Part shown: in pieces, positions 1 to 64,000 of the stretch
Numbering within the stretch: the stretch's first letter is position 1
How the letters are laid out: the number at the start of each line of letters is the position of its first letter
NCBI GenBank assembly: GCA_001515945.1
Contig: LOER01000034.1
Location: 62,001 to 126,000 of the forward strand
Direction of reading: 5' to 3'
From: Desulfitibacter sp. BRH_c19
GTDB taxonomy: Bacteria; Bacillota; DSM-16504; Desulfitibacterales; Desulfitibacteraceae
DNA length: 64,000 nt
Position numbers and translations under genes: made by a program
The notes under the pieces: model-generated
The model's database searches: none
Told to the model about the DNA's origin: nothing
What the model saw: the letters and a program-made list of their open reading frames with translations, nothing else

Positions 1-38
1 TGAAATGTCATTTTTCTAATTGAGTATTCTTCAGCCAT
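1..38 (-). CDS. rimI: Ribosomal-protein-alanine N-acetyltransferase RimI, first 12 codons only
   Basis: An ATG (minus strand, complement of 36-38) opens a frame reading MAEEYSIRKMTF that runs off the window edge. It starts directly after the tsaB stop codon. A GNAT acetyltransferase opening of the form xIRxM followed by an acidic residue, right after tsaB, is the usual rimI position in Bacillota (tsaE-tsaB-rimI-tsaD). RimI acetylates the N-terminus of ribosomal protein S18. Only the start is visible, so the call rests mainly on gene order. Confidence 0.5.
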   Translation of the reverse strand, partial: MAEEYSIRKMTF

Positions 39-746
39 TTATGTACTCCGTTTCCTTTGATCCAGTTTCATTTCTGCGTCTGACTTTCTTATATATAGCG
101 GGGATAGATTAATTACATTGTCTGTTTCTCCCTTTAGGAGACGTTTCCAACCAAGATAGGCAACCTGAGAAGCTCTTGGCAGCCTATTTGCTGATGTGGG
201 AATTGTAAGTCTGTCTCCAAGATTTTTCTCAAACACTAAAGCAAATTCCTCTATTGCATCTCCTAATAATGTGATCTGCCCCTCATTGGCATCTAATTTT
301 TTTATTAACTTAACTGGATCAATTACCATATAGTCACAAAGTCGTTCTAATTCTCCATTTTTAATTCTATAAAGAGCGGTATACACTTCATTTCTTCGCG
401 CATTTAATATGGGACAGATAATTCCTGATACTCCTTGAGCATTATACGCAATTCCGTCAAGACTAGGTATCCCTACCAGAGGCTTATTAAGAGACCAGGC
501 AATGGCCTTTGCAGTTGTCATGCCAATTCTTAAACCCGTGAATGAACCTGGTCCTGAGGAGACTGCTACGCCATCAATATCAGTAATGTTTATACCTACT
601 TCTTTTAGAATCATATCTATCGTAGGCATAAGCCTCTGAGAATGGTTCTTTCGGGTGTTCATTATTGTTTCGGTTAATAATCTTCCATGGTCAATCAAAG
701 CAACTGTATTTACTTGTGTAGAACTATCAATTCCCAATACTATCAT
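39..746 (-). CDS. tsaB: tRNA threonylcarbamoyladenosine biosynthesis protein TsaB
   Basis: A 235-residue ASKHA-fold protein beginning MIVLGIDSSTQVNTVALID, the typical TsaB phosphate-1 motif, with a GPGSFTGLRIG segment near residue 65 that is highly characteristic of the family. TsaB is the inactive TsaD paralogue that scaffolds the TsaD-TsaE complex making t6A37 in ANN-decoding tRNAs. The ATG follows a CAGGAG ribosome site. The start lies 20 bases inside the 3' end of tsaE, so translational coupling is likely. Length is normal for the family. Confidence 0.95.
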   Translation of the reverse strand: MIVLGIDSSTQVNTVALIDHGRLLTETIMNTRKNHSQRLMPTIDMILKEVGINITDIDGVAVSSGPGSFTGLRIGMTTAKAIAWSLNKPLVGIPSLDGIAYNAQGVSGIICPILNARRNEVYTALYRIKNGELERLCDYMVIDPVKLIKKLDANEGQITLLGDAIEEFALVFEKNLGDRLTIPTSANRLPRASQVAYLGWKRLLKGETDNVINLSPLYIRKSDAEMKLDQRKRST

Positions 747-1209
747 GTTTATTCAACTCCTGTAAGAACTTTTCATAATCAGGATTATCTCCTTTAATGT
801 AAATGCTAATATCCCTTTGATTATCTCCTTTAGCAAAAAAGGATAGAATTATCCGATCTTTAGGCAACAAATTTTCAATTAACTCAGGCCACTCAACAAC
901 TGTAACTCCATCATTTGCAGGAAGGTAATCTTCCACTCCCAAATCAATCATTTCCTCACTACTTTCTATCCTGTATGTATCAATATGGTATAAATTATTT
1001 TTACCCTCATACTGATTAATGATTGTAAAGGTAGGACTAGTTACAGAATCATTTATCCCAAACCCTTTTACAATTCCCTTAGTCAGAGTTGTTTTTCCAG
1101 TACCTAAATCACCCTGAAGACAAATAACCATACCAGGGACAATGTAGTTCCCTATAACTTGTCCTAGTTTCATAGTTTCTTTTTCGTTATTAACATGGAT
1201 TTTTATCAT
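727..1209 (-). CDS. tsaE: tRNA threonylcarbamoyladenosine biosynthesis ATPase TsaE
   Basis: About 160 residues from ATG at 1209 (MIKIHVNN), chosen over the longer reading from 1287 because TTAGGAGG lies just upstream of it. The Walker A motif is GDLGTGKTTL, followed by the family motif SPTFTIINQY and a VVEWPE segment near the C-terminus. TsaE is the P-loop ATPase that drives turnover of the TsaB-TsaD t6A synthase in the cytoplasm. It overlaps tsaB by 20 bases and is probably the first gene of a tsaE-tsaB-rimI transcript. Confidence 0.95.
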   Translation of the reverse strand: MIKIHVNNEKETMKLGQVIGNYIVPGMVICLQGDLGTGKTTLTKGIVKGFGINDSVTSPTFTIINQYEGKNNLYHIDTYRIESSEEMIDLGVEDYLPANDGVTVVEWPELIENLLPKDRIILSFFAKGDNQRDISIYIKGDNPDYEKFLQELNKHDSIGN

Positions 1210-1354
1210 TAGTGGCCTCCTAAAACTGATTACCGGATATTGAGAAGTTTTCCCTGTAAAACCTCTTTTATGTCCTATATTATCCAAACATCATCAAGAA
1301 AGCAAAGAAAACTTAGATTACACCAATCTTTAACATTTAGGGCAAACAAAGGCA

Positions 1355-1384
1355 ACGGAAAAACCCACCAAGGTAGTGGGTTTC
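1355..1384 (-). terminator. Intrinsic terminator after the amidohydrolase gene
   Basis: AAACCCAC at 1361-1368 pairs with GTGGGTTT at 1376-1383 around a 7-base loop. On the minus strand the stem runs into TTTTTCC. It sits just past the stop codon at 1397. Confidence 0.7.
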
Positions 1385-1396
1385 ATTAAGTATTAT

Positions 1397-2560
1397 TTAG
1401 TTTTTATAAACTGAATTACCATTTATAAAAACTTCCTTAACTTTGGTTTTTATCTCGAGTGGATCGCCATCCATAACAACCAGGTCAGCGTCCTTACCTT
1501 CAGCTATACTACCAACTCTATCAGCTATTCCCAGTATCTCAGCAGCATTTATTGTAATCGACTTCAATGCCTCCTCAGAATCCATACCTGCCTTAAGTGC
1601 TAAAGCAGCACATAGTGGGAGATATTCTATGGGGATTACAGGGTGATCTGTCATAATGGCTACCTTAACTCCTTTTTTAGCCAAAACTCCGGGAGTCTTA
1701 AATGTCCTTTGACCCATTTCAACCTTAGCCCTGGATGTAAAGCTAGGTCCGGTAACCACAGGAATCTTTCTCTTGACAATCTCTTCTGCAATTAGATGGG
1801 CTTCTGTTCCATGCTCTATAATGATATTTACTTTAAATTCCTCTGCAATTCTAATAGCTGTCATGATATCATCAGTTCTATGTGCATGAGCTCTTAATGG
1901 AATCGTTCCGTCTAATACAAGATTTATCATTTCCATAGCTAAATTTCTTTCCGGTTTTTTATCTGGGTCCCATTTAGCCTTTTGATGCTTATCTCTATAG
2001 TAAATTGCCTTTACAAACTGTTCTCTTAGTAAAGCTGCAGTAGCCATCCTTGTTTTGGGTGCTTTTGACTGCTCTCCATAAACCAGTTTAGGGTTTTCAC
2101 CAAAAGCAATCTTTAGTCCAGCACAGGTATTGACTGCCATCTTATCAATAATTAGTCCATGGGTCTTCATGATAAGAGTGGTTCCACCTATTACATTAGC
2201 ACTTCCAGGTAATATATGTATAGTAGTTACGCCTGCTTGAAGGGCATCTTTAAAAGCCAAATCCCCTGGATAAACCGCATCAATAGCTCTTAAGGTAGGT
2301 GTGATTGGATTAGTAGTTTCATTTAAGTCATCACCTTCGATCCTATACATCTCTTCCATGATACCCACATGGCAGTGGCTCTCAATGAAACCAGGAATAA
2401 CTGTACTGCCCTCAAGATCTATAATTTTACTGTCAGATGGTATCTTTACATCTGTAATACTACCTACTTGCTTTATCTTTTCTCCATCTACAAGTACTGT
2501 TCCTTTTTCATATATTGGGCCAGTTATTGTAATTATCCTACCATTAGTTAATGCCAGCAA
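1397..2560 (-). CDS. Metal-dependent amidohydrolase (imidazolonepropionase-like)
   Basis: A 387-residue amidohydrolase-superfamily enzyme. The N-terminal beta-sandwich is followed by the metal motif VIPGFIESHCHVG (HxH near residue 60), a metal-type histidine in IIIEHGTEAHL, and an aspartate in AIMTDHPVIP late in the barrel. A C-terminal GSIAEGKDADLVVMDGDP stretch is typical of the family. The superfamily hydrolyses cyclic amides, amidines or dipeptides, and the substrate cannot be told from sequence. It is followed by its own terminator, and a C26-type amidotransferase-fold hydrolase lies just upstream, so the pair may share a transcript. Confidence 0.8.
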   Translation of the reverse strand: MLALTNGRIITITGPIYEKGTVLVDGEKIKQVGSITDVKIPSDSKIIDLEGSTVIPGFIESHCHVGIMEEMYRIEGDDLNETTNPITPTLRAIDAVYPGDLAFKDALQAGVTTIHILPGSANVIGGTTLIMKTHGLIIDKMAVNTCAGLKIAFGENPKLVYGEQSKAPKTRMATAALLREQFVKAIYYRDKHQKAKWDPDKKPERNLAMEMINLVLDGTIPLRAHAHRTDDIMTAIRIAEEFKVNIIIEHGTEAHLIAEEIVKRKIPVVTGPSFTSRAKVEMGQRTFKTPGVLAKKGVKVAIMTDHPVIPIEYLPLCAALALKAGMDSEEALKSITINAAEILGIADRVGSIAEGKDADLVVMDGDPLEIKTKVKEVFINGNSVYKN

Positions 2561-2606
2561 AATATCACTTCCTTACTATTCTATTCAATATTATTATAGG
2601 TATATA

Positions 2607-3308
2607 TCATGTTGTACAAGCTCTAACAAATTCATTGAAAATCTGCTGTTGCTCCTTGAATTTATCTGCCATGCATTCTGGATGCCACTGTACCCCAAGA
2701 ACAAACTCTTTACCTGGCATTGTAATTGCTTCCACAATCCCATCTAAACTTTTGGCAATGGAAACCACTCCTTCACCCAAGGTACTCACAGCTTGGTGAT
2801 GAAATGAGTTTACTTTTGCGGTATCTGATTTAAATATATGTCCTAACAAAGAGTCTCTAATAATATGTATCGTGTGTGTTGGATACCATCTGGGAGCATT
2901 TTGTGAATGTTGATATACTCCCGGTACCTGGAGTAATATATCTTGATATATATTACCTCCAAGAGCAATATTTAATACTTGAACACCCCTACAAATTGCT
3001 AAAATAGGTATATCCAGTATAACTGCAGCTTGGACTAGCTTAATTTCAAAGTTGTCTCTTCCTGGTGTAATTTCACCCATTCCAATTATAGGCTCTTGAT
3101 TAAAATAAAATGGATCCACATCAACTCCACCTGATAAAATTATCCCATCAAGGCTGGACAGATAATCATTAATATTTTTTTCTATTGATGGTATCAACAA
3201 GGGAGTAGCTCCAGCCCTTTGCACACACCTTAAATAATAATTAGTTATAAATACTTTCCCTTCTTTAATATCTTCACCACAAGTAATACCAATCTTTGGT
3301 GCAGCCAT
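2607..3308 (-). CDS. Gamma-glutamyl-GABA hydrolase family protein (peptidase C26)
   Basis: A 233-residue class I glutamine amidotransferase-fold hydrolase. The nucleophile elbow is AICRGVQVLNIALGG (catalytic Cys), and the His-Glu pair is in GVQWHPECM near the C-terminus. N-terminal IGITCGED and GGVDVDPFYF match the PuuD/C26 group, which removes gamma-glutamyl groups from small amines. A GGGGGG-rich ribosome site precedes ATG at 3308. The endoA gene upstream ends in its own hairpin, so this gene may begin a unit with the amidohydrolase. The exact substrate is unknown. Confidence 0.8.
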   Translation of the reverse strand: MAAPKIGITCGEDIKEGKVFITNYYLRCVQRAGATPLLIPSIEKNINDYLSSLDGIILSGGVDVDPFYFNQEPIIGMGEITPGRDNFEIKLVQAAVILDIPILAICRGVQVLNIALGGNIYQDILLQVPGVYQHSQNAPRWYPTHTIHIIRDSLLGHIFKSDTAKVNSFHHQAVSTLGEGVVSIAKSLDGIVEAITMPGKEFVLGVQWHPECMADKFKEQQQIFNEFVRACTT

Positions 3309-3349
3309 TTTTATCCCCCCCTGTTAATTAAAATATTCCAAGGGGAAAA

Positions 3350-3376
3350 TAAAAATGCCTACATCTAAGTAGACAC
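3350..3376 (-). terminator. Intrinsic terminator after endoA
   Basis: GCCTAC at 3357-3362 pairs with GTAGAC at 3369-3374 (one G-U). The minus strand then reads ATTTTTATTTT. It is a short stem, just after the endoA stop. Confidence 0.5.
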
Positions 3377-3385
3377 GGAAAACTT

Positions 3386-3736
3386 TTAAACCTCAGTTAA
3401 ACCTAGACTTATTTCCAGTGCTTGATCAACCTTAACCATGAACTCCTCATCTAAAAAAGCTACTTTGTGTTTTAAGCGGCTTTTGTCAATAGTACGTATT
3501 TGTTCCGCAAGAATAACAGAATTCTTTTCAAGCCCGCTTTTAGAACTGGGCATTTCTATATGGGTTGGCAACTTAGCTTTAGAAATTTGTGAAGTGATTG
3601 CCAGCACAATAGTGGTAGGACTATATTGGTTACCAATATCATTTTGAATGATAAGAACAGGTCGTGTTCCACCTTGCTCTGAACCAACAACTGGATTTAG
3701 TTGGGCATAAAATATATCTCCTCTTCTGACATGCAT
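3386..3736 (-). CDS. endoA: EndoA/MazF-type mRNA interferase toxin
   Basis: A 116-residue protein starting [20 protein letters not shown] and continuing [13 protein letters not shown], nearly invariant in Bacillota EndoA (NdoA, MazF). The QGGxRP motif is associated with the RNase active site. The family cleaves mRNA at short specific sequences and is neutralised by EndoAI, encoded immediately upstream with a 1-base gap. The downstream position from alr matches Bacillus, except that xpt lies between. Confidence 0.95.
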
Positions 3737-3737
3737 C

Positions 3738-4013
3738 TTATTTACACTCCGCTAATTTCTCTTCGTAATATTCTTGTGCTTCGTTTTCTACTTCGTAGTT
3801 TTCTACAGCTAAATGTAAGTTAATCTGAGCCATTTCTTGATAACCTTTTTTCATTTGCTCTCTAATACCTCTTTTGTTTTGCTCAGATATATACAACTTC
3901 ATCGCTTCCCTTATAAATTCACTACGATTTCTCTTTTCTCTATTAGCTAGTCCATCTACTTCTTTTAATAAGTTTTCTGGTATACTAATCATGATTCTTT
4001 TGACATGCGACAA
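3738..4013 (-). CDS. endoAI: EndoAI-type antitoxin (ribbon-helix-helix)
   Basis: About 91 residues. A TTG start at 4013 ([20 protein letters not shown]) is preferred because AGGGGGT lies 7 bases upstream; an in-frame TTG at 4034 lies upstream of that site. The N-terminus is a CopG/MetJ-like ribbon-helix-helix DNA-binding segment with [13 protein letters not shown]. The C-terminus is acidic and helical ([15 protein letters not shown]) and probably wraps the toxin. It pairs with endoA and by analogy autoregulates the operon. Confidence 0.9.
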
Positions 4014-4110
4014 TAAGGGCACCCCCTGCAACAAATACTTCTTTGCATATGCTATACTCTATTATATCCTTTATGCTATACGTGTTCAAGAACAAATAAT
4101 AACAATAATT

Positions 4111-4680
4111 TTATACAAAGTCAACTTTTCCATTAGTCAAAGCATTTATGCTTACTAGTGTTTCAACCCTTACACCAATTTCCCTTAGTTGTTTACCTCC
4201 ATCCTGGAAGGATTTCTCAATACAAATACCAACACCAACTAAGTGGCAGGCTGCCTGGCGAGCTATTTCAATCATACCTTTTGCAGCTTCACCTGTAGCT
4301 AAAAAATCATCAATTATCAATACCCTATCTTCACTTTTTAAATACTTGGAAGCTACAACTATATCTACTGTCTCATTCTTTGTGAACGAATGAATCCTAC
4401 CACTAAAAAATGCTCCATCCATAGTGGAGGGCTTCTTCTTTTTCGCAAAAACAACAGGAACTCCTAAAACCAACCCTGTCATTAATGCTGCAGCAATACC
4501 TGATGCTTCAACAGTTAAAACTTTGGTTATTATTTCTCCTTCAAACCTTTTTGCAAATTCTTCTCCAATCTTATACATCAAGACGGGATCCATTTGATGG
4601 TTTAGAAAGGAGTCCACCTTTAAAATGTTTGCCGATAATACGTGACCTTCTTCAAGTATTTTTTCCTTTAGCAGATTCAT
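4111..4680 (-). CDS. xpt: Xanthine phosphoribosyltransferase
   Basis: 189 residues from ATG at 4680 (MNLLKEKILEEGHVLS), behind TAGGAGAG. The PRPP-binding loop VLIIDDFLATGEAAKGM is near residue 125, and FAKKKKPSTM matches the Xpt-specific flexible loop. The enzyme converts xanthine and PRPP to XMP for purine salvage. It sits between alr and endoAI, which are usually adjacent in Bacillota. No purine riboswitch was recognised in the short leader. A purine-type locus lies at 42-52 kb. Confidence 0.92.
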   Translation of the reverse strand: MNLLKEKILEEGHVLSANILKVDSFLNHQMDPVLMYKIGEEFAKRFEGEIITKVLTVEASGIAAALMTGLVLGVPVVFAKKKKPSTMDGAFFSGRIHSFTKNETVDIVVASKYLKSEDRVLIIDDFLATGEAAKGMIEIARQAACHLVGVGICIEKSFQDGGKQLREIGVRVETLVSINALTNGKVDFV

Positions 4681-4763
4681 AATGTTCTCTCCTATATATT
4701 TGTTTCCTAAATTTTTAATTATATACAATAGTAAATATCATTTTATTGCATTAAGTTATAAGG

Positions 4764-4827
4764 TAAGGGACACACCGGTTATTGTGGGTTAAAATGTTCA
4801 GCTTTAGCTGAACGAGTTCACTGAAGA
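4764..4827. repeat. Short intergenic palindromic repeat, relative of the 12.1 kb element
   Basis: It contains GGGACACACC near 4767 and a near-perfect palindrome, GTTCAGCTTTAGCTGAAC, around 4796-4813, then GAGTTCACTG. The complement of 12065-12158 has the same order: GGGACACACC, GTTCAGCTTTGACTGAAC, GAGTTTACTG. This copy lacks the middle part. Its right end overlaps the last codons and TGA of alr, so the element borders or supplies the alr stop codon. Confidence 0.6.
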
Positions 4828-5951
4828 TAGACTCTAGGTACTCTTTTATTAACCATACAAACTATCTCGTAATTAATGGTTCCTGTTATATCTGCAATTT
4901 CATCAACACTAACCTGTATACCGTTATCATTCTCTCCAAAGAGAATCACTTCGTCTCCAGGTTGTATATTTTCTTCAATATGAGTTATATCCACCATAAA
5001 CTGATCCATACATACCCTACCTACTACTGGAGCAAAACTATCTCCTATTATAACCTTACCTTTATTTGATAACAATCTATTATATCCATCAGCATAACCC
5101 ACAGGAATTGTAGCAATCTTCCTATTCTGCTGGGCCCCAAAGGTCCGGCCATAGCTAACTGTTTCACCCGCACTAATATTCTTTATGTGAGCGATTCTTG
5201 CTAGTAATCTCATTACAGGTTTTAATTTAATCATGTCTTTCATAATCAAGTCAGGATAAAATCCATAGATGCTTATGCCTGCTCTAACCATATCCATATG
5301 TGTACTAGGGTAATCAATAATCGCAGCACTATTAGCACAATGCCTAACGGGAAACTTTAATCCATAGCTTTCTAACTCCAGTAGGAATTTCTTGAAATTT
5401 TTATATTGATTAATTGTATAGTTCGAAGCCCTATTATCAGCTTCAGCAAAATGTGTAAATATCCCTAATACATTAATGCTATTAAAAGAAAATATTTTTT
5501 TGATTTCCTCTTTGGACTTCTGATTAATTTGAAATCCAAGTCTATTCATACCAGTATCGATCTTTAAATGAACGTCCACCTGTTCCCCAATTTTTTTTAC
5601 TGCACTAGAAAGCCTTTCAGCTTGCGTAAATGAAAACACAGTCTGTGTAAGCTTATACTTGGGGAGATACTCTGCATACTCATCGGGGGTCCATCCAAAA
5701 ATTAAAATAGGAACCTTGATACCTGCTTCCCTTAATTCTATACCTTCTTGAATTGTAGCAACTCCCAAATTATCTGCACCATTATTAAGAGAGATTTTAG
5801 CAACTGGAACAGCACCGTGTCCATAACCATCAGCTTTTACAACAGCCATAAAGTTTTTAGACATTGACCTTTTTCTTAATTCCCTTATGTTGTGGGCTAG
5901 ATTATTAAGATTTATTTCTGCTTTAACTGGTCGCAAATTATTCACCTTCAC
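4818..5951 (-). CDS. alr: Alanine racemase
   Basis: About 377 residues. The PLP lysine motif is FMAVVKADGYGHGAVPVAK near residue 40. The catalytic tyrosine lies in AGETVSYGRTFG, and VGRVCMDQFMVDIT is also diagnostic. It interconverts L- and D-alanine for peptidoglycan. The open frame begins with GTG at 5951, overlapping the nnr stop. A TTG seven codons in, behind AAGGTG, would give MRPVKAEINL, so the start is not settled. Order acpS-nnr-alr is typical of Bacillota. The stop codon falls inside a palindromic repeat. Confidence 0.95.
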   Translation of the reverse strand: MKVNNLRPVKAEINLNNLAHNIRELRKRSMSKNFMAVVKADGYGHGAVPVAKISLNNGADNLGVATIQEGIELREAGIKVPILIFGWTPDEYAEYLPKYKLTQTVFSFTQAERLSSAVKKIGEQVDVHLKIDTGMNRLGFQINQKSKEEIKKIFSFNSINVLGIFTHFAEADNRASNYTINQYKNFKKFLLELESYGLKFPVRHCANSAAIIDYPSTHMDMVRAGISIYGFYPDLIMKDMIKLKPVMRLLARIAHIKNISAGETVSYGRTFGAQQNRKIATIPVGYADGYNRLLSNKGKVIIGDSFAPVVGRVCMDQFMVDITHIEENIQPGDEVILFGENDNGIQVSVDEIADITGTINYEIVCMVNKRVPRVYLQ

Positions 5952-7509
5952 TTATTTCCATTAAGACTATAGGAAGATAATCAATAATATCCATGGCTGT
6001 CAGAGAATACTCACCTGTTTGTTTAACAGCCTTATCTGCAGCATAACCATGAAGAAATACACCCATAGCTGCAGCTGTATCCATATTAAAACCTTGACCT
6101 AAAAGGGCCCCTATTATACCCGCCAGGACATCACCTGTCCCTCCTGTACTCATTCCTGGGTTTCCGGTAATATTTAAAAAAGTCTTACCCTTTGGAGAAG
6201 CAATAAGTGTTTTAGATCCTTTTAATACAAGGATTACACCCCACTCTTTCGCAAATTTTTCTCCAATGGTTAATCTGTCTTTTTGAATTTCCTGGATATT
6301 GATTTGACATAGACGTGCCATTTCTCCTGGATGTGGTGTAAATATAATCTCTGCTTGTATTTTTTTTAGAAACTCTTTATCACTTGCTACAATTCTACTC
6401 AAAAGGTTTAAACCATCAGCATCAAGAACGATGGGAATTTTTATTTGAGGCATTAATTCTTTTAATAAGGTTTCTCCTTCAATTGAAACACTCATTCCAG
6501 GGCCTATAACTATAGTATCTACAGATTTAATCATCTCCAAGATTGGTTCTAAGGAATCTCTCCCAAGAAAGCCCTTATCATTTTCAGGCAATGGTTTTGT
6601 CATAACCTCGGTAAGTTTTTGTTCAAGTATGGAATTTAATGAGCGAGGAATCGCTGCTGTTACAAGACCAGCTCCTGCTTTTAATGCCCCAGTAGCTGCT
6701 AAGTATACAGCACCCGTCATTCCAGGAGAACCACCTACTACAAGTACGTGACCGTAGTTGCCTTTATGTGTGTTTGACTCCCTTTTAGTTAGCTTACTTT
6801 TTACCCAATCTAAAGTTATTAGTTCCCTATTTAAGGAATTCTGATTAAATAACTTTTGTGGTAGTGAGATATCTACAACTTCTATCTGTCCGCTAAATCT
6901 ACATCCTGGCTCTAAATAGAGACCAATTTTTGGCAATCCAAAAGTAATTGTATGGGTAGCTTTAATACATTCTCCGCAAACTTCTCCTGTGTCAGCTTCT
7001 AAACCTGAGGGTAAATCTACACTTAATACTATTTTTTTTGATTCATTTATGAGTTTTATGAGACTTGTAGATATTCCTTTAGCTTCTCCCTTAAATCCCG
7101 TACCATAAATAGCATCTACAATTAAGTCCGAATAAATCATTGCGATATTAACTCTGTGTAGATCCTTCTCATTAATAATTGGATATATTCTCACTCCCAT
7201 GGATTGGAGGATTTTTAGGTTTGTAGCTGCATCACCTTTTATCTCTGATGGACTACTAAGCAAAAAAACCTTCACATCAGCACCTTTGTTTATTAGATGC
7301 CGAGCAATGACCATTCCGTCTCCTCCATTGTTTCCCTTACCACAAAAAATCATAATCCTTTTATTTTCTAAAAAGTAGTTAAATAGTTGCTTTATCTTGT
7401 GCACCACTTGTAAACCTGCATTCTCCATTAAAACAATACCAGGTATAGAATACTTATTAATAGCAATATTGTCTAAATTCATCATTTCATTAGAAGTAAC
7501 AAGTTTCAA
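5938..7509 (-). CDS. nnr: Bifunctional NAD(P)HX epimerase/dehydratase
   Basis: 523 residues and two domains. The N-terminal YjeF-type epimerase carries GKGNNGGDGMVIARHL near residue 55 and VDLPSGLEADTG. The C-terminal ribokinase-like ADP-dependent dehydratase carries GHVLVVGGSPGMTGA, FTPHPGEMARL and the late NPGMSTGGTGDVLAG motif. Together they repair hydrated NADH and NADPH. A TTG start at 7509 follows AGGGGG at good spacing. The gene is coupled to alr by overlap and lies 11 bases after acpS. Confidence 0.93.
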   Translation of the reverse strand: MKLVTSNEMMNLDNIAINKYSIPGIVLMENAGLQVVHKIKQLFNYFLENKRIMIFCGKGNNGGDGMVIARHLINKGADVKVFLLSSPSEIKGDAATNLKILQSMGVRIYPIINEKDLHRVNIAMIYSDLIVDAIYGTGFKGEAKGISTSLIKLINESKKIVLSVDLPSGLEADTGEVCGECIKATHTITFGLPKIGLYLEPGCRFSGQIEVVDISLPQKLFNQNSLNRELITLDWVKSKLTKRESNTHKGNYGHVLVVGGSPGMTGAVYLAATGALKAGAGLVTAAIPRSLNSILEQKLTEVMTKPLPENDKGFLGRDSLEPILEMIKSVDTIVIGPGMSVSIEGETLLKELMPQIKIPIVLDADGLNLLSRIVASDKEFLKKIQAEIIFTPHPGEMARLCQINIQEIQKDRLTIGEKFAKEWGVILVLKGSKTLIASPKGKTFLNITGNPGMSTGGTGDVLAGIIGALLGQGFNMDTAAAMGVFLHGYAADKAVKQTGEYSLTAMDIIDYLPIVLMEISEGE

Positions 7510-7520
7510 TTCTTTTCCCC

Positions 7521-7892
7521 CTATTCGGCTACTACAAAGGCTACCGCATATTCAGAGCAATGTGACAAACTTAAATTAAAACAACTAATATATTGGGATC
7601 TGGCTGATTCAGCTGCTGATCCGCATAAGTTAATGCTTGGTTTTCCCTTACTATCTAGTTTAACCTCAATATCCAGCCAACTTATCTTCCCCTTTCCTGT
7701 TCCTAATGCTTTTAATACTGCTTCCTTTGCAGCAAAGCGTGCAGCCAAGGATGGAAATGGGTTTTTTTTGTTCCAACAATAATTCCATTCATCGAATGTA
7801 AAAATTTTACTTTGAAACTTTTCTTTAAACTTAATAACTGAGGCCTTAATTCTGTGTATACTTACAATATCAGTACCTATCCCTTTTACCAC
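7521..7892 (-). CDS. acpS: Holo-[acyl-carrier-protein] synthase
   Basis: 123 residues. The N-terminal VKGIGTDIVSIHRI has the metal-binding Asp, and FAAKEAVLKALGTG carries the conserved Glu and Lys of the phosphopantetheinyl transferase fold. The C-terminus NLSLSHCSEYAVAFVV is typical. It transfers 4'-phosphopantetheine from CoA to ACP. GTG start at 7892 behind AAAGGAGAG. It is the first gene of the acpS-nnr-alr run and diverges from the kinase gene at 8119. Confidence 0.95.
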   Translation of the reverse strand: MVKGIGTDIVSIHRIKASVIKFKEKFQSKIFTFDEWNYCWNKKNPFPSLAARFAAKEAVLKALGTGKGKISWLDIEVKLDSKGKPSINLCGSAAESARSQYISCFNLSLSHCSEYAVAFVVAE

Positions 7893-8058
7893 TTAATCTT
7901 TCTCTCCTTTACTTTTACTATCAGAAATTATACATTTTTCAGTAGCTAGTATTACGAAGTAGTCTTAGACTATCTTATTTAGGTAAATATCTAACACTAA
8001 TAATTTTCAACATTATCTCGTTAAATCCTTCTTAAATGTTTCTTTTTGCAGGAGTTGT

Positions 8059-8088
8059 TTGACAAAAAGGGGAATTATGCATCATAAT
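8059..8088 (+). promoter_or_regulatory. Candidate sigma-A promoter for the LytS-like kinase gene
   Basis: TTGACA at 8059-8064 and CATAAT at 8083-8088 are separated by 18 bases. They lie 30 bases before the start codon at 8119, whose ribosome site is GGAGG at 8107-8111. Confidence 0.6.
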
Positions 8089-8118
8089 AATTAACGACTT
8101 AAAAGTGGAGGAACTCAA

Positions 8119-9450
8119 ATGCAAAATGCCAGAATTGTTTTATTCATAATAATATTTTCTCTCATAGAAGCATTCTTTCTTATTGTAATTCCTTTAGAAA
8201 TAACTTTAAAAGCACTTCTATTAATTCCTGTAAATGTTACTTTCTTCTGGTTAATACTTAAGTTATACACAAAACCTTTTAAAAGTCAAGATGAAAACAG
8301 ACAAGCTACCAATACCAGCCTTTTCATTGCCCATGAAACTTTACCATACCTAAGGCGCGGCTTAGATGAGAACACAGCTCAGAATACTGCGGAAATAATC
8401 AAAAAAATTAGTGAGCTTCCTGCGGTTGCAATAACTGATAAGGATAAAATACTTGCTTTTATAGGTATTGGATGTGAAAGACACAGACCTGGTGATCCTA
8501 TCGTGACTTCAGCAACTAAGGATGTATTAAAGACGGGAGAATATCAAGTAATTGAAACTTCTGAAGGCTTTAACTGCCCAGTTAAGGATTGCCAGTGTCC
8601 ATTAGGAGCAGTAATAATTGTGCCCTTAAAGGTAAAGGGTAAAGTTATAGGGACTTTAAAATTGTATGATACAAGGCCGGGACCCCTTTCTGATCATTCA
8701 ATTAGACTTGCACTAGGTATTGGCCAGTTACTAAGTATGCAAACTGAATTAGCTGAACTTGACAGGCAGTCTCAACTGTTAACTAAAGCAAGGCTTGATG
8801 CTTTACATGCACAGATAAACCCACACTTCTTTTTCAATACAATTAACACTATTGTTCTTTATAGTAGAACTAACCCTGAAAAATCACGGCAGCTTTTAAT
8901 TCACCTGGCTGACTTTTTCAGACAAACTCTCAGGAGAAGAGGTCACTATATAACTTTAGGAGAAGAGCTGGAGTGCATTGAAACCTATTTAACTTTGGAA
9001 AAGGCCCGCTTCGAAGATTCGTTAAAAATTATTCAAGAAATTGATGATAGTTTGCTGGGGTTAAAAATACCATTTTTGAGTCTCCAACCCATTGTAGAAA
9101 ATGCAGTAAAGCACGGAATAACGCCTAAAGTGGGTGGAGGAACTTTGAAAATTTCTGCGATTATGAAAGATGACCATTTGGTGATGATGGTTTCTGACGA
9201 TGGTGTTGGTATCCCTGAAGAAAAAATTCATCTTGTCCTTCAACCAGGCTATGGGTCTGGAAATGGAGTAGGTTTGAGTAATGTTCATGACAGGCTCATC
9301 AGCCTGTATGGCCCTAACTATGGTTTAAGAATTTGCTCCAGCGCAGATCAGGGCACTACAGTTCAAATAAGAGTGCCTATTAAGAATGTAGAAGAAGAAC
9401 AATCCAATTCTAATATAAATATTAATGAAAGCACCCTTACGATTCAATAA
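8119..9450 (+). CDS. LytS-like sensor histidine kinase with GAF domain (orphan)
   Basis: 443 residues. Two N-terminal membrane helices (about 5-27 and 33-50) are followed by a GAF domain (about 75-210) containing the cysteine cluster NCPVKDCQCPLG. Then comes a His_kinase domain with the phospho-acceptor in HAQINPHFFFNTINT, and an ATPase domain with IVENAVKHG, SDDGVGIP and GNGVGLSNVHDRL. LytS/YehU kinases usually carry five or six membrane helices and are paired with a LytR-type regulator. Here the membrane part is short and no response regulator is adjacent. The GAF cysteines may sense redox state or bind metal, which is inference. Confidence 0.85.
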   Translation: MQNARIVLFIIIFSLIEAFFLIVIPLEITLKALLLIPVNVTFFWLILKLYTKPFKSQDENRQATNTSLFIAHETLPYLRRGLDENTAQNTAEIIKKISELPAVAITDKDKILAFIGIGCERHRPGDPIVTSATKDVLKTGEYQVIETSEGFNCPVKDCQCPLGAVIIVPLKVKGKVIGTLKLYDTRPGPLSDHSIRLALGIGQLLSMQTELAELDRQSQLLTKARLDALHAQINPHFFFNTINTIVLYSRTNPEKSRQLLIHLADFFRQTLRRRGHYITLGEELECIETYLTLEKARFEDSLKIIQEIDDSLLGLKIPFLSLQPIVENAVKHGITPKVGGGTLKISAIMKDDHLVMMVSDDGVGIPEEKIHLVLQPGYGSGNGVGLSNVHDRLISLYGPNYGLRICSSADQGTTVQIRVPIKNVEEEQSNSNININESTLTIQ

Positions 9451-9465
9451 TCTAAGTTAAAAAGC

Positions 9466-9514
9466 AAGCCCTTATGTGCTATACTGAAACTGAACTGCAC
9501 ATAAGGGCTTTGTT
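9466..9514. terminator. Bidirectional terminator between convergent genes
   Basis: AAGCCCTTATGTGC (9466-9479) and GCACATAAGGGCTT (9497-9510) form a perfect 14-bp stem, followed on the plus strand by TGTTTTA. It serves the kinase gene (plus) and the Lon-like gene (minus). Confidence 0.8.
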
Positions 9515-9521
9515 TTATCCT

Positions 9522-11882
9522 TTAATCTAGGGTACCTTCGATCTCTTCTTTTTCTGCCATTTTCTCCAATTTTTTTTGAACCATTTTAAAAAATTCATGA
9601 GGAGCGGTTTCAGTAAGGATTTCAATTGCTTCTTCAACATCTGAGATTGCATAGATATGGAAATTTCCCGCTTTACAGTCCTCTACAACCTCGTTATTCA
9701 ACATTAAATTATCAATATTCTGTTTTGGGATTATTACACCCTGAGTCTTGGTGAGTCCCCTTTCTTTACATAAGCCATAGAATCCCTCGATCTTTTGATT
9801 TACCCCACCAATTGGTTGGACCTGACCTCTCTGATTCATTGAACCTGTAATGGCTATATCCTGTCTAACCGGAATATCTACAATAGCTGAAAGTAGTACA
9901 ACAAGTTCTGCACACGATGCACTATCTCCGTCTATACCACTATAGTTTTGTTCAAAACAGATGCTTGCGGTAATACTTAGTGGTGTATTTCGTGCAAATT
10001 TGCCACCTATATAGCCAGCAAGAATTAAAACACCTTTGTCATAAATCTTACCACTCATTTTTACTTCTCTATCAATATTTATAAGACCCTTTTTTCCCTT
10101 AAATGCTCTAGCTGTGATCCTAGAAGGCTTTCCAAAGGAATAATCACCTAAACTGTAGACTGACAACCCATTTATCTGACCAATAGTGCTTCCATGGGTT
10201 TCAATGAGGATTTGCCCTTCAATCATATTTTCTTGAATCTTTTCTTCGAGTAAATTAGCTCTATTTATTTTTTCATTGATAGCCTTTTCCACATGGTATG
10301 CAGTAACATATTCATTGTTCTCAATTTCTGCCCATGCGTTAGCTTCGTATACAATCTCTACAGTTTCGTTAAATTTAGTAGAAAGTTTTTTCTGGTGGTC
10401 AGCTAACCTTGAACTAAACTCTATTACCCTCGCTACTGCTGATTTATCAAATGCCTTAAGGTTTTCCTGCTTACATACTGCACTAATAAACTGGGAGTAC
10501 ATAAGTATATTATCAGGATTTCGCTCCATAGATGTATCAAAGTTGGCTCTAATCTTAAATAATTTACTAAAATCTTCATCATAGCTGTAAAGTAGCTGCT
10601 GAATATGGGAGCTACCTATTAAAATAACCTTAACTTTAATGGGCATGGCCTCTGGTTTAATTGTAGCAGTAGGCATTATCTTAAATTGTTCTCCAATATT
10701 TTCAATAATTGACTCTTGCCCTTTTAAAGTTCTCTTTAATGCACCCCAGGCAAATGGATCTTTTAATATTTCATTGGCATGAATAATTAGGTAACCACCA
10801 TTTGCTTTATGGATCGACCCACATTTTATCATTGTAAAGTCTGTACTTATACCTCCAAAATTAGCCTTTCCTTCAATTTTCCCAAAAAGGTTATAATAGT
10901 TTGGATTGGTTTCACATACAACAGGGGCACCTTTTTGCTTAGCATTATTAACAAATAGGTTAACCTTGTATCTTATTAGATTGTTTTCTAATTGCAATTG
11001 GGGTAATAACGGATTTAAACTTTGGTCCTCTTCTTTCACCTTAAAGACCTGTAGATTATCCACCATATCTTTTTCAACATTATCTAAATAGGACAGTATT
11101 TTAGAATGAGCATTGTAGGCTTCTCTAACCAACGCAATTTCTGGCTTTATTACTGCCATAGCAACTTTTTTTTCTATAGAAGCAAGCTCACTTGAAGCCT
11201 CCTTTTCTAGCAACTTAATCTTTCTTGTTACTTCATCCAAGAGCTTTTGCATTTCTGGAAGCTTGTTCTGAATCTCCCTGGTAATTTCATCAGTTATTAA
11301 TTCCTCATCCATTTGATCGATTGGTTTGCCATTTACCAAAGGAACACTTACCAACCCTTTACCCGATTGACGCACAATAAAGTCTTTTTCTTTTCCTATC
11401 TTATCCAACTCTTGTAATAGCTCACTAGTATCCTTTTGGTATTTATCTCTAATCATTCTTCTTTGGGTATCAAATTCTTCACCTACAAAGGCTTTGGGTA
11501 TTTCCTTCTTAATTATGTCAACCAGATTATCCATATCCTTTGCAAATGACTCTCCAAGTCCAGAAGAAACTTCAATAATTAAGGGCCTATCAGGTTCTTT
11601 ATAATTATATACATAACATATATCATTAGGAACTTCTCCAGCAACAGCAATTTTATGTGCCAATGAGTTAGCATAACTCGTTTTCCCAGTTCCATTTAAT
11701 CCAGCCATATAAATGTTATAGCCCTTGTTATTGATTTTTAGACCGAAATCCATTGCGTTGACAGCTCTTTCCTGGCCTATTATGCCTTCTAGAATATCTA
11801 CTTCACTAGTAGTTTTAAAATCCAATTGATCTAGATCACAAATATTTCTTAATTTCTTATTTTCAACTCTAAATTCTCTCAT
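9522..11882 (-). CDS. Lon-family ATP-dependent protease (LonB/AAA_32 type)
   Basis: 786 residues. An N-terminal AAA module carries Walker A GLNGTGKTSYANSLA near residue 62, followed by a long helical insertion (about 140-290). Further ATPase parts are near residues 345-440. The C-terminal S16 peptidase carries the catalytic serine in GDSASCAELVVL and the lysine in GGVNQKIEGFYGL. The layout, with a long insertion and no N-terminal LAN domain, fits the bacterial LonB-like group rather than classical LonA. ATG behind AGGAAGTG. It is monocistronic, with its own terminator shared with the kinase gene. Confidence 0.88.
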   Translation of the reverse strand: MREFRVENKKLRNICDLDQLDFKTTSEVDILEGIIGQERAVNAMDFGLKINNKGYNIYMAGLNGTGKTSYANSLAHKIAVAGEVPNDICYVYNYKEPDRPLIIEVSSGLGESFAKDMDNLVDIIKKEIPKAFVGEEFDTQRRMIRDKYQKDTSELLQELDKIGKEKDFIVRQSGKGLVSVPLVNGKPIDQMDEELITDEITREIQNKLPEMQKLLDEVTRKIKLLEKEASSELASIEKKVAMAVIKPEIALVREAYNAHSKILSYLDNVEKDMVDNLQVFKVKEEDQSLNPLLPQLQLENNLIRYKVNLFVNNAKQKGAPVVCETNPNYYNLFGKIEGKANFGGISTDFTMIKCGSIHKANGGYLIIHANEILKDPFAWGALKRTLKGQESIIENIGEQFKIMPTATIKPEAMPIKVKVILIGSSHIQQLLYSYDEDFSKLFKIRANFDTSMERNPDNILMYSQFISAVCKQENLKAFDKSAVARVIEFSSRLADHQKKLSTKFNETVEIVYEANAWAEIENNEYVTAYHVEKAINEKINRANLLEEKIQENMIEGQILIETHGSTIGQINGLSVYSLGDYSFGKPSRITARAFKGKKGLINIDREVKMSGKIYDKGVLILAGYIGGKFARNTPLSITASICFEQNYSGIDGDSASCAELVVLLSAIVDIPVRQDIAITGSMNQRGQVQPIGGVNQKIEGFYGLCKERGLTKTQGVIIPKQNIDNLMLNNEVVEDCKAGNFHIYAISDVEEAIEILTETAPHEFFKMVQKKLEKMAEKEEIEGTLD

Positions 11883-12062
11883 AAAATTTTCACTTCCTAT
11901 CTTAAGAGTCTTTTACACAGATTCGGTGCAGAATTTTATAATCCTTTATTTATTTATACTCTATAATATGTGATTTCCATGATAAAAACTCAAACCGATA
12001 CTGTAAATTTTAACAACATCGGTTATTAAGTGAAACTATAAAGTTCCAAAAATTATTTTTCC

Positions 12063-12254
12063 AGCAGTAAACTCGTTCAGTCAAAGCTGAACATGGGAAT
12101 CAGATGGAGACTCTACTCCACCTGATTTGACATTCCTGGTTCTACTCACAGGTGTGTCCCATTTCCTTAAGAGAAGTGGGGGTCTTGGAGTAAAACTAGC
12201 CATCTTGTTGGCATAGCTGAACCCATGCAAAGCTAGCGATAATAGTCATCGGAT
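12063..12254. repeat. Hairpin-chain intergenic element, copy B
   Basis: This lies in the 413-base gap upstream of the Lon-like gene (11883-12295). It holds a palindrome (GTTCAGTCAAAGCTGAAC), a hairpin AATCAG..TGGAG / CTCCA..CTGATT at 12098-12127 followed by TTGAC, a GGTGTGTCCC segment, GAAGTGGGGGTCTTGGAGT, the hairpin linker GGCATAGCTGAACCCATGC, and TAGTCATCGGATAAAA. The last 50 bases match the end of the 17.1-17.5 kb copy with only a few differences. The first hairpin matches the 61.5 kb copy in shape and linker. The rest of the gap is AT-rich with no gene seen. Confidence 0.7.
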
Positions 12255-12288
12255 AAAAGAACACCTGCTTTAAAGAAGGTGTTCTTTT
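12255..12288 (-). terminator. Intrinsic terminator of the pucR-like gene
   Basis: AAAAGAACACCT (12255-12266) pairs perfectly with AGGTGTTCTTTT (12277-12288). It ends 7 bases from the regulator's stop and is followed by a T-rich tract on the minus strand. Confidence 0.8.
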
Positions 12289-12295
12289 GACTCAT

Positions 12296-13915
12296 TTATA
12301 TTACTTTTGATAACATTAGAGCAATTTGCAATTTCAATCTATCTTCAGAGGCTAACGGGTCAAGTCCTGTAATTTCCTTAATCCTCTGTAGTCTATATCT
12401 TAATGTATGTCGATGTACATATAAACTAGCTGAAGTTTCTTGTAAATTACCGTTATGCTTGAGAAAATACTCTAAGGTTGTTACTAGTTGTGAATTGTTT
12501 TTTGTGTCATATTCTATTAGAAATCCTAACTTCTCTTTAAAAAAGCTTTGGGAAAAGTTCTTTTTGGAAATTTCATAGAATAAATTATAAACTTCAATAT
12601 CTGAAAATAGGGTTATAGGTTTATTGTGAATCTTTGCTAAATCCAATGCTCTGGATGCTTCCTTGTATGCCAAGCTCAGGCTCTCAAGTTTACTGTAATA
12701 ATTGCTTATACCTGCCATAATGCTAATGTCTGTGTACTTGTTTTTAATAAGACTTATTATTTCCCCAATTACTTTTTGAACATCTGCCAGCTCTTTTTTA
12801 CTTCTTACCTGTAGTAGAAGTAGAATTTTTTCTGGAGAAGAAAACTTATACATATACCTGAAGCCATATTTTGATATGCAATGCTCTATAGAGGACAAAA
12901 GATAATTCTTAAGATGATACATCTCAGTTTCCCTTTGGGTATTAGAAAGCAGGTCCCAATTGCCCATATTAAAAAGGGCCAAATGGTATCCCTTACTTTT
13001 ATCATAACCAAAGGCTGCTGCTTTTTTTGCAAGTATTTGTGGGGAATTTATACCCTTTAAGGTTTCTTCAAGAAAGTCCTCTTTTAGACTGTTTTTGGTT
13101 TCTCTTACTGCAGTTTCTTTTAGAATAACAAGTGCAGCCAGGGTTGCTGCATGTTCTATTGCTATAGAATCCATTTCTTCCATGGGATTCTTTGGATTTA
13201 AAATAGCTAAATAGCCTAAAACCTCAGAACCTGTAGTAATGGGAACTAGACTAAGATGACGGTCATTTGGTAAGCTAATAATTTGCGCCTTGATACTTGT
13301 AAGTGATGTTACATTTCTTATTATATCCGAGAGATTACCCCATGGTTCAAAATGATTTGTTTCAGGAAAAGCGTCAGCAATTGGATTATAAAATAAATCT
13401 AATATAATAACAGGTCTTTCAATCATTGCTACAAGGCTTTCAGCAATGCTATCTAGCCCCTGGTTATTTAATACTAGCTTAGTTAGTTGGTTGTAAATTC
13501 TCTGGGAATATTCAAGCAAATAGAATTGATGATTGATAAGATGCTTCAATATATGACGTGTAAATCTACTAAAGGACAGATCCTTTGGTAAATATAAAAC
13601 TGGAAAACCCAGTCTATCCGCTTCTCGTAATAAAGCTGCTGGAATTTCTGTAAGAGAAAATCCTGGTTGAATTGCAATGCCTGCCAAACCTCTTTCAGCT
13701 AGAAAGTTTATTAAAGTGTTTTGCAGTTCTTCATCTTCAGCAAGTCCGTACCCTGTTGTCACAAGTAGGTCTCCCTCATCCAAGTAAGCTAATTCATCTA
13801 AAACCTCCAGGATTGTTACCCATTTGACCTGTCTATCTAAGCCTTTTCCACCAGCTACCAATTTAAGACCTTTTAAATTTTCTATTGTAAAGATATTCTC
13901 TATAGCAAATGACAT
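12296..13915 (-). CDS. PucR-family transcriptional regulator
   Basis: 539 residues. An N-terminal PucR ligand-binding domain (about 1-125, with GDLLVTTGYGLA) is followed by a GAF-like middle and a CdaR/GGDEF-like segment. The C-terminal helix-turn-helix (HTH_30) reads LYVHRHTLRYRLQRIKEITG. PucR regulators usually control purine, amine or amino acid catabolic genes. Two genes upstream on the same strand, an aminotransferase and an MttB-family methyltransferase, are the likely regulon. The inducer is unknown. Confidence 0.88.
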   Translation of the reverse strand: MSFAIENIFTIENLKGLKLVAGGKGLDRQVKWVTILEVLDELAYLDEGDLLVTTGYGLAEDEELQNTLINFLAERGLAGIAIQPGFSLTEIPAALLREADRLGFPVLYLPKDLSFSRFTRHILKHLINHQFYLLEYSQRIYNQLTKLVLNNQGLDSIAESLVAMIERPVIILDLFYNPIADAFPETNHFEPWGNLSDIIRNVTSLTSIKAQIISLPNDRHLSLVPITTGSEVLGYLAILNPKNPMEEMDSIAIEHAATLAALVILKETAVRETKNSLKEDFLEETLKGINSPQILAKKAAAFGYDKSKGYHLALFNMGNWDLLSNTQRETEMYHLKNYLLSSIEHCISKYGFRYMYKFSSPEKILLLLQVRSKKELADVQKVIGEIISLIKNKYTDISIMAGISNYYSKLESLSLAYKEASRALDLAKIHNKPITLFSDIEVYNLFYEISKKNFSQSFFKEKLGFLIEYDTKNNSQLVTTLEYFLKHNGNLQETSASLYVHRHTLRYRLQRIKEITGLDPLASEDRLKLQIALMLSKVI

Positions 13916-13995
13916 TTCGGATCCCCCTCACAATACACCCCATATAACCACTTAATTAATTCCTTAGAATTAGTGAAAAAAAGAATCCTTTACTT

Positions 13996-15261
13996 CTATT
14001 TTAGAGGAAATCTTTCTTTTACAACCTCCAAGGCTTCTCCTATTACATCTAATGCATTAGTGAGATCCTTGTCGGTATGTCTATGGGCAATATACCAATG
14101 ATGGTATGGTTGAATAAATAGGTTTCTACGGATTGTTTCTGTATAGAAACAGTTTCTGCGTTCTTTATAACGATTATCTACCTTTTCAAAGGTTAAAAAT
14201 GGCATTGGTGGTATTCCAGATACTGAGGCAGGGACCTGAGACTTCTCCACAATACTACTAAGACTATCCAAAAACATTTGTCCGCGTTTCCAAATGCTTT
14301 CCATAACCTTTTCCCTTTCTAGTATGTCAATGCACTTCATTGCAGCTGTCATTTCTAGACTGTTAGGAAAGAAAGTGGAACTTATAAAAACTTTTTTTTC
14401 TGCCACCTTCATTATTTCTTCTTTGCCCACACATGCACTTATAGCATAACCATTGGCCATTGCTTTTCCAAAGGTAGAAAGGTCAGGTGTTACACCATAC
14501 CTTTCTTGGGCCCCTCCTAATGCTACCCTGAAACCAGTTCTTATTTCATCAAAGATTAATACGGTCTTGTATTTGTCAGCAAGTTCACGTACCCCTTCTA
14601 AGTAGCCTTCAGGAGGGGCTGTAACAGGTGCTGCTAGAGGATGGCCTACAGGAGTTATGATAATTCCAGCAACATCATTAGCATTATCTTTTAACAGTTT
14701 TTCCAGAGCATCTAAATCTCCATAGGGAAATTCACGTGTTAAATCTCTTATTGCACTTGGTACACCGCCTTCTACTTCCACACACCAATCATGCCAACCA
14801 TGATAACCACAACGTAAAATTATATTTTTTTCAGTATAACCTCTTGCAATTCGGACCGCTACTCCTGTTGCATCCGAGCCTGTCTTCACTAATATAGCCA
14901 TTTCAGCTGATGGGATTAATTCAACTAGTCTTTTTTCAAGCTGGTTTTGGACAGGCTGAACTAATGCAAAACAGAACCCTTTATCCAGTTGTTCAATTAC
15001 TGCATTATTTATTTCTTTTTCATTGTAGCCCAGTATAATTGGACCATATCCGCAAAGCATATCTATATAATCGTTGCCATCCACATCAACAATGTGACCT
15101 TCGTATCCATGTTCAATGAAAATCGGATATTCTCCTGGTATAAAATTATAGGGTCTACGAATCCCCATTAAACCTCCTGGGGAAAGGCGCTGTGCTTCTT
15201 CAAACATCTGAAGTGACTTCTCTAGCTTAAGTTTAGGTTTGTGTTTCACGTTTTGTTCCAC
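13996..15261 (-). CDS. Class III PLP aminotransferase (glutamate-1-semialdehyde aminomutase-like)
   Basis: 421 residues of fold type I. It shows VDVDGNDYIDMLCGYGP near residue 60, the PLP-phosphate region, DEIRTGFR with the cofactor Asp, and the Schiff-base lysine in STFGKAMANGYAIS. It belongs to the HemL-like subset of class III, which includes aminomutases and omega-aminotransferases. No heme genes are near, so a catabolic role is more likely. It lies between the pucR-like gene and the mttB-like gene, all minus, which suggests a shared pathway acting on a methylated amine and its amino product. That link is inference. Confidence 0.82.
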   Translation of the reverse strand: MEQNVKHKPKLKLEKSLQMFEEAQRLSPGGLMGIRRPYNFIPGEYPIFIEHGYEGHIVDVDGNDYIDMLCGYGPIILGYNEKEINNAVIEQLDKGFCFALVQPVQNQLEKRLVELIPSAEMAILVKTGSDATGVAVRIARGYTEKNIILRCGYHGWHDWCVEVEGGVPSAIRDLTREFPYGDLDALEKLLKDNANDVAGIIITPVGHPLAAPVTAPPEGYLEGVRELADKYKTVLIFDEIRTGFRVALGGAQERYGVTPDLSTFGKAMANGYAISACVGKEEIMKVAEKKVFISSTFFPNSLEMTAAMKCIDILEREKVMESIWKRGQMFLDSLSSIVEKSQVPASVSGIPPMPFLTFEKVDNRYKERRNCFYTETIRRNLFIQPYHHWYIAHRHTDKDLTNALDVIGEALEVVKERFPLK

Positions 15262-15324
15262 CCTTCTTTTAAATGTTAATTTTCAACCATGTGCGTAGAC
15301 GATTATGCTTTGACAAAGCGTATG

Positions 15325-16809
15325 TTATAAAATTGGTCCATTAGGTATTTCTTTAATATCATGTTCCTTCATAAAACCTCTAACAATATTGTCTAATTCC
15401 TTTTCCTGTTCAGTATTCATTCCAACAGGAACATGGTTTTCTAAAATATCTTTTACCTTTTCCTGAGCTAATGTAAAGCTTCCCTTAGATCCTTCAGCTT
15501 CCCAGGAACTGTTGCTATTCCTAACAATTACCTTTGAAGGTAAATAAGGCTCTTTTTTATACCATCTTAGAGTATGGTCGGCCAGCAAATAATCTCCACC
15601 AGGTCCTAACTCAGAGATCAAATCAACTGCTAGTGTTTCATCATCTACTCTGATACCTTCATTTAATCTTAGAGCCATACCACATATTTCGTTGTCAATA
15701 ACTAGCTTTTCTAGACTAAAACAACCCACAAAATCCAAAATGCCAGCTCCAGAAATAACATTAATTCCAGCTAACTGGGCAATTATACCGCTCATTGCAG
15801 TTTCTAGGCCTGCCTGTACATCTACGAGTTTTGAATCACTAAGACCTGCATAGGTATGGGTTGGCAGGCCATAATACTTACCCATTTGGACATATGCTGC
15901 GCCAATCATAGTAGCCTCTAAAGCACTCATTGGAGTAGTTCCGTGTCTCATGTCAAAACTTACAGGTGCACTACCATAAATACACGGGGCCCCTTCCTTG
16001 GTACATTGTGCTAGTGTTAGACCGCTCAGAGTTTCTGTCACCTGTACAAGTACTGATCCTGCCAGAGTTGCTGGAGAGGCAGCACCTGGCATAGCCATGG
16101 TAATAAACTCTTGGGGTAAACCATAGCGGGCACAATCAATAATGTTTTGGGAGCTAATATGAGTCCACTTAAGTGGTGGAGAAGCACAAATATCAAAAAC
16201 AGCTAGTGGTTTCTCTTCTAGCTCTTTGTATCCACCCCTAACAACTGCAAGCATATCTCTCATATTTGATACACCATTTATGGTAAAAGCTCCTGTTATA
16301 ATTGCTTTTGGTGAGTTCTTTAATAAAAGGTAGAGTCTAAAGCTATCTCCAATAATTTTCGGAACATCATATGGGGTGACAGCCGAACTCTGTAACACTA
16401 GATTATCTAATGCATCAGTAACCTTTGATATCTTAATTAAGTCATGGCTCTGTGAACTCCTAGTTGTAATACCATCTGATGCCATCATTCTAATAGCACA
16501 TGAACCAGGATCAAAGTAAACATTACTTCCACTTAGATTTGCACTTAATTCCCCTTGTCTATTAAATAATTTAATTTCTTCTGGAGCTGTTTTAATTGCC
16601 TTTTCTACGAGCCGTCCTGGAATTTTAGCAATCCTTTTATTATAGTCTATAGTTGCTCCATGCTCCTCTAATATTTTTAATGCTTCCTCTGAGTCAAACT
16701 TTACTCCAGTTTTTTCTAGCAGGGCAATTGCCTGATCATGAATTTTCTCAATTTGTGAATCTGATAAAAGCTTTAACCTAGGTTGTCCTTCAAATGTAAA
16801 TTTTGCCAC
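15325..16809 (-). CDS. MttB-family (non-pyrrolysine) corrinoid methyltransferase
   Basis: 494 residues from GTG at 16809, chosen because AAAGGAGG lies 7 bases upstream. The longer reading from 16848 would start inside a palindromic repeat. The sequence matches the trimethylamine methyltransferase superfamily, with LPTHTYAGLSDSKLVDVQAG in the active-site region and a C-terminal ISELGPGGDYL segment. The frame has no in-frame TAG, so this is a non-Pyl member like MtgB, which demethylates quaternary amines such as glycine betaine to a corrinoid protein. The substrate is unknown. A corrinoid protein is encoded at 35.7 kb. A sigma-54-type promoter lies at 17037-17053. Confidence 0.87.
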   Translation of the reverse strand: MAKFTFEGQPRLKLLSDSQIEKIHDQAIALLEKTGVKFDSEEALKILEEHGATIDYNKRIAKIPGRLVEKAIKTAPEEIKLFNRQGELSANLSGSNVYFDPGSCAIRMMASDGITTRSSQSHDLIKISKVTDALDNLVLQSSAVTPYDVPKIIGDSFRLYLLLKNSPKAIITGAFTINGVSNMRDMLAVVRGGYKELEEKPLAVFDICASPPLKWTHISSQNIIDCARYGLPQEFITMAMPGAASPATLAGSVLVQVTETLSGLTLAQCTKEGAPCIYGSAPVSFDMRHGTTPMSALEATMIGAAYVQMGKYYGLPTHTYAGLSDSKLVDVQAGLETAMSGIIAQLAGINVISGAGILDFVGCFSLEKLVIDNEICGMALRLNEGIRVDDETLAVDLISELGPGGDYLLADHTLRWYKKEPYLPSKVIVRNSNSSWEAEGSKGSFTLAQEKVKDILENHVPVGMNTEQEKELDNIVRGFMKEHDIKEIPNGPIL

Positions 16810-16838
16810 TATGTTGCCTCCTTTAATAAATAATGTAT

Positions 16839-16887
16839 GGGGATACACCTCCTTTGACTTAGCCTCTGAGGGCTGAGGAATGTCCCC
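16839..16887. repeat. 49-bp REP-like palindromic element, copy 1
   Basis: It starts GGGGATACACCTCC and ends GGAATGTCCCC, so its two ends are imperfect inverted repeats. The complement reads GGGGACATTCC ... GGAGGTGTATCCCC, the same ends as the element at 36385-36430, while the interiors differ. It sits 30 bases before the mttB-like start. Such ends resemble REP sequences of Y1-type (RAYT) transposases, but no transposase is in the window. Confidence 0.65.
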
Positions 16888-17036
16888 AAATTTATGTTAT
16901 TAGACATATTGTATAACTCTATCTTCCAGTATAACTTCATATATCCTTTCGTACAATTCTTCTTTCTGCATTAAATTCATCTTTTCAATACTTATGGAAG
17001 AACAATTAACTATGGCTACCTTAATAATGTCTTATA

Positions 17037-17053
17037 ATGCAATCCCTATGCCA
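17037..17053 (-). promoter_or_regulatory. Candidate sigma-54 promoter upstream of the mttB-like gene
   Basis: The minus strand reads TGGCATAGGGATTGCAT, an exact fit to the TGGCAY-N5-TTGCA pattern with GG and GC 12 bases apart as in -24/-12 promoters. It is 228 bases upstream of the GTG start, which would give a long leader containing the REP-like element. Confidence 0.55.
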
Positions 17054-17070
17054 TGTTTTTTAGTACTATG

Positions 17071-17478
17071 ATTTTTACTCCATCTGAAGGTTATAGAGGG
17101 AAACTTTATTTAATCAGCAGATTAAATGTTTAGCTAAGCTAATCCTTTAGGGAAAACCGTTATCCACGCTAGTAACACTTATGAACTTGTTCATTAGTAT
17201 TGAGTGTGTGCAAGGCTGGACACAGCACCCCTTACGCCCGTAGTTCTAGCATTGTGATTTCGGCAATGCTTAGAAATACCAGTACAAGGCTAGAAGATGG
17301 AAGTCTTGGAGTGAAACTTGCCAACTTGCACTATCATTAAGCATAATTTTCATAGGTAGATAATATTAGCGCAATTAAAGCTTCCGCCTTGAACAATAGA
17401 TTTGACGTAAACTAAGTTTTGTTTTACGGGCATAGCTGAACCCATGCAAGGCTAGCGGTGATAGTCATCGGACAAAAG
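17071..17478. repeat. Hairpin-chain intergenic element, copy C (longest)
   Basis: This fills most of the 800-base gap between the mttB-like gene and kamA. In order it holds TTTTTACTCCATCTGAAGGTT, a stem ATTTAATC/GATTAAAT, CCGTTATCCACGCTAG, a hairpin (ACACTTATGAAC region), and CCCCTTACGCCCGTAG with hairpin TTCTAGCATTG/CAATGC. After that come ACAAGGCTAGAAGATGGAAGT and GCATAGCTGAACCCATGC, closing with CTAGCGGTGATAGTCATCGGACAA. TTATCC near the start can pair with GGACAA at the end, and CGCTAG with CTAGCG, so the whole could fold as one branched structure. Confidence 0.65.
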
Positions 17479-17479
17479 T

Positions 17480-17504
17480 TAAAAAACGCCCATTTCTAGG
17501 CGTT
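17480..17504 (-). terminator. Intrinsic terminator after kamA
   Basis: AACGCC (17485-17490) pairs with GGCGTT (17499-17504) around an 8-base loop. The minus strand continues TTTTTT. Confidence 0.65.
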
Positions 17505-17566
17505 CTTAATTATTTACAGGATAATTTTTCAGTATTTTCTAGGTATTCAAGCAAACTTCTCGATTG

Positions 17567-17598
17567 TGCTCATTTTTGGGCCCTGCTCATTTTTGGGC
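17567..17598. repeat. 15-bp direct repeat, possible insertion-sequence end
   Basis: TGCTCATTTTTGGGC occurs at 17567-17581 and again at 17584-17598, just beyond the kamA stop. Short tandem repeats starting TGTGC or TGTTC are typical of IS21-family ends, but no transposase is present. This may be a relic or chance. Confidence 0.3.
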
Positions 17599-17609
17599 AG
17601 TTACCTGTG

Positions 17610-18842
17610 CTATCTTTTTACTACAGGCTCCATGGCAACTGTATGCCCATTTAACATCTTTGCAAGTCCCATATCATAGTCATTATGATGCTCACCGCAA
17701 TGTTCGCAAGGTTTTTCAGGGTCAATCTCATGTTTTGGTTGTGTATAGCTATATAAACCACCTTCAAAGTTTCTCAGAATTACCTTGTTTGGAGATTGAG
17801 ATATTAAGTATTGGGGCATTACAGGTATTTTTCCCCCTCCTCTTGGAGCGTCCACAACAAATACAGGAACCGCAAGTCCTGAGGTATGTCCCCTTAAATA
17901 CTCCATCATTTGAATTCCAGCACTAACTGGAGTTCTAAAATGTTCGATTCCCTTAGCTAAATCACATTGATATACATAGTATGGTCTAACACGCATTTTT
18001 AAAAGCTCATGTAATAATTTTTTCATTACTAGCGGACAGTCATTTACTGATTTTAGTAATACACTTTGATTACCCAAAGGAATGCCAGCATCGCTTAGCA
18101 TAGCACAAGCTTTTTTTGCTTCAGGAGTTACCTCATTTGGATGGTTAAAGTGTACATTGACCCATACAGGATGGTATTTTTTGATCATATTACATAGGCT
18201 TTGTGTTATCCTTTGGGGCATAACAACTGGAGTTCTAGTGCCAATCCTGATTATCTCAACATGAGGAATATCCCTTAATTTTTTTAGAATATCTTCAAGA
18301 AGACTATCAGAAATTAATAACCCATCTCCACCAGAAATTATGACATCTCGAACCACATTATTATTCCTAATATACTCAATTGCTGCTTCTATCTGATCTT
18401 TATTTCTTGCCTGATCATTAGTACCAGCCATACGTCTTCTGGTACAATGTCTACAGTACATGGAACATTGATCAGTTACCAAAAACAGTACCCTATCTGG
18501 ATATCTATGGGTTATACATGGCACAGGAGAATCAACATCTTCATCTAATGGGTCTTCTAAATCACATTTAGAACCCTTTAATTCATTATAAGTAGGAACT
18601 GCTTGCCTTCTAATGGGGCAACTAGGATTATCTTTATCAATTAGTGAAGCATAATATGGAGTTATTGCCATCCTAAAGGTTTTTAGACAATTTTTTACCC
18701 CATCTTCCTCCTTTTCACTTAGGTCTATGATTTGCTTAAGCTCTTCAACAGTAGTTATACGATTGCTGACCTGCCATTTCCAGTCATTCCACTGCTCGTC
18801 AGTAATGTTTTCCCATAACGAAATCTCTTTATAGTGTCTCAT
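17610..18842 (-). CDS. kamA: Lysine 2,3-aminomutase
   Basis: 410 residues, near the usual 416. The radical SAM cluster motif is CSMYCRHCTRRR near residue 135, ISGGDGLLIS is the SAM/PLP region, and the PLP lysine lies in DAPRGGGKIPVMP. The whole sequence closely resembles clostridial KamA, including a C-terminal CEHCGEHH zinc-type motif. It converts L-lysine to L-beta-lysine, the first step of lysine fermentation. It is the last gene of the locus in transcription order, separated from the transporter gene by a terminator, and has its own sigma-54-type promoter. Confidence 0.95.
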   Translation of the reverse strand: MRHYKEISLWENITDEQWNDWKWQVSNRITTVEELKQIIDLSEKEEDGVKNCLKTFRMAITPYYASLIDKDNPSCPIRRQAVPTYNELKGSKCDLEDPLDEDVDSPVPCITHRYPDRVLFLVTDQCSMYCRHCTRRRMAGTNDQARNKDQIEAAIEYIRNNNVVRDVIISGGDGLLISDSLLEDILKKLRDIPHVEIIRIGTRTPVVMPQRITQSLCNMIKKYHPVWVNVHFNHPNEVTPEAKKACAMLSDAGIPLGNQSVLLKSVNDCPLVMKKLLHELLKMRVRPYYVYQCDLAKGIEHFRTPVSAGIQMMEYLRGHTSGLAVPVFVVDAPRGGGKIPVMPQYLISQSPNKVILRNFEGGLYSYTQPKHEIDPEKPCEHCGEHHNDYDMGLAKMLNGHTVAMEPVVKR

Positions 18843-18900
18843 TTTCTTTTTCCCCCTATTTCAATTGTGCTGGTCATCTCATCCCATTCACCTTTTTTCA

Positions 18901-18917
18901 ATGCAAAACTTATGCCA
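18901..18917 (-). promoter_or_regulatory. Candidate sigma-54 promoter of kamA
   Basis: The minus strand reads TGGCATAAGTTTTGCAT, matching the -24/-12 consensus with exact GG-GC spacing. It lies 59 bases upstream of the kamA ATG and just inside the terminator of the preceding gene. The sigma-54 activator at 21817-23271 is the likely partner. Confidence 0.65.
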
Positions 18918-18953
18918 TCTATTTTGAGTGTGTATAAATTTAAAACATGACAC

Positions 18954-18990
18954 AAAAAGACGGTGCAACCATTTGTTGCACCGTCTTTTA
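18954..18990 (-). terminator. Intrinsic terminator after the NhaC-family gene
   Basis: AAGACGGTGCAAC (18957-18969) pairs perfectly with GTTGCACCGTCTT (18975-18987). The minus strand continues TTTTTGTG. The gap 18991-19176 and the rest of 18843-19176 hold no gene that could be supported. Confidence 0.8.
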
Positions 18991-19176
18991 TATTTATTAT
19001 ACATCGACACCTATGTTTTAGGCAATTTCTCTATGGTGCTATTAACATCTTCCATAGCAAGGTTACCCTTAACACCTAATCATAGTCTTTTGATGCATAC
19101 AATAACTCCCAGAAACTCTATATTACTAGCTACTACTAGAATTATTGTAATGATAATTTTTATTCCTCAATATTAT

Positions 19177-20751
19177 TTACAGGTTTGCATCTACTTGCTC
19201 TATATGCTGATCAATTTTCTCGATTTCATCCTTGTTAAACTTATGGAACAAGTAAATTAATCCAATTAATACAGCCACTGATACAATAAGTGAAACTATG
19301 ACACTTTGAGTTATTCCTGCAACAATAAAGCCAACTAATGCAGCTGCAGCACCTGTTGATGAATATGGGATTTGTGTCCTTACGTGATCAACGTGAGGAC
19401 AACCTGCACCGGTAGATGAAAGAATTGTGGTATCTGACAATGGTGAACTATGATCACCCCATACAGCTCCACTTAATAAAGCAGCCATACATAAAGCTAT
19501 GGATGTATCGGAAAAAACTGCTAATGGAATAGCAATTGGTATCATAATAGCAAAGGTTCCCCATGAAGTACCAGTTGCAAAGGCCATAAAACAAGCAACG
19601 AAAAATATCACCATAGGTAGTGTCCATGCAGGCAATGATTCTGTTACTACTTCTGCTAGGAACATGCCAGTACCTAGTTCACTCGTAACTGAACCAATAC
19701 TCCAGGCTAGAACTAGAATTAAAATACCTGGAAGCATAGCCTTCATACCTGCAACAACAGCTTCAATTGATTCAAGAATACCAATAACTTTTCTGACCTT
19801 ATACCATAACATAGATATTACTATTGTTAAGAATGTACCGTACACCATGGCAGTTACAGAATCAGTATCCTGTAATGCTTGTGATACGCTTTTACCTCCA
19901 TCAAAAAATCCACCAGTATATAGCATAAATATTACTATTGAAGCGACTAACATAACAATTGGGAAGACCATATCTGCAACTTTTCCATTTGGTGAGCCTT
20001 CAATCCTATTTAGCTCATCCCCTGGAGGAGCTACACTTCCTTCCTCATAAAGAATTCCCTTGGCAACTGCCCTTTTCTCAGCTTTAGCCATGGGTCCATA
20101 CTCTAGATTAGTGAAAATGATTACTGCTACCATTATTAATGTTAACCATGCATAGAAGTTATATGGAATTGTATAGATGAACTCCATAAATGGGTTATTA
20201 TCAAGTCCTAATTGATTAAACTGATCCCCCATCATACCAACAATATAAGCAACCCATGTAGATATAGGCATTAATATAACAACGGGTGCAGCAGTAGAGT
20301 CAGTAATATAAGCAAGCTTTTCTCTTGAAATTTTAAATCTATCAGTAACAGTTCTCATAACTGAACCTACTGTCAATGCATTAAAGTAATCATCAAAGAA
20401 TAGCGCAATCCCTGTTGCAAATGTTACTCCCTGAGCACCTCTTCTTGATTTAATGGTTTTCGAAGACCAGTCAGCGAAAGACCTAGCTCCGCCAGCTTTT
20501 GTTATCATCCCAAGAACACTTCCTAAGAACAATGTATAAATTATTGTACGCATATTCCAGTCAGGATCACCGGCACTTTGAAAAACAAAATCAAACACTC
20601 CAGTAAAACTTGCCATCAGGTTACCATCAAAGAGTATAAAAGATCCTACCATAATACCAACAGTTAAAGATAATAATACTTCCCTGGTCACGATAGCTAA
20701 TACAATAGCTATCACAGGTGGTAACAATGATATCCAGCCGTAATGTTCCAC
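19177..20751 (-). CDS. NhaC-family Na+/H+ antiporter-like transporter, probably lysine-linked
   Basis: About 524 residues with many membrane helices. The GTG at 20751 (MEHYGWISLLPP) is preferred because GGGAGG lies 7 bases upstream. Family signs include DYFNALTVGSVMRTVTD, FATGTSWGTFAIMIPIAIPL and GAVWGDHSSPLSDTTILS. NhaC-type proteins exchange Na+ with H+ or with organic substrates. Homologues recur in lysine fermentation loci, where lysine or metabolite exchange is suspected. Between lysO and kamA, such a role is likely but not shown by sequence. Confidence 0.85.
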   Translation of the reverse strand: MEHYGWISLLPPVIAIVLAIVTREVLLSLTVGIMVGSFILFDGNLMASFTGVFDFVFQSAGDPDWNMRTIIYTLFLGSVLGMITKAGGARSFADWSSKTIKSRRGAQGVTFATGIALFFDDYFNALTVGSVMRTVTDRFKISREKLAYITDSTAAPVVILMPISTWVAYIVGMMGDQFNQLGLDNNPFMEFIYTIPYNFYAWLTLIMVAVIIFTNLEYGPMAKAEKRAVAKGILYEEGSVAPPGDELNRIEGSPNGKVADMVFPIVMLVASIVIFMLYTGGFFDGGKSVSQALQDTDSVTAMVYGTFLTIVISMLWYKVRKVIGILESIEAVVAGMKAMLPGILILVLAWSIGSVTSELGTGMFLAEVVTESLPAWTLPMVIFFVACFMAFATGTSWGTFAIMIPIAIPLAVFSDTSIALCMAALLSGAVWGDHSSPLSDTTILSSTGAGCPHVDHVRTQIPYSSTGAAAALVGFIVAGITQSVIVSLIVSVAVLIGLIYLFHKFNKDEIEKIDQHIEQVDANL

Positions 20752-20884
20752 AAATATACCTCCCATTTCATTTTTTTACTAAACTGACAATTCTTACTTT
20801 TCCTCCTGTTTCTTCACCTCCCCTTCATTTTTTTGCATCATAACTGAAGGCTAAATTTCACCTTCTATATTGCATCTTACCTTA

Positions 20885-21820
20885 TTAAAAGGATAAGATA
20901 ATGGGCAACAAGATTGGAATAAGTATGGTTAGTACTACCCCACTAATCATAGCAATTAAGGCTACCTTTGTTCCTAAAGTTTTAAATATTAATGGTAAAG
21001 TTGTATCCATGGCAGTTGCTCCTCCTGGAGTACTAGCAGAAACAGGGCTTACCTTTGTTGCTAGAATTGGAATTATTATAAAGGAGCCAATCTCTCTAAA
21101 GAAGTTAGCCAAAAAGGCTACTGTCCCCATCTCAGAACCTGCAAGATTTGCCAAGACCCCCCCTGCAACGCTATAAAACCCACAAGCGGCTCCTATGGCA
21201 ATAGCACTTTTAGCATCTATATTTACAACCAGACCTGCTAAAAACGCTCCTAAGGAACTTCCAAATAATACCCCAAATGGAACAAGAATGCACTTCCAAC
21301 TCAAGCTCTTTAGACTATTAATTAAATTTTCATCATTACCTATATCAGTTCCTACCCCAAAACATAAGATATATAAGGATAGTGTAATTGTCAAGTCTAA
21401 GGTTTCCAAGTTAATAGTGAAGACCTTACCTAGAATACCACCAATGAAAAGTGTTATAAGCACCCTTTTGACAAAGGAATAATTAGTTGCTTGCTGTGTT
21501 TCATTCTTAGTTTGGGTTGAGATTTCTTTTTGACTTACAACATTATCATATTGAAACAAATGAAGCCTTTTTTCCATTAGCCAAACGACTACCACACTAC
21601 CAGCTACGGAGGTGAGCATGAGCAGTAGTGCTTTTATACTAAGTACTCCAATACTATTAAAGACAGCCTCATCTAAAGTAATCTTTGCACCTAATGCCCC
21701 TATGAGGCAAATCAAACTAACAACAGTTAATTTCCCTAAAATTTGCAGTAATCTTTCTGAAAAAAACTTACTGTAACCTACAAAAATACCACCTAACAAG
21801 GATACAACTAGCAGGCTCAT
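20885..21820 (-). CDS. lysO: LysO-family lysine transporter
   Basis: 311 residues, about eight membrane helices. It matches the LysO (YbjE, DUF340) family: LTVVSLICLIGALGAK near the N-terminus, LCFGVGTDIGND near residue 155, and GFYSVAGGVLANLAGSEMGT near 225. E. coli LysO exports lysine. In a lysine-degrading locus it might balance the pool or act in uptake, which is inference. ATG overlaps the regulator's TGA (ATGA), so the two are translationally coupled. Confidence 0.83.
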   Translation of the reverse strand: MSLLVVSLLGGIFVGYSKFFSERLLQILGKLTVVSLICLIGALGAKITLDEAVFNSIGVLSIKALLLMLTSVAGSVVVVWLMEKRLHLFQYDNVVSQKEISTQTKNETQQATNYSFVKRVLITLFIGGILGKVFTINLETLDLTITLSLYILCFGVGTDIGNDENLINSLKSLSWKCILVPFGVLFGSSLGAFLAGLVVNIDAKSAIAIGAACGFYSVAGGVLANLAGSEMGTVAFLANFFREIGSFIIIPILATKVSPVSASTPGGATAMDTTLPLIFKTLGTKVALIAMISGVVLTILIPILLPIILSF

Positions 21821-23271
21821 AAATTGCCACCATTGTTAGTATTCAATTCCAAGTTACGCATTTTATACTGAAGTGTTTGTCTAGGAATTTTAAGCATTCG
21901 AGCAGTCTGAGTTACATTCCAACTACATTTTGCTAGCGCATCCCTAATGAAATTAGCCTCTATAGTGCTTAAAGCTTCAGGTAATGATTGAACATCTAAA
22001 ATACTCGGCAAACTTACTCCATAAATATTGTTTCTACTAAAATGCTTCGTAAGATATAATGGCATATGTTCTAATTTTATTATTGAACCTGACATAACGT
22101 TTATAGCATGTTCTAAACAATGCTGCAGTTCTCTTACATTACCCGGCCAATCATAATTATCAAAAACTGTCATAACCCTGTCCTCAACACCTTTTATGCT
22201 TACATGAAACCGGTCACCAAGTTTATTAATAAAATGATTAACCAGGGGTGGAATATCTTCCTTCCTCTCTCTTAATGGAGGAATGTACAAGGAAATAACA
22301 TTTAGTCGATAATAGAGGTCAATGCGCAGATTTTTATTCTTAACAGCTTCAGTTGGGTCCACATTTGTACATGCCACAATTCTTGATTCAGCATGCCTTA
22401 GTTTTGTATCACCAATCCTCCTAAAACACCCCTCTTGAAGCACTCGAAGAATTTTACTTTGTAATTCAAGGGGCATAGAATTAATTTCATCAAGAAGAAG
22501 CGTTCCCCCATGGGCAATCTCTAATAATCCTGGCCGGTCTTCTGAACCAGTAAAACTTCCCTTTACTGTGCCCATGAGAATACTTTCTAATAGAGTAGCA
22601 GGTAATGCGGCACAGTTTTGAGCTACAAATGGTTTATTCCCATTATCTCCTTCATTATGTATAGCTTGCACAAAAACTTCTTTGCCAGTACCTGTTTCTC
22701 CATATAAAAGTATAGGAGACGGGCTATATGCAACCCTTCTAGCAAGCTTTTTTAACTTAATAATTGCTTGGCTTTCACCAATTATATCATCCAAAGTAAA
22801 TCTGCTGGAATAATTGTTATTATAGGATGAAGATGCTAATTTTTTTTTATTATCCATGAGTTTTGCTTGTAAGTCTACAAGTCTCTCTGATAAATTCTTT
22901 ATCTCTGTTATATCCCTAGAAATATCAAATGCACCTATCAATACACCGTCTTTGAAGAGAGGATATGTTGAATAAAGAACAGTTCCTTTCTTGCCAGTAT
23001 TTGTAACCAAAGTCTGTTGTTGCTCAACAACTGGCCACTTAGTTTCTAAAACTTTTAATAATGAACTATTATTTTCGTTAAGACTTGGATATATAGACAA
23101 AAGATGCTTTCCTATAACTTCCTCAGGATTTAAACCCTCCATCCTAGTAGCAGCTTTATTATAAAAAATCGTTACACCATTACAATCTATAACGGTAATT
23201 GCACTATCAATGGCATCTAGTATACTAATAAAAATATGTTTTTCAATATTTCCCCTTAGATGAAACTCCAT
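21817..23271 (-). CDS. PAS-domain sigma-54-dependent transcriptional activator
   Basis: 484 residues. An N-terminal PAS domain (about 10-130) is followed by an AAA+ sigma-54 interaction domain with Walker A GETGTGKEVFVQAIH and Walker B GGTLLLDEINS, then a C-terminal Fis-type helix-turn-helix (NVTQTARMLKIPRQTLQYK). The sigma-54 contact loop reads GSFTGS instead of the usual GAFTGA. It resembles RocR-like regulators of amino acid catabolism. It is coupled to lysO and follows crt. Candidate targets are the sigma-54 sites before kamA and the mttB-like gene. Confidence 0.9.
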   Translation of the reverse strand: MEFHLRGNIEKHIFISILDAIDSAITVIDCNGVTIFYNKAATRMEGLNPEEVIGKHLLSIYPSLNENNSSLLKVLETKWPVVEQQQTLVTNTGKKGTVLYSTYPLFKDGVLIGAFDISRDITEIKNLSERLVDLQAKLMDNKKKLASSSYNNNYSSRFTLDDIIGESQAIIKLKKLARRVAYSPSPILLYGETGTGKEVFVQAIHNEGDNGNKPFVAQNCAALPATLLESILMGTVKGSFTGSEDRPGLLEIAHGGTLLLDEINSMPLELQSKILRVLQEGCFRRIGDTKLRHAESRIVACTNVDPTEAVKNKNLRIDLYYRLNVISLYIPPLRERKEDIPPLVNHFINKLGDRFHVSIKGVEDRVMTVFDNYDWPGNVRELQHCLEHAINVMSGSIIKLEHMPLYLTKHFSRNNIYGVSLPSILDVQSLPEALSTIEANFIRDALAKCSWNVTQTARMLKIPRQTLQYKMRNLELNTNNGGNL

Positions 23272-23382
23272 GCTGCTATCACCCCAATTAATAATATTCT
23301 ACATTGATAGCAAGAATTCCTACATAACTTTAATAATAAATCATGTATATCATGTATACAATTAACTCAATACCCTTCACCA

Positions 23383-24150
23383 TCACTTAAATTTGGGTTT
23401 TCTCTTTTCAAAATATGCTTTAAAGCCCTCTTTAAAATCTTCCTTGGTAAAACAGTATCCAAATAACCTGGTTTCATAAGCTAAGGCCTCTTTAATGGCC
23501 ATATTTGAACCGTTATGAACAGAATCTTTAACTAGTGATATTGCATTGGAACTTTTAGCTTTTAATATATTGGCAATTTCATAAGATCTTTCTGGTAGAC
23601 TCTTGGGATTTACAACATGATTTATTAGGCCTATTTGATATGCCCTTTTAGAGTCAATAATATTACCTGTCATCATCAACTCTAAAGCAATTCCTTTACC
23701 AACAAGTCTAGGCAATCTTTGAGTGCCTCCAAAACCCGGAATAATTCCAAGGCCTACCTCAGGTTGACCAAAACGGGCTTTATCAGATGCAATTCTTATA
23801 TCACAAGCCATGGCTAATTCAAGTCCTCCACCTAGACAATATCCTTGAATAACGGCAATAACAGGTATAGGCAGTTCTTCAATTGTACAGAAAACTCTAT
23901 GTCCCAGCTTTACATATTCCATAGCTTCCTCTGGAGTAAACTCAGCCATTTCCTTAATATCTGCTCCTGCAATAAAGGCCCTTTCTCCAGCACCTGCAAC
24001 CATAAGAATCTTTACCTTAGGGGATAGATTGTCCAGCACGGATATAATTTCTTTCAAAGCCTCTATTGTTAAACTGTTTAAAGAATTCGGTCTATTTACA
24101 ATAAGACTTCCAATATCCTCTTCTACTGTGAATTTAATATTCTTGTACAT
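23383..24150 (-). CDS. crt: Enoyl-CoA hydratase (crotonase)
   Basis: 255 residues of the crotonase fold. Oxyanion-hole segments are AGAGERAFIAGADIKEM near residue 55 and GYCLGGGLELAMACDIRIA near 105. The catalytic glutamates are in GGGLELA and FGQPEVGLGIIPGFGG. It interconverts crotonyl-CoA and 3-hydroxybutyryl-CoA, linking the crotonyl-CoA made by Kal to Hbd and thiolase. It is grouped with hbd and thl on the same strand. Confidence 0.9.
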   Translation of the reverse strand: MYKNIKFTVEEDIGSLIVNRPNSLNSLTIEALKEIISVLDNLSPKVKILMVAGAGERAFIAGADIKEMAEFTPEEAMEYVKLGHRVFCTIEELPIPVIAVIQGYCLGGGLELAMACDIRIASDKARFGQPEVGLGIIPGFGGTQRLPRLVGKGIALELMMTGNIIDSKRAYQIGLINHVVNPKSLPERSYEIANILKAKSSNAISLVKDSVHNGSNMAIKEALAYETRLFGYCFTKEDFKEGFKAYFEKRKPKFK

Positions 24151-24174
24151 GACTGTTCCTCCTACTTTATAAGT

Positions 24175-24190
24175 TTGGGGACATGTCCTA
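24175..24190. repeat. Half-site of the GGGGACAT repeat family
   Basis: TTTGGGGACATGTCC in the crt-hbd gap shares TTTGGGGACAT with the end of the 16839-16887 element. It has no second end, so it is a solo half or chance. Confidence 0.3.
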
Positions 24191-24223
24191 TTTCAAGAGG
24201 CATAATGCATCATGCTTCTACTT

Positions 24224-25072
24224 CTAGTAACAGTAAAAACCTCTCCCAGTCTTTTTACCCAAATATCCTGCATTAACGTATTTTTTTAATAGGGGGCAAG
24301 GCCTATATTTGCTATCACCAAATTCTTCATGCAACACTTCCATTATTGCCAAGCAGGTATCTAAACCTACTAGATCAGCCAACGCAAGTGGTCCCATGGG
24401 CTGGTTTGCTCCAAGGGTCATAACAGTATCTACATCCTCTGCTGTAGCTATCCCCTCGTAAACTGTGTATATAGCCTCATTAATCATTGGTATGAGAATT
24501 CTGTTTAGGACAAATCCAGGAAAATCCTGTACCTCAACACATGTTTTCCCCATCTTTTCACCAGCTTTTTTGACTGATTCATAAGTTTCCTGAGATGTAT
24601 CAAGCCCCTTTATTATTTCTACTAGTTTCATAAGGGGAACAGGGTTCATAAAGTGCATTCCAATAAACTTATCTCGTCGCTGAACGTTTTTTGCTAGAGC
24701 TGTAATAGAAATGGAAGAAGTGTTTGATGCGAAAATAGTTTCTTTAGAACAAACCTCATCTAGCTTTTTGAAAATTTTAGTTTTAATATTGTAATCTTCA
24801 ACTATAGCTTCAATAACTAATTGAACTTTCTGAGCTTCCTCTAAGTTAGTACATGGATGTATTTTCTTTATTATAGCACCTTTTGTCTCTGGTGTAATCT
24901 TGCCCTTTTGCACACTTCTTTCTAGAAATTTACTTATGGACTTTAATCCCCTTTGAACAAAGCTTTCATCTATATCATAAAGATACACTTCAATTCCGGC
25001 AGCCCCTGCAACCTGAGCTATGCCAGAACCCATTTGGCCAGCTCCAACTACCATTATCTTGTTGATATCCAT
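24224..25072 (-). CDS. hbd: 3-hydroxybutyryl-CoA dehydrogenase
   Basis: 282 residues from ATG at 25072 ([20 protein letters not shown]). GGAGAGG nine bases upstream favours this start over the in-frame ATGs at 25090 and 25081. The Rossmann motif is [14 protein letters not shown]. Catalytic His lies in [19 protein letters not shown], and [17 protein letters not shown] follows. It oxidises 3-hydroxybutyryl-CoA to acetoacetyl-CoA with NAD(P)+ or runs in reverse. It lies between thl and crt, completing the C4-CoA branch of lysine fermentation. Confidence 0.93.
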
Positions 25073-25117
25073 AGCACTCATCCTCTCCATAGCCTAGAGA
25101 TTTACTAGCCGAGCGTA

Positions 25118-26299
25118 TTACTCTCTTTCTAATACAGCTGCAACCCCTTGCCCTCCACCAATACATAGGGTTGCCAAACCTAATTTAGCATTATCCTTTT
25201 CCATTCTATGCAATAATGTAACAAGGATTCTAGCTCCACTTGCTCCAACAGGATGACCTAAACTAATAGCTCCTCCATTTTTGTTGACTTTTTCCATATC
25301 AAATCCAAGTTCCTTTGATACTACTAATGATTGTACTGCAAAGGCTTCATTAGCTTCTATAACATCAATGTCTTCTAATGTTACTCCTGCCTTTTTTAGT
25401 GCTTTTTCTGTAGCTGGTACAGGACCAATTCCCATAATCCTTGGTTCAACTCCTGCTGATGCATAGGACTTTATACTTGCTAGGGGCTTAATCCCCAATT
25501 CCTTTGCTTTATCTTCGGACATCACTACTACTGCAGCTGCACCATCATTGATTCCTGAAGCATTTGCCGCTGATACTGTACCATCTTTTTTAAAGGCTGG
25601 ACGAACTTTTTTCAGACCTTCAACTGTTGATCCACTCCTGGGAAATTCATCTACCGAAAATACTATTGGTTCTCCCTTTCTTTGGGGTATAATGACTGGA
25701 ACTATCTCATCAGCAAATAGCTTTTCATTTATTGCTTTTTCCGTCTTTTGTTGACTTTTTGCTGCAAATTCATCTTGTTCTTCTTTTGTTATGTTCCACT
25801 TTTCTGCCATATTTTCTGCAGTAATACCCATGTGCACATTTTCAAATGCACACCATAATCCATCCTTTATCATGGAATCAATCAGTTTTCCATCTCCCAT
25901 TTTATATCCTGAACGAGCCTTATCTAGAAGATAGGGTGCCATGGACATGTTTTCCATGCCACCAGCGACTACTATCTCTGCATCACCTAAGGCAACAGCT
26001 TGAGCTGCTAAATTAACTGATTTCAGCCCCGAGCCACACACCTTATTGATTGTCATTGCTGGAACTACATGGGATAATCCAGCGCTAATCGATGCCTGCC
26101 TTGCAGGGTTTTGCCCAAGTCCAGCCTGTAGTATATTACCCATTATTACTTCATCCACCTGTTCAGGAGAAATCTTAGCCCTCTCTAATGCTTCCTTGAT
26201 AACAATAGCTCCTAGTTCTACTGCGCTGGTGTTAGCTAATGTTCCTCCAAAGGAACCAATTGGTGTTCTTACCGCGCTCACTATCACAGGTCGTTTCAT
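25118..26299 (-). CDS. thl: Acetyl-CoA acetyltransferase (thiolase)
   Basis: 393 residues. Active Cys in [18 protein letters not shown] near residue 88, [15 protein letters not shown] with the catalytic His near 350, and the second Cys in [13 protein letters not shown] near 380. It cleaves acetoacetyl-CoA from the CoA-transferase step to two acetyl-CoA, or condenses them. It sits between the atoA and hbd genes in the same direction. Full length and all catalytic residues are present. Confidence 0.95.
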
Positions 26300-26399
26300 C
26301 TTTATCGTCTCCTTTCGCTACAATATTAAAACACTCGGCCTCTAAAAAGCAGATTTTAAGGTTTTATGCTGGCTTCTAATTAACCGGCATGTCCTCTTT

Positions 26400-27062
26400 C
26401 TATACACAGATAGTTTTAACTTCTGCTGGTATTATCAAATCCGCTTCTGTAGCTTTTATTACATCTTCCACAGTAACACCAGGTGCCACTTCCTTAAGAA
26501 CTAGTCCATTTGTTGTAACACTAATAACAGCCATATCTGTGACTATCAAATCAAGCTCATTAATCGCCGTAAGGGGCAATGTACACTTCTTTAATATCTT
26601 AGGGCTTCCATCCTTAGCTACATGTTCCATAGCAATTATTACTCTTCCTGCCCCAACTACTAGGTCCATGGCACCACCCATACCAGGTACCATTTTGCCT
26701 GGAACCATCCAATTTGCAAGATTTCCTTCCTGGTCTACCTGTAGTGCTCCTAAGACAGTTGTGTGAATATGCCCACCTCTAATTATCCCAAATGATGTTA
26801 CACTATCAAAACAGCAACCCCCTGGTAAAATTGTTACAGGACTGCCTCCTGCATTAACACAGTCTGCATCTATATCACCTTCCAATGGTGCTGGACCTAT
26901 TCCTATAAAACCATTTTCTGATTGGAACATTACATTTACATCTGCTGGTACATAATTCGCACACATTGTTGGCATTCCAATTCCAAGATTGACAACTGTT
27001 CCACCTACAAGCTCTCTGGCAATTCTTTTTGCTATCATTATTCTGGCCTCTTTTTTATCCAT
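26400..27062 (-). CDS. atoA: Acetoacetate CoA-transferase subunit B
   Basis: 220 residues, beta subunit of the class I CoA-transferase. The catalytic Glu is in MFQSENGFIGIGPAP near residue 50, and GGAMDLVVGAGRVIIAMEH is conserved. With AtoD it moves CoA from butyryl-CoA (or another acyl-CoA) to acetoacetate, the Kce product. It overlaps the atoD stop region by 8 bases. In lysine fermenters this pair is the butyryl-CoA:acetoacetate CoA-transferase. Confidence 0.92.
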   Translation of the reverse strand: MDKKEARIMIAKRIARELVGGTVVNLGIGMPTMCANYVPADVNVMFQSENGFIGIGPAPLEGDIDADCVNAGGSPVTILPGGCCFDSVTSFGIIRGGHIHTTVLGALQVDQEGNLANWMVPGKMVPGMGGAMDLVVGAGRVIIAMEHVAKDGSPKILKKCTLPLTAINELDLIVTDMAVISVTTNGLVLKEVAPGVTVEDVIKATEADLIIPAEVKTICV

Positions 27063-27717
27063 TTTGGCTCCCCCCTTTTACCAAAATGTCCACAAAAACA
27101 CCAGGTGTGTGTACCATATCTGGGTCTATATCACCGACTTCTACGATTTCTTCTGCTTCAACAATCACTAGATCAGCTGCTGTTGCCATTACTGGGTTAA
27201 AATTTCGGGCTGCTTTTCTAAAAACTAGATTACCATTTTTATCAGCCTTGTGTGCTTTAAGTAGTGCAACGTCTGCCCTTAAAGGCAATTCTAGGAGATA
27301 TTTCTTTTCTTCTACTGTGATGATCTCTTTTCCTTCTTCTACAACAGTTCCCACTCCAGTTGGTGTCAGTATTCCTCCTAGTCCTGCACCTGCTGCCCTT
27401 AGCTTTTCAGCCAAGCTACCTTGAGGTGTAAGGATTACGTCCATTTCACCTGATTGCATCTGTTTCCCTGTACTTGGATGAGCTCCTATATATGAAGCGT
27501 AGACCCTGGAGAGCCTATTATGATCCTGAAGCTTTCCTACTCCTTTTCCAGGGAAGCCAGTATCATTACATATTAATGTTAGACTTTTATAACCCTGGTT
27601 AATAACTTCATCTACTAACAAATCAGGGCAACCACAGCCAAGAAAACCTCCAATGGCTACACTCATTCCATCCTGCATTTTACTTATTGCCTCTTCCACT
27701 AAAAGAATTTCTACCAT
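27055..27717 (-). CDS. atoD: Acetoacetate CoA-transferase subunit A
   Basis: 220 residues, alpha subunit. The CoA-binding motif GMSVAIGGFLGCGCPDLLV near residue 20 and a GAGLGGILTPTGVGT segment near 115 are typical. It partners AtoA in the next frame. It begins 13 bases after kce, so it is part of the same minus-strand run, carrying acetoacetate from Kce into acetoacetyl-CoA. Confidence 0.92.
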   Translation of the reverse strand: MVEILLVEEAISKMQDGMSVAIGGFLGCGCPDLLVDEVINQGYKSLTLICNDTGFPGKGVGKLQDHNRLSRVYASYIGAHPSTGKQMQSGEMDVILTPQGSLAEKLRAAGAGLGGILTPTGVGTVVEEGKEIITVEEKKYLLELPLRADVALLKAHKADKNGNLVFRKAARNFNPVMATAADLVIVEAEEIVEVGDIDPDMVHTPGVFVDILVKGGSQNG

Positions 27718-27730
27718 GTCTCTATCTCCT

Positions 27731-28570
27731 TTAAGAAGGTTTTTTAATAGAACAGGGCCTGCTTATACCCAAAAGACCTCTAGCTTCATCCGGTGTTGCT
27801 ATTTCTCTTCCAAGCTCTCCAGCCACTCTTACTATTCTCTCTACCAGTTGGGCATTGCTTTTAGCAAGTACCCCTTTTGTATAAAAAATATTATCTTCAA
27901 AGCCCACCCTTACGTGTCCTCCTAGTAAAACTGCCATGACTCCTAAGGGTAGTTCCATCCTTCCTATTCCTGCAACTGTCCAAGTAGACCCAACAGGCAA
28001 TGTCTCAACCAAATGTATAAGGTTTTTTGGTGTCCCGGGGATTGCACCTGGTACTCCCATAACCAAGTCAAAGTGAAGAGGTAACGAGAGCAAGCCCTTT
28101 TTTACAAGCATTAGTGCATTATTAATCATGCCAACATCAAAAACTTCAATTTCTGGCTTGACACCCATTTCTTGCATGTAGGAAGCAAATTTTTCAATAT
28201 CCTTAGGTGGATTATAAAAAACCTCATCCCCAAAATTTGCTGTTCCTGTAGTAAGGGTTGCCATTTCAGGTTTAAGTGAAACTGGCTGTAGTCTCTCTTC
28301 TGGGGTCATGCCAACTGCACCACCAGTTGATGTTTGGATAATGATATTGCTTTTGGATTTAATAGATTCAATATAACTCCTAAAAACTTCTTTATCCTGG
28401 GTTGGCCTGCCTTTTATATCTCTTCCATGAAGATGAATAATCGAAGCTCCTGCCTTTTCACATTCTACAGCTACCTGAGCAATTTCATCTGGAGTAATGG
28501 GTAATCCTGGTTGCTGTTCTTTTGTTACTTCCGCTCCATTAATTGCCGCAGTAATGATGAGCTTTTGCAT
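27731..28570 (-). CDS. kce: 3-keto-5-aminohexanoate cleavage enzyme
   Basis: 279 residues from ATG at 28570 (MQKLIITAAINGAEVT), behind GGGGTGAG. The BKACE (DUF849) TIM-barrel family shows HLHGRD with metal-binding His near residue 50 and a second metal-site region in LGGHVRVGFEDNIFY. It condenses 3-keto-5-aminohexanoate with acetyl-CoA to give acetoacetate and 3-aminobutyryl-CoA. The kal stop lies one base upstream. Position next to kal and kdd identifies the substrate within the BKACE family. Confidence 0.93.
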   Translation of the reverse strand: MQKLIITAAINGAEVTKEQQPGLPITPDEIAQVAVECEKAGASIIHLHGRDIKGRPTQDKEVFRSYIESIKSKSNIIIQTSTGGAVGMTPEERLQPVSLKPEMATLTTGTANFGDEVFYNPPKDIEKFASYMQEMGVKPEIEVFDVGMINNALMLVKKGLLSLPLHFDLVMGVPGAIPGTPKNLIHLVETLPVGSTWTVAGIGRMELPLGVMAVLLGGHVRVGFEDNIFYTKGVLAKSNAQLVERIVRVAGELGREIATPDEARGLLGISRPCSIKKPS

Positions 28571-28571
28571 G

Positions 28572-28976
28572 TTAACTCTCACCCCCTGATTTTCTCTGCT
28601 TATTCTTTGGAACCACACAAGTTCCTGAAGCCCTACCCACCAATATCGGCTTACTTAGAACATCAGCTGCCGATTCATGCTTGCCATTTTTTTTAGCCGT
28701 AATCACCTTTTTAGCTTCAAACTCCATTCTTCTTGATGTATTTCCAATTTTTACAATTCTGCCCCATGCTTCAATGAAATCTCCTGCATATACCGGTCCT
28801 AAAAATTCAATATTATCATAAGCAACGAAGAGACCTTCATCCCCATCAAGTCTTATTAATAGCTCTGTAGCTACATCACCGAAAAGCTGCACCATTTTAG
28901 CTCCATCTACCAATCCACCTGCATAATGAGCATCATGATCACTCATCCGTACCCTTACCATTGCCTGATAGTCCAT
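28572..28976 (-). CDS. kal: 3-aminobutyryl-CoA ammonia-lyase
   Basis: 134 residues of the hotdog fold, starting [20 protein letters not shown], closely matching Kal. It deaminates 3-aminobutyryl-CoA to crotonyl-CoA and ammonia. It lies between kdd and kce with almost no spacing, so it is translationally coupled to kce. Size and start are normal for the family. Confidence 0.93.
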
Positions 28977-28987
28977 AGCTGCCCCTC

Positions 28988-30025
28988 CTATACGTAAAGC
29001 TTTTCCAACATTCTTAGTAGATCAGGAGACTCCTTGGCAATTGCTAAGCTAATTTCAGCATGATCTTTTGTATATCCATTACCTACAATCATGTTAACAT
29101 CCTTGCCAACACCTTCTGCACCTAAAGCTGCCGCAGTAAAGCTTGTAGCCATACTAAAGAAATATACTGTACCTCCATCTCTTGTAGCTAGGATTGAAGC
29201 CATTTCCGTATTAGGTATATTTACACAGTTTATTGTAACGTCTGCCATTTCCCCATTTGTTAAGCTTTTTACTTCTTCATAAACTGCCAGGGCATCTGTT
29301 GCATCTGCTTGAATAACTTCATCAACATGGCCAAGCTCTCTCATTCTTTCACAGCTGCTATTGCCAGAGCCCATTCCTATGATTCTACCTGTAATTCCTG
29401 CTCTTTTTTTCGCTTCATAGGCACAAAGCATACCTGATTTTCCTCCCGCCCCTATGATAAATACCCTATCCCCAGGCTTAACAAGCTTTGCCGTCTGGGC
29501 AGGAGCACCTGCAACATCAAGAATTGCAAGGGCCAAAGGCTCTGACATATCTTGAGGCAGTTTAGAATAAATCCCACTTTCAAATAGAATGGCTTTACCC
29601 TTTATATCAACTTGATCCTTATGAAGATGTACTTCTAATATTTCATCAATACGTAGTGGTGTCAATGAAAGGGATACTAAAGTGGCTATCTTGTCCCCTA
29701 CCTTCAATGGTATCTTTCCTTCTAGGGCACTACCTATTTTTTCAACTGTACCTATGAGCATCCCACCAGAACCTGTTTCAGGATTATGATGTTTTCCTCT
29801 TTTCGCTACTATATCAAGCATTATTTTTTTAACACTATCGACATTATCATTGGCTTGTTTCTTTATTTGTGTAAAGCTTGCACTATCAACATTTAATGTT
29901 CTAACCTCAATAAGTATCTCGTTGTCAAATATCTCCATATTGTTATCTATTTGCCATGCTGGTTGAGGTAAAACCCCCTTTGGCTCTATCACTCTGTGAG
30001 TACCATATGGACATCCTTTTTTCAT
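28988..30025 (-). CDS. kdd: L-erythro-3,5-diaminohexanoate dehydrogenase
   Basis: 345 residues. It starts [20 protein letters not shown] and has a Rossmann fold with [20 protein letters not shown] near residue 190. It oxidatively deaminates 3,5-diaminohexanoate to 5-amino-3-oxohexanoate with NAD+. It directly follows kamE with no gap, as in other lysine fermenters. Confidence 0.93.
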
Positions 30026-30778
30026 CTAAAAAACCTCCCTTTTTCTCCTCTTAAGTTCTTGTACAATATATGAAGCAACATTTTCTGCATAGGTGCCTGG
30101 ACCAAAGCCTGCATCATATCCTAATTCCTGAGCAAGTTGATGGTCTATCCTAGGTCCACCTACAGCTAAAATTACTTTGTCCCTGATGCCTTCAGCTTCC
30201 AGTATTTCGATTAATCTAGTTAAGTTAGTAATGTGAATTTCCTTTTGTGTTACAACCTGAGACACTAATATAGCATCGGCTTTAATCTCAATTGCCTTGG
30301 CAACCAGCTCTTCGCATGTAACCTGCGAACCCAAATTATACGCGTCTATCCCCTTATAGCTTTCTAGCCCTTTATGATGGTTAATTCCTTTCATATTCAT
30401 AATGGCATCTATACCAACTGTATGAGCATCACTTTCAATACATGCACCTACTATATTCAGATGTCTACCAAAGTTATCTTTAATAAATGCCTCTACTTCT
30501 GCCTTTTCCATTACTTTAACTTTTATTTTTTCTACTCTAACTTTCGTAACATCAATACTCTCTATTGCTCTTCCGTAGATTATAAAGTAGGAAAAACCTT
30601 TTCCTATGTCTTTTGAGAATACTACCTTTGGCTCATCAAGACCCATTTTGCCCGCCAACTGCTTTGCTGCCTCTATAGCTTCATCACTATAATCAATTGG
30701 TAATGTAAATGATAGTTGAACAGCCCCATCGTCTAAGGTATCACCATATGGTTTAACGCTTTTCAAATCCACATCCAT
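30026..30778 (-). CDS. kamE: Lysine 5,6-aminomutase beta subunit
   Basis: 250 residues. The cobalamin-binding motif DAHTVGIDAIMNMKG (base-off DxHxxG) is near residue 118. The PLP lysine of this enzyme is on the beta subunit in the following loop, and KGINHHKGLESYKG contains lysine candidates. With KamD it converts beta-lysine to 3,5-diaminohexanoate using adenosylcobalamin. It abuts kamD and kdd without gaps. Confidence 0.95.
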   Translation of the reverse strand: MDVDLKSVKPYGDTLDDGAVQLSFTLPIDYSDEAIEAAKQLAGKMGLDEPKVVFSKDIGKGFSYFIIYGRAIESIDVTKVRVEKIKVKVMEKAEVEAFIKDNFGRHLNIVGACIESDAHTVGIDAIMNMKGINHHKGLESYKGIDAYNLGSQVTCEELVAKAIEIKADAILVSQVVTQKEIHITNLTRLIEILEAEGIRDKVILAVGGPRIDHQLAQELGYDAGFGPGTYAENVASYIVQELKRRKREVF

Positions 30779-32332
30779 TTAGCTGCCTCCTTTCAACATT
30801 GTATTTAAAAATGGATTGTAATAATCCGGTTCTTTAAATACCACCCCATTTAATCCTTTTCCACCTTTTGGACCACGTGAGATATCAGCGAACATACCCT
30901 TATTGATTGATTCCATGAGTCCGTTATCTGCAATTGCTTCCAGAAAATTTACAGCATCATTAAGAACTTTTTGGGCCCTTTTTTGAATAAGACCATCCTG
31001 TTTAAATGATAGCTCTCCAGCTATATCTTTCATTGCAGTAAAGACATATTTTGCATTTTCTAGTGCCAAGTATCTATCAGCAATATGAGGAGTATGCAAA
31101 GCTTCCGTCAACATTCCAAGCAAATGAATACTTTGCCCAGACATAATTGATGCCATGTTAAACATACAATCCTGAATATGGCCTTTAAAAATATTTCCCG
31201 TCATATGCTTCGTTGGAGGCATATATTTTAGAGGAGCCTTTGGAAACAATTCTCTTGCCAAAACAGCCTGTGCTAATTCATAAACAAAGCTATTTTCCAT
31301 TTCAGGGTTTAACTCATAAGCGTGGCCAAGAGCTACCTGCTCTGCTGTCATTCCAGATTGTAATGCAAGCTGTTCGTTGATAAATTGAGAAGCAGTAACT
31401 GTGTGAGCTGCGTCATAGGCATCTGCTGTTGTCAAATAATTATCCTCACCTGTATTGATAGTAATATTTGCAAACCCATTGATTAATCTAGAAAAGTACT
31501 GGTCAACAAAGGTACGCTGCATATTAATATCTCTAAATATAATTCCATACATGGAGTCGTTAAGCATAACATCAAGTCTTTCTAATGCCCCCATGGCAGC
31601 AATCTCAGGCATGCATAATCCTGAACAGTAATTTGTCAGGCGTATATATTTCCCTACCTCTTCGCCCACCTCATCCAAGGCACCTCTCATAATCTTAAAA
31701 TTTTCCTGGGTGGCGTAAGTTCCTCCAAAGCCTTCAGTTGTGGGACCGTATGGAACATAATCAAGAAGACTCTGCCCAGTTGTCCGAATTACCGCCACAA
31801 TATCAGCACCCTGGCGAGCCGCAGCTTGTGCCTGCTTAGCATCCTCATAAATGTTGCCTGTAGCAACAATTACATAAAGGAACGGTTCTGCACCCTGTCC
31901 CAATTTTGCAAGTAAGCTTTCTCTCTCTTGTCTCTTGGCATTGATCTTGGTTATTCCAAATTGTGATAATCTTTCTATTTCATCTCTAATTGCTCCATCA
32001 TCTTGGATGGGGATCTTTGTGACCTGTATTTTACCTGCAGCGATTTGTTCTGCTAACTCTTGAGGGGTTACTTGATAATATACTACTCCATTTGCAAACC
32101 AATAGCTTGCCCCCAGACCAAGTCTTCCAGAGTCTAAAATTTGGTCTACAATAATATTAGGAAATGGAACTCCATCTTCCGTTGCACCATCTATTCCAAA
32201 AAGCCGTAATACAGCTCTTTCTACTGAAGTAGTTGTTCGTTGATTAATATGACTTTGGATATCTTCAGAAATCTTTTTTGCAGCAGACCTCGCCTTGAGT
32301 ATTTGAGATACATCTAGATCCAACCTATTCAT
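30779..32332 (-). CDS. kamD: Lysine 5,6-aminomutase alpha subunit
   Basis: 517 residues from ATG at 32332 (MNRLDLDVSQILKAR), chosen because GGAGAGGAG of the kamC end is its ribosome site. This is within a residue or so of the normal length. Conserved stretches include GASYWFANGVVYYQVTPQE, GQSLLDYVPYGPTTEGFGG and INTGEDNYLTTADAYDAAHT. It is the TIM-barrel subunit that holds substrate and adenosylcobalamin with KamE. Confidence 0.96.
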   Translation of the reverse strand: MNRLDLDVSQILKARSAAKKISEDIQSHINQRTTTSVERAVLRLFGIDGATEDGVPFPNIIVDQILDSGRLGLGASYWFANGVVYYQVTPQELAEQIAAGKIQVTKIPIQDDGAIRDEIERLSQFGITKINAKRQERESLLAKLGQGAEPFLYVIVATGNIYEDAKQAQAAARQGADIVAVIRTTGQSLLDYVPYGPTTEGFGGTYATQENFKIMRGALDEVGEEVGKYIRLTNYCSGLCMPEIAAMGALERLDVMLNDSMYGIIFRDINMQRTFVDQYFSRLINGFANITINTGEDNYLTTADAYDAAHTVTASQFINEQLALQSGMTAEQVALGHAYELNPEMENSFVYELAQAVLARELFPKAPLKYMPPTKHMTGNIFKGHIQDCMFNMASIMSGQSIHLLGMLTEALHTPHIADRYLALENAKYVFTAMKDIAGELSFKQDGLIQKRAQKVLNDAVNFLEAIADNGLMESINKGMFADISRGPKGGKGLNGVVFKEPDYYNPFLNTMLKGGS

Positions 32333-32336
32333 AAAA

Positions 32337-33965
32337 CTACTCCTCTCCATTTGTTACAAGATATTTCTCTGCCAGCAGTAAAACCTCTTTGTTCATTCCC
32401 ATTAAATAAGCCACCTTTAGAGCATCTTTCGGAACAGTATCCTTAGCGGTTACCTTTTCTAAACCATAATCAAAATTTGCGTAAATATCGCCAATACTTA
32501 CAATGTCCTTTAGCTTTCTTAAACCTTTTACCTGCCAATGTACAACACCTTTTTCGCTTGATAGCCCATCAAAATGAGTTGTTACTAATACACTACATTT
32601 CCCTTTCATAAGTGTATTTAATATTGCTTTAGCTAAAGCAATTCCTTCTTCAGGATTAGTACCATTTGCAATTTCATCTAAAAGAATTAGACCCCACATA
32701 TTCTTTAACTCTATAACTTCATTTAAGGATTGAACCTCTGCTCCAAAGCTGCTTAATCCTACTAAATCCTTTTCTTCGTTTAGTGAAGTATAAATAAAAT
32801 CTGCTGGTTTAAACTCAAAATATCTTGCTGTAACGGGTAACCCCATTTGAGCCATTATCAATAAAGCACCTACGGTCTTAAGGGTAATTGTTTTTCCTCC
32901 CATATTGGCCCCAGTTAGAACAGCAACTCCTGATTCCAATTTAATGGTAAGAGGACTAAACTCTTTTCCTAACCCCTGCAACTCTTTTTTGATTATGGGG
33001 TGAACTCCGTCATGAACTTTAAAAATATATTCATGGGAATTTATTACTGGGATAGTGGCACTATGGTTAACAGCATAAACTGCCTTGGCCAGTAACCAGT
33101 CAAACTTTCCCACTTTCTCAGTAAGTTCTCTAATATAGCTACTATGTTCTCTAATTTCATCAGACAGGTTCTCATATAATTGGTTTTCCTTTGCTTGAAG
33201 TACACTCTTTAACTCATCTATTTTCTCTTTAAGAAGAATTTCTTGTTTAATCTCTTTCCTCGAAAAGGTAACGGCTGTAAAGGTTTCTTTTGTAACAATA
33301 AAAGCATCACTACCAGCAAGCTCGCTTACTAATTCCTCACTATTTTTATTTACTAAAAGAGCTCCATCTATAAACACTCTACCTTCTAATGCATAGTATT
33401 TAAGAAGTCTGTTCTCTTCATTTTTAATTAGATTACTTAACTCAACTTCCAATTTGCGCAGATTAAATATGAATTGCTCATATGCTTCATCTCCGTAGCT
33501 CCCTATGTAAAAGCTATAGCTAGCTTTAATCTTTAATAGCTTATAAAGTTTTTCGTTAAACTGCCACCTTATTTGAGTATTAGAAAACCAACTTGTATTT
33601 TCCATTAAGTCTGCAACTCTTTTTGCTATGAACAAAAATTTATTTAAGTTAAATAACATTGGGGAATTTAATATTGCTTTACCTTCTAAGTATTCAATTA
33701 CTAAATCCACAGAAACTATCTGCATTAAACTATCCTTTATTTCTTCAAACCTTGACTTTGGCACCTCCTTAAGATAAGTAATAGCAGCTTTTAATTCTTC
33801 AAATTCCTGCTTTAGCAACTCTTCTTTATCAGCAGGATATGGCGCTAAATTTTCTTTAATCTTATCTCCATAGGGAGTTGCTGTTGCAAATAAATTCAAA
33901 ATATCATTTTTTCTCAGGTTCTCTTTAGTATCTCTTATATAATATGCCAGAGTAAATCCCTCCAT
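32337..33965 (-). CDS. kamC: MutS-like ATPase KamC, lysine 5,6-aminomutase reactivase
   Basis: 542 residues. A coiled helical N-terminal half is followed by a MutS-type ABC ATPase with Walker A LTGANMGGKTITLKTVGAL near residue 350 and Walker B GLILLDEIANGTNPEEG near 430. There is no MutS mismatch-recognition domain, so a DNA repair role is unlikely. In lysine fermentation loci this gene sits with kamB between the transport and mutase genes and is named as the ATPase of a 5,6-aminomutase reactivating complex. That role rests on context and published naming. Confidence 0.85.
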   Translation of the reverse strand: MEGFTLAYYIRDTKENLRKNDILNLFATATPYGDKIKENLAPYPADKEELLKQEFEELKAAITYLKEVPKSRFEEIKDSLMQIVSVDLVIEYLEGKAILNSPMLFNLNKFLFIAKRVADLMENTSWFSNTQIRWQFNEKLYKLLKIKASYSFYIGSYGDEAYEQFIFNLRKLEVELSNLIKNEENRLLKYYALEGRVFIDGALLVNKNSEELVSELAGSDAFIVTKETFTAVTFSRKEIKQEILLKEKIDELKSVLQAKENQLYENLSDEIREHSSYIRELTEKVGKFDWLLAKAVYAVNHSATIPVINSHEYIFKVHDGVHPIIKKELQGLGKEFSPLTIKLESGVAVLTGANMGGKTITLKTVGALLIMAQMGLPVTARYFEFKPADFIYTSLNEEKDLVGLSSFGAEVQSLNEVIELKNMWGLILLDEIANGTNPEEGIALAKAILNTLMKGKCSVLVTTHFDGLSSEKGVVHWQVKGLRKLKDIVSIGDIYANFDYGLEKVTAKDTVPKDALKVAYLMGMNKEVLLLAEKYLVTNGEE

Positions 33966-33972
33966 TTAGACA

Positions 33973-35052
33973 TTAAATACACCCTAGCTTCAGATTGTTC
34001 TGAACTTTAACCCTTTCCTTTATGTTCATAGCAACATCTACTACAGTTGTGTCTCCTATGCTCTCGGAAAGTCTCTTAGCAAATTCCTCCGGAGGAAAAG
34101 TATCTCCTTTATGAGAAGTAGAATTACATGTAAGCGCTATTAAATTAATAGGTTTAGTTACACTAATATTCCCATGGTACTTCAAGTACTTTTCCCATGT
34201 TAGATGATCAACTAAAATGTTAGATCCATTCTTTATAATTAAGGTAGTATTTTGAAGCGACCACTTATTAGAGATAAAGAATTTTAGTAATCCATCAACA
34301 ACTGCTCCATTAATATAAACATAATTAATCTTTTGTTTATTTAAAAAACTAAACAGTTGTTTTTCATAGCTTAGAGATTCTTTACCCATAGTTACAACTA
34401 AACCTTCCTGACCAATTATTAAAGGTGATTGGGAGCTTTCTATTACTTCATTTATATTTAAAAAACTCATATTGTGCTTTATGGTTGGAAGGGTGAGCTG
34501 TTGAACCCTAGCAGTAGTTCTGCGAATTACTTGCTCCATACTTGGGTGAAGTGAAGCACCAGTAGCCAAAATAGTGCAATCAGTAACCTCTGGTGCTGAA
34601 GAACTAACCCTATCTAAAGCGCCATCAACTATTATTAGTCTAGCACCATATGCTTTCATTAACTTGATGATGTGCCTCATTTTCCGGGATGATGGTGTAG
34701 TAGCAATTTCCACATAACCGGATCCTTTTGCTTTGGTAATATATATTTGTCCAAGTGAGCTAGAATAACCAGTATCCTCTAATATTTCCAAAGGAAAATT
34801 ATTTTGAATTATTGTTTCCATAGCTACTGCAGCTATGGTTCCTCTTTCTATCCAAATTCTTGGCTTGTCACAAGCAAAAATTAAATCCTTCTTCTCACCA
34901 TCTCTCCCTAGTGAAGCTATGCCAATAGGGTAGTCATTCTGAAAGCATTCTTTAAGCAAATAATTAAAAGCTGTTGTTTTTCCCACATTTTTGGCCATAC
35001 CAATAAAAGATATTGACTGATAACCTTTTTTTGTAATGGCATCTAAAAACAT
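33973..35052 (-). CDS. kamB: KamB, lysine 5,6-aminomutase reactivase subunit
   Basis: 359 residues from ATG at 35052 (MFLDAITKKGYQSIS), preferred because AAAGGTG lies 10 bases upstream. Longer readings up to 35151 would run into a strong terminator hairpin. A P-loop, FIGMAKNVGKTTAFNYLL, is near the N-terminus, and LIIVDGALDRVSSSAPEV lies near residue 185. It pairs with KamC and is thought to restore inactivated KamDE holoenzyme. It is the first gene of the kam operon, behind a possible attenuator. Confidence 0.82.
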   Translation of the reverse strand: MFLDAITKKGYQSISFIGMAKNVGKTTAFNYLLKECFQNDYPIGIASLGRDGEKKDLIFACDKPRIWIERGTIAAVAMETIIQNNFPLEILEDTGYSSSLGQIYITKAKGSGYVEIATTPSSRKMRHIIKLMKAYGARLIIVDGALDRVSSSAPEVTDCTILATGASLHPSMEQVIRRTTARVQQLTLPTIKHNMSFLNINEVIESSQSPLIIGQEGLVVTMGKESLSYEKQLFSFLNKQKINYVYINGAVVDGLLKFFISNKWSLQNTTLIIKNGSNILVDHLTWEKYLKYHGNISVTKPINLIALTCNSTSHKGDTFPPEEFAKRLSESIGDTTVVDVAMNIKERVKVQNNLKLGCI

Positions 35053-35133
35053 AACCAGACAACACCTTTCGGTCATTCCTCTTACTACTATCATACTTGT
35101 TGACCTATAGATTTGACATATGCAGATTAGCAG

Positions 35134-35179
35134 AAAAAAAGATTGGTCCATTTATACAATATGTATAAATGGGCCAATC
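35134..35179 (-). terminator. Strong intrinsic terminator or attenuator upstream of kamB
   Basis: GATTGGTCCATTTATAC (35141-35157) pairs with GTATAAATGGGCCAATC (35163-35179), 17 bp with one mismatch. The minus strand then has seven Ts (complement of 35134-35140). It lies 80 bases before kamB and after the mtbC-like gene's own terminator, so it either ends a small untranslated transcript or attenuates the kam operon. The T tract is followed by TGCATATGTCA, as at the cysK terminator. Confidence 0.8.
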
Positions 35180-35315
35180 TCACAAGAAAAGCTGCAAGCA
35201 AATACCAAAAAGAAGATAATAATTCATCTAAAATTGTCAAATAAATTTATACTAGACAACCACCTTCAGGCTTTACAGTTACTGAAACGGGGTCACCTGT
35301 TAATGGGTAACCCGA

Positions 35316-35580
35316 GTTTTTACTCCATCTGAAGGTTAGAAACCGTTATCCAGGGACATAGCACCGCTTATCTCCCCCTTATAGAAGATGGGAGTCTTAG
35401 CGGTGATAGTCATCGGATAAAACAAAACTTAGCTTACGCCAGTAGTTCTAGCATTGTGTCTTTCGCAATGCGTAGAAATACCAGTGCAAAGCCGCCAGTA
35501 GTTCTAGCATTGTGTCTTTCGCAATGCGTAGAAATACCAGTGCTATAGTGCGCCAAGTCCTTAGACGCAAGCTGAAGCCT
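35316..35580. repeat. Hairpin-chain intergenic element, copy D
   Basis: The core (35316-35420) reads TTTTTACTCCATCTGAAGGTT, then three nested stems. TTATCC (35346-35351) pairs with GGATAA (35415-35420), CACCGCT (35362-35368) with AGCGGTG (35399-35405), and CTCCC (35372-35376) with GGGAG (35390-35394). The TAGAAGATGGGAGTCTTA arm lies inside. After the core come two tandem 56-bp hairpin units. It lies in the 629-base gap 35053-35681, which holds no gene. The 3' part shares GATAGTCATCGGATAA with copies B and C. Confidence 0.7.
35437..35543. repeat. Tandem pair of a 56-bp hairpin module
   Basis: Unit 1 (35437-35492) and unit 2 (35493-35543, shortened) are identical over 51 bases. Each starts CGCCAGTAG, has a hairpin TTCTAGCATTG / CAATGC(G)TAGAA, and ends TACCAGTGC. 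Unit 1 continues AAAGC. A single similar unit is at 17235 and an analogous unit with a different stem at 61619. Confidence 0.85.
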
Positions 35581-35636
35581 TAGTCTTTGTGAATACTATT
35601 TACCTTGTTTGAACTTATACTTCTTTCTGTTAGTAT

Positions 35637-35663
35637 AAAAAAGACTGCCCCTTTGGAACAGTC
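35637..35663 (-). terminator. Intrinsic terminator after the mtbC-like gene
   Basis: GACTG..CC (35643 on) pairs with GG..CAGTC (to 35663). The minus strand ends in TTTTTT (complement of 35637-35642). Confidence 0.7.
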
Positions 35664-35681
35664 CATTACAAACATATATTA

Positions 35682-36323
35682 TTAACCTAATAGTGCTAAA
35701 GCTTTTGTAACCGCTTCCGCTGCATCTTCAGCATATGCATTGGCACCTATTCTATCTGCCCAGCGTTGCGTGCACGGTGCTCCACCGACCATTGTTTTAA
35801 ATCTATCTTTAAGTCCTTCTTTTTTAAGAACTCCCTCTAATTTCTTCTGTTCTGGCATTGTTGTAGTAAGAAGGGCACTTGTACCAATAATATTAACATC
35901 ATGCTCTACTGCTTTTTCAATAATTGTGCTGACAGGTATTTCGCGACCTAAGTCAATAACTTCAATACCCTGTGCTTTAACTAGGGAAACCACTATGCCT
36001 TTACCAATATCATGTACATCCCCTTCAACAGTAGCAATGAGCATTTTACCCTTATTTTTTCTTGCCTTTGCTTCAATAGCTTCCTCTAAGACAACAGAGG
36101 CTTCCTTCATAACCTGAGAAGCAGAAATCAACTCCGGTAGGAATAATTCACCTCTACCAAAAAGATCACCTACTTGCCTAATGCCATCACTAAAACCCTC
36201 ACTTAGTACTTCTACGGGATCCAATCCTTCAGCTAATGCTTGTCTTGCAACCTCAACTGCTTTCTTGGGATCGCATTTCAAGATAGCCTCTCTTGCCTGA
36301 TTAAGAATTAATTCTTTACTCAC
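35682..36323 (-). CDS. mtbC: Dimethylamine corrinoid protein (MtbC-like)
   Basis: 213 residues. A helical cap is followed by a Rossmann cobalamin-binding domain with GDVHDIGKGIV near residue 103 (axial His in DxHxxG) and the GTSALLTTTMPEQ and VGGAPCTQRWADRIGANAYAEDA motifs typical of methylamine corrinoid proteins. It carries the methyl group from MtbB to a downstream methyltransferase. GTG start behind GGGGGAG. It lies directly downstream of mtbB, separated by a REP-like repeat, and ends at its own terminator. Confidence 0.88.
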   Translation of the reverse strand: MSKELILNQAREAILKCDPKKAVEVARQALAEGLDPVEVLSEGFSDGIRQVGDLFGRGELFLPELISASQVMKEASVVLEEAIEAKARKNKGKMLIATVEGDVHDIGKGIVVSLVKAQGIEVIDLGREIPVSTIIEKAVEHDVNIIGTSALLTTTMPEQKKLEGVLKKEGLKDRFKTMVGGAPCTQRWADRIGANAYAEDAAEAVTKALALLG

Positions 36324-36384
36324 ACATTCTCCCCCTTACAATTTCTATAAGTCTATAGGCTTCTGGACTTAAACGCACCACGTT

Positions 36385-36430
36385 GGGGACATTCCTCACA
36401 TAGTATAGCTCTATTTAGAGGTGTATCCCC
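36385..36430. repeat. 46-bp REP-like palindromic element, copy 2
   Basis: It starts GGGGACATTCCTC and ends GAGGTGTATCCCC, directly against the mtbB stop codon. The ends match those of the 16839-16887 element in reverse orientation, with an unrelated interior. It may act as a 3' stem between mtbB and mtbC. Confidence 0.65.
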
Positions 36431-37825
36431 TTACCTTGATAGTCCAGACTTTGCCATAAAGCGCTCTACTGAATTAATTTTAATATCCAAAGCTTTTGCA
36501 ATACGCATTTTTGCTTCCATTCCTCTAGCAATACCAGTTACAGGAATAGTGCGACCAATATCAAGGTCTTCTCTTATCTCCTGCATAGTATAACAGTCGC
36601 TAAGTTCAATAGGATCAACACCTAGTTTTTCTGCAACGTACTTTTTAGCCTCATTTATTTTCATGCTCTTGGATAGTTGCATCCGTAATACCAGATCTCC
36701 GGCAGTACGAATTCCGCCCATACCAACAGCAACTTCATGAGTAGCCTCTAAGCCGAAGGGATCGCCTACGCCTATCTACAACCCATCAGCCTTACCAATC
36801 TCCACAATAGCTTTATCTGCCCTGGAAACCGCATCTACCGGAGGAACCTCAGTCATGGGGATCGCTCCAACACCCATACCAACGTTCACATGTACAGGAA
36901 TATTTGCAACTTCTGTGCAGGCCTTTACAAATGTAACCGTACGTGCAATATTCCATGGGAAACTCATATTACTGTTTGTATTAACCACAAGACCAAAAAT
37001 ATTTGCTCCTGCTTTTTCTGCTAATTTAACTTGTTTATGAGGGTAGAGCCCAGCCAAACGCACACCATCATACTCTAGTTGGCCATGCATACCCAAGTTA
37101 AACTCTCCAGCCATTCCCATTTCTATACCCAAATCAGGATACTTTTGTTTTATTATTTCAATTGCTTTTAATGCGGCTAAAACATCTGCATCACCTGAAG
37201 CACCACATGTATCAAAGTTCATTCCATCAGCACCGGCTTCATACATTCCACCGGCTATATATACCATGTCTCTTACTGCATGTTCCACCGCTTCTTCCTG
37301 TGCTGCCCTTGCCTCAGAAATTTTGCCTTCTGGTAATAGCTCTGCCCAGTTATCAACAGGTCCGTCTGGTTTAGTATATAATCCCAGATTTGGCATTGAC
37401 CCATATAAAACAGGCATTACGCTATTTAATTGAGCAAGCTCCATGACTGCAGCTTCATTATGCATGACTGATTTAACTGCCTTATAACTATAGTCAATAT
37501 GTCCAATGTCAAGAGAATCGGCTCCCAAAACCTTTTCATGTATTAAAACAGCAGTTGATCGATCAATAGCAATATTTGCATGGTAGGAAATTTTGCAGCC
37601 ACCTGAGTCTGATGTTGTAACAACTTCACTACCCCTTTCCACACCTACAACATTACCGGGCATGGTAATAATTTCAAATAAATGATCTAATTCCTCTTGA
37701 GTCAATTCAGGTATTTTACCACGATCAGCAGCATCTTTTGTACCTTCTTCAAGGTCACAGCGGATGTCATCTGCAGTTAAATAAATCCCTGAACCATCAC
37801 CCATTCGGGTAAAGTATTTACCCAT
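36431..37825 (-). CDS. mtbB: Pyrrolysine-containing dimethylamine methyltransferase MtbB
   Basis: Reading through one TAG gives 464 residues, the normal MtbB length (about 465). N-terminal: MGKYFTRMGDGSGIYLTADD, GHIDYSYKAVKSVMHNEAA, and GADGMNFDTCGASGDAD near residue 210. Residues 341-349 are VEIGKADGL, then TAG, then IGVGDPFGLEATHEV. Archaeal MtbB has VDGI-Pyl-IGVGDPLG at the same place. The C-terminal third continues in the same frame without defects. It transfers methyl from dimethylamine to MtbC. ATG behind AAGGAGGG. Reading the TAG as stop would leave a truncated, inactive protein. Confidence 0.93.
36776..36778 (-). other. In-frame TAG, predicted pyrrolysine codon (residue 350 of MtbB)
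   Basis: The minus strand reads GGG TTG TAG ATA GGC. It lies at the position where Methanosarcina MtbB carries pyrrolysine, with conserved flanks on both sides. No pylT, pylS or pylBCD gene is in the window, so decoding must come from elsewhere in the genome. Confidence 0.9.
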
Positions 37826-38005
37826 ATGCTTCTCCCTCCTTAAGTTGAAATTGTATTAAATACTTGTACACCAAAAAGACTAAATAGAAACTCCTATACA
37901 ATCTCTTTAATGATATCTAAAATTGCAGAGAATAACAAGAGTTTTCCTATACTCCCACTTATATGGTACTATTTTCTAACTAACTTTTACATATGCAAAG
38001 TATAA

Positions 38006-38053
38006 GAAAAAGACAAGCTACCTTTATACACTCTGTATAAAGGTAGCTTGTTA
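38006..38053 (-). terminator. Intrinsic terminator of cysK
   Basis: ACAAGCTACCTTTATACA (38013-38030) pairs perfectly with TGTATAAAGGTAGCTTGT (38034-38051). The minus strand continues CTTTTTC, then TTGCATATGT. The inner TTTATAC/GTATAAA arm and the TGCATATG tail recur at the kamB leader hairpin. Confidence 0.85.
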
Positions 38054-38059
38054 ACTATT

Positions 38060-38986
38060 TCAATCTACATCAAACATGGGAGTTGAAAGATACCTTTCTC
38101 CAGTATCTGGGAGGATAACCACTATTATCTTATCTCTATTTTCATCTCTTTTGGCAATCTGTAGGGCTGCATATAGATTTGCACCTGATGAAATTCCAGT
38201 TAAAACGCCTTCCTCATTAGCTAATCTTTGAGCCGTTTCAAAAGCTTCTTCTGTTTTTACTTTAATTATTTCATCCAGTATATCCATATTTAACACTTCA
38301 GGAATAAATCCAGCACCTATTCCCTGAATTTTATGAGGCCCTGGCTTTCCTCCAGATAATACCGGGGAGTCATATGGTTCAACTGCAATAATCTTGACTG
38401 ATTCTTTTTTAGACTTTAAAATCTCACCGACTCCAGAAATGGAACCTCCTGTACCTACCCCTGCTACAAAAATATCTACCTTGCCTTCTGTGTCTTCCCA
38501 GATTTCCATGGCTGTGGTTTCCCTATGTACTTGGGGGTTAGCTTTGTTAATAAACTGTTGTGGCATAAAGCTTTTTTCTGTCTGTGAGACTAATTCCTCT
38601 GCCTTTTTTATTGCTCCCTTCATTCCCTCAGCACCAGGAGTTAATACAATTTCAGCTCCAAGGGCAACCATCAACTTTCTTCTTTCAATGCTCATGGTAT
38701 CTGGCATAGTAAGTAGTAATTTATAGCCCTTTGCAGCTGCAACCATGGCTAACCCAACTCCTGTGTTTCCACTTGTTGGTTCAATAATCACGAAGCCCTT
38801 AGAGAGAGCACCCTCTTTCTCTGCAGTTTCTATCATACTTAGGGCTATTCGATCTTTGACACTACCACCTGGATTAAAAGCTTCTAATTTTGCTAGAACT
38901 TGGGCAACACCAGCACTATTCATTTTATTGATTCTCAATAGGGGTGTCTTACCTATAAAATCTGTTATTGAACTTGCTACCTTCAT
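38060..38986 (-). CDS. cysK: Cysteine synthase A (O-acetylserine sulfhydrylase)
   Basis: 308 residues of PLP fold type II. PLP lysine lies in [15 protein letters not shown] near residue 42, the substrate loop is [20 protein letters not shown], and [13 protein letters not shown] and [11 protein letters not shown] bind phosphate. It makes L-cysteine from O-acetylserine and sulfide. The stop of larE overlaps its start by 4 bases, so cysteine synthesis and a sulfur-transferring enzyme are translated together. It ends in a strong terminator. Confidence 0.94.
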
Positions 38987-39798
38987 TTCTTAACCACCTC
39001 TTTATCCGGATTTAAACTTCCACTTCGCAAACCCTCAATATCTAGGGTGACAAATTTGAAACCATAATCCTTAAACCTGTCTAAAATTATCTCCGTTAAT
39101 TTTTTTTCGAACACTAGGTATAAATCTTCTTTCGGCAATTCAATACGAGCTATATCTCCATGAAGCCTGACACGCAAATTTTCAAAACCCAATGACATTA
39201 GAAACTGTTCTGCTCTATCAATTTTATGTAATTTTTCTTGGGTAAGTTTGTCCCCATAAGGTATCCGAGATGCTAAACATGCTCGAGATGGAGTATTCCA
39301 TTGAGATATTCCTGCCTCCTTAAGCCCCTTTCTTATTTCATCCTTTGTTAATTCCGCGATTTTTAAAGGACTCACAATACCCAATTCTTTGCATGCCCGC
39401 ATTCCCGGACGGTAATCACCTAAATCAGAAAAATTTGACCCATCCAGAATAACCTCATATCCTCTTTGATTCATTAGCTTCACTAACTGCTCATAGCGAA
39501 ATCTTTTACAATGGTAGCATCTATCTACTGGATTACTACATATTTCAGGTACAGATAATTCATCTAATTCTACAATTATATGTTCTACTCCAAGGCTACT
39601 GCTTAACTCCTTTGCATTTTCCGCCTCACCAACTGTGGAAAGTGGTGATGTAGCAGTCACAGCTAGGACATTGTCCTTACCCAAGGTATCAACAGCAAGC
39701 TTTAGCAGGTATAAACTATCCACTCCCCCTGAAAAAGCGATTATTACCTTTTTGTATTTTTTAATTTCATCTTTTGCTTTTCTAACTTTTGGTAACAC
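38983..39798 (-). CDS. larE: LarE-family ATP-dependent sacrificial sulfur transferase
   Basis: 271 residues from GTG at 39798 ([15 protein letters not shown]), behind AAGGAG with 7-base spacing. A PP-loop, [17 protein letters not shown], is near the N-terminus, and [20 protein letters not shown] near residue 175 carries a cysteine at the place of the sacrificial or cluster-binding Cys of LarE. The family inserts sulfur into the nickel-pincer nucleotide precursor. LarB, LarC and a lactate racemase are not nearby, so a different sulfur acceptor cannot be excluded. Confidence 0.88.
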
Positions 39799-40061
39799 AG
39801 CTTCACTCCTTAGCAAATAATATTATTGTATACACAAGAAAAGAAGCCTATTTGACCTCTTTTATAATATCTCTATTTTATCATTAAATTATGGTTTGTT
39901 TGTGAAGTTTACTATATATATTTTAATAAATAGCATAATACTATTTATTAATAACCAAACCTTCGGAGCCAAACTTAACTCTAGTATGGTATGCTAAAGA
40001 CTAGGAAAGAAAAGATAAAAATTAATAGGCTGAAGTCCAGCTTTAAATGGAGATGTTTTAT

Positions 40062-40448
40062 TTGAAAAAAAAGCTATCAAAATTAGTTACTCCAGAAATG
40101 GAAGGTAAAATTTCTGATGAATTAAAAGGCATGTACTTTACAAAGAATTTCCGATCAGCATCTGCCGAGGAGTGGTACTTTTTCTTGCCTAACTTTAGTG
40201 ACCCTCGGGCACAAGGTGCCGCTGGGAAAGCTATTATACACTACAACTTATATGGAAATAAGGACGTTTTTATTAATACTACTGTTATTTTTAATGATCC
40301 TGATTTATATAGTCCTGAACTACTTCCTTTGGTCTACGCAATTGCAGAAGAATTGGTAAACCGACTGGTAGGCTATGCTGATACCCTACTATCAGTCCAT
40401 GCAGGCAATAATTCTTTTGATGCAGAGTATCTAAATAAGAGCATGTGA
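40062..40448 (+). CDS. Uncharacterised protein, plus strand
   Basis: About 128 residues from TTG at 40062, with GGAG nine bases upstream. An ATG at 40047 in frame would add five residues but lacks a ribosome site. I do not recognise a family. It is soluble, with aromatic stretches (EEWYFFLPNFSDPRAQG, AIIHYNLYGNKDVFINTTVIF) and no signal peptide. It is one of only two plus-strand genes and converges on the anchored protein gene at 40454. Confidence 0.65.
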   Translation: MKKKLSKLVTPEMEGKISDELKGMYFTKNFRSASAEEWYFFLPNFSDPRAQGAAGKAIIHYNLYGNKDVFINTTVIFNDPDLYSPELLPLVYAIAEELVNRLVGYADTLLSVHAGNNSFDAEYLNKSM

Positions 40449-40478
40449 GATTTTTATGATTGCATATAAAAATCGGAT
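40449..40478. terminator. Weak convergent hairpin
   Basis: GATTTTTAT and ATATAAAAATC pair across a short loop at the joint of the two convergent genes, overlapping the minus-strand stop codon. The stem is AT-rich and has no clear T tract, so termination is uncertain. Confidence 0.35.
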
Positions 40479-41602
40479 AAAATATTAGGCTTTAGTCTCC
40501 AACTGTTTCTTATCTCATCCAATACAAATTCTAGTTGAAAATCTCTTCTAATATACACTGATGTATTCTCAAAATAAACTGTAGCATCCACAACTACAAC
40601 TGTACTTTTATCATTACTTTGCTCCCCTGTTGCTACCTTATTTATACTAATGTATCTTATTGAATTTTTCAAGTTTTGCCATTGCTCTTGGTCTAAATTT
40701 TCTAAAGCAATATATCTAATTGGCAATATATCTTCGGTTACTAATGCGGCTAATATGTATTCAGCGAGACTATTTGGATCGGCATAATCCAATAATTCAG
40801 GAAGTTTCCCTCCGGCTTTATGAATCATTAACTGATGAGCAGGGTCCACCTTTCCACCACCGTGTGTCTTACTTCCCAAAAAATGAAGACAAAAATGCCC
40901 CTTAAACTCATTGTCCCATATTTTTCCTCCACCATGGGGCATTCCATTTATAGAAGCTGCATATTGTTTTCCATCAATAGTAGCCACTACTGCCCTTCTT
41001 TTCCAATTCCAATTACCATAAATGCTTTTCAATACTTCTGTATCCTCTAGATCTAACGGTTCAATATCTGCATGGGTTAAACCACCATATCTTTTAATAT
41101 TAAATCTAACCCCAGCTTCTATATCTCGAAGTTCTATAACCTTGCCTTTTGGAATTTTGTGCGTTATATCTTGCCATGGAACAATTTCCCCAAAAAATGC
41201 ACTATCCAGTTCATTTGCTTTGCTAGCAAAAAAGGTTTGCAATTGAGGAGAATATTCATATTCTTTTTCTAATGGATTATAGACATCTAATTCCTTGTTA
41301 AGTAACAATTGGTAATTGCTATTTTTAAAGTCCAAGCTCACTTTGTAATAAACATCTTCTTCACGCGTTTGTCCTTGAATCTTTTCTGCTCTTTTATAAA
41401 TCTTTAAAAAGTCATTCAGCTCATTTTTATCTTCAATTATTAACTTACCTTTATACTCTGGCCATGCATAGGAAATTTCTACTTTTACTAATGGGTTATA
41501 CATAAATTTAAAGTAAGCTAAATTAGAGCTTATTAAAAATAACCCAATAACCAACACACCTATCCAAATCTTTAAGGACTTTTTTAGCACAATATCCTTC
41601 AT
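40454..41602 (-). CDS. Membrane-anchored extracellular protein of unknown function
   Basis: 382 residues. A single N-terminal membrane helix (about 12-32, IWIGVLVIGLFLISSNLAY) is followed by an extracellular part. The middle carries RFNIKRYGGLTHADIEPL, AASINGMPHGGG and GHFCLHFLGSKTHGGGKVD, a pattern I have seen in cell-surface proteins of spore-forming Bacillota but cannot name. Conserved His and Cys in HFCLHF and THGG suggest a metal or catalytic site, which is inference. The C-terminal 100 residues are less distinctive. Confidence 0.7.
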   Translation of the reverse strand: MKDIVLKKSLKIWIGVLVIGLFLISSNLAYFKFMYNPLVKVEISYAWPEYKGKLIIEDKNELNDFLKIYKRAEKIQGQTREEDVYYKVSLDFKNSNYQLLLNKELDVYNPLEKEYEYSPQLQTFFASKANELDSAFFGEIVPWQDITHKIPKGKVIELRDIEAGVRFNIKRYGGLTHADIEPLDLEDTEVLKSIYGNWNWKRRAVVATIDGKQYAASINGMPHGGGKIWDNEFKGHFCLHFLGSKTHGGGKVDPAHQLMIHKAGGKLPELLDYADPNSLAEYILAALVTEDILPIRYIALENLDQEQWQNLKNSIRYISINKVATGEQSNDKSTVVVVDATVYFENTSVYIRRDFQLEFVLDEIRNSWRLKPNILSDFYMQS

Positions 41603-41648
41603 AATATCACCCTAAGATAATCTATGATAGAAATTGATTTGTTAGTCC

Positions 41649-41680
41649 AAAAAAAACAAGCCTATTGCAACTAGACTTGT
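41649..41680 (-). terminator. Intrinsic terminator after the zinc-ribbon gene
   Basis: ACAAGCCTA (41656-41664) pairs with TAGACTTGT (41672-41680), 9 bp with one G-U. The minus strand continues with eight Ts. Confidence 0.75.
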
Positions 41681-41711
41681 ACTGTATATATCTTGCAAAG
41701 CTTCACATTTA

Positions 41712-41915
41712 TTATTTTTTGCTATGAAACCAATAAACATAGTCGCAATTGTCACAGATATAATTATCTGCTTCCTTATTTGCCCAATCAAATCCAAAAA
41801 AAGTAGCTCCTGCTGTATTCATTAAAGTGTTTCTATGCCAAAACTTATCATGCTTACATACCGGACAGATTAGTTTATTATCAGCTATGTAGATCTCTTC
41901 AGCATTTTTGCTCAT
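41712..41915 (-). CDS. Small zinc-ribbon protein
   Basis: 67 residues from ATG at 41915 (MSKNAEEIY) behind GGGAGG. Two CxxC pairs, CPVC near residue 19 and CDNC near 56, frame a short beta-rich core with FWHRNTLMNT, TFFGFDW and YVYWFHSKK. This is a zinc-ribbon layout seen in small conserved proteins of unknown role. It has its own terminator and no operon partner. Confidence 0.75.
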   Translation of the reverse strand: MSKNAEEIYIADNKLICPVCKHDKFWHRNTLMNTAGATFFGFDWANKEADNYICDNCDYVYWFHSKK

Positions 41916-42100
41916 GACAACCTCCCAATACAATTTTATTTCTACATAATTACATCACATATTATAAAATCTAGCAACCTTTTTTAGGCTCCAGATTTAA
42001 CCTGCAGTTTAAGTCTAAATAAAAAATTCTATGAAAACGTACATTTACTAGAAAGTTTCATTAAAAAATTAATGATACCAAAGTAGAATATGTGAAGGTA

Positions 42101-44344
42101 CTACAATATGGTTGTTAATACTTTTTTTGGATTAACTGGCAAGTTATAAAAGTCAAGACCCAGGGCATTACTAACAGCATTTACAACAGCTGGTGCAGAT
42201 GGAACTGTTGCACATTCCCCAATACCTTTAGCTCCATACGGGCCAGGGGATTCTTTTTCTTCAATTAGTACAACCTGAATCTCAGGCATCTCCTTAGCTT
42301 TAATGATTGAGTAGTTTCTAAAAGAGTTATTCAATGTTTTTCCTCTAACATCTAATTCCAATATTTCAGTAAGGGCATATCCAATTCCCATTTGGATTCC
42401 CCCTTGTATTTGACTTACTGTTGCCATGGGGTTAATCGCCTTCCCCACATCATGAACTGCTAAGTATTTTAAGACTTTGACTTTCCCTGTTTCTGTATCT
42501 ACTTCAACTTCTGCAAAGTGAGCACCATAAGACGAGGGCCCAGCAGGGGACACGAAAGTATCACATACAATGATTTCCTCTTGTTTAACCTGATGAACGT
42601 GGTTTATCACTTGGCTTAAGCTAAGCTTTTTGTTGGGCTCATCTCTAGGATATATATATCCATCTCCTAACTCTAACTCGTCTTTTTTGATCCCGGTTAT
42701 TTCAGAAGCCTCATCTAAAATCCTATTCTTCATTTTTTCTGCAACTTTTTTTGCAGCATTTCCAGATACAAATGTTCCTCGACTGGCATAGTCCCCTAAA
42801 TTCCACGGTGTCGTTTCAGTATCTGCCTCAATACACTCAATGTGTTCGGGTTTTATACCCAACACTTCACTAATAATAAGGGTTTGGACTGTTATGGAGC
42901 CATTTCCCATATCATGGGTTCCAGTATATAAAATAGCTGTCCCATCTTCATTGAGTTTCAAAATTAAAGCGGTGGCGTCCCGATGCACACCAAAACAGCT
43001 ATTTCCATGGCAACCAACAGCCATGCCTATACCCCTTTTGTATCTTTCATTATTTTGCAATAGCTTCCTTTTTGTCCAACCGAAAATATCCTTTCCCACT
43101 ACAAGACAATCAATTGGTCTAGGATTACCAAGAGGCTTACCATAAATATCATCACCATTTGGTTCTACTAGATTATTGGACTGTAGCTCAATTATATCTA
43201 AGTTCAAAGCTCTAGCAATTTTATTTATTTGGGCTTGTTGAGCAAAAAAGACTTGAGGAGCCCCGAAACCTCGCATTGCCCCTGCAGTTGGGCTATTAGT
43301 ATATACTGGCACGCCATAGAAACGGCAGTTTTGATTTTTATATATTCGAAATATATCATGGCTCATGGTTCCTACTACATGTGATGATCCAGTTGCATAA
43401 GCCCCAGCGTTTGCGACTACTTTTACATCCGTGGCAGTAATTACCCCATTTTTCTTTACTCCAGTTCTTAAGTAAATTACTGCCGCATGTCTAGTCCTAG
43501 TGGAAACTATACTCTCTCTTCTATTTAACTCTAATTTTACAGGTCTGCCTGTCATTTTAGCCAAAAGGGCTGCTACAGGCTCTATCGTCATTTCTAACTT
43601 GCCACCAAATGCACCGCCGATAGCAGGTTTGATTACTCTTACTTTATTTAATGGTAGTTCTAAAACCTTAGAAAGAATTAATCTATAAGCAAACACATTC
43701 TGAGTAGAAGCCCAAACAGTTAACTTTCCATTATAATCATAATCCGCTATAACTACATGGTTTTCAATGGCTCCATGATGAACTGCCGGCACGAAATATC
43801 GATCTTCAAAGATAGAATCTGCTTGAGAAAAGCCTATTTCAATGTCTCCAGTTTCAACTTTAATTTCAGAGATGATATTACCACCGCGATGTATTTCTGG
43901 GGAGTCATCTTTTATTGCCTCTTCCGGATCAAACACAGTAGGTAGTTCTTCATATTCCACTTTAATCATACTTGCAGCTTTTTTAGCTGTTTCTAGATCT
44001 TCCGCAGCAATTGCCGCTACTCTATCTCCAATAAACCGAACTGTCTTATCGAAAATATATTCCTCTTCTGGCAGAATGTGACCAACATAACGCATAGCAC
44101 TATTATATGAGATACCAGGGGAATTAAGGTAAGTAGCTACTGCCCTTACACCAGGAAGTGCCATAGCCTTGGAAACATCGATATGTTTAACTTTAGCATG
44201 GGCCACTTCGCTAAAAACAATCTTAGCGTGTAACATACGTGGCATTTTTAAATCTGCAGTATATTTAAGTTGACCAGCAACTTTTCCAGCCCCATCTCTG
44301 ATGGAGTAATCTTTTCCAATATACTTAAATTCCTTGCCACTCAC
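42101..44344 (-). CDS. xdhA: Xanthine dehydrogenase-family molybdopterin-binding subunit
   Basis: 747 residues. It shows GGAFGGKLEMTIEPVAALLA near residue 255, AMRGFGAPQVFFAQQAQ near 360, and the late GAKGIGECATVPSAPAVVNAV with the catalytic glutamate. The family hydroxylates purines, nicotinate or similar N-heterocycles using a molybdopterin cofactor. GTG start at 44344. Adjacent is the 2Fe-2S subunit, but the FAD subunit that normally completes the enzyme is missing. The neighbouring nucleoside-type ABC importer and deaminase suggest a purine substrate. Confidence 0.88.
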   Translation of the reverse strand: MSGKEFKYIGKDYSIRDGAGKVAGQLKYTADLKMPRMLHAKIVFSEVAHAKVKHIDVSKAMALPGVRAVATYLNSPGISYNSAMRYVGHILPEEEYIFDKTVRFIGDRVAAIAAEDLETAKKAASMIKVEYEELPTVFDPEEAIKDDSPEIHRGGNIISEIKVETGDIEIGFSQADSIFEDRYFVPAVHHGAIENHVVIADYDYNGKLTVWASTQNVFAYRLILSKVLELPLNKVRVIKPAIGGAFGGKLEMTIEPVAALLAKMTGRPVKLELNRRESIVSTRTRHAAVIYLRTGVKKNGVITATDVKVVANAGAYATGSSHVVGTMSHDIFRIYKNQNCRFYGVPVYTNSPTAGAMRGFGAPQVFFAQQAQINKIARALNLDIIELQSNNLVEPNGDDIYGKPLGNPRPIDCLVVGKDIFGWTKRKLLQNNERYKRGIGMAVGCHGNSCFGVHRDATALILKLNEDGTAILYTGTHDMGNGSITVQTLIISEVLGIKPEHIECIEADTETTPWNLGDYASRGTFVSGNAAKKVAEKMKNRILDEASEITGIKKDELELGDGYIYPRDEPNKKLSLSQVINHVHQVKQEEIIVCDTFVSPAGPSSYGAHFAEVEVDTETGKVKVLKYLAVHDVGKAINPMATVSQIQGGIQMGIGYALTEILELDVRGKTLNNSFRNYSIIKAKEMPEIQVVLIEEKESPGPYGAKGIGECATVPSAPAVVNAVSNALGLDFYNLPVNPKKVLTTIL

Positions 44345-44350
44345 TGGTAT

Positions 44351-44821
44351 TCACCTCTCTCTCAATTTAATAGCAGCTAATTCTATTGCTTCAATTATTT
44401 TAATATAGCCCGTACAACGGCAAAGATTATTGTCAAGTGCTTCAACAATATCATCTTTAGTAGGATATAAATTTTCATTTAGTAGTGCTTTAGCGGAAAT
44501 AATCATTCCTGGGGTACAATATCCGCATTGAACAGCACCTACTTCTATAAAAGCCTCTTGTATGGGATCCAATTTACTACCATTAGCCAGGCCTTCTATA
44601 GTTATAATCTTTTTATCTACCGCCTTACCAGCTGGTATCATGCAAGAGTTTACAGGTTTGCCATCAAGTAGCACTTTGCAAGCTCCACAATCTCCAGTAC
44701 CACAGCCCACTTTGCTACCAGTAAGATGAAGAATTTCTCTAAGTACATATAATAATGTCCACTCCTTATCAACAGTTATATTGTAAGTTTCGCCGTTAAT
44801 GCTTAAACTAACATCCTGCAT
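44351..44821 (-). CDS. xdhC: Xanthine dehydrogenase-family 2Fe-2S subunit
   Basis: 156 residues with two [2Fe-2S] domains. The ferredoxin-like cluster motif is GCGTGDCGACKVLLDG near residue 40. The helical domain has QCGYCTPGMIISAKALL and NLCRCTGYIKIIEAI. It passes electrons from the molybdenum site. It lies 6 bases before xdhA. Without an FAD subunit nearby, the electron acceptor is unknown; the flavodoxin-like protein at 50924 is one candidate. Confidence 0.92.
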   Translation of the reverse strand: MQDVSLSINGETYNITVDKEWTLLYVLREILHLTGSKVGCGTGDCGACKVLLDGKPVNSCMIPAGKAVDKKIITIEGLANGSKLDPIQEAFIEVGAVQCGYCTPGMIISAKALLNENLYPTKDDIVEALDNNLCRCTGYIKIIEAIELAAIKLRER

Positions 44822-44834
44822 GTTTTAGGCCCCC

Positions 44835-45749
44835 TTATCTCCCGCTTCTAACATAAGGAATAGTATAAGATCGCGGTGTTGTGGATGGTCCCATCAAAAA
44901 GATTAAAACCAACAATGTAATTACATAGGGAGACATTGAAAATAATTGACTAGGTAAATCAAATCCCATGGCCTGCATTCTTAATTGGAAGGCATCCGCG
45001 GCACCAAATAGTAAAGCTCCTAAAAATGCACCAGTAGGATTAAATCGCCCAAAAAATATAGCTGCCAGAGCAACATATCCCCGCCCTGCAGATATGTTCT
45101 CAACAAAATATCCTAAATCACCAACTATTAGACTTGCTCCGCCGAGAGATGCGAAGATTCCGCTAAGCATAAGTCCAATGTATCTATATCTAAAAACATT
45201 TATCCCCATAGTATCGGCAGCACGAGGGTGATCTCCAATAGCCCGTATTTTCAACCCCCACTTTGTTTTAAACATTATAATAAATGTAACAATAACCATG
45301 CCCAAGGCTAGGTACACTAAGATATTATGGTTAAATACAACTCTGCCCAACACAGGTATTTCGCTAAGAAAAGGTATTGTCAGTTTCGGCAATACTTCAA
45401 CTTGAATTACTGTAGACTGTTTAGCAAAGACTATTCGATATAAGGTAGAGGTTAGACCTAATGCAAATATATTTGTAGTTATTCCATAAACCACCTGATC
45501 AGCACGTAAAGTAACGGTAAAATATGCTTGTACTATCCCCATTAGTAATCCTGCTACAATAGCAGCTAATATTCCTAAATATACACTTCCGTAATAAAAG
45601 GTAACAATATACGAAGTAAAAGCTCCGACAAGAATTAAACCTTCAAGTCCCATATTTATTACCCCGGAACGCTCAGAATAAATGCTACCTACTGCAGCCA
45701 GTATTAATGGAGTGGCTAAAATTAAGGTAGATACAAGGAAATTAGTCAT
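44835..45749 (-). CDS. Nucleoside-type ABC transporter permease (NupQ-like)
   Basis: 304 residues, about eight membrane helices, of the BPD_transp_2 family. It shows GVINMGLEGLILVGAF near residue 30, IGDHPRAADTMGINVFRYRY with the coupling helix near 175, and GRGYVALAAIFFGRFNP. It forms a heteromeric channel with the next permease. The start overlaps that gene's stop by 1 base. In Bacillus and Streptococcus such systems import nucleosides or purines. Confidence 0.88.
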   Translation of the reverse strand: MTNFLVSTLILATPLILAAVGSIYSERSGVINMGLEGLILVGAFTSYIVTFYYGSVYLGILAAIVAGLLMGIVQAYFTVTLRADQVVYGITTNIFALGLTSTLYRIVFAKQSTVIQVEVLPKLTIPFLSEIPVLGRVVFNHNILVYLALGMVIVTFIIMFKTKWGLKIRAIGDHPRAADTMGINVFRYRYIGLMLSGIFASLGGASLIVGDLGYFVENISAGRGYVALAAIFFGRFNPTGAFLGALLFGAADAFQLRMQAMGFDLPSQLFSMSPYVITLLVLIFLMGPSTTPRSYTIPYVRSGR

Positions 45750-46828
45750 CAGGAACTCTCCCTCCTTTTAACGCCTTTTGAAGACAGGTAAACTTGACGG
45801 GCTCCAGTAATACCGATTACTCCAAAAATAGCTAGTGCTTGGACCATGCCAACTATTGAAACAGGAATTCCTGTAGATGCTTGCATAGCAACAGCACCAT
45901 TAAACAGAGCACCGAAGAAAAATGCTGCTAGTAAAGTTCCCAGAGGATGCAAACCACCCAACAATGCCACAGGTATGCCATAATACCCATAATTAACTAA
46001 AAACCCCTCTTGCAAGCGATGCTGAGCTCCAAGAATCTCCAGGCTACCAGCAAAGGAAGCTAGAACTCCACTAAAAACCATTGTTATAATCATAATCCGT
46101 TTAACATTTATACCTCCATAGGTAGCCGCTTCAGGGTTAGCACCTACACTACGGACTTCATATCCCCATGTAGTATGCCAGAAAATATAATACACTAAAA
46201 TAGCCAAAATAAGAACTAAGAATACTCCCATATGTAATGGGCTGCCCCCCATTACTTTAGGTATTACTGCAGTCTCAGCTATCCTAGAACTCCAAGGTAT
46301 TCTTTGTTCCGGTGCCATCAAGAAAGTGTTTAAAGCAAGCCCTACAAGATATACACCTATATAGTTTAATAAAATCGTTACTAAAATTTCATTGAAATTT
46401 CTTGTGGCTTTAAGAAAACCAGGTATAAAAGCAAATAAGGCGGCGGCAACAGCTCCAGCTAAAACTGCCAGTACTATATGCAAAATAGAAGGTAGCCCCG
46501 TTATGTTTACTGCGACCCATGTCGCTGCCAAAGCTGATACATAAAGCTGCCCTTCACCACCAATATTAAACATTCCACCTCGAAAAGCAAAAGTTACAGC
46601 CAGACCTGTAAGTGCTAACGGAATAAAACGCATTAGAGTGAAACTAAAACCCTGAGAAGATCCAAATGCACCCATAAAAAGCTCTCTATATGCTATTAGT
46701 GGGTTTACCCCAATTAAGGCAATAATTATCGACGCAACAATAAACCCGAAGATAATGCCAATTGTAGAAGTAATAAAAACATCTAGCCCATCAATTTTAA
46801 GTGTTTTCCCTCTTATATTGACCCTCAT
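45749..46828 (-). CDS. Nucleoside-type ABC transporter permease (NupP-like)
   Basis: 359 residues, multi-pass, BPD_transp_2 family. It shows AFRGGMFNIGGEGQLYVSAL near residue 85 and SVGANPEAATYGGINVKR near 225 as the coupling region. It pairs with the NupQ-like subunit. It overlaps the ATPase gene by 4 bases, giving one operon with the lipoprotein and xdh genes. Confidence 0.88.
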   Translation of the reverse strand: MRVNIRGKTLKIDGLDVFITSTIGIIFGFIVASIIIALIGVNPLIAYRELFMGAFGSSQGFSFTLMRFIPLALTGLAVTFAFRGGMFNIGGEGQLYVSALAATWVAVNITGLPSILHIVLAVLAGAVAAALFAFIPGFLKATRNFNEILVTILLNYIGVYLVGLALNTFLMAPEQRIPWSSRIAETAVIPKVMGGSPLHMGVFLVLILAILVYYIFWHTTWGYEVRSVGANPEAATYGGINVKRIMIITMVFSGVLASFAGSLEILGAQHRLQEGFLVNYGYYGIPVALLGGLHPLGTLLAAFFFGALFNGAVAMQASTGIPVSIVGMVQALAIFGVIGITGARQVYLSSKGVKRRESS

Positions 46829-48402
46829 ACTCTGCTTGCTCCTTTCTTTTGCTTAAGAAAAGACGAGCTTGAATGTGTTGATGTCTCATTTGAATTGTAA
46901 GACCCTGCCATCATTAAGCCAACAGTTTTTTGATCTATATCTTTAACACTTTTAATGCCAACTATCTGACCTTCAAAAAACACGGCAACTTTATCACTAA
47001 TATTAAAAATCTCCTCTATTTCCCCTGATATATAGATTACCGCCGTACCCCTTTCCCTCTGCTTTAGAATCTGCTGACGAACGAACTCCGCTGCCCCTAT
47101 ATCAAGGCCTCTTGTAGGATGAGATAAGATAATTAAATCAGGGTTCTTGGATAATTCTCTAGCTAGAATTAATTTTTGTTGATTCCCACCAGAAAGTAAA
47201 CGTATTTGCGTATCTATATCAGGTGTCTTAATGCTGTATTCTTTGACAAGTTGCTCTGTGTGATTACTTATATATTTATGGTTAATTTTTACACCAGTCG
47301 AATATGGACTACGGTAATAAAGCCCTATCATAGCATTTTCCTTGATTGAAAATTCCAATATTAACCCCGTATGGTGCCTATCTTCAGGTATATGAGCAAT
47401 ATTTAGTTCAGTTAACTGTCTTGGAGAATAATTGGTAATATCTCTGGCCTTCAAATGCACACTCCCACCTGCAGCATTTCGCAAGCCACATAAAACTTCT
47501 GCCAACTCTGTCTGCCCATTACCTGCCACGCCGGCTATTCCTAATACTTCTCCCGCCTTTACAGTAAAGGAAATACCTTTTAAAGCTTTGGTCCCATTAT
47601 TTTTTGGGGCCTCTAGTCCTTTAACTTCTAAAATTACTTCATCAGTATGATTAAATTCCTTTTTTTCTGCTATCCTTATGTCTCTACCAACCATTAAACC
47701 AGCTAATGTTTGCTTATCTACATCCTTGGTATCTTGAGTCTTAATTAATTTTCCATCTCTCAATACTGTTACACGATCAGAGACTCTCAGAACCTCTTCT
47801 AATTTATGAGTAATTAATATAACGGAATTACCCTTTGATGTAAACTCCTTTAAAAACTTAAACAATTCCTTAATATCCTCAGGTGTGAGGGACGCAGTAG
47901 GTTCATCTAAAATAAGCAGTTTAGTGTTAAGGCATAAAACCTTAATAATCTCCACCCATTGCTGCAAACCTACTGGCATATCAGAAATTTTGGCATCTAA
48001 GTCAATCTTCAAATTATATGTCTGAAGAACTTCTCTCACTTTCTTAGCTGCATTTTTCCTGTCTAGAAAAGGTCCTTTACCTGATGGCAAACCAAGTATT
48101 ATGTTTTCCAAAACAGTAAGGTTTTGAACCAACATAAAATGTTGATGGACCATGCCTATTCCCTTTTCAATTGCTGTTAATATGTTATTATTCTTAAGCT
48201 CTTTACCCTGCCATATTATTTTGCCTTCATCTTGAGTGTAAAGGCCATACACACAATTCATCAAAGTTGTTTTTCCCGAACCATTTTCCCCTAACAGAGC
48301 ATGAATCTCACCTGGAAATATTTCCAAGCAAACCCTATCATTAGCAACCACCCTTGAAAAATACTTACACATATTCTTTAATTCAAGCATCGAAACACTC
48401 AT
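46825..48402 (-). CDS. Nucleoside-type ABC transporter ATPase (NupO-like)
   Basis: 525 residues, two fused ABC domains. The first has Walker A ALLGENGSGKTTLMNC near residue 37 and LLILDEPTASLTPEDI. The second begins near residue 260 and has a degenerate Walker A (GIAGVAGNGQTELAEVL, without the usual GKS/T). Signature LLSGGNQQKLILARELS is near residue 408. Such sugar/nucleoside-type (MglA-like) ATPases commonly have a weaker second site. It energises purine or nucleoside uptake. Confidence 0.9.
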   Translation of the reverse strand: MSVSMLELKNMCKYFSRVVANDRVCLEIFPGEIHALLGENGSGKTTLMNCVYGLYTQDEGKIIWQGKELKNNNILTAIEKGIGMVHQHFMLVQNLTVLENIILGLPSGKGPFLDRKNAAKKVREVLQTYNLKIDLDAKISDMPVGLQQWVEIIKVLCLNTKLLILDEPTASLTPEDIKELFKFLKEFTSKGNSVILITHKLEEVLRVSDRVTVLRDGKLIKTQDTKDVDKQTLAGLMVGRDIRIAEKKEFNHTDEVILEVKGLEAPKNNGTKALKGISFTVKAGEVLGIAGVAGNGQTELAEVLCGLRNAAGGSVHLKARDITNYSPRQLTELNIAHIPEDRHHTGLILEFSIKENAMIGLYYRSPYSTGVKINHKYISNHTEQLVKEYSIKTPDIDTQIRLLSGGNQQKLILARELSKNPDLIILSHPTRGLDIGAAEFVRQQILKQRERGTAVIYISGEIEEIFNISDKVAVFFEGQIVGIKSVKDIDQKTVGLMMAGSYNSNETSTHSSSSFLKQKKGASRV

Positions 48403-48443
48403 ACTATAATCCTCTCCTGAATACGTTTTAAAGGGTTAAAGGG

Positions 48444-48471
48444 TTTAAGGGGAGTTCTCACTCCCCTTAAA
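48444..48471 (-). ncRNA. Stem-loop between the binding-protein gene and the ATPase gene
   Basis: TTTAAGGGGAGT (48444-48455) pairs perfectly with ACTCCCCTTAAA (48460-48471) with a 4-base loop. On the minus strand no T tract follows. Such stems often protect a highly expressed solute-binding protein mRNA while letting some transcription continue. Confidence 0.6.
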
Positions 48472-48477
48472 GAGTTT

Positions 48478-49491
48478 TTAATCGTATCCTGGTACGTCTG
48501 TGTTAATATCCACTTTGTCTGCTTTAATATCTTCAACAAGCTGTTCAATTTCTGTTTTTAGTTCTTCAGGCATGTTGTTTCCAAATTTACCTAAAGAGTT
48601 TGCTCCTTCTTTATAACCATAGGTAGCTGAAGTTCCTGGTTTATAGTTACCTTCTAAAACATCCTTAATAGCATTTCTTACAACCATAGTTGTATTTGTT
48701 AAAGTGCTTGTTAACACTACATCTGGTCCAAGATCATAAGAATCGACTTGCATACCTATAACATAAATACCATCTCTCTCCTGAGCCAGTTGAATGGCAG
48801 CCATATTACCAGGATGGAAAGCAGTAGTGAAAATGTCAGCACCTCTATCAGCCAGAGAGTCAGCTGCCTGTTTTGCCAAATTCACGTCTGCCCAGTCACT
48901 AGTATAAACAGCAATTACCTCAGCTTCAGGATTTAACTCTGCGACTACCTCTTTAAGGATCTCCAACTCTTTGTCCGTATGAGGTGCTTCAAAGGCAGAA
49001 ACATAACCTATCTTGTTTGTTTTAGTCATTTTAGCAGCTATTGTGCCCTGAATGTACCCTGACTCTCCCCGCTCAATCCGTGCTGTCATTATGTTGGGCC
49101 CAGCCGTTGGAAGCTCTATACCAATAAACATTTTATCTGGGAATTCTTCAGAAACTCGATGAATAACATCTTCAAATGGATAACCATTAGCCATAATCAC
49201 ATCATAGTTTTGAGCATAGTTTCTCATGATAGCCTCTTGATCAGCAGGACCAATCATGTCAGTATAGGCAATTTCAATATCAAATTCCTCTTCGGCCATT
49301 AGCAAACCTTCATATACACTCTGAGACCAACCTCCATCTGTAATGGATGAATCCATCATCAATGCAACTTTAACCTTTTGATCTTCCCCTTCAACCTCCG
49401 CAGGCTCTTGGCCTCCGCCACAGGCAACTAAACCGAAAGCTAAAAGCACACATACTGCAACCAATAATAGTTTTTTACTTAAAATTTTCAC
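48478..49491 (-). CDS. BMP-family purine/nucleoside-binding lipoprotein (NupN-like)
   Basis: 337 residues from GTG at 49491 (VKILSKKLLLVAV), behind GGGGAGG. An N-terminal signal peptide has the lipobox LVAC near residue 25, so it is a membrane-anchored lipoprotein. The Bmp domain shows DQEAIMRNYAQNYDVIMANGY and DIFTTAFHPGNMAAIQLAQ. It captures nucleosides or purines for the downstream ATPase and permeases. The strong stem after it fits high expression. Confidence 0.92.
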   Translation of the reverse strand: MKILSKKLLLVAVCVLLAFGLVACGGGQEPAEVEGEDQKVKVALMMDSSITDGGWSQSVYEGLLMAEEEFDIEIAYTDMIGPADQEAIMRNYAQNYDVIMANGYPFEDVIHRVSEEFPDKMFIGIELPTAGPNIMTARIERGESGYIQGTIAAKMTKTNKIGYVSAFEAPHTDKELEILKEVVAELNPEAEVIAVYTSDWADVNLAKQAADSLADRGADIFTTAFHPGNMAAIQLAQERDGIYVIGMQVDSYDLGPDVVLTSTLTNTTMVVRNAIKDVLEGNYKPGTSATYGYKEGANSLGKFGNNMPEELKTEIEQLVEDIKADKVDINTDVPGYD

Positions 49492-49548
49492 CTTAACATA
49501 CCTCCCCTTATTTTGAAGTAGGCAAATCATAAAAAGCTATAATATAAT

Positions 49549-50889
49549 TTACCCCCTATACAACCCTCTTTTAATTGCTCTTTCAGTAACTCTCTTAATA
49601 GCTTTCTCTGCTTCTTTTCTAAGCTCGTCAGTATCAAATCCAATAATCTGCCCATCCTTTACCAATACTTTTCCATTTACAATGGTAGTGTTAACATCTC
49701 GACCATTAAATGAATATACCAACGAGGAGAATACTTTATCGTCATAAAAAGGAGTGTTCCAAATATTCTTATCTAGAATGACTAAATCCGCCTGCTTTCC
49801 AACTTCTAGACTTCCTACTTGCTTTTCTAGTTCAAGTGCTTTAGCGCCTTCTATTGTAGCCATAGAAAAGACATCGTTAGCACACATAGATGTTGCTCCT
49901 TTATTCACCTTTTGAATTAAACTAGCCAATCTCATTTCTATAAATGGGTCAAGGTTATCATTACATGCAGCTGTATCACTACCAATTGATACGTTAATCC
50001 CTTCCTTTATGTATTCAGTTATTGGAGCAATTCCAGATGCAGCCTTAAGATTACAAGATGGACAGTGTAGGATACTCACATTGTTTTCTTTGAAAATCTG
50101 TTTTTCTCGTTCTGACACCCAAATACAATGGGCTATTTGCATCTTACTTTCCATTAAGCCAAACTTATAAAAGTACTCTATTGTACTCATACCCTTTTCC
50201 TGCAATATAACCTGGCATTCCTGTGTATTCTCATTAGCATGTGTATGAATTGGGATGCTATATTTCTTTGCAATTTCTCTGATACCAATAATTGATGGAT
50301 CACTAATGTTTAAAACCCATCTTATAGGTATTCCGCAGGTAATGTTACAACTGGGATCATTGTGCCATCTTTTAATAAATTCGTCAGTTTCTTGCAAACC
50401 CTGGTCAGTATCGTGACGTATATACTCTGGTGTCCATTCACTATCCATTATAGTTCTACCTAACTGGGCTCTAATTCCAGTATCCTTTACAGCCTGCGCA
50501 GCTGCATCTGCAAAACTAACTGTTCCCATATCATTAATTGTTGTAGTTCCAAATCTTAACATTTCTGCTATTGCCAATTTCGCTGATATATATGCCGTCT
50601 CTTCATCATGACAACTTTCTAAGGGCATGATAATATTTAACCAATCCATTAACTCCAGATCATTAGCTACGTTTCTAAATAGAGTCTGACATAAGTGTAC
50701 ATGTGTTTGAATCAGTCCTGGAATTACTATTTTATCTTTCGCATTAATTACCTCATCTGCCTCATCAGAGGCAATATTAGCTTCTATTTTTTTTATCTTA
50801 TTATCATCTATTAAAATATCGGCATGAATATTGTCCGAGTTTTCGTTCATTGTAATTACATAACCATCTTTAATTAGAATGCTTCCCAT
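49549..50889 (-). CDS. Amidohydrolase/deaminase (guanine or 8-oxoguanine deaminase-like)
   Basis: 446 residues from ATG at 50889 (MGSILIKDGYVITM), behind AAAGGTG. It belongs to the AtzA/TrzN/SsnA subgroup: VIPGLIQTHVHLCQTLFR with metal-binding HxH near residue 65, HTHANENTQECQVILQEKG near 235, AHCIWVSEREK, and GSDTAACNDNLDPF with the catalytic Asp near 310. It probably deaminates an imported purine or related ring ahead of the Mo-hydroxylase. The precise substrate is not fixed. Confidence 0.82.
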   Translation of the reverse strand: MGSILIKDGYVITMNENSDNIHADILIDDNKIKKIEANIASDEADEVINAKDKIVIPGLIQTHVHLCQTLFRNVANDLELMDWLNIIMPLESCHDEETAYISAKLAIAEMLRFGTTTINDMGTVSFADAAAQAVKDTGIRAQLGRTIMDSEWTPEYIRHDTDQGLQETDEFIKRWHNDPSCNITCGIPIRWVLNISDPSIIGIREIAKKYSIPIHTHANENTQECQVILQEKGMSTIEYFYKFGLMESKMQIAHCIWVSEREKQIFKENNVSILHCPSCNLKAASGIAPITEYIKEGINVSIGSDTAACNDNLDPFIEMRLASLIQKVNKGATSMCANDVFSMATIEGAKALELEKQVGSLEVGKQADLVILDKNIWNTPFYDDKVFSSLVYSFNGRDVNTTIVNGKVLVKDGQIIGFDTDELRKEAEKAIKRVTERAIKRGLYRG

Positions 50890-50923
50890 CATATCACCTT
50901 TTCCTTTATGCATTTACTGTTAA

Positions 50924-51592
50924 TCAGTACTCCCACCAGTTTTCAGTTTGATATATGGTTTTGTTCTCCTTTTCAAACTGTTCCCAACCAGTTTTTAATA
51001 GTGCAGCTGTTTGAGCAACCCTTTTGCCTAATCTTTGAGCACCTTCAATGCCTACCTTATCCTTGGTTGCACCCTCATATGAACCATCTACACTCCAAAT
51101 CATTGCACCTGCAGGCTCATGTAAGGATCCACCACAGCATAATATTTCATATGTCTGGTAAAAATTATGAATAGTAAGAATTGTCATCTCCTGGCCGCCA
51201 TTTCTTCCACCACCAACAACTATTGCACCACCAACTTTACGTGTGAAATGACCAGGATAAACTAGGCATGTAGGTCTAACCCTACTCATAAAAGCATTCA
51301 TTACAGGTGTTACATTCATGTTATATACGGGGCTAGAAAAAATATATCCATCTGCTTCCAGAAAGGCCTTTTGAACCTCCTGAAAGTCATCCTGAACTAT
51401 GCACAAACTATTTTTTCTAAAACAACCATCACAATGTATACACATTTTAATGTTTTTACTTCTAAGACTAATAAGTTCCGTTTTTACATCTGCGTCTATT
51501 TCTTTAGCCGCTTCTAAGGCTTGCTCCAACGCAAATTCAGTCCCACTTTTTTTCCTAGCACTTCCGTTTATCCCTAAAATTTTAACTGTCAT
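50924..51592 (-). CDS. Flavodoxin-like NAD(P)H-dependent FMN reductase family protein
   Basis: 222 residues. The flavodoxin fold begins KILGINGSARKKSGTEFALE. CIHCDGCFRKNSLC near residue 50 has four cysteines that may bind a cluster, and SSPVYNMNVTPVMNAFMSR is the FMN-proximal part. It resembles iron-sulfur flavoproteins. It lies between the XRE regulator and the deaminase, so it may supply or accept electrons for the FAD-less Mo-hydroxylase, which is inference. Confidence 0.75.
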   Translation of the reverse strand: MTVKILGINGSARKKSGTEFALEQALEAAKEIDADVKTELISLRSKNIKMCIHCDGCFRKNSLCIVQDDFQEVQKAFLEADGYIFSSPVYNMNVTPVMNAFMSRVRPTCLVYPGHFTRKVGGAIVVGGGRNGGQEMTILTIHNFYQTYEILCCGGSLHEPAGAMIWSVDGSYEGATKDKVGIEGAQRLGKRVAQTAALLKTGWEQFEKENKTIYQTENWWEY

Positions 51593-51630
51593 TACTTGAA
51601 CACCACCTTAAATTTGCAGATATGCAAAAT

Positions 51631-51668
51631 AAATAGAGAATTTCTCATATTAGAAATATTCTCTATTT
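51631..51668 (-). terminator. Hairpin after the XRE-cupin gene
   Basis: AAATAGAGAAT (51631-51641) pairs with ATTCTCTATTT (51658-51668). The minus strand continues ATTTTGCATATC, sharing TGCATAT with two other terminators in the window. Confidence 0.55.
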
Positions 51669-51768
51669 ATCTTAAAAACCCTTTTTAAATTTTCAAATTA
51701 TTTAACTATTTCTTTATTCTTTTTTTTGACTATTATTATGTAAATGGATCGTATTCAATTAATTATAA

Positions 51769-52323
51769 TTAAAATGTAGGAAGCGAGCTTGCTACAATAA
51801 TCCTACTGTTTTGTCCAGTTATATTTTCCCACCTATGAGGGTATTGTGCAGGAAAACCTAGGGTATCTCCTTCTTTTAAATCAAAACTTTTTTCTCCACA
51901 ATAAACTTTCAGTTCACCTTCAAGAACAAATAAAAATTCCTCGCCTGCATGTATAGCCACTCCTCCAGAATCAGATCCGGGCGGTATGGTCATTAATGTT
52001 GGTTCTAAATTTATTTTGCTTCCCCATAATAAGAATTCCAACACACATGGTTCACAGTTTTCATTTGACGAAGGCTGTAAAATCGTATGGCGTTCCTTCC
52101 TCCTAACAAGTCTAATATCCTCTTCAAACTCATCGGGAAGGAGACTGATAACTGATACATCTAATTCATCAGCTAACTTTCTTAGGTCATTCAATGTTGC
52201 TTCAGCTTTATCATTTTCCAAACGGCTAAGAAAGGAAGTAGACAAACCAGTTTTTTCTGCTAATTCTTTTAAAGTTTTGCTTTTAATGTTACGCAATTTT
52301 TTGATCTTAGCTCCTATGGTCAT
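51769..52323 (-). CDS. XRE-family regulator with C-terminal cupin
   Basis: 184 residues. An N-terminal helix-turn-helix (TLKELAEKTGLSTSFLSRLE, about 15-35) is followed by a C-terminal cupin (about 105-180) with GVAIHAGEEFLFVLEGELKV and FPAQYPHRWENI, where His residues would bind metal or ligand. Related PuuR/SutR-type proteins control amine, sulfur or purine catabolism. AGGAGG precedes the ATG. An inverted repeat at 52350-52457 upstream may be its operator. It probably controls the 42-51.6 kb locus. Confidence 0.88.
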   Translation of the reverse strand: MTIGAKIKKLRNIKSKTLKELAEKTGLSTSFLSRLENDKAEATLNDLRKLADELDVSVISLLPDEFEEDIRLVRRKERHTILQPSSNENCEPCVLEFLLWGSKINLEPTLMTIPPGSDSGGVAIHAGEEFLFVLEGELKVYCGEKSFDLKEGDTLGFPAQYPHRWENITGQNSRIIVASSLPTF

Positions 52324-52349
52324 TTCATTATCCTCCTGGATAGACTACG

Positions 52350-52457
52350 TTTAGTTAGTCGAAGTTACTTTTACTTTTGTTGTTTTTCAAATATGCAACT
52401 TTTCACTAATAATTTTCATTATATATAATTAGTTTATACAATTCGACTAAAACTAAA
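52350..52457. promoter_or_regulatory. Inverted repeat pair, possible operator
   Basis: TTTAGTTAGTCGAA (52350-52363) and TTCGACTAAAACTAAA (52442-52457) are inverted copies of each other (one has two extra bases), 78 bases apart in an AT-rich gap. They lie directly upstream of the XRE-cupin gene. Autoregulatory DNA looping is an inference. Confidence 0.45.
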
Positions 52458-52492
52458 AACTTCCTCCCAGAATTTTAAAAATTTAAAAAAAA

Positions 52493-53467
52493 TTAAAGCA
52501 TGCTGCAACACTGTGAATTGAATGAAGTAATAAAACCTAATTCCTCACATATTTCTACTGTTTGCTCCGAAGGATATGCAATACCATTTACTCCTGCCTT
52601 TACAGCGTGGTTCTCAATTTTCACCTTCATTTTGCCAGGAGGTCTAGCACAACCTAACTGCAATTTAGCTCTTGGATTATAAATTCTAGCTAGTGAAATT
52701 ACTTTTGCTATATCATCTATACTTGGTCCTTCTATTTTTGACATCGGTGTATCTTTTAATGGAACTAAAACCACTAAAATAATAGTTTGCACCTGATATT
52801 TTCTTAACATCAAGATGGATTCAATTTCACCTATTATAGAACCATAATCTAATCCAATAACAATATGAGGTGCAACTTCTAATCCGAAGTCATTACAAAT
52901 AGATAAGGATTTCTCATAGTCCTCAGGTGTCTTATTCAAATGATAAACGTTACGAATCGTATCTCTATCTCCTATCAGATCTAGTAGCACCTGGTCAACT
53001 TTACACCTTTTAAGCATACTAGCTGTTTCTGAGCTAATTAGGCCAGTATGAGCAATAACATTTAATCCAATCTTTTTCAAATATATAATCCCATCCTTAA
53101 ACTTTAGCAATGGAACTTCTCCATGTTGATCTGCTCCTCCACTAATTAAAACACCTTCACAATTATTCTTTAAGAGCTTATTCCCCAATGCAATCATTTC
53201 TTCTGGTTTATTAACATGGTGCATTGTCTTTAAAAGATTACCCTTACAATGATCACATTTCAGGTTGCATTTGTCCCCGGTTACTGATATCGTTACAAAT
53301 TTCCAAGGGTCATTTTTGTAATTTGTGGCTTCATAATATTTAGAACTAGGTGCATAAAACTTAATCTCATTTGGATGATATTTCTTTCTAATTGACCATG
53401 CTTCATTTAATAGTTTTTCTAGTGGTTGTTTAAAGGCTTGTTTTAGTTCTTCTTTAAGTGTCATCAT
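52493..53467 (-). CDS. Radical SAM protein, LipS1/LipS2-type lipoyl synthase component
   Basis: 324 residues. The cluster motif is CNLKCDHCKGNLLK near residue 72, followed by GVLISGGADQHGEVPLLKF. The protein ends in a cysteine-rich tail (QCCSML). With its partner gene it forms a pair of unequal radical SAM proteins beside a lipoate ligase and a lipoyl carrier. That is the layout reported for LipS1/LipS2 in archaea and sulfur oxidisers, which jointly insert two sulfurs into an octanoyl chain. It overlaps the partner by 4 bases. Which of the two is LipS1 is not decided here. Confidence 0.75.
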   Translation of the reverse strand: MMTLKEELKQAFKQPLEKLLNEAWSIRKKYHPNEIKFYAPSSKYYEATNYKNDPWKFVTISVTGDKCNLKCDHCKGNLLKTMHHVNKPEEMIALGNKLLKNNCEGVLISGGADQHGEVPLLKFKDGIIYLKKIGLNVIAHTGLISSETASMLKRCKVDQVLLDLIGDRDTIRNVYHLNKTPEDYEKSLSICNDFGLEVAPHIVIGLDYGSIIGEIESILMLRKYQVQTIILVVLVPLKDTPMSKIEGPSIDDIAKVISLARIYNPRAKLQLGCARPPGKMKVKIENHAVKAGVNGIAYPSEQTVEICEELGFITSFNSQCCSML

Positions 53468-54528
53468 AAATTTTCCTCACTAATAAGGTCATGCCAAAGC
53501 TGTTTTTTTATTAAATTTAGATCATCCTTATTAGGTAAAAATGGAAAATTCCTAATTGGTTGAGAAGGACGTTCATTTCCATATGGACGGTTACATGCAA
53601 CCTTCCCATCAGTACCAGCACATCCAGATGTCATAAATATCTCACCATTTTCTAAATATTTTTCAATGTTTTGACCAAAATCAGTTATCTGCTGTTTTGA
53701 ATTAAAGTGCATTTGATCAATACTGGCTATGTTATTGTTAATCAAGTACCTAGCCATCTGAATTCTTCGATAAGTTCCATAGGATGGTTGGGGATACTCT
53801 TGCATTTGACTTCCATGTTCTGGATAAAAGCTAAATAAATGAGTGAGAACTCCTAAATTATGTGCTTTTTGAATAATGGAGGTCATTTCAAACTCACTTT
53901 CGCCTAACCCTACAACCAGATGAATTCCCACCTTGTATTTGCCAAAAACTGTTACTGCCTTTTCAATTGTACTCCAATACTTGGCCCAACGATGAGGACC
54001 TGATACAGATTTTCCCCTGCGTTTTTCAAATAACAATTCCGTAGCGCAGTCAATTGCTATTCCACACATATCTGCACCAGCTATTTTTAACTCCAATAAA
54101 TCGTTGTCTTTTAAAACCGTAGGTGTAATTAAGGTGCTGATTAGTAACCCTGTTTCCTTTTTGATATTTTGTATTATTTTTATAGAATCTTTAACTGCCC
54201 TAGGATGTGTTATCATACCAACACAAACACGTTGAATGGGACTTTTACGAGTCTTCATTGCATTAATAATCTCTTCTAGAGAGTAAGTTGGCCATGAGAC
54301 ACGAATGAATGTCTTTTTTTTGTTGTTTAAGTCTCTGTCCTTAGATAATCCACAATAACTACAGTTAGCTATACATTTATTATTATAGGTAACAAGCAAG
54401 TTTAAACCTTTTAACTTTGCATCTCTATAGAATAATCCATCCTTAAAACCTAATGTTATGCTTGCAGCTAAACTTGTTTGAACATAGTCTGGGCTCTGAA
54501 ATTCCTCATTTGATAAATTATTTTGCAT
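53464..54528 (-). CDS. Radical SAM protein, LipS1/LipS2-type lipoyl synthase partner
   Basis: 354 residues. The motif is CIANCSYCGLSKDRDL near residue 55. The C-terminal part has SGCAGTDGKVACNRPYGNE and ends IRNFPFLPNKDDL, with extra cysteines that may bind an auxiliary cluster. It is part of the lpl-LipT-radical SAM pair in one direction. The organism need not have a normal LipA for this set. The gene begins 6 bases after the LipT-like gene. Confidence 0.75.
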   Translation of the reverse strand: MQNNLSNEEFQSPDYVQTSLAASITLGFKDGLFYRDAKLKGLNLLVTYNNKCIANCSYCGLSKDRDLNNKKKTFIRVSWPTYSLEEIINAMKTRKSPIQRVCVGMITHPRAVKDSIKIIQNIKKETGLLISTLITPTVLKDNDLLELKIAGADMCGIAIDCATELLFEKRRGKSVSGPHRWAKYWSTIEKAVTVFGKYKVGIHLVVGLGESEFEMTSIIQKAHNLGVLTHLFSFYPEHGSQMQEYPQPSYGTYRRIQMARYLINNNIASIDQMHFNSKQQITDFGQNIEKYLENGEIFMTSGCAGTDGKVACNRPYGNERPSQPIRNFPFLPNKDDLNLIKKQLWHDLISEENL

Positions 54529-54534
54529 TCAAGC

Positions 54535-55605
54535 TCACCTCTTTGTTTTGTGACTGTAAGATGGAAATGCTATCCATGTGTTTTTTATTACGTCGGTTAA
54601 TATTTTGGGATCTCTTGTCCAATGATTTTCTTGATATCTTCTATTTTTTAACGCTAATTCATTACTTCTACCAAATAACGTTTGAATTTCTTTCTCATAT
54701 TTTTCTAGAGATTTGTAACCTCGGTTACCGTTTTCAGTAATTATTGAAGCTGCAATTTCACCACTTATAATACCATTAGCAATTCCTGCACCTGTTATTG
54801 GATGGGTTATACCTGCTGCATCTCCAATTAGTATCACATTATTCTTTACGATATTTCTCAACAATCCACTTGCAGGTATCAATCCACCTGTGAATGATAT
54901 TATGTCTGAGCTATCAATCCGCAATCTTTCAAGAAATTTACCCCAAACATCCTTGATTCTTACACCTGATTTGCAGGAAATTCCAAGGCCAATATTTGCA
55001 GTTGGACCTTTTGGAAATACCCATCCATAGCCCATATAATAATCAGAGTGAAAATAAACCTGTGTGTTGTCTTGTTTTCTTTGTAACTTTATGACACATT
55101 GTAATGATTGTGCCAGGTGAGTCTTTTCTGTGGTTATATATTTTCTAGCAACTGAAAGGGGACCATCCGCACCTATTATATAGGTAGCCTCTATTAATTT
55201 GGTTTGTTCTTTCTTCTTAACCAGCAATAGGTGGTGATCGACATTTAAAACCTCAGAATGTAAGCTGAGGTTTGCACCATTATTAAGAGCTTCCTCCAAA
55301 TAATGCTTTTCAAAAAGATGTCTATTTAAAATATATCCAGGGGATTTAGTTACCACCATTTTACAATCTGGGAGATGAGTTTCTAAATGTTCAATTTCTT
55401 GACCGATTGTATCTTTAGGAATTTTACAGTAGTTATATAATAGTTTTGGCACAAACTCTGCACATTTCACAGGTGGTCCCAAGTTTGGGCGCTTCTCAAA
55501 AATAATTATATCTAAACCTTTTTTAGCTAAGCAGTTGGCTGCGGCTATCCCTGAAGGGCCTGCACCAATAACTGCTACATCATATTTTTCCTTCATGCTT
55601 AACAT
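54535..55605 (-). CDS. LipT-like FAD-dependent oxidoreductase (geranylgeranyl reductase family)
   Basis: 356 residues. The FAD-binding motif is VAVIGAGPSGIAAANCLAKK near residue 10, and the late NVILIGDAAGITHPITGAG is the second FAD motif. It resembles geranylgeranyl reductases but lies in a lipoate-assembly cluster, where a similar FAD enzyme, LipT, has been proposed to supply electrons or octanoyl handling. ATG follows GGAG. It overlaps the lipoate ligase gene by 26 bases. Its role here is from context. Confidence 0.72.
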   Translation of the reverse strand: MLSMKEKYDVAVIGAGPSGIAAANCLAKKGLDIIIFEKRPNLGPPVKCAEFVPKLLYNYCKIPKDTIGQEIEHLETHLPDCKMVVTKSPGYILNRHLFEKHYLEEALNNGANLSLHSEVLNVDHHLLLVKKKEQTKLIEATYIIGADGPLSVARKYITTEKTHLAQSLQCVIKLQRKQDNTQVYFHSDYYMGYGWVFPKGPTANIGLGISCKSGVRIKDVWGKFLERLRIDSSDIISFTGGLIPASGLLRNIVKNNVILIGDAAGITHPITGAGIANGIISGEIAASIITENGNRGYKSLEKYEKEIQTLFGRSNELALKNRRYQENHWTRDPKILTDVIKNTWIAFPSYSHKTKR

Positions 55606-57190
55606 TGCTCAAACTCCTACAAATAGTTGATTTTGATGTACTTTTTAACCTTATAACCTGCTCAATTAATTTCATGTTTAAGAATGTTTGGTTTTCGAAT
55701 GTGCCTATTTTAGCTTCTCTTTCTTTTCCTAAATCATAGCAAGTCGTATTATCAAGATTTATTAATATTCCAGGCATACCTATTCTTTCAAAATCATCTT
55801 TGTGTTTAGCATAGAACGCTTCACAGCATGATCCTATAAAGGAATTTGCACCTTCTTTTTTAAGCTTCCATAGTGTTTCTTCTAACATTTCATAATTTTG
55901 AATTGTAACTGGGAGCAAATCATAATCCTTTGCAAGCTGAAAGGCATCTCCGATGGAACATTGTTTACACACACTACACCCCTCTTTTTTTCGATATTTA
56001 CAAGTTGGTGTTTTTCCGCAATAAGGTAAAAGTAAAACTGATGGGTTATTAATGTTTAAAAAATCACCACAGACAGTAAAGATTGAATTAACATCTGATG
56101 AAGAGATACCTTCTTTCAACAAATCGACTTTTTTAACTGCATCCCAAATTGCATTTGTGAAATCAGATGCTGATAAACCGGGAACTCTCACAGAGTTCAG
56201 CTTAAAGAAATTAGTTATCGTTTTTCTTAGTTCCAGATTGTTAGCTGAGGAGTTCTTTAATAAACACTCCAAATCAAAAATAGCATTACGAGGATATACA
56301 AAAAAATCCCCAGTTATTAATATACTATTGATTCTTCTTGAAAGTGAATTTAAGACCAGGGATACTCGTATTAAACCACCTTTGTTTTTATACAAACTCC
56401 TTAATTCCTGGCGTTTTAAATTAGAAAATCGTATTTTGTTTATCCATTCATTGGATTTAAATCTCGGTAAAGCCTCTATATATAGTTGGTTTTCCTGGGA
56501 TGATAAAGGTTGATGAATAAATGTAGTTCCTAATATTTTGCTAAAACCCTTCTCAATCGCACTTTTAATATCCTCTAAAGGAGGTACATATCCTAGTTCC
56601 CATTTAAGACATGTTACTCTCTCTTTGACAGACTGAATCTCTTTGTCTTTTAACTTTTCAGTTGGTATTCTTAACGCCTTCAACATTACATCTACATCAA
56701 AATCAATCAGCAATGTTCCCTGAAACATAAATGCATTCTCTAGCTCTGTTCCTCCAGTACCAGATATTTTTCGTTTGTTTACTTCAATATCATTTCTGTA
56801 TCTAAAACGTGCATTTACCCCCAATATATTTAAAGCATAGCAGACCGCTTCACACATTTTTTCATAGAGATCCTCTATTTTAGAAGGTATAGCAGGATGA
56901 TCTTTGCTTGCAAATATTTCCCATCCCAGTTGTGTTTCATCCCAGAGCAATGCTCCACCACCCGTTATTCGCCTGTTCATTTCTATACCATTATTCTCGC
57001 AATAATCAATTCTAATTTCCTGTTCCATCATTTGATGATAACCTACTAATACACATGGTGGGCTAAACTGTAAAAACCTTAAGGTATTTGGCACCCAGTT
57101 ATTTGCTTTAGCTAATAAAATCGCCTCATCAAGTGCCATATTTTCAGCAGCATTCAATACACCTGTATCTAATAAACGCCAAGCTGTCAT
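55580..57190 (-). CDS. lplA: Lipoate-protein ligase fused to a DUF116-like domain
   Basis: 536 residues from ATG at 57190 (MTAWRLLDTGVLNAAENMA), behind AGGTG. Residues about 1-230 form an LplA catalytic domain (MNRRITGGGALLWDE, and the catalytic lysine in KRKISGTGGTELE). Residues about 235-340 resemble the accessory LplB domain. The last 150 residues carry a cysteine-rich block, CGKTPTCKYRKKEGCSVCKQC, and GSCCEAFYAKH, like DUF116. The DUF116 fusion is unusual. It probably attaches lipoate or octanoate to the GcvH-like protein next door. Confidence 0.78.
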   Translation of the reverse strand: MTAWRLLDTGVLNAAENMALDEAILLAKANNWVPNTLRFLQFSPPCVLVGYHQMMEQEIRIDYCENNGIEMNRRITGGGALLWDETQLGWEIFASKDHPAIPSKIEDLYEKMCEAVCYALNILGVNARFRYRNDIEVNKRKISGTGGTELENAFMFQGTLLIDFDVDVMLKALRIPTEKLKDKEIQSVKERVTCLKWELGYVPPLEDIKSAIEKGFSKILGTTFIHQPLSSQENQLYIEALPRFKSNEWINKIRFSNLKRQELRSLYKNKGGLIRVSLVLNSLSRRINSILITGDFFVYPRNAIFDLECLLKNSSANNLELRKTITNFFKLNSVRVPGLSASDFTNAIWDAVKKVDLLKEGISSSDVNSIFTVCGDFLNINNPSVLLLPYCGKTPTCKYRKKEGCSVCKQCSIGDAFQLAKDYDLLPVTIQNYEMLEETLWKLKKEGANSFIGSCCEAFYAKHKDDFERIGMPGILINLDNTTCYDLGKEREAKIGTFENQTFLNMKLIEQVIRLKSTSKSTICRSLSNVKHEGKI

Positions 57191-57218
57191 CAATTAACAC
57201 CTATCTTTCCAAATCATG

Positions 57219-57647
57219 CTATTCTTTGTCTTCACCCTTAACACGCTTTATTTCATCTAAAAGCCAGGGTTCAACTTCCTTTACCGTCATTAGTTCTTCC
57301 AGTTGACTTCTGTCTCTAATTTTTATTTTTACTAACCAACCTTCTTCGTAGCAATCCTCATTAAGCTTTTCTGGTTCAAACTCTAACTCTTCATTAACCT
57401 CAACAATTTCTCCATCAATAGGTGAGGTTACTCTTCCAACCCACTTTCCCGATTCTACTGACATAAAAACTTTGTCTTTTTCTACCTTCTTTCCAGGTTC
57501 AACTATATCTACAAATACAAATTCTCCAGCAAGTCTTACTGCAAAATCAGTCATTCCTAGAGTTATAAAGGTATCCTTATCTTTTATCCAAAAATGTTTT
57601 TTATCATAAAGCAATTCATCCGGTAATATATATCCTTTAATATCCAA
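57219..57647 (-). CDS. GcvH-like lipoyl carrier protein (LbpA-like)
   Basis: 142 residues of the GcvH fold. It starts MDIKGYILPDELLYDKKHFW, and the lipoylation lysine (about K68) lies in MSVESGKWVGRVTSPIDGE. The motif ESGKWVG differs from the ESVKAAS of GcvH proteins in the glycine cleavage system and resembles lipoate-binding proteins (LbpA) of sulfur-oxidising heterodisulfide-reductase-like systems. No gcvP or gcvT is nearby. TTG start behind GGAGG. It sits between the lipoate ligase and the GlcF-like subunit. Confidence 0.8.
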   Translation of the reverse strand: MDIKGYILPDELLYDKKHFWIKDKDTFITLGMTDFAVRLAGEFVFVDIVEPGKKVEKDKVFMSVESGKWVGRVTSPIDGEIVEVNEELEFEPEKLNEDCYEEGWLVKIKIRDRSQLEELMTVKEVEPWLLDEIKRVKGEDKE

Positions 57648-57661
57648 ATTGATATACCTCC

Positions 57662-58828
57662 TTATTTTTCTACATTTTTAATTGATTTTAATACTATTTC
57701 TGTTAAATCTAAAACTGTTATCCTAATCTTATTTTTTCTGCTTGCACTATGAAAAGTCCTTTTACATTGTTGACAAGACGAGACAAGAATTTCCGCCCCC
57801 ACCTTTAACACCTCAGATAACCGATTATTTGCTATACTACCTGACAACCCAGCATCAACGGATTCAAGGCTGCCACCTCCGCCACAGCAATTTGCGTTTT
57901 CCCTAGAAAACTCCATTTCCACTAATTCTAACCCGGGAATACTATTTAAAACACTTCTCGGTTCTTGATAGATACCTCCATTTCGTCCTAGATCACAAGG
58001 ATCATGGTACGTAACTCTTTTATTAAACTCTCCTAATTCTATTTTGCCAGCCTTAATAGTTCTATCTAAAAATTGTGACACATGACTAACAGTAAAAGGC
58101 AGATCTCTTTTAAGCACTTCCGGCCAATTCTTTTTAATAGTATTGTAACAGGAAGGGCAGGTGGTAACTACTTCCTCGACACCAAGATGCTTTATGTTTT
58201 CTACGTTAGCCGTAATTAATTCTTCACATTGGTCAAATTCTCCTGAACATATCAACGGAAACCCACAGCATTGTTCCATCTTACCCAATAATGAAAAATC
58301 AACATTAGCAATTTTTAGTATCTGCACGAAGGACTGAGGTATTTTGTACCCTATTGGAAATAAAGAACTGGTGCATCCAGGATAGTATAATAGTTTTGAA
58401 GGCTTTCCTATATTATTTTTGTATTCATCATCAAGAGAATCAAGCCATATTTCACGGCTTTGTGAATCTTCACCTGTAATATTTTTACTCTCTAGAATGG
58501 ATTGACTTAAAACCTGTAAATTTTCTGGATGCTTTTTCCTGCTAGCAATCTCTTTTCTTATTTCAGTCCATAGTCTCACAGTATCTATATCTGTAGCACA
58601 TACGTCCCTACATTTTCCACATAAAGTGCATTGAAAAATGCGTTCTATCTCATGCTTACTGAAAGCTTTATCTTTATCTAGCATATCCTTAACAATCTTA
58701 ATCCTCGCTCTTGGAGAACTTGATTCCCATCCTATTACCTTATGGATTGGACAATCAACTCTACAGTATCCACATCGAGCACATATCAAAGTTTCATTTA
58801 TCAAATCAGTATAGAAAGGTTTATTCAT
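57662..58828 (-). CDS. GlcF/CCG-domain iron-sulfur oxidoreductase subunit
   Basis: 388 residues from ATG at 58828 (MNKPFYTDL), favoured because GGGGAG lies nine bases upstream. Two [4Fe-4S] motifs are CARCGYCRVDCPIHK and CTLCGKCRDVCATDID. Two CCG domains include QCCGFPLICSGEFDQ and ANCCGGGGSLESVD. Such subunits pass electrons between a GlcD-type flavoprotein and a quinone, heterodisulfide or lipoyl group. It lies between the FAD subunit and the lipoyl protein. Confidence 0.85.
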   Translation of the reverse strand: MNKPFYTDLINETLICARCGYCRVDCPIHKVIGWESSSPRARIKIVKDMLDKDKAFSKHEIERIFQCTLCGKCRDVCATDIDTVRLWTEIRKEIASRKKHPENLQVLSQSILESKNITGEDSQSREIWLDSLDDEYKNNIGKPSKLLYYPGCTSSLFPIGYKIPQSFVQILKIANVDFSLLGKMEQCCGFPLICSGEFDQCEELITANVENIKHLGVEEVVTTCPSCYNTIKKNWPEVLKRDLPFTVSHVSQFLDRTIKAGKIELGEFNKRVTYHDPCDLGRNGGIYQEPRSVLNSIPGLELVEMEFSRENANCCGGGGSLESVDAGLSGSIANNRLSEVLKVGAEILVSSCQQCKRTFHSASRKNKIRITVLDLTEIVLKSIKNVEK

Positions 58829-58833
58829 ATCTC

Positions 58834-60273
58834 TCATCTCCCCTTTCCAATGCCTAAAAACTTACTTATTACGTTGGCACTCGATGAAGCAATCTGAAAA
58901 ACTTTTGGGTGTAACAATTTAGAATTCCCGTATATTTTCCCAGGATTCATTATATTTTTAGGGTCAATTAGTTTCTTTCGTCCCCAGATTTCCTTGATAA
59001 ATTTTGGTGAATAGGCCTTGTGTATATATACAGAATTCCATACTCCAATGCCATAGGGTCTACCCCCAAGTTTTATTGCACCATTATATACTTTTTGTGT
59101 TTTGGCCATTAGAAACAAATACTCTAATGATTTTGTTTCATCTGCATAATACATAAGCAGTAATACTATTCTATGGTCATCTAACATATGACCATAGGTA
59201 GCAGCTCTCTGTCCAAAATTCTCAATTAGTTTATAGTATTCACCTAAACTATTAATTGGAATTATCACTTCTGCTGCTAGTAGCGTAGGTCCACCCCTTT
59301 TTATTCTCAAAGACCGAAACCTTTCATTCCATTCATTTTCCCCTGTCTTATTTTGAACTATTTCACCATTTGTTTTAATAGCTATTTCATTTACAATCTG
59401 TATGCTTGCTTGTGTATTCTCATGTTCTCCCTGGCAACTTACCAGCAAAACATGATTCTCCTCATGGGCAGGATAACCAATCTTCTTTAACATATAATAA
59501 AAATCTGGATTAGACCAATGAACATTATAAGGAATGTCATCACTATTTAAATCTTCTATAATTAACAAAGCGTCCTGAATATCTTTAATATTTTTATATT
59601 CAATGGCAATATGAACTTCCCTTTCAGGAGTTCTTCTTACCTTAAATGTAATTTTGGTAACAATTCCTAATGTGCCTTCTGAACCAGCAAACCAGCTTAG
59701 CGGATAATCACTATCCACAGTAGAATTAATTATTTCTCCATGAGGAAGAACAACTTCTGCAGCTATTACCTGTTTATGGAATGAACCATATTTCAAGCTT
59801 CCAATACCATATCCCTCCATGGCAAACCATCCACCGACTGTAGAAGCCTCACCACTACTAGGTACTGAAAGAACTGTTAAATCATGCTTCTTTAGCTCCG
59901 CATTTAACTCTTTCCATGATGTACCTACGTAAACTTCTACTTGTAAATTATCCAAATCTATATTTATGATTCCTTTTAATGATGTTAGATCAACCACAAT
60001 TCCTTTTTGAGTAGGAACAGCATTTAAATATGCTGTAGTAGCACCCGCACGTGGTGTAACCGGTATTTGATCTTCATGGGCTGTTTGCAAAACTTGGACA
60101 ATCTCGTCTACACTAGTTGGGCGAATGACCATGTCCGGCATACTATTAAACAACACTTTACTTAAGATATCTGGAACAGGAGCTAAATCTCTAGTATAAA
60201 AGCTTCTTTCAAATTCATTACTTGTTGCATTGCCATTTAACTTTTTTTCCAATTCTGTTAGGCCTTCTGTCAT
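58834..60273 (-). CDS. GlcD-type FAD-binding oxidase subunit
   Basis: 479 residues. The FAD_binding_4 domain shows PVTPRAGATTAYLNAVPTQK near residue 75 and SVPSSGEASTVGGWFAMEGY near 140. The C-terminal FAD oxidase domain ends with DPKNIMNPGKIYG. It oxidises a 2-hydroxyacid or similar substrate and passes electrons to the GlcF-like subunit. The substrate cannot be read from sequence. It is the first gene of the seven-gene run. ATG behind AGGAGGG. Confidence 0.87.
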   Translation of the reverse strand: MTEGLTELEKKLNGNATSNEFERSFYTRDLAPVPDILSKVLFNSMPDMVIRPTSVDEIVQVLQTAHEDQIPVTPRAGATTAYLNAVPTQKGIVVDLTSLKGIINIDLDNLQVEVYVGTSWKELNAELKKHDLTVLSVPSSGEASTVGGWFAMEGYGIGSLKYGSFHKQVIAAEVVLPHGEIINSTVDSDYPLSWFAGSEGTLGIVTKITFKVRRTPEREVHIAIEYKNIKDIQDALLIIEDLNSDDIPYNVHWSNPDFYYMLKKIGYPAHEENHVLLVSCQGEHENTQASIQIVNEIAIKTNGEIVQNKTGENEWNERFRSLRIKRGGPTLLAAEVIIPINSLGEYYKLIENFGQRAATYGHMLDDHRIVLLLMYYADETKSLEYLFLMAKTQKVYNGAIKLGGRPYGIGVWNSVYIHKAYSPKFIKEIWGRKKLIDPKNIMNPGKIYGNSKLLHPKVFQIASSSANVISKFLGIGKGR

Positions 60274-60337
60274 GATATCCCCCTCCTACCGTTACCAAAA
60301 CTAGTCATAAACCTTTAGATATTTGCATTGGAAATTA

Positions 60338-60396
60338 AACTGGCTTCACTCCATTTGTTTTCCCATATATGCTATCAAGTTGGAGTGAAGCCAGTT
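60338..60396 (-). terminator. Large hairpin after the aldo/keto reductase gene
   Basis: AACTGGCTTCACTCCA (60338-60353) pairs perfectly with TGGAGTGAAGCCAGTT (60381-60396) around a 27-base loop. A T-rich tract (TTTAATTT) follows on the minus strand. It separates the aldo/keto reductase gene from the GlcD-type gene. Confidence 0.65.
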
Positions 60397-60444
60397 ACGT
60401 TAAACTATTAAAAATCTATATATAAAGGAAATAGCTAAATACGT

Positions 60445-61422
60445 TTAAGCCCAGTAATCGTGTGGCCATTTGTGGGCCTTAAGTCTTTCTATCACTTCCT
60501 GAGGTAACTGACCTTTATCTGAGGCACCGCAGTTACTACCGACGTGCTTTTCATTTCTCATTCCCACGATTATAGTTGAAACAGCCTCTTGGTTTAATGG
60601 AAAACGCAAAGCTGCTTCAGGTAAAGAAGAAGCATAACCTTCATCAATTAACCACTGTAGTTCCTTGGCTTTATCATATACTTCTTGTTTACGTTCGTCT
60701 CTAAAGTAATACTCCTGGAAGCTTCCTTCAGGAAATACTGAATCTAGGCCAACCTTTCCAGATAATGAACCTTCATCCAAAGGGCACCTTGCAATGATAC
60801 CTACATTATTTTTTAATGCTACTTTAAAAATATCTTCTTCTGGTTCCTGCTGATATATATTGTAAACAACCTCGCAAACGTCAAAATGTCCTGATTCTAT
60901 TGCTGGAATTCCATTATCTAGATTATTGTATGGGAAATTTATTGAAGCACCAAAGGCACCAATCTTACCCTGCTCTTTTAATAATGCCGCTGCTTCCTTC
61001 CAACCATCATCATTAACCCACTCATTTGTCCAAAAGTGGAACATCTGAATATCTATCTTTTCTAAACCTAAGTTTTTCAAGCTCTTTTCTGTACATTCAA
61101 TAATCCAATCTTTAGGATAAGCCCCGGAAATCGGAGTGCCCGGTTCTACGGGTCTCATAACGTCCTTACGGGGAATTTTTGTAGCAACATAAATTTTCTC
61201 TGACCTTTCATTTAATACTTTACCAATTAGCTGCTCACTATGACCATTCCCATAACCTAAAGCCGTATCAATAAAATTAACACCTAAATCTATTGCTTTA
61301 TGCAATCCCTTTAATGCCTCGTCATCAGACCCACCTTTCCACCAATCGCCACCAATACCCCATGCACCATAACCTATTTCTGAAACATTGTACCCTGTTT
61401 TTCCCATTATTCTATACTTCAT
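60445..61422 (-). CDS. Aldo/keto reductase
   Basis: 325 residues. The catalytic Tyr region is FIDTALGYGNGHSEQLIGK with the conserved Asp and Tyr near residue 52, VATKIP carries the lysine, and QMFHFW the histidine position. It reduces carbonyls with NADPH through a TIM barrel. The substrate is unknown. ATG follows GGAGG. Hairpin elements flank it on both sides, so it is probably transcribed alone. Confidence 0.85.
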   Translation of the reverse strand: MKYRIMGKTGYNVSEIGYGAWGIGGDWWKGGSDDEALKGLHKAIDLGVNFIDTALGYGNGHSEQLIGKVLNERSEKIYVATKIPRKDVMRPVEPGTPISGAYPKDWIIECTEKSLKNLGLEKIDIQMFHFWTNEWVNDDGWKEAAALLKEQGKIGAFGASINFPYNNLDNGIPAIESGHFDVCEVVYNIYQQEPEEDIFKVALKNNVGIIARCPLDEGSLSGKVGLDSVFPEGSFQEYYFRDERKQEVYDKAKELQWLIDEGYASSLPEAALRFPLNQEAVSTIIVGMRNEKHVGSNCGASDKGQLPQEVIERLKAHKWPHDYWA

Positions 61423-61474
61423 AAATGAATAGCCTCCTTTTTGATAAAAAACTTGTAAAATTGAAGTAAGATCT

Positions 61475-61702
61475 TAATTCAGGGGGAGATTCTACTCCCG
61501 CTGAATTTGACGCAGTTCTTAGCTTAGTAAATTGTTTTTTATTTGCTAAGGTTAGAACTGCTAATACAAAGTTAGAGCTACGAATGAATGACTTAGTTGG
61601 CGTTGTACTCCCACTTACGCCAGTATAAGTTAATTTTAGAATAAAATTTTACTTATACCAGTGCAAAGCTAGAAGATGCGAGACTTACACCAAGTTAGTC
61701 AG
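61475..61702. repeat. Hairpin-chain intergenic element, copy E
   Basis: It starts with hairpin AATTCAG..GGGAG/CTCCC..CTGAATT (61476-61507) and TTGAC, followed by the hairpin CAGTTCT/AGAACTG. Then comes a branched part: GACTTAGTTGGCGT pairs imperfectly with ACACCAAGTTAGTC. Inside lie CTCCCACTTA, a CGCCAGTA...TACCAGTGCAAAGC module with stem TAAGT/ACTTA, and TAGAAGATGCGAG. It fills the 280-base gap between the ECF ATPase and aldo/keto reductase genes. No coding sequence seen. Confidence 0.65.
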
Positions 61703-62569
61703 TTAAAGTTGTAATATCTTCTTTAAACATTCAATACCTTGCTCAACAGTAACAGGTATTTCTTCCATTGGCAGTTGAATATCGGGATCTTTGTGAAGCA
61801 AATACCCTAACTGTGCAACTTGTGGTGGATATACACATTTTGCTTCTAACAAGTCTACCTTTTGAAAGAACTTATTAGGTGGTTCAGACATCAATATTTG
61901 TCCTTCATCTAATAGTAATACTCTATCAGCGAATTTTAAAATTTCATCTGATCTGTGCTCAATTAGTATTACTGTCATGTCATGCTCTTTACGAAGTCTT
62001 TGTATAACTTTAAATACCTCCAGTTTACCAATGGGATCAACCTGAGAAGTAGGTTCATCTAAAACCATAATTTTAGGTTTTAGTATGAGGGATGCGGCAA
62101 TAGCTACTCTCTGTTTTTGGCCACCCGATAGATCACTAGGGGGCTTGTCTAAAAAACCCCTATCCAAATTTACTTCGTTTAAAGTCCACTCTAGCCTATC
62201 CTTTATTTCTTGTATCGAGAAACCTGCATTCTCTGCACCAAAGACTATCTCTTCTTCTACAGTTCCCCTAATGAACTGGGCATCAGGGTCCTGAAATACC
62301 ATACCAACTTTCCTGGCACATTCAGCAATGGGCATGTCAAAGGTATCTATTTCACCGTCTATCATCACTTTACCTTTCATAGATCCATTAAATCTATGTG
62401 GTATTAGACCATTCAGGCATCGGCAGAAAGTACTTTTACCTGCACCATTTTGACCCATTATACCTATGAACTCACCTTTTTTAATTTTCAATGAAATATC
62501 TTTAAGCACCCACTTCTCAGTATCTTTGTACTGCCAGGATAAATTGTCAATATCAATTATATACTCCAC
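61703..62569 (-). CDS. ECF transporter ATPase (EcfA-type)
   Basis: 288 residues. Walker A GIMGQNGAGKSTFCRCLNGL is near residue 38, Q-loop VGMVFQDPDAQF near 90, signature DLSGGQKQRVAIAASL near 147, and Walker B KIMVLDEPTSQ near 168. It pairs with the next ATPase. GTG start behind GGGGGGG, overlapping the next gene by 13 bases. Together with the membrane subunit it forms an ECF energising module for vitamin or metal uptake. Confidence 0.9.
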   Translation of the reverse strand: MEYIIDIDNLSWQYKDTEKWVLKDISLKIKKGEFIGIMGQNGAGKSTFCRCLNGLIPHRFNGSMKGKVMIDGEIDTFDMPIAECARKVGMVFQDPDAQFIRGTVEEEIVFGAENAGFSIQEIKDRLEWTLNEVNLDRGFLDKPPSDLSGGQKQRVAIAASLILKPKIMVLDEPTSQVDPIGKLEVFKVIQRLRKEHDMTVILIEHRSDEILKFADRVLLLDEGQILMSEPPNKFFQKVDLLEAKCVYPPQVAQLGYLLHKDPDIQLPMEEIPVTVEQGIECLKKILQL

Positions 62570-63411
62570 TTGCCGCCCCCCCTTTTCTTGTGAATCTTTT
62601 TAATTTCAGCAAATAATTCCGAAACGGTAAGTATGTCTGATTTTATACCTGATTCACCCATTTTTAAAACTAGCTCAGTAATTTGAGGAGGTGCAACGAA
62701 AGCTTCTTTTAATTTATCAACTTGAGTAAAAACGTGTCCCGATGGCCCATCCAATAATATCTTCCCACGGCTCATTACTACAGTTCTTTTTGCAAATTCT
62801 GTTGAAAATCTCATCTCGTGAGTAATAAATATTATTGTTTTTCCTTCTTCTTTGTTTAGTTTCTCAAAAAGTTTCATAAACTGATAAGCCATTTTATAGT
62901 CTTGACCAGTAGTAGGTTCATCCACTATCAATACCTTTGGTTGTAAAGCCAGTATTGCAGCTATAGCTACTCTCTGTTTTTCACCCATGGTTAAAAAGAA
63001 AGGATACTCATCAATTTTATCTAGCAACCCTACTGTTTCCAAAACTTCTTCAACTGTTTTAGCTATCTGATCCTTTGGCACTTTTAATAGTTTCAAACCA
63101 AAGGATACTTCGTCTCTTACACTTCTGCAAAACAGTTGCAAACTTGGATTTTGATATACATAACCAACAGTTCTTGCAAGAGTACCTAGTGGTTGTTCTT
63201 TTACACTTACTCCACCTATCAACACGTCTCCCTCTGTAGGTTTAAGCAGTCCGTTAAAATGCTTTACCAGAGTGGTTTTTCCAGAACCATTTTGTCCTAC
63301 AATAGATACTATTTCTCCCTCATAGATATCCAAATCAACCCCATAAATTGCCTTAGTGCCATCTGGATACTTATAGTGAACATCTTTAACACTTATAAAA
63401 GGCTGAGACAT
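62557..63411 (-). CDS. ECF transporter ATPase (EcfA-type), second subunit
   Basis: 284 residues. Walker A SIVGQNGSGKTTLVKHFNGL is near residue 36, YVYQNPSLQLF near 85, LTMGEKQRVAIAAIL near 142 (signature MGEKQ where the usual LSGG is altered), and VLIVDEPTTGQDYKM near 165. Signature change may alter ATPase asymmetry. It overlaps the other ATPase gene by 13 bases and follows the EcfT-type gene. Confidence 0.88.
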   Translation of the reverse strand: MSQPFISVKDVHYKYPDGTKAIYGVDLDIYEGEIVSIVGQNGSGKTTLVKHFNGLLKPTEGDVLIGGVSVKEQPLGTLARTVGYVYQNPSLQLFCRSVRDEVSFGLKLLKVPKDQIAKTVEEVLETVGLLDKIDEYPFFLTMGEKQRVAIAAILALQPKVLIVDEPTTGQDYKMAYQFMKLFEKLNKEEGKTIIFITHEMRFSTEFAKRTVVMSRGKILLDGPSGHVFTQVDKLKEAFVAPPQITELVLKMGESGIKSDILTVSELFAEIKKIHKKRGGGKWSI

Positions 63412-63448
63412 TTATCTATACCCCCTTCAGTTATTTTATTAGTGCTAT

Positions 63449-64000
63449 TTAAAAAAACCTTTGAAACAATGATGGCCAGAAAGCAGGGTCAGCAGGAATC
63501 CATTTTATAATTGGACCAATTATTGGTAGAAATCTTGCAATTAAAACTGCCAGAAGGAACAATACTACAAATATTATAAATGCCTTATCATGAAATTTAA
63601 GGATTTTATCATGTCCGATATATTCAGTTCTGTTATAATCCTTTGATTTAAACGTTGTCACATATCCTCTTGAATCACAAGCATCAGACATCTCATCTGC
63701 TTTTTTGAGTTCAATCATTATTAATGGCACCATAACAGCAGCATAATATTTGGCTTTTCTTAACATCCCCATGCTATCTAAATCTAATCCTCGAGCTTTT
63801 TGTGCTTCAATTATTTGCATTGCATCGTAGTAGAAGGTAAAGAAACAACGTAATGCAGTAGCTACTATAAATCTAAAAAAATATGGAAAGCGTAGACTCT
63901 TTAATGCAATGTTTATATCTCTTTCATCAATGATAGATAAAACAAATATTACACCAAAAATGGCTGACATCCATCTAACCCACATTGTTACAGTTGCTAT
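63449..64000 (-). CDS. ECF transporter membrane subunit EcfT, 5'-truncated by window edge
   Basis: The visible part has several membrane helices and the coupling motifs EAQKARGLD and DACDSRGY, the two A/S-R-G motifs by which EcfT contacts the ATPases. The frame stays open to base 64000 (reading IATVT before the first Met), so the protein start is outside the window. The substrate-specific S component is not seen here. Confidence 0.82.
   Translation of the reverse strand: MATVTMWVRWMSAIFGVIFVLSIIDERDINIALKSLRFPYFFRFIVATALRCFFTFYYDAMQIIEAQKARGLDLDSMGMLRKAKYYAAVMVPLIMIELKKADEMSDACDSRGYVTTFKSKDYNRTEYIGHDKILKFHDKAFIIFVVLFLLAVLIARFLPIIGPIIKWIPADPAFWPSLFQRFF

Follow-up and report, generated by a model that had tools for sequence, protein, structure and literature searches.

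The mtbB gene considered here lies on the reverse strand of the window, by which we mean the whole analysed stretch of 64,000 nucleotides (contig C34:62001-126000 of genome G000). The locus comprises the following features:

36431..37825, (-) strand: mtbB, dimethylamine:corrinoid methyltransferase, 464 codons plus a TAA stop (TIGR02368, PF09505)
36776..36778, (-) strand: in-frame TAG, predicted pyrrolysine codon, residue 350, context TTG TAG ATA (from same-codon homologues)
37834..37841, (-) strand: ribosome-binding site AAGGAGGG preceding the mtbB start codon, ATG (read from the sequence)
35682..36323, (-) strand: cognate corrinoid protein (MtbC-like), GTG start (TIGR02370, 220.3 bits)
36681..36712, (-) strand: RNA hairpin AUUCGUA.C.UGCCGG[AGAU]CUGGUA.U.UACGGAU, 13 bp, inside the coding sequence (from folding, pair counts and covariation)
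36679..36778, (-) strand: hit of Rfam RF02509 PYLIS_2 (pyrrolysine insertion sequence of mtbB), running from the TAG onward (57.6 bits; gathering threshold 36)

The 36431-37825 frame is a single mtbB gene of the dimethylamine methyltransferase family. Its translation runs from the initial M to a final SR with exactly one internal stop, flanked by VEIGKADGL before and IGVGDPFGL after, and the residues sum to 464 (349 + 1 + 114), so that the unbroken minus frame, flanks, coordinates and length given in the sequence-only reading of this DNA were all right. That reading had also proposed one gene rather than two broken halves, and the halves indeed match adjacent positions of the TIGR02368 profile (4-355 and 357-464). 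The read-through protein scores 548.5 bits against this profile over its full length (cut-off 369.1) and 665.8 bits against PF09505 (cut-off 25); a sequence comparison of MtbB with the PDB gave no convincing match. Dimethylamine is the probable substrate. The predicted MtbC-like corrinoid gene does follow mtbB, at 220.3 bits against a TIGR02370 cut-off of 215.3, the same protein falling below the cut-off of the MtbC equivalog NF041607 (203.9 vs 350). Further downstream on the same strand are kamB and kamC (by profile search) and kamD, kamE and kdd (judged from their sequences), which fits the proposal that the organism is a lysine fermenter. Between mtbC and kamB, at 35437-35543, sits a 56-bp tandem unit in 1.9 copies that has no Rfam match and is one of a dispersed family of repeats, to which the genome has 57 matches, frequently arranged in arrays. 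As in Methanosarcina MtbB and the families TIGR02368 (dimeth_PyL) and PF09505, the match is whole-length, the TAG is at the pyrrolysine position and a corrinoid gene adjoins; unlike in Methanosarcina, the host is bacterial, the gene is present in five diverged copies and UAG is a common stop.

All five PF09505 genes of this genome carry one TAG each, and in the four other copies (53-77% identical to the window copy) it falls in the same column; for this reason the TAG-containing gene is not the product of chance, sequencing error or decay. We also fetched 80 related mtbB loci from other genomes and searched them for the motif around the TAG site. In 79 of these 80 loci TAG occupies that codon; the remaining one (L116) was missed by the motif search and is hence unscored, and two extra hits to the motif that carry other codons arose by chance at different places within their loci. 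Compared with its three nearest relatives, the protein downstream of the TAG is 73-81% identical, silent sites are near saturation, dN/dS is 0.06-0.14 where computable, and the 18 codons from the TAG to the next ATG are 83% identical. A protein conserved after the TAG, including the 18 codons that precede the ATG, indicates selection on one continuous protein.

The machinery for pyrrolysine is present at a single locus on another contig (L015, contig C22). ARAGORN identifies a tRNA-Pyl with anticodon CUA at 6069-6141 of this locus, and PylB (TIGR03910, 498.6 bits), PylC (TIGR03909, 444.9 bits), PylD (TIGR03911, 262.5 bits), PylSn (TIGR03912, 131.5 bits) and PylSc (TIGR02367, 352.3 bits) all score over their cut-offs. 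The prediction that this bacterium decodes UAG as pyrrolysine had been staked on the presence of pyl genes; with pylT, pylB, pylC, pylD, pylSn and pylSc all found, the complete set supports it, the insertion itself being inferred from sequence. The genes form two convergent sets, pylT-B-C-Sn on one strand and pylSc-D on the other. This layout beside a bacterial microcompartment (BMC) cluster recurs in a congener (L230), and the other relatives examined have different pyl gene orders, with L225 and L186 cut off by contig ends. The adjoining cluster (L015 1-5973) encodes three BMC shell proteins, an EutQ-like protein, an aldehyde dehydrogenase, a PTAC phosphate propanoyltransferase and an RnfC-like protein, and directly abuts the pyl genes here and in the congener; a link to choline- or ethanolamine-derived substrates is possible.

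A search of 50 genomes, almost all selected for carrying mtbB, gave PylSc scores over the cut-off in 46; two of the genomes (G002 and G008) are seemingly the same assembly, making the set slightly redundant. One genome (G011) has a PylSc fragment at a contig end, and the profile search did not detect PylSc in the draft genomes G015 and G040 despite a TAG-bearing gene. G003, with neither MtbB nor PylSc, was considered as a pyrrolysine-free control and rejected because, close to a contig end, it carries pylB, pylSn, tRNA-Pyl and an mttB with a TAG.

Pyrrolysine-decoding Firmicutes and Deltaproteobacteria have been published (PMC7593587, PMC9768040, PMC8318568). Bacterial pyrrolysine is thus already known, in Desulfitobacterium, Bilophila and Ca. 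Formimonas, and mtbB adds one more case. The present genome resembles Ca. Formimonas warabiya DCMF, Desulfitobacterium hafniense and Bilophila wadsworthia in having pylT, pylB, pylC and pylD together with split pylSn/pylSc, and in keeping pyrrolysine and non-pyrrolysine MttB side by side (PMC9768040, PMC7593587); it differs from these systems in the convergent arrangement beside the microcompartment cluster. In Bilophila, mtbB is absent (PMC7593587).

The genome contains 40 PF06253 (MttB) matches; in 7 of them one TAG occurs, at the position of pyrrolysine in MttB (context, for example, VAGG before and ADSK after). In the window itself, 15382-16794 (-) is a non-pyrrolysine MttB-family gene whose codon there is CTT (Leu). 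L007 mtbB and L031 mttB, each with an internal TAG, seem to end in TAG as well, with TGA or TAA further downstream; the TAA counted in L041 precedes that gene's likely start. No TAG occurs in the MtmB-family genes (PF05369; L001 and L002), and in an alignment with Methanosarcina MtmB one of the proteins places Thr opposite the pyrrolysine; a non-pyrrolysine MtmB-family protein of Ca. Formimonas is strongly induced on dichloromethane (PMC9768040). With about 40 MttB-family matches, this is a large corrinoid methyltransferase set of the same kind as that of Ca. Formimonas, for which 82 have been reported (PMC9768040).

How is UAG used in the rest of the genome? We took open reading frames of at least 150 amino acids mechanically from a 610-kb genome sample. 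Of 432 long frames, 107 end at TAG, and removal of the 7 that are internal TAGs of mtbB/mttB leaves 100 of 425 (23.5%); the TAG share is 28% in a congener and 23% in an order-mate, all three of these genomes having pyl genes, so that the comparison runs without a pyl-free control. TAG-terminated frames with long extensions, judged by eye, yielded no new pyrrolysine genes in the 610-kb sample: the long open stretches after a TAG belong to mtbB/mttB, to an in-frame neighbouring gene (kamE-TAG-ATG-kdd, pheS-pheT) or to no evident gene. It had been suggested that other genes ending in TAG need re-examination. Within this sample the suggestion holds for mtbB/mttB only, and TAG is otherwise a stop. 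In the window, the kamE TAG (30026-30028) is followed directly by the kdd ATG in the same frame, where read-through would give a KamE-Kdd fusion of two lysine-fermentation proteins; we rejected this candidate, as the junction is unconserved, congeners ending kamE with TGA and having kdd in another frame and distant relatives mostly using TAA. There is no genome-wide reassignment of UAG, which still serves as an ordinary stop; this is in line with the published view that UAG is rare in pyrrolysine-using archaea and that bacteria rely on regulation (PMC3941956). With UAG as the terminator of about 24% of sampled genes, full or unregulated insertion would have side effects.

Taken together, mtbB is almost certainly one gene in which tRNA-Pyl(CUA), provided by the complete pyl set, reads the UAG at codon 350 to give a 464-residue pyrrolysine enzyme. 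Under the standard code the stop would truncate the frame, and the TAG would be a nonsense mutation or assembly error that left an mtbB pseudogene in two pieces. We give this almost no credence and reject it, since the codon is conserved as TAG across the five copies here and the 79 loci elsewhere; protein-level selection also continues beyond it, the frame has no other defect and the full pyl gene set is present. It is very unlikely, too, that the UAG terminates and that the C-terminal part restarts at the ATG at 36721 to form a two-subunit enzyme. A 96-amino-acid frame with that ATG start does exist downstream of the TAG, and some termination must occur at a codon that is a normal stop here. 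Against this, the 18 codons between TAG and ATG are conserved as protein in the three nearest relatives, and every scored copy has TAG, never TAA or TGA, as a mere stop would not require; on the invariant TAG and the conserved 18 codons we reject the split-gene reading. That some other suppressor tRNA (lysine or glutamine) reads the codon is left a little room by a tRNA scan that covered parts of the genome, and is nonetheless improbable in the extreme given a tRNA-Pyl with CUA alongside every pyl gene, and given that the UAG of the affected families is read as pyrrolysine in Methanosarcina (PMC8211752).

The PYLIS_2 match raises the matter of RNA structure after the UAG. An Rfam model such as this can follow coding similarity, and for that reason we compared the folding of 70 non-redundant bacterial mtbB genes with that of synonymous versions. 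In 60-nt windows the mean z against synonymous shuffles is -1.26 at +45 and -1.63 at +60, with all other windows from -300 to +255 between +0.21 and -0.64; permutation of codons within each 60-nt window, which keeps codon composition, reproduces this peak as the only one (z -1.73 at +45). No other folding peak occurs in the scanned mtbB stretch (-300 to about +315), and this one corresponds to the hairpin 66-97 nt downstream of the UAG. Across the 70 sequences, 86% of hairpin cells pair, against 30-42% when the partners are slid by 1-3 columns, and double-change cells number 74 against 32.6 +/- 6.8 when shuffled. Three hairpin pairs in which double changes are frequent link one third-codon position to another, and they take ranks 1, 2 and 3 in covariation out of 1387 column pairs of this type; a fourth pair of the type (+77/+86) is nearly invariant. 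Codon choice at other hairpin positions is strict (GGA for 61/70 Gly, GAT for 59/70 Asp, CTG for 55/62 Leu). RNAalifold recovers the inner 5 pairs only, the longer stem resting on the pair counts. These results show that the hairpin is under selection. It overlaps the 3' hairpin of PYLIS_2, with its loop at the place of the model's 3' loop, and it differs from the Rfam model in a bacterial stem that extends to 13 bp with covariation. The model's 5' stem, right after the UAG, is weakly paired in these genes (57% of cells vs 30-39% in slid controls), and its region (0 to +30) has no folding excess over synonymous shuffles.

For comparison, MttB-family genes were aligned at the pyrrolysine column (43 non-redundant pyrrolysine-type and 28 non-pyrrolysine genes). 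Folding peaks at +210 in pyrrolysine-type mttB (z -1.37), and no peak occurs in the non-pyrrolysine genes (z 0.02); in shuffles that preserve third bases, z at +207 is -1.64 +/- 0.21 for all pyrrolysine-type mttB vs 0.01 +/- 0.16 for the others. The signal spans about +207 to +270 after the UAG (for example in L043, L033 and L034), further downstream than Rfam PYLIS_3, is lacking from 28-29 non-pyrrolysine paralogues, and is common to the larger pyrrolysine-type mttB subgroups, which differ in pairing register; a single consensus structure for it was not found. In an unbiased covariation scan of mttB only an apical wobble pair (+233/+242) stands out (rank 7 of 8322), and one of five mttB genes of this genome tested singly gave no folding signal. 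We consider the folding element of pyrrolysine-type mttB tentative. The Rfam model PYLIS_3 (RF02510) matches all 7 pyrrolysine-type mttB genes found in the genome and also, at 40 bits, the non-pyrrolysine gene at 15382-16794; because of the latter match it partly follows coding similarity and is no evidence by itself. An earlier study, which covered the first 100 nt only, reported a canonical structure in mtbB but did not find one in mttB (PMC3639795).

In the mechanism that we propose for this Bacillota-type bacterium, PylB, PylC and PylD would make pyrrolysine and the split synthetase PylSn/PylSc would charge tRNA-Pyl(CUA), which would then read the UAG at mtbB codon 350 to yield the 464-residue enzyme. 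Pyrrolysine in the active site would bind dimethylamine, whose methyl group would then be transferred to the product of the adjacent corrinoid gene. Since UAG elsewhere is still a stop, every UAG is most likely contested between Pyl-tRNA and release factor 1, and part of the product should be the 349-residue form. Expression of the pyl genes would set the overall level of insertion, and the hairpins may raise it at genes that need pyrrolysine. It speaks against a direct effect that the hairpin of mtbB is located far downstream of the point where mRNA enters a ribosome paused at the UAG; any action would have to go by way of a bound factor or of mRNA handling.

What might the hairpin be selected for? 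It may favour pyrrolysine insertion over termination, and we tentatively propose that family-specific RNA elements in the coding sequence (mtbB +66 to +97; mttB about +207 to +270) help tell pyrrolysine UAGs from stop UAGs, a proposal to which we give perhaps one chance in three. The hairpin could quite plausibly be unrelated to pyrrolysine, at not far short of an even chance, having been selected for mRNA stability, for regulation or for pausing that aids protein folding. A ribosome stopped at the UAG covers mRNA short of 66-97 nt downstream, so the hairpin lies beyond the covered part. The work of Longstaff et al. 2007 in E. coli, as cited in PMC3639795 and PMC8211752, also found such elements to be non-essential. 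Set against a function unrelated to pyrrolysine are the hairpin's standing as the sole folding peak in the part of mtbB that was scanned and the confinement of the MttB-family peak to pyrrolysine-type genes, which argues against a general need of the protein.

The hairpin evidence goes beyond what the sequence-only reading had claimed and is the part worth following up. Standard annotation would split mtbB in two and miss five dimethylamine and seven trimethylamine-type methyltransferases. Bacteria like this one use UAG both as a frequent stop and for pyrrolysine, and a review holds that pyrrolysine insertion involves no mRNA context (PMC8211752). RNA elements that mark pyrrolysine UAGs would, if true, contradict that view, and the selected mtbB hairpin, together with an mttB signal that tracks pyrrolysine, is a concrete and testable candidate for such mRNA context.
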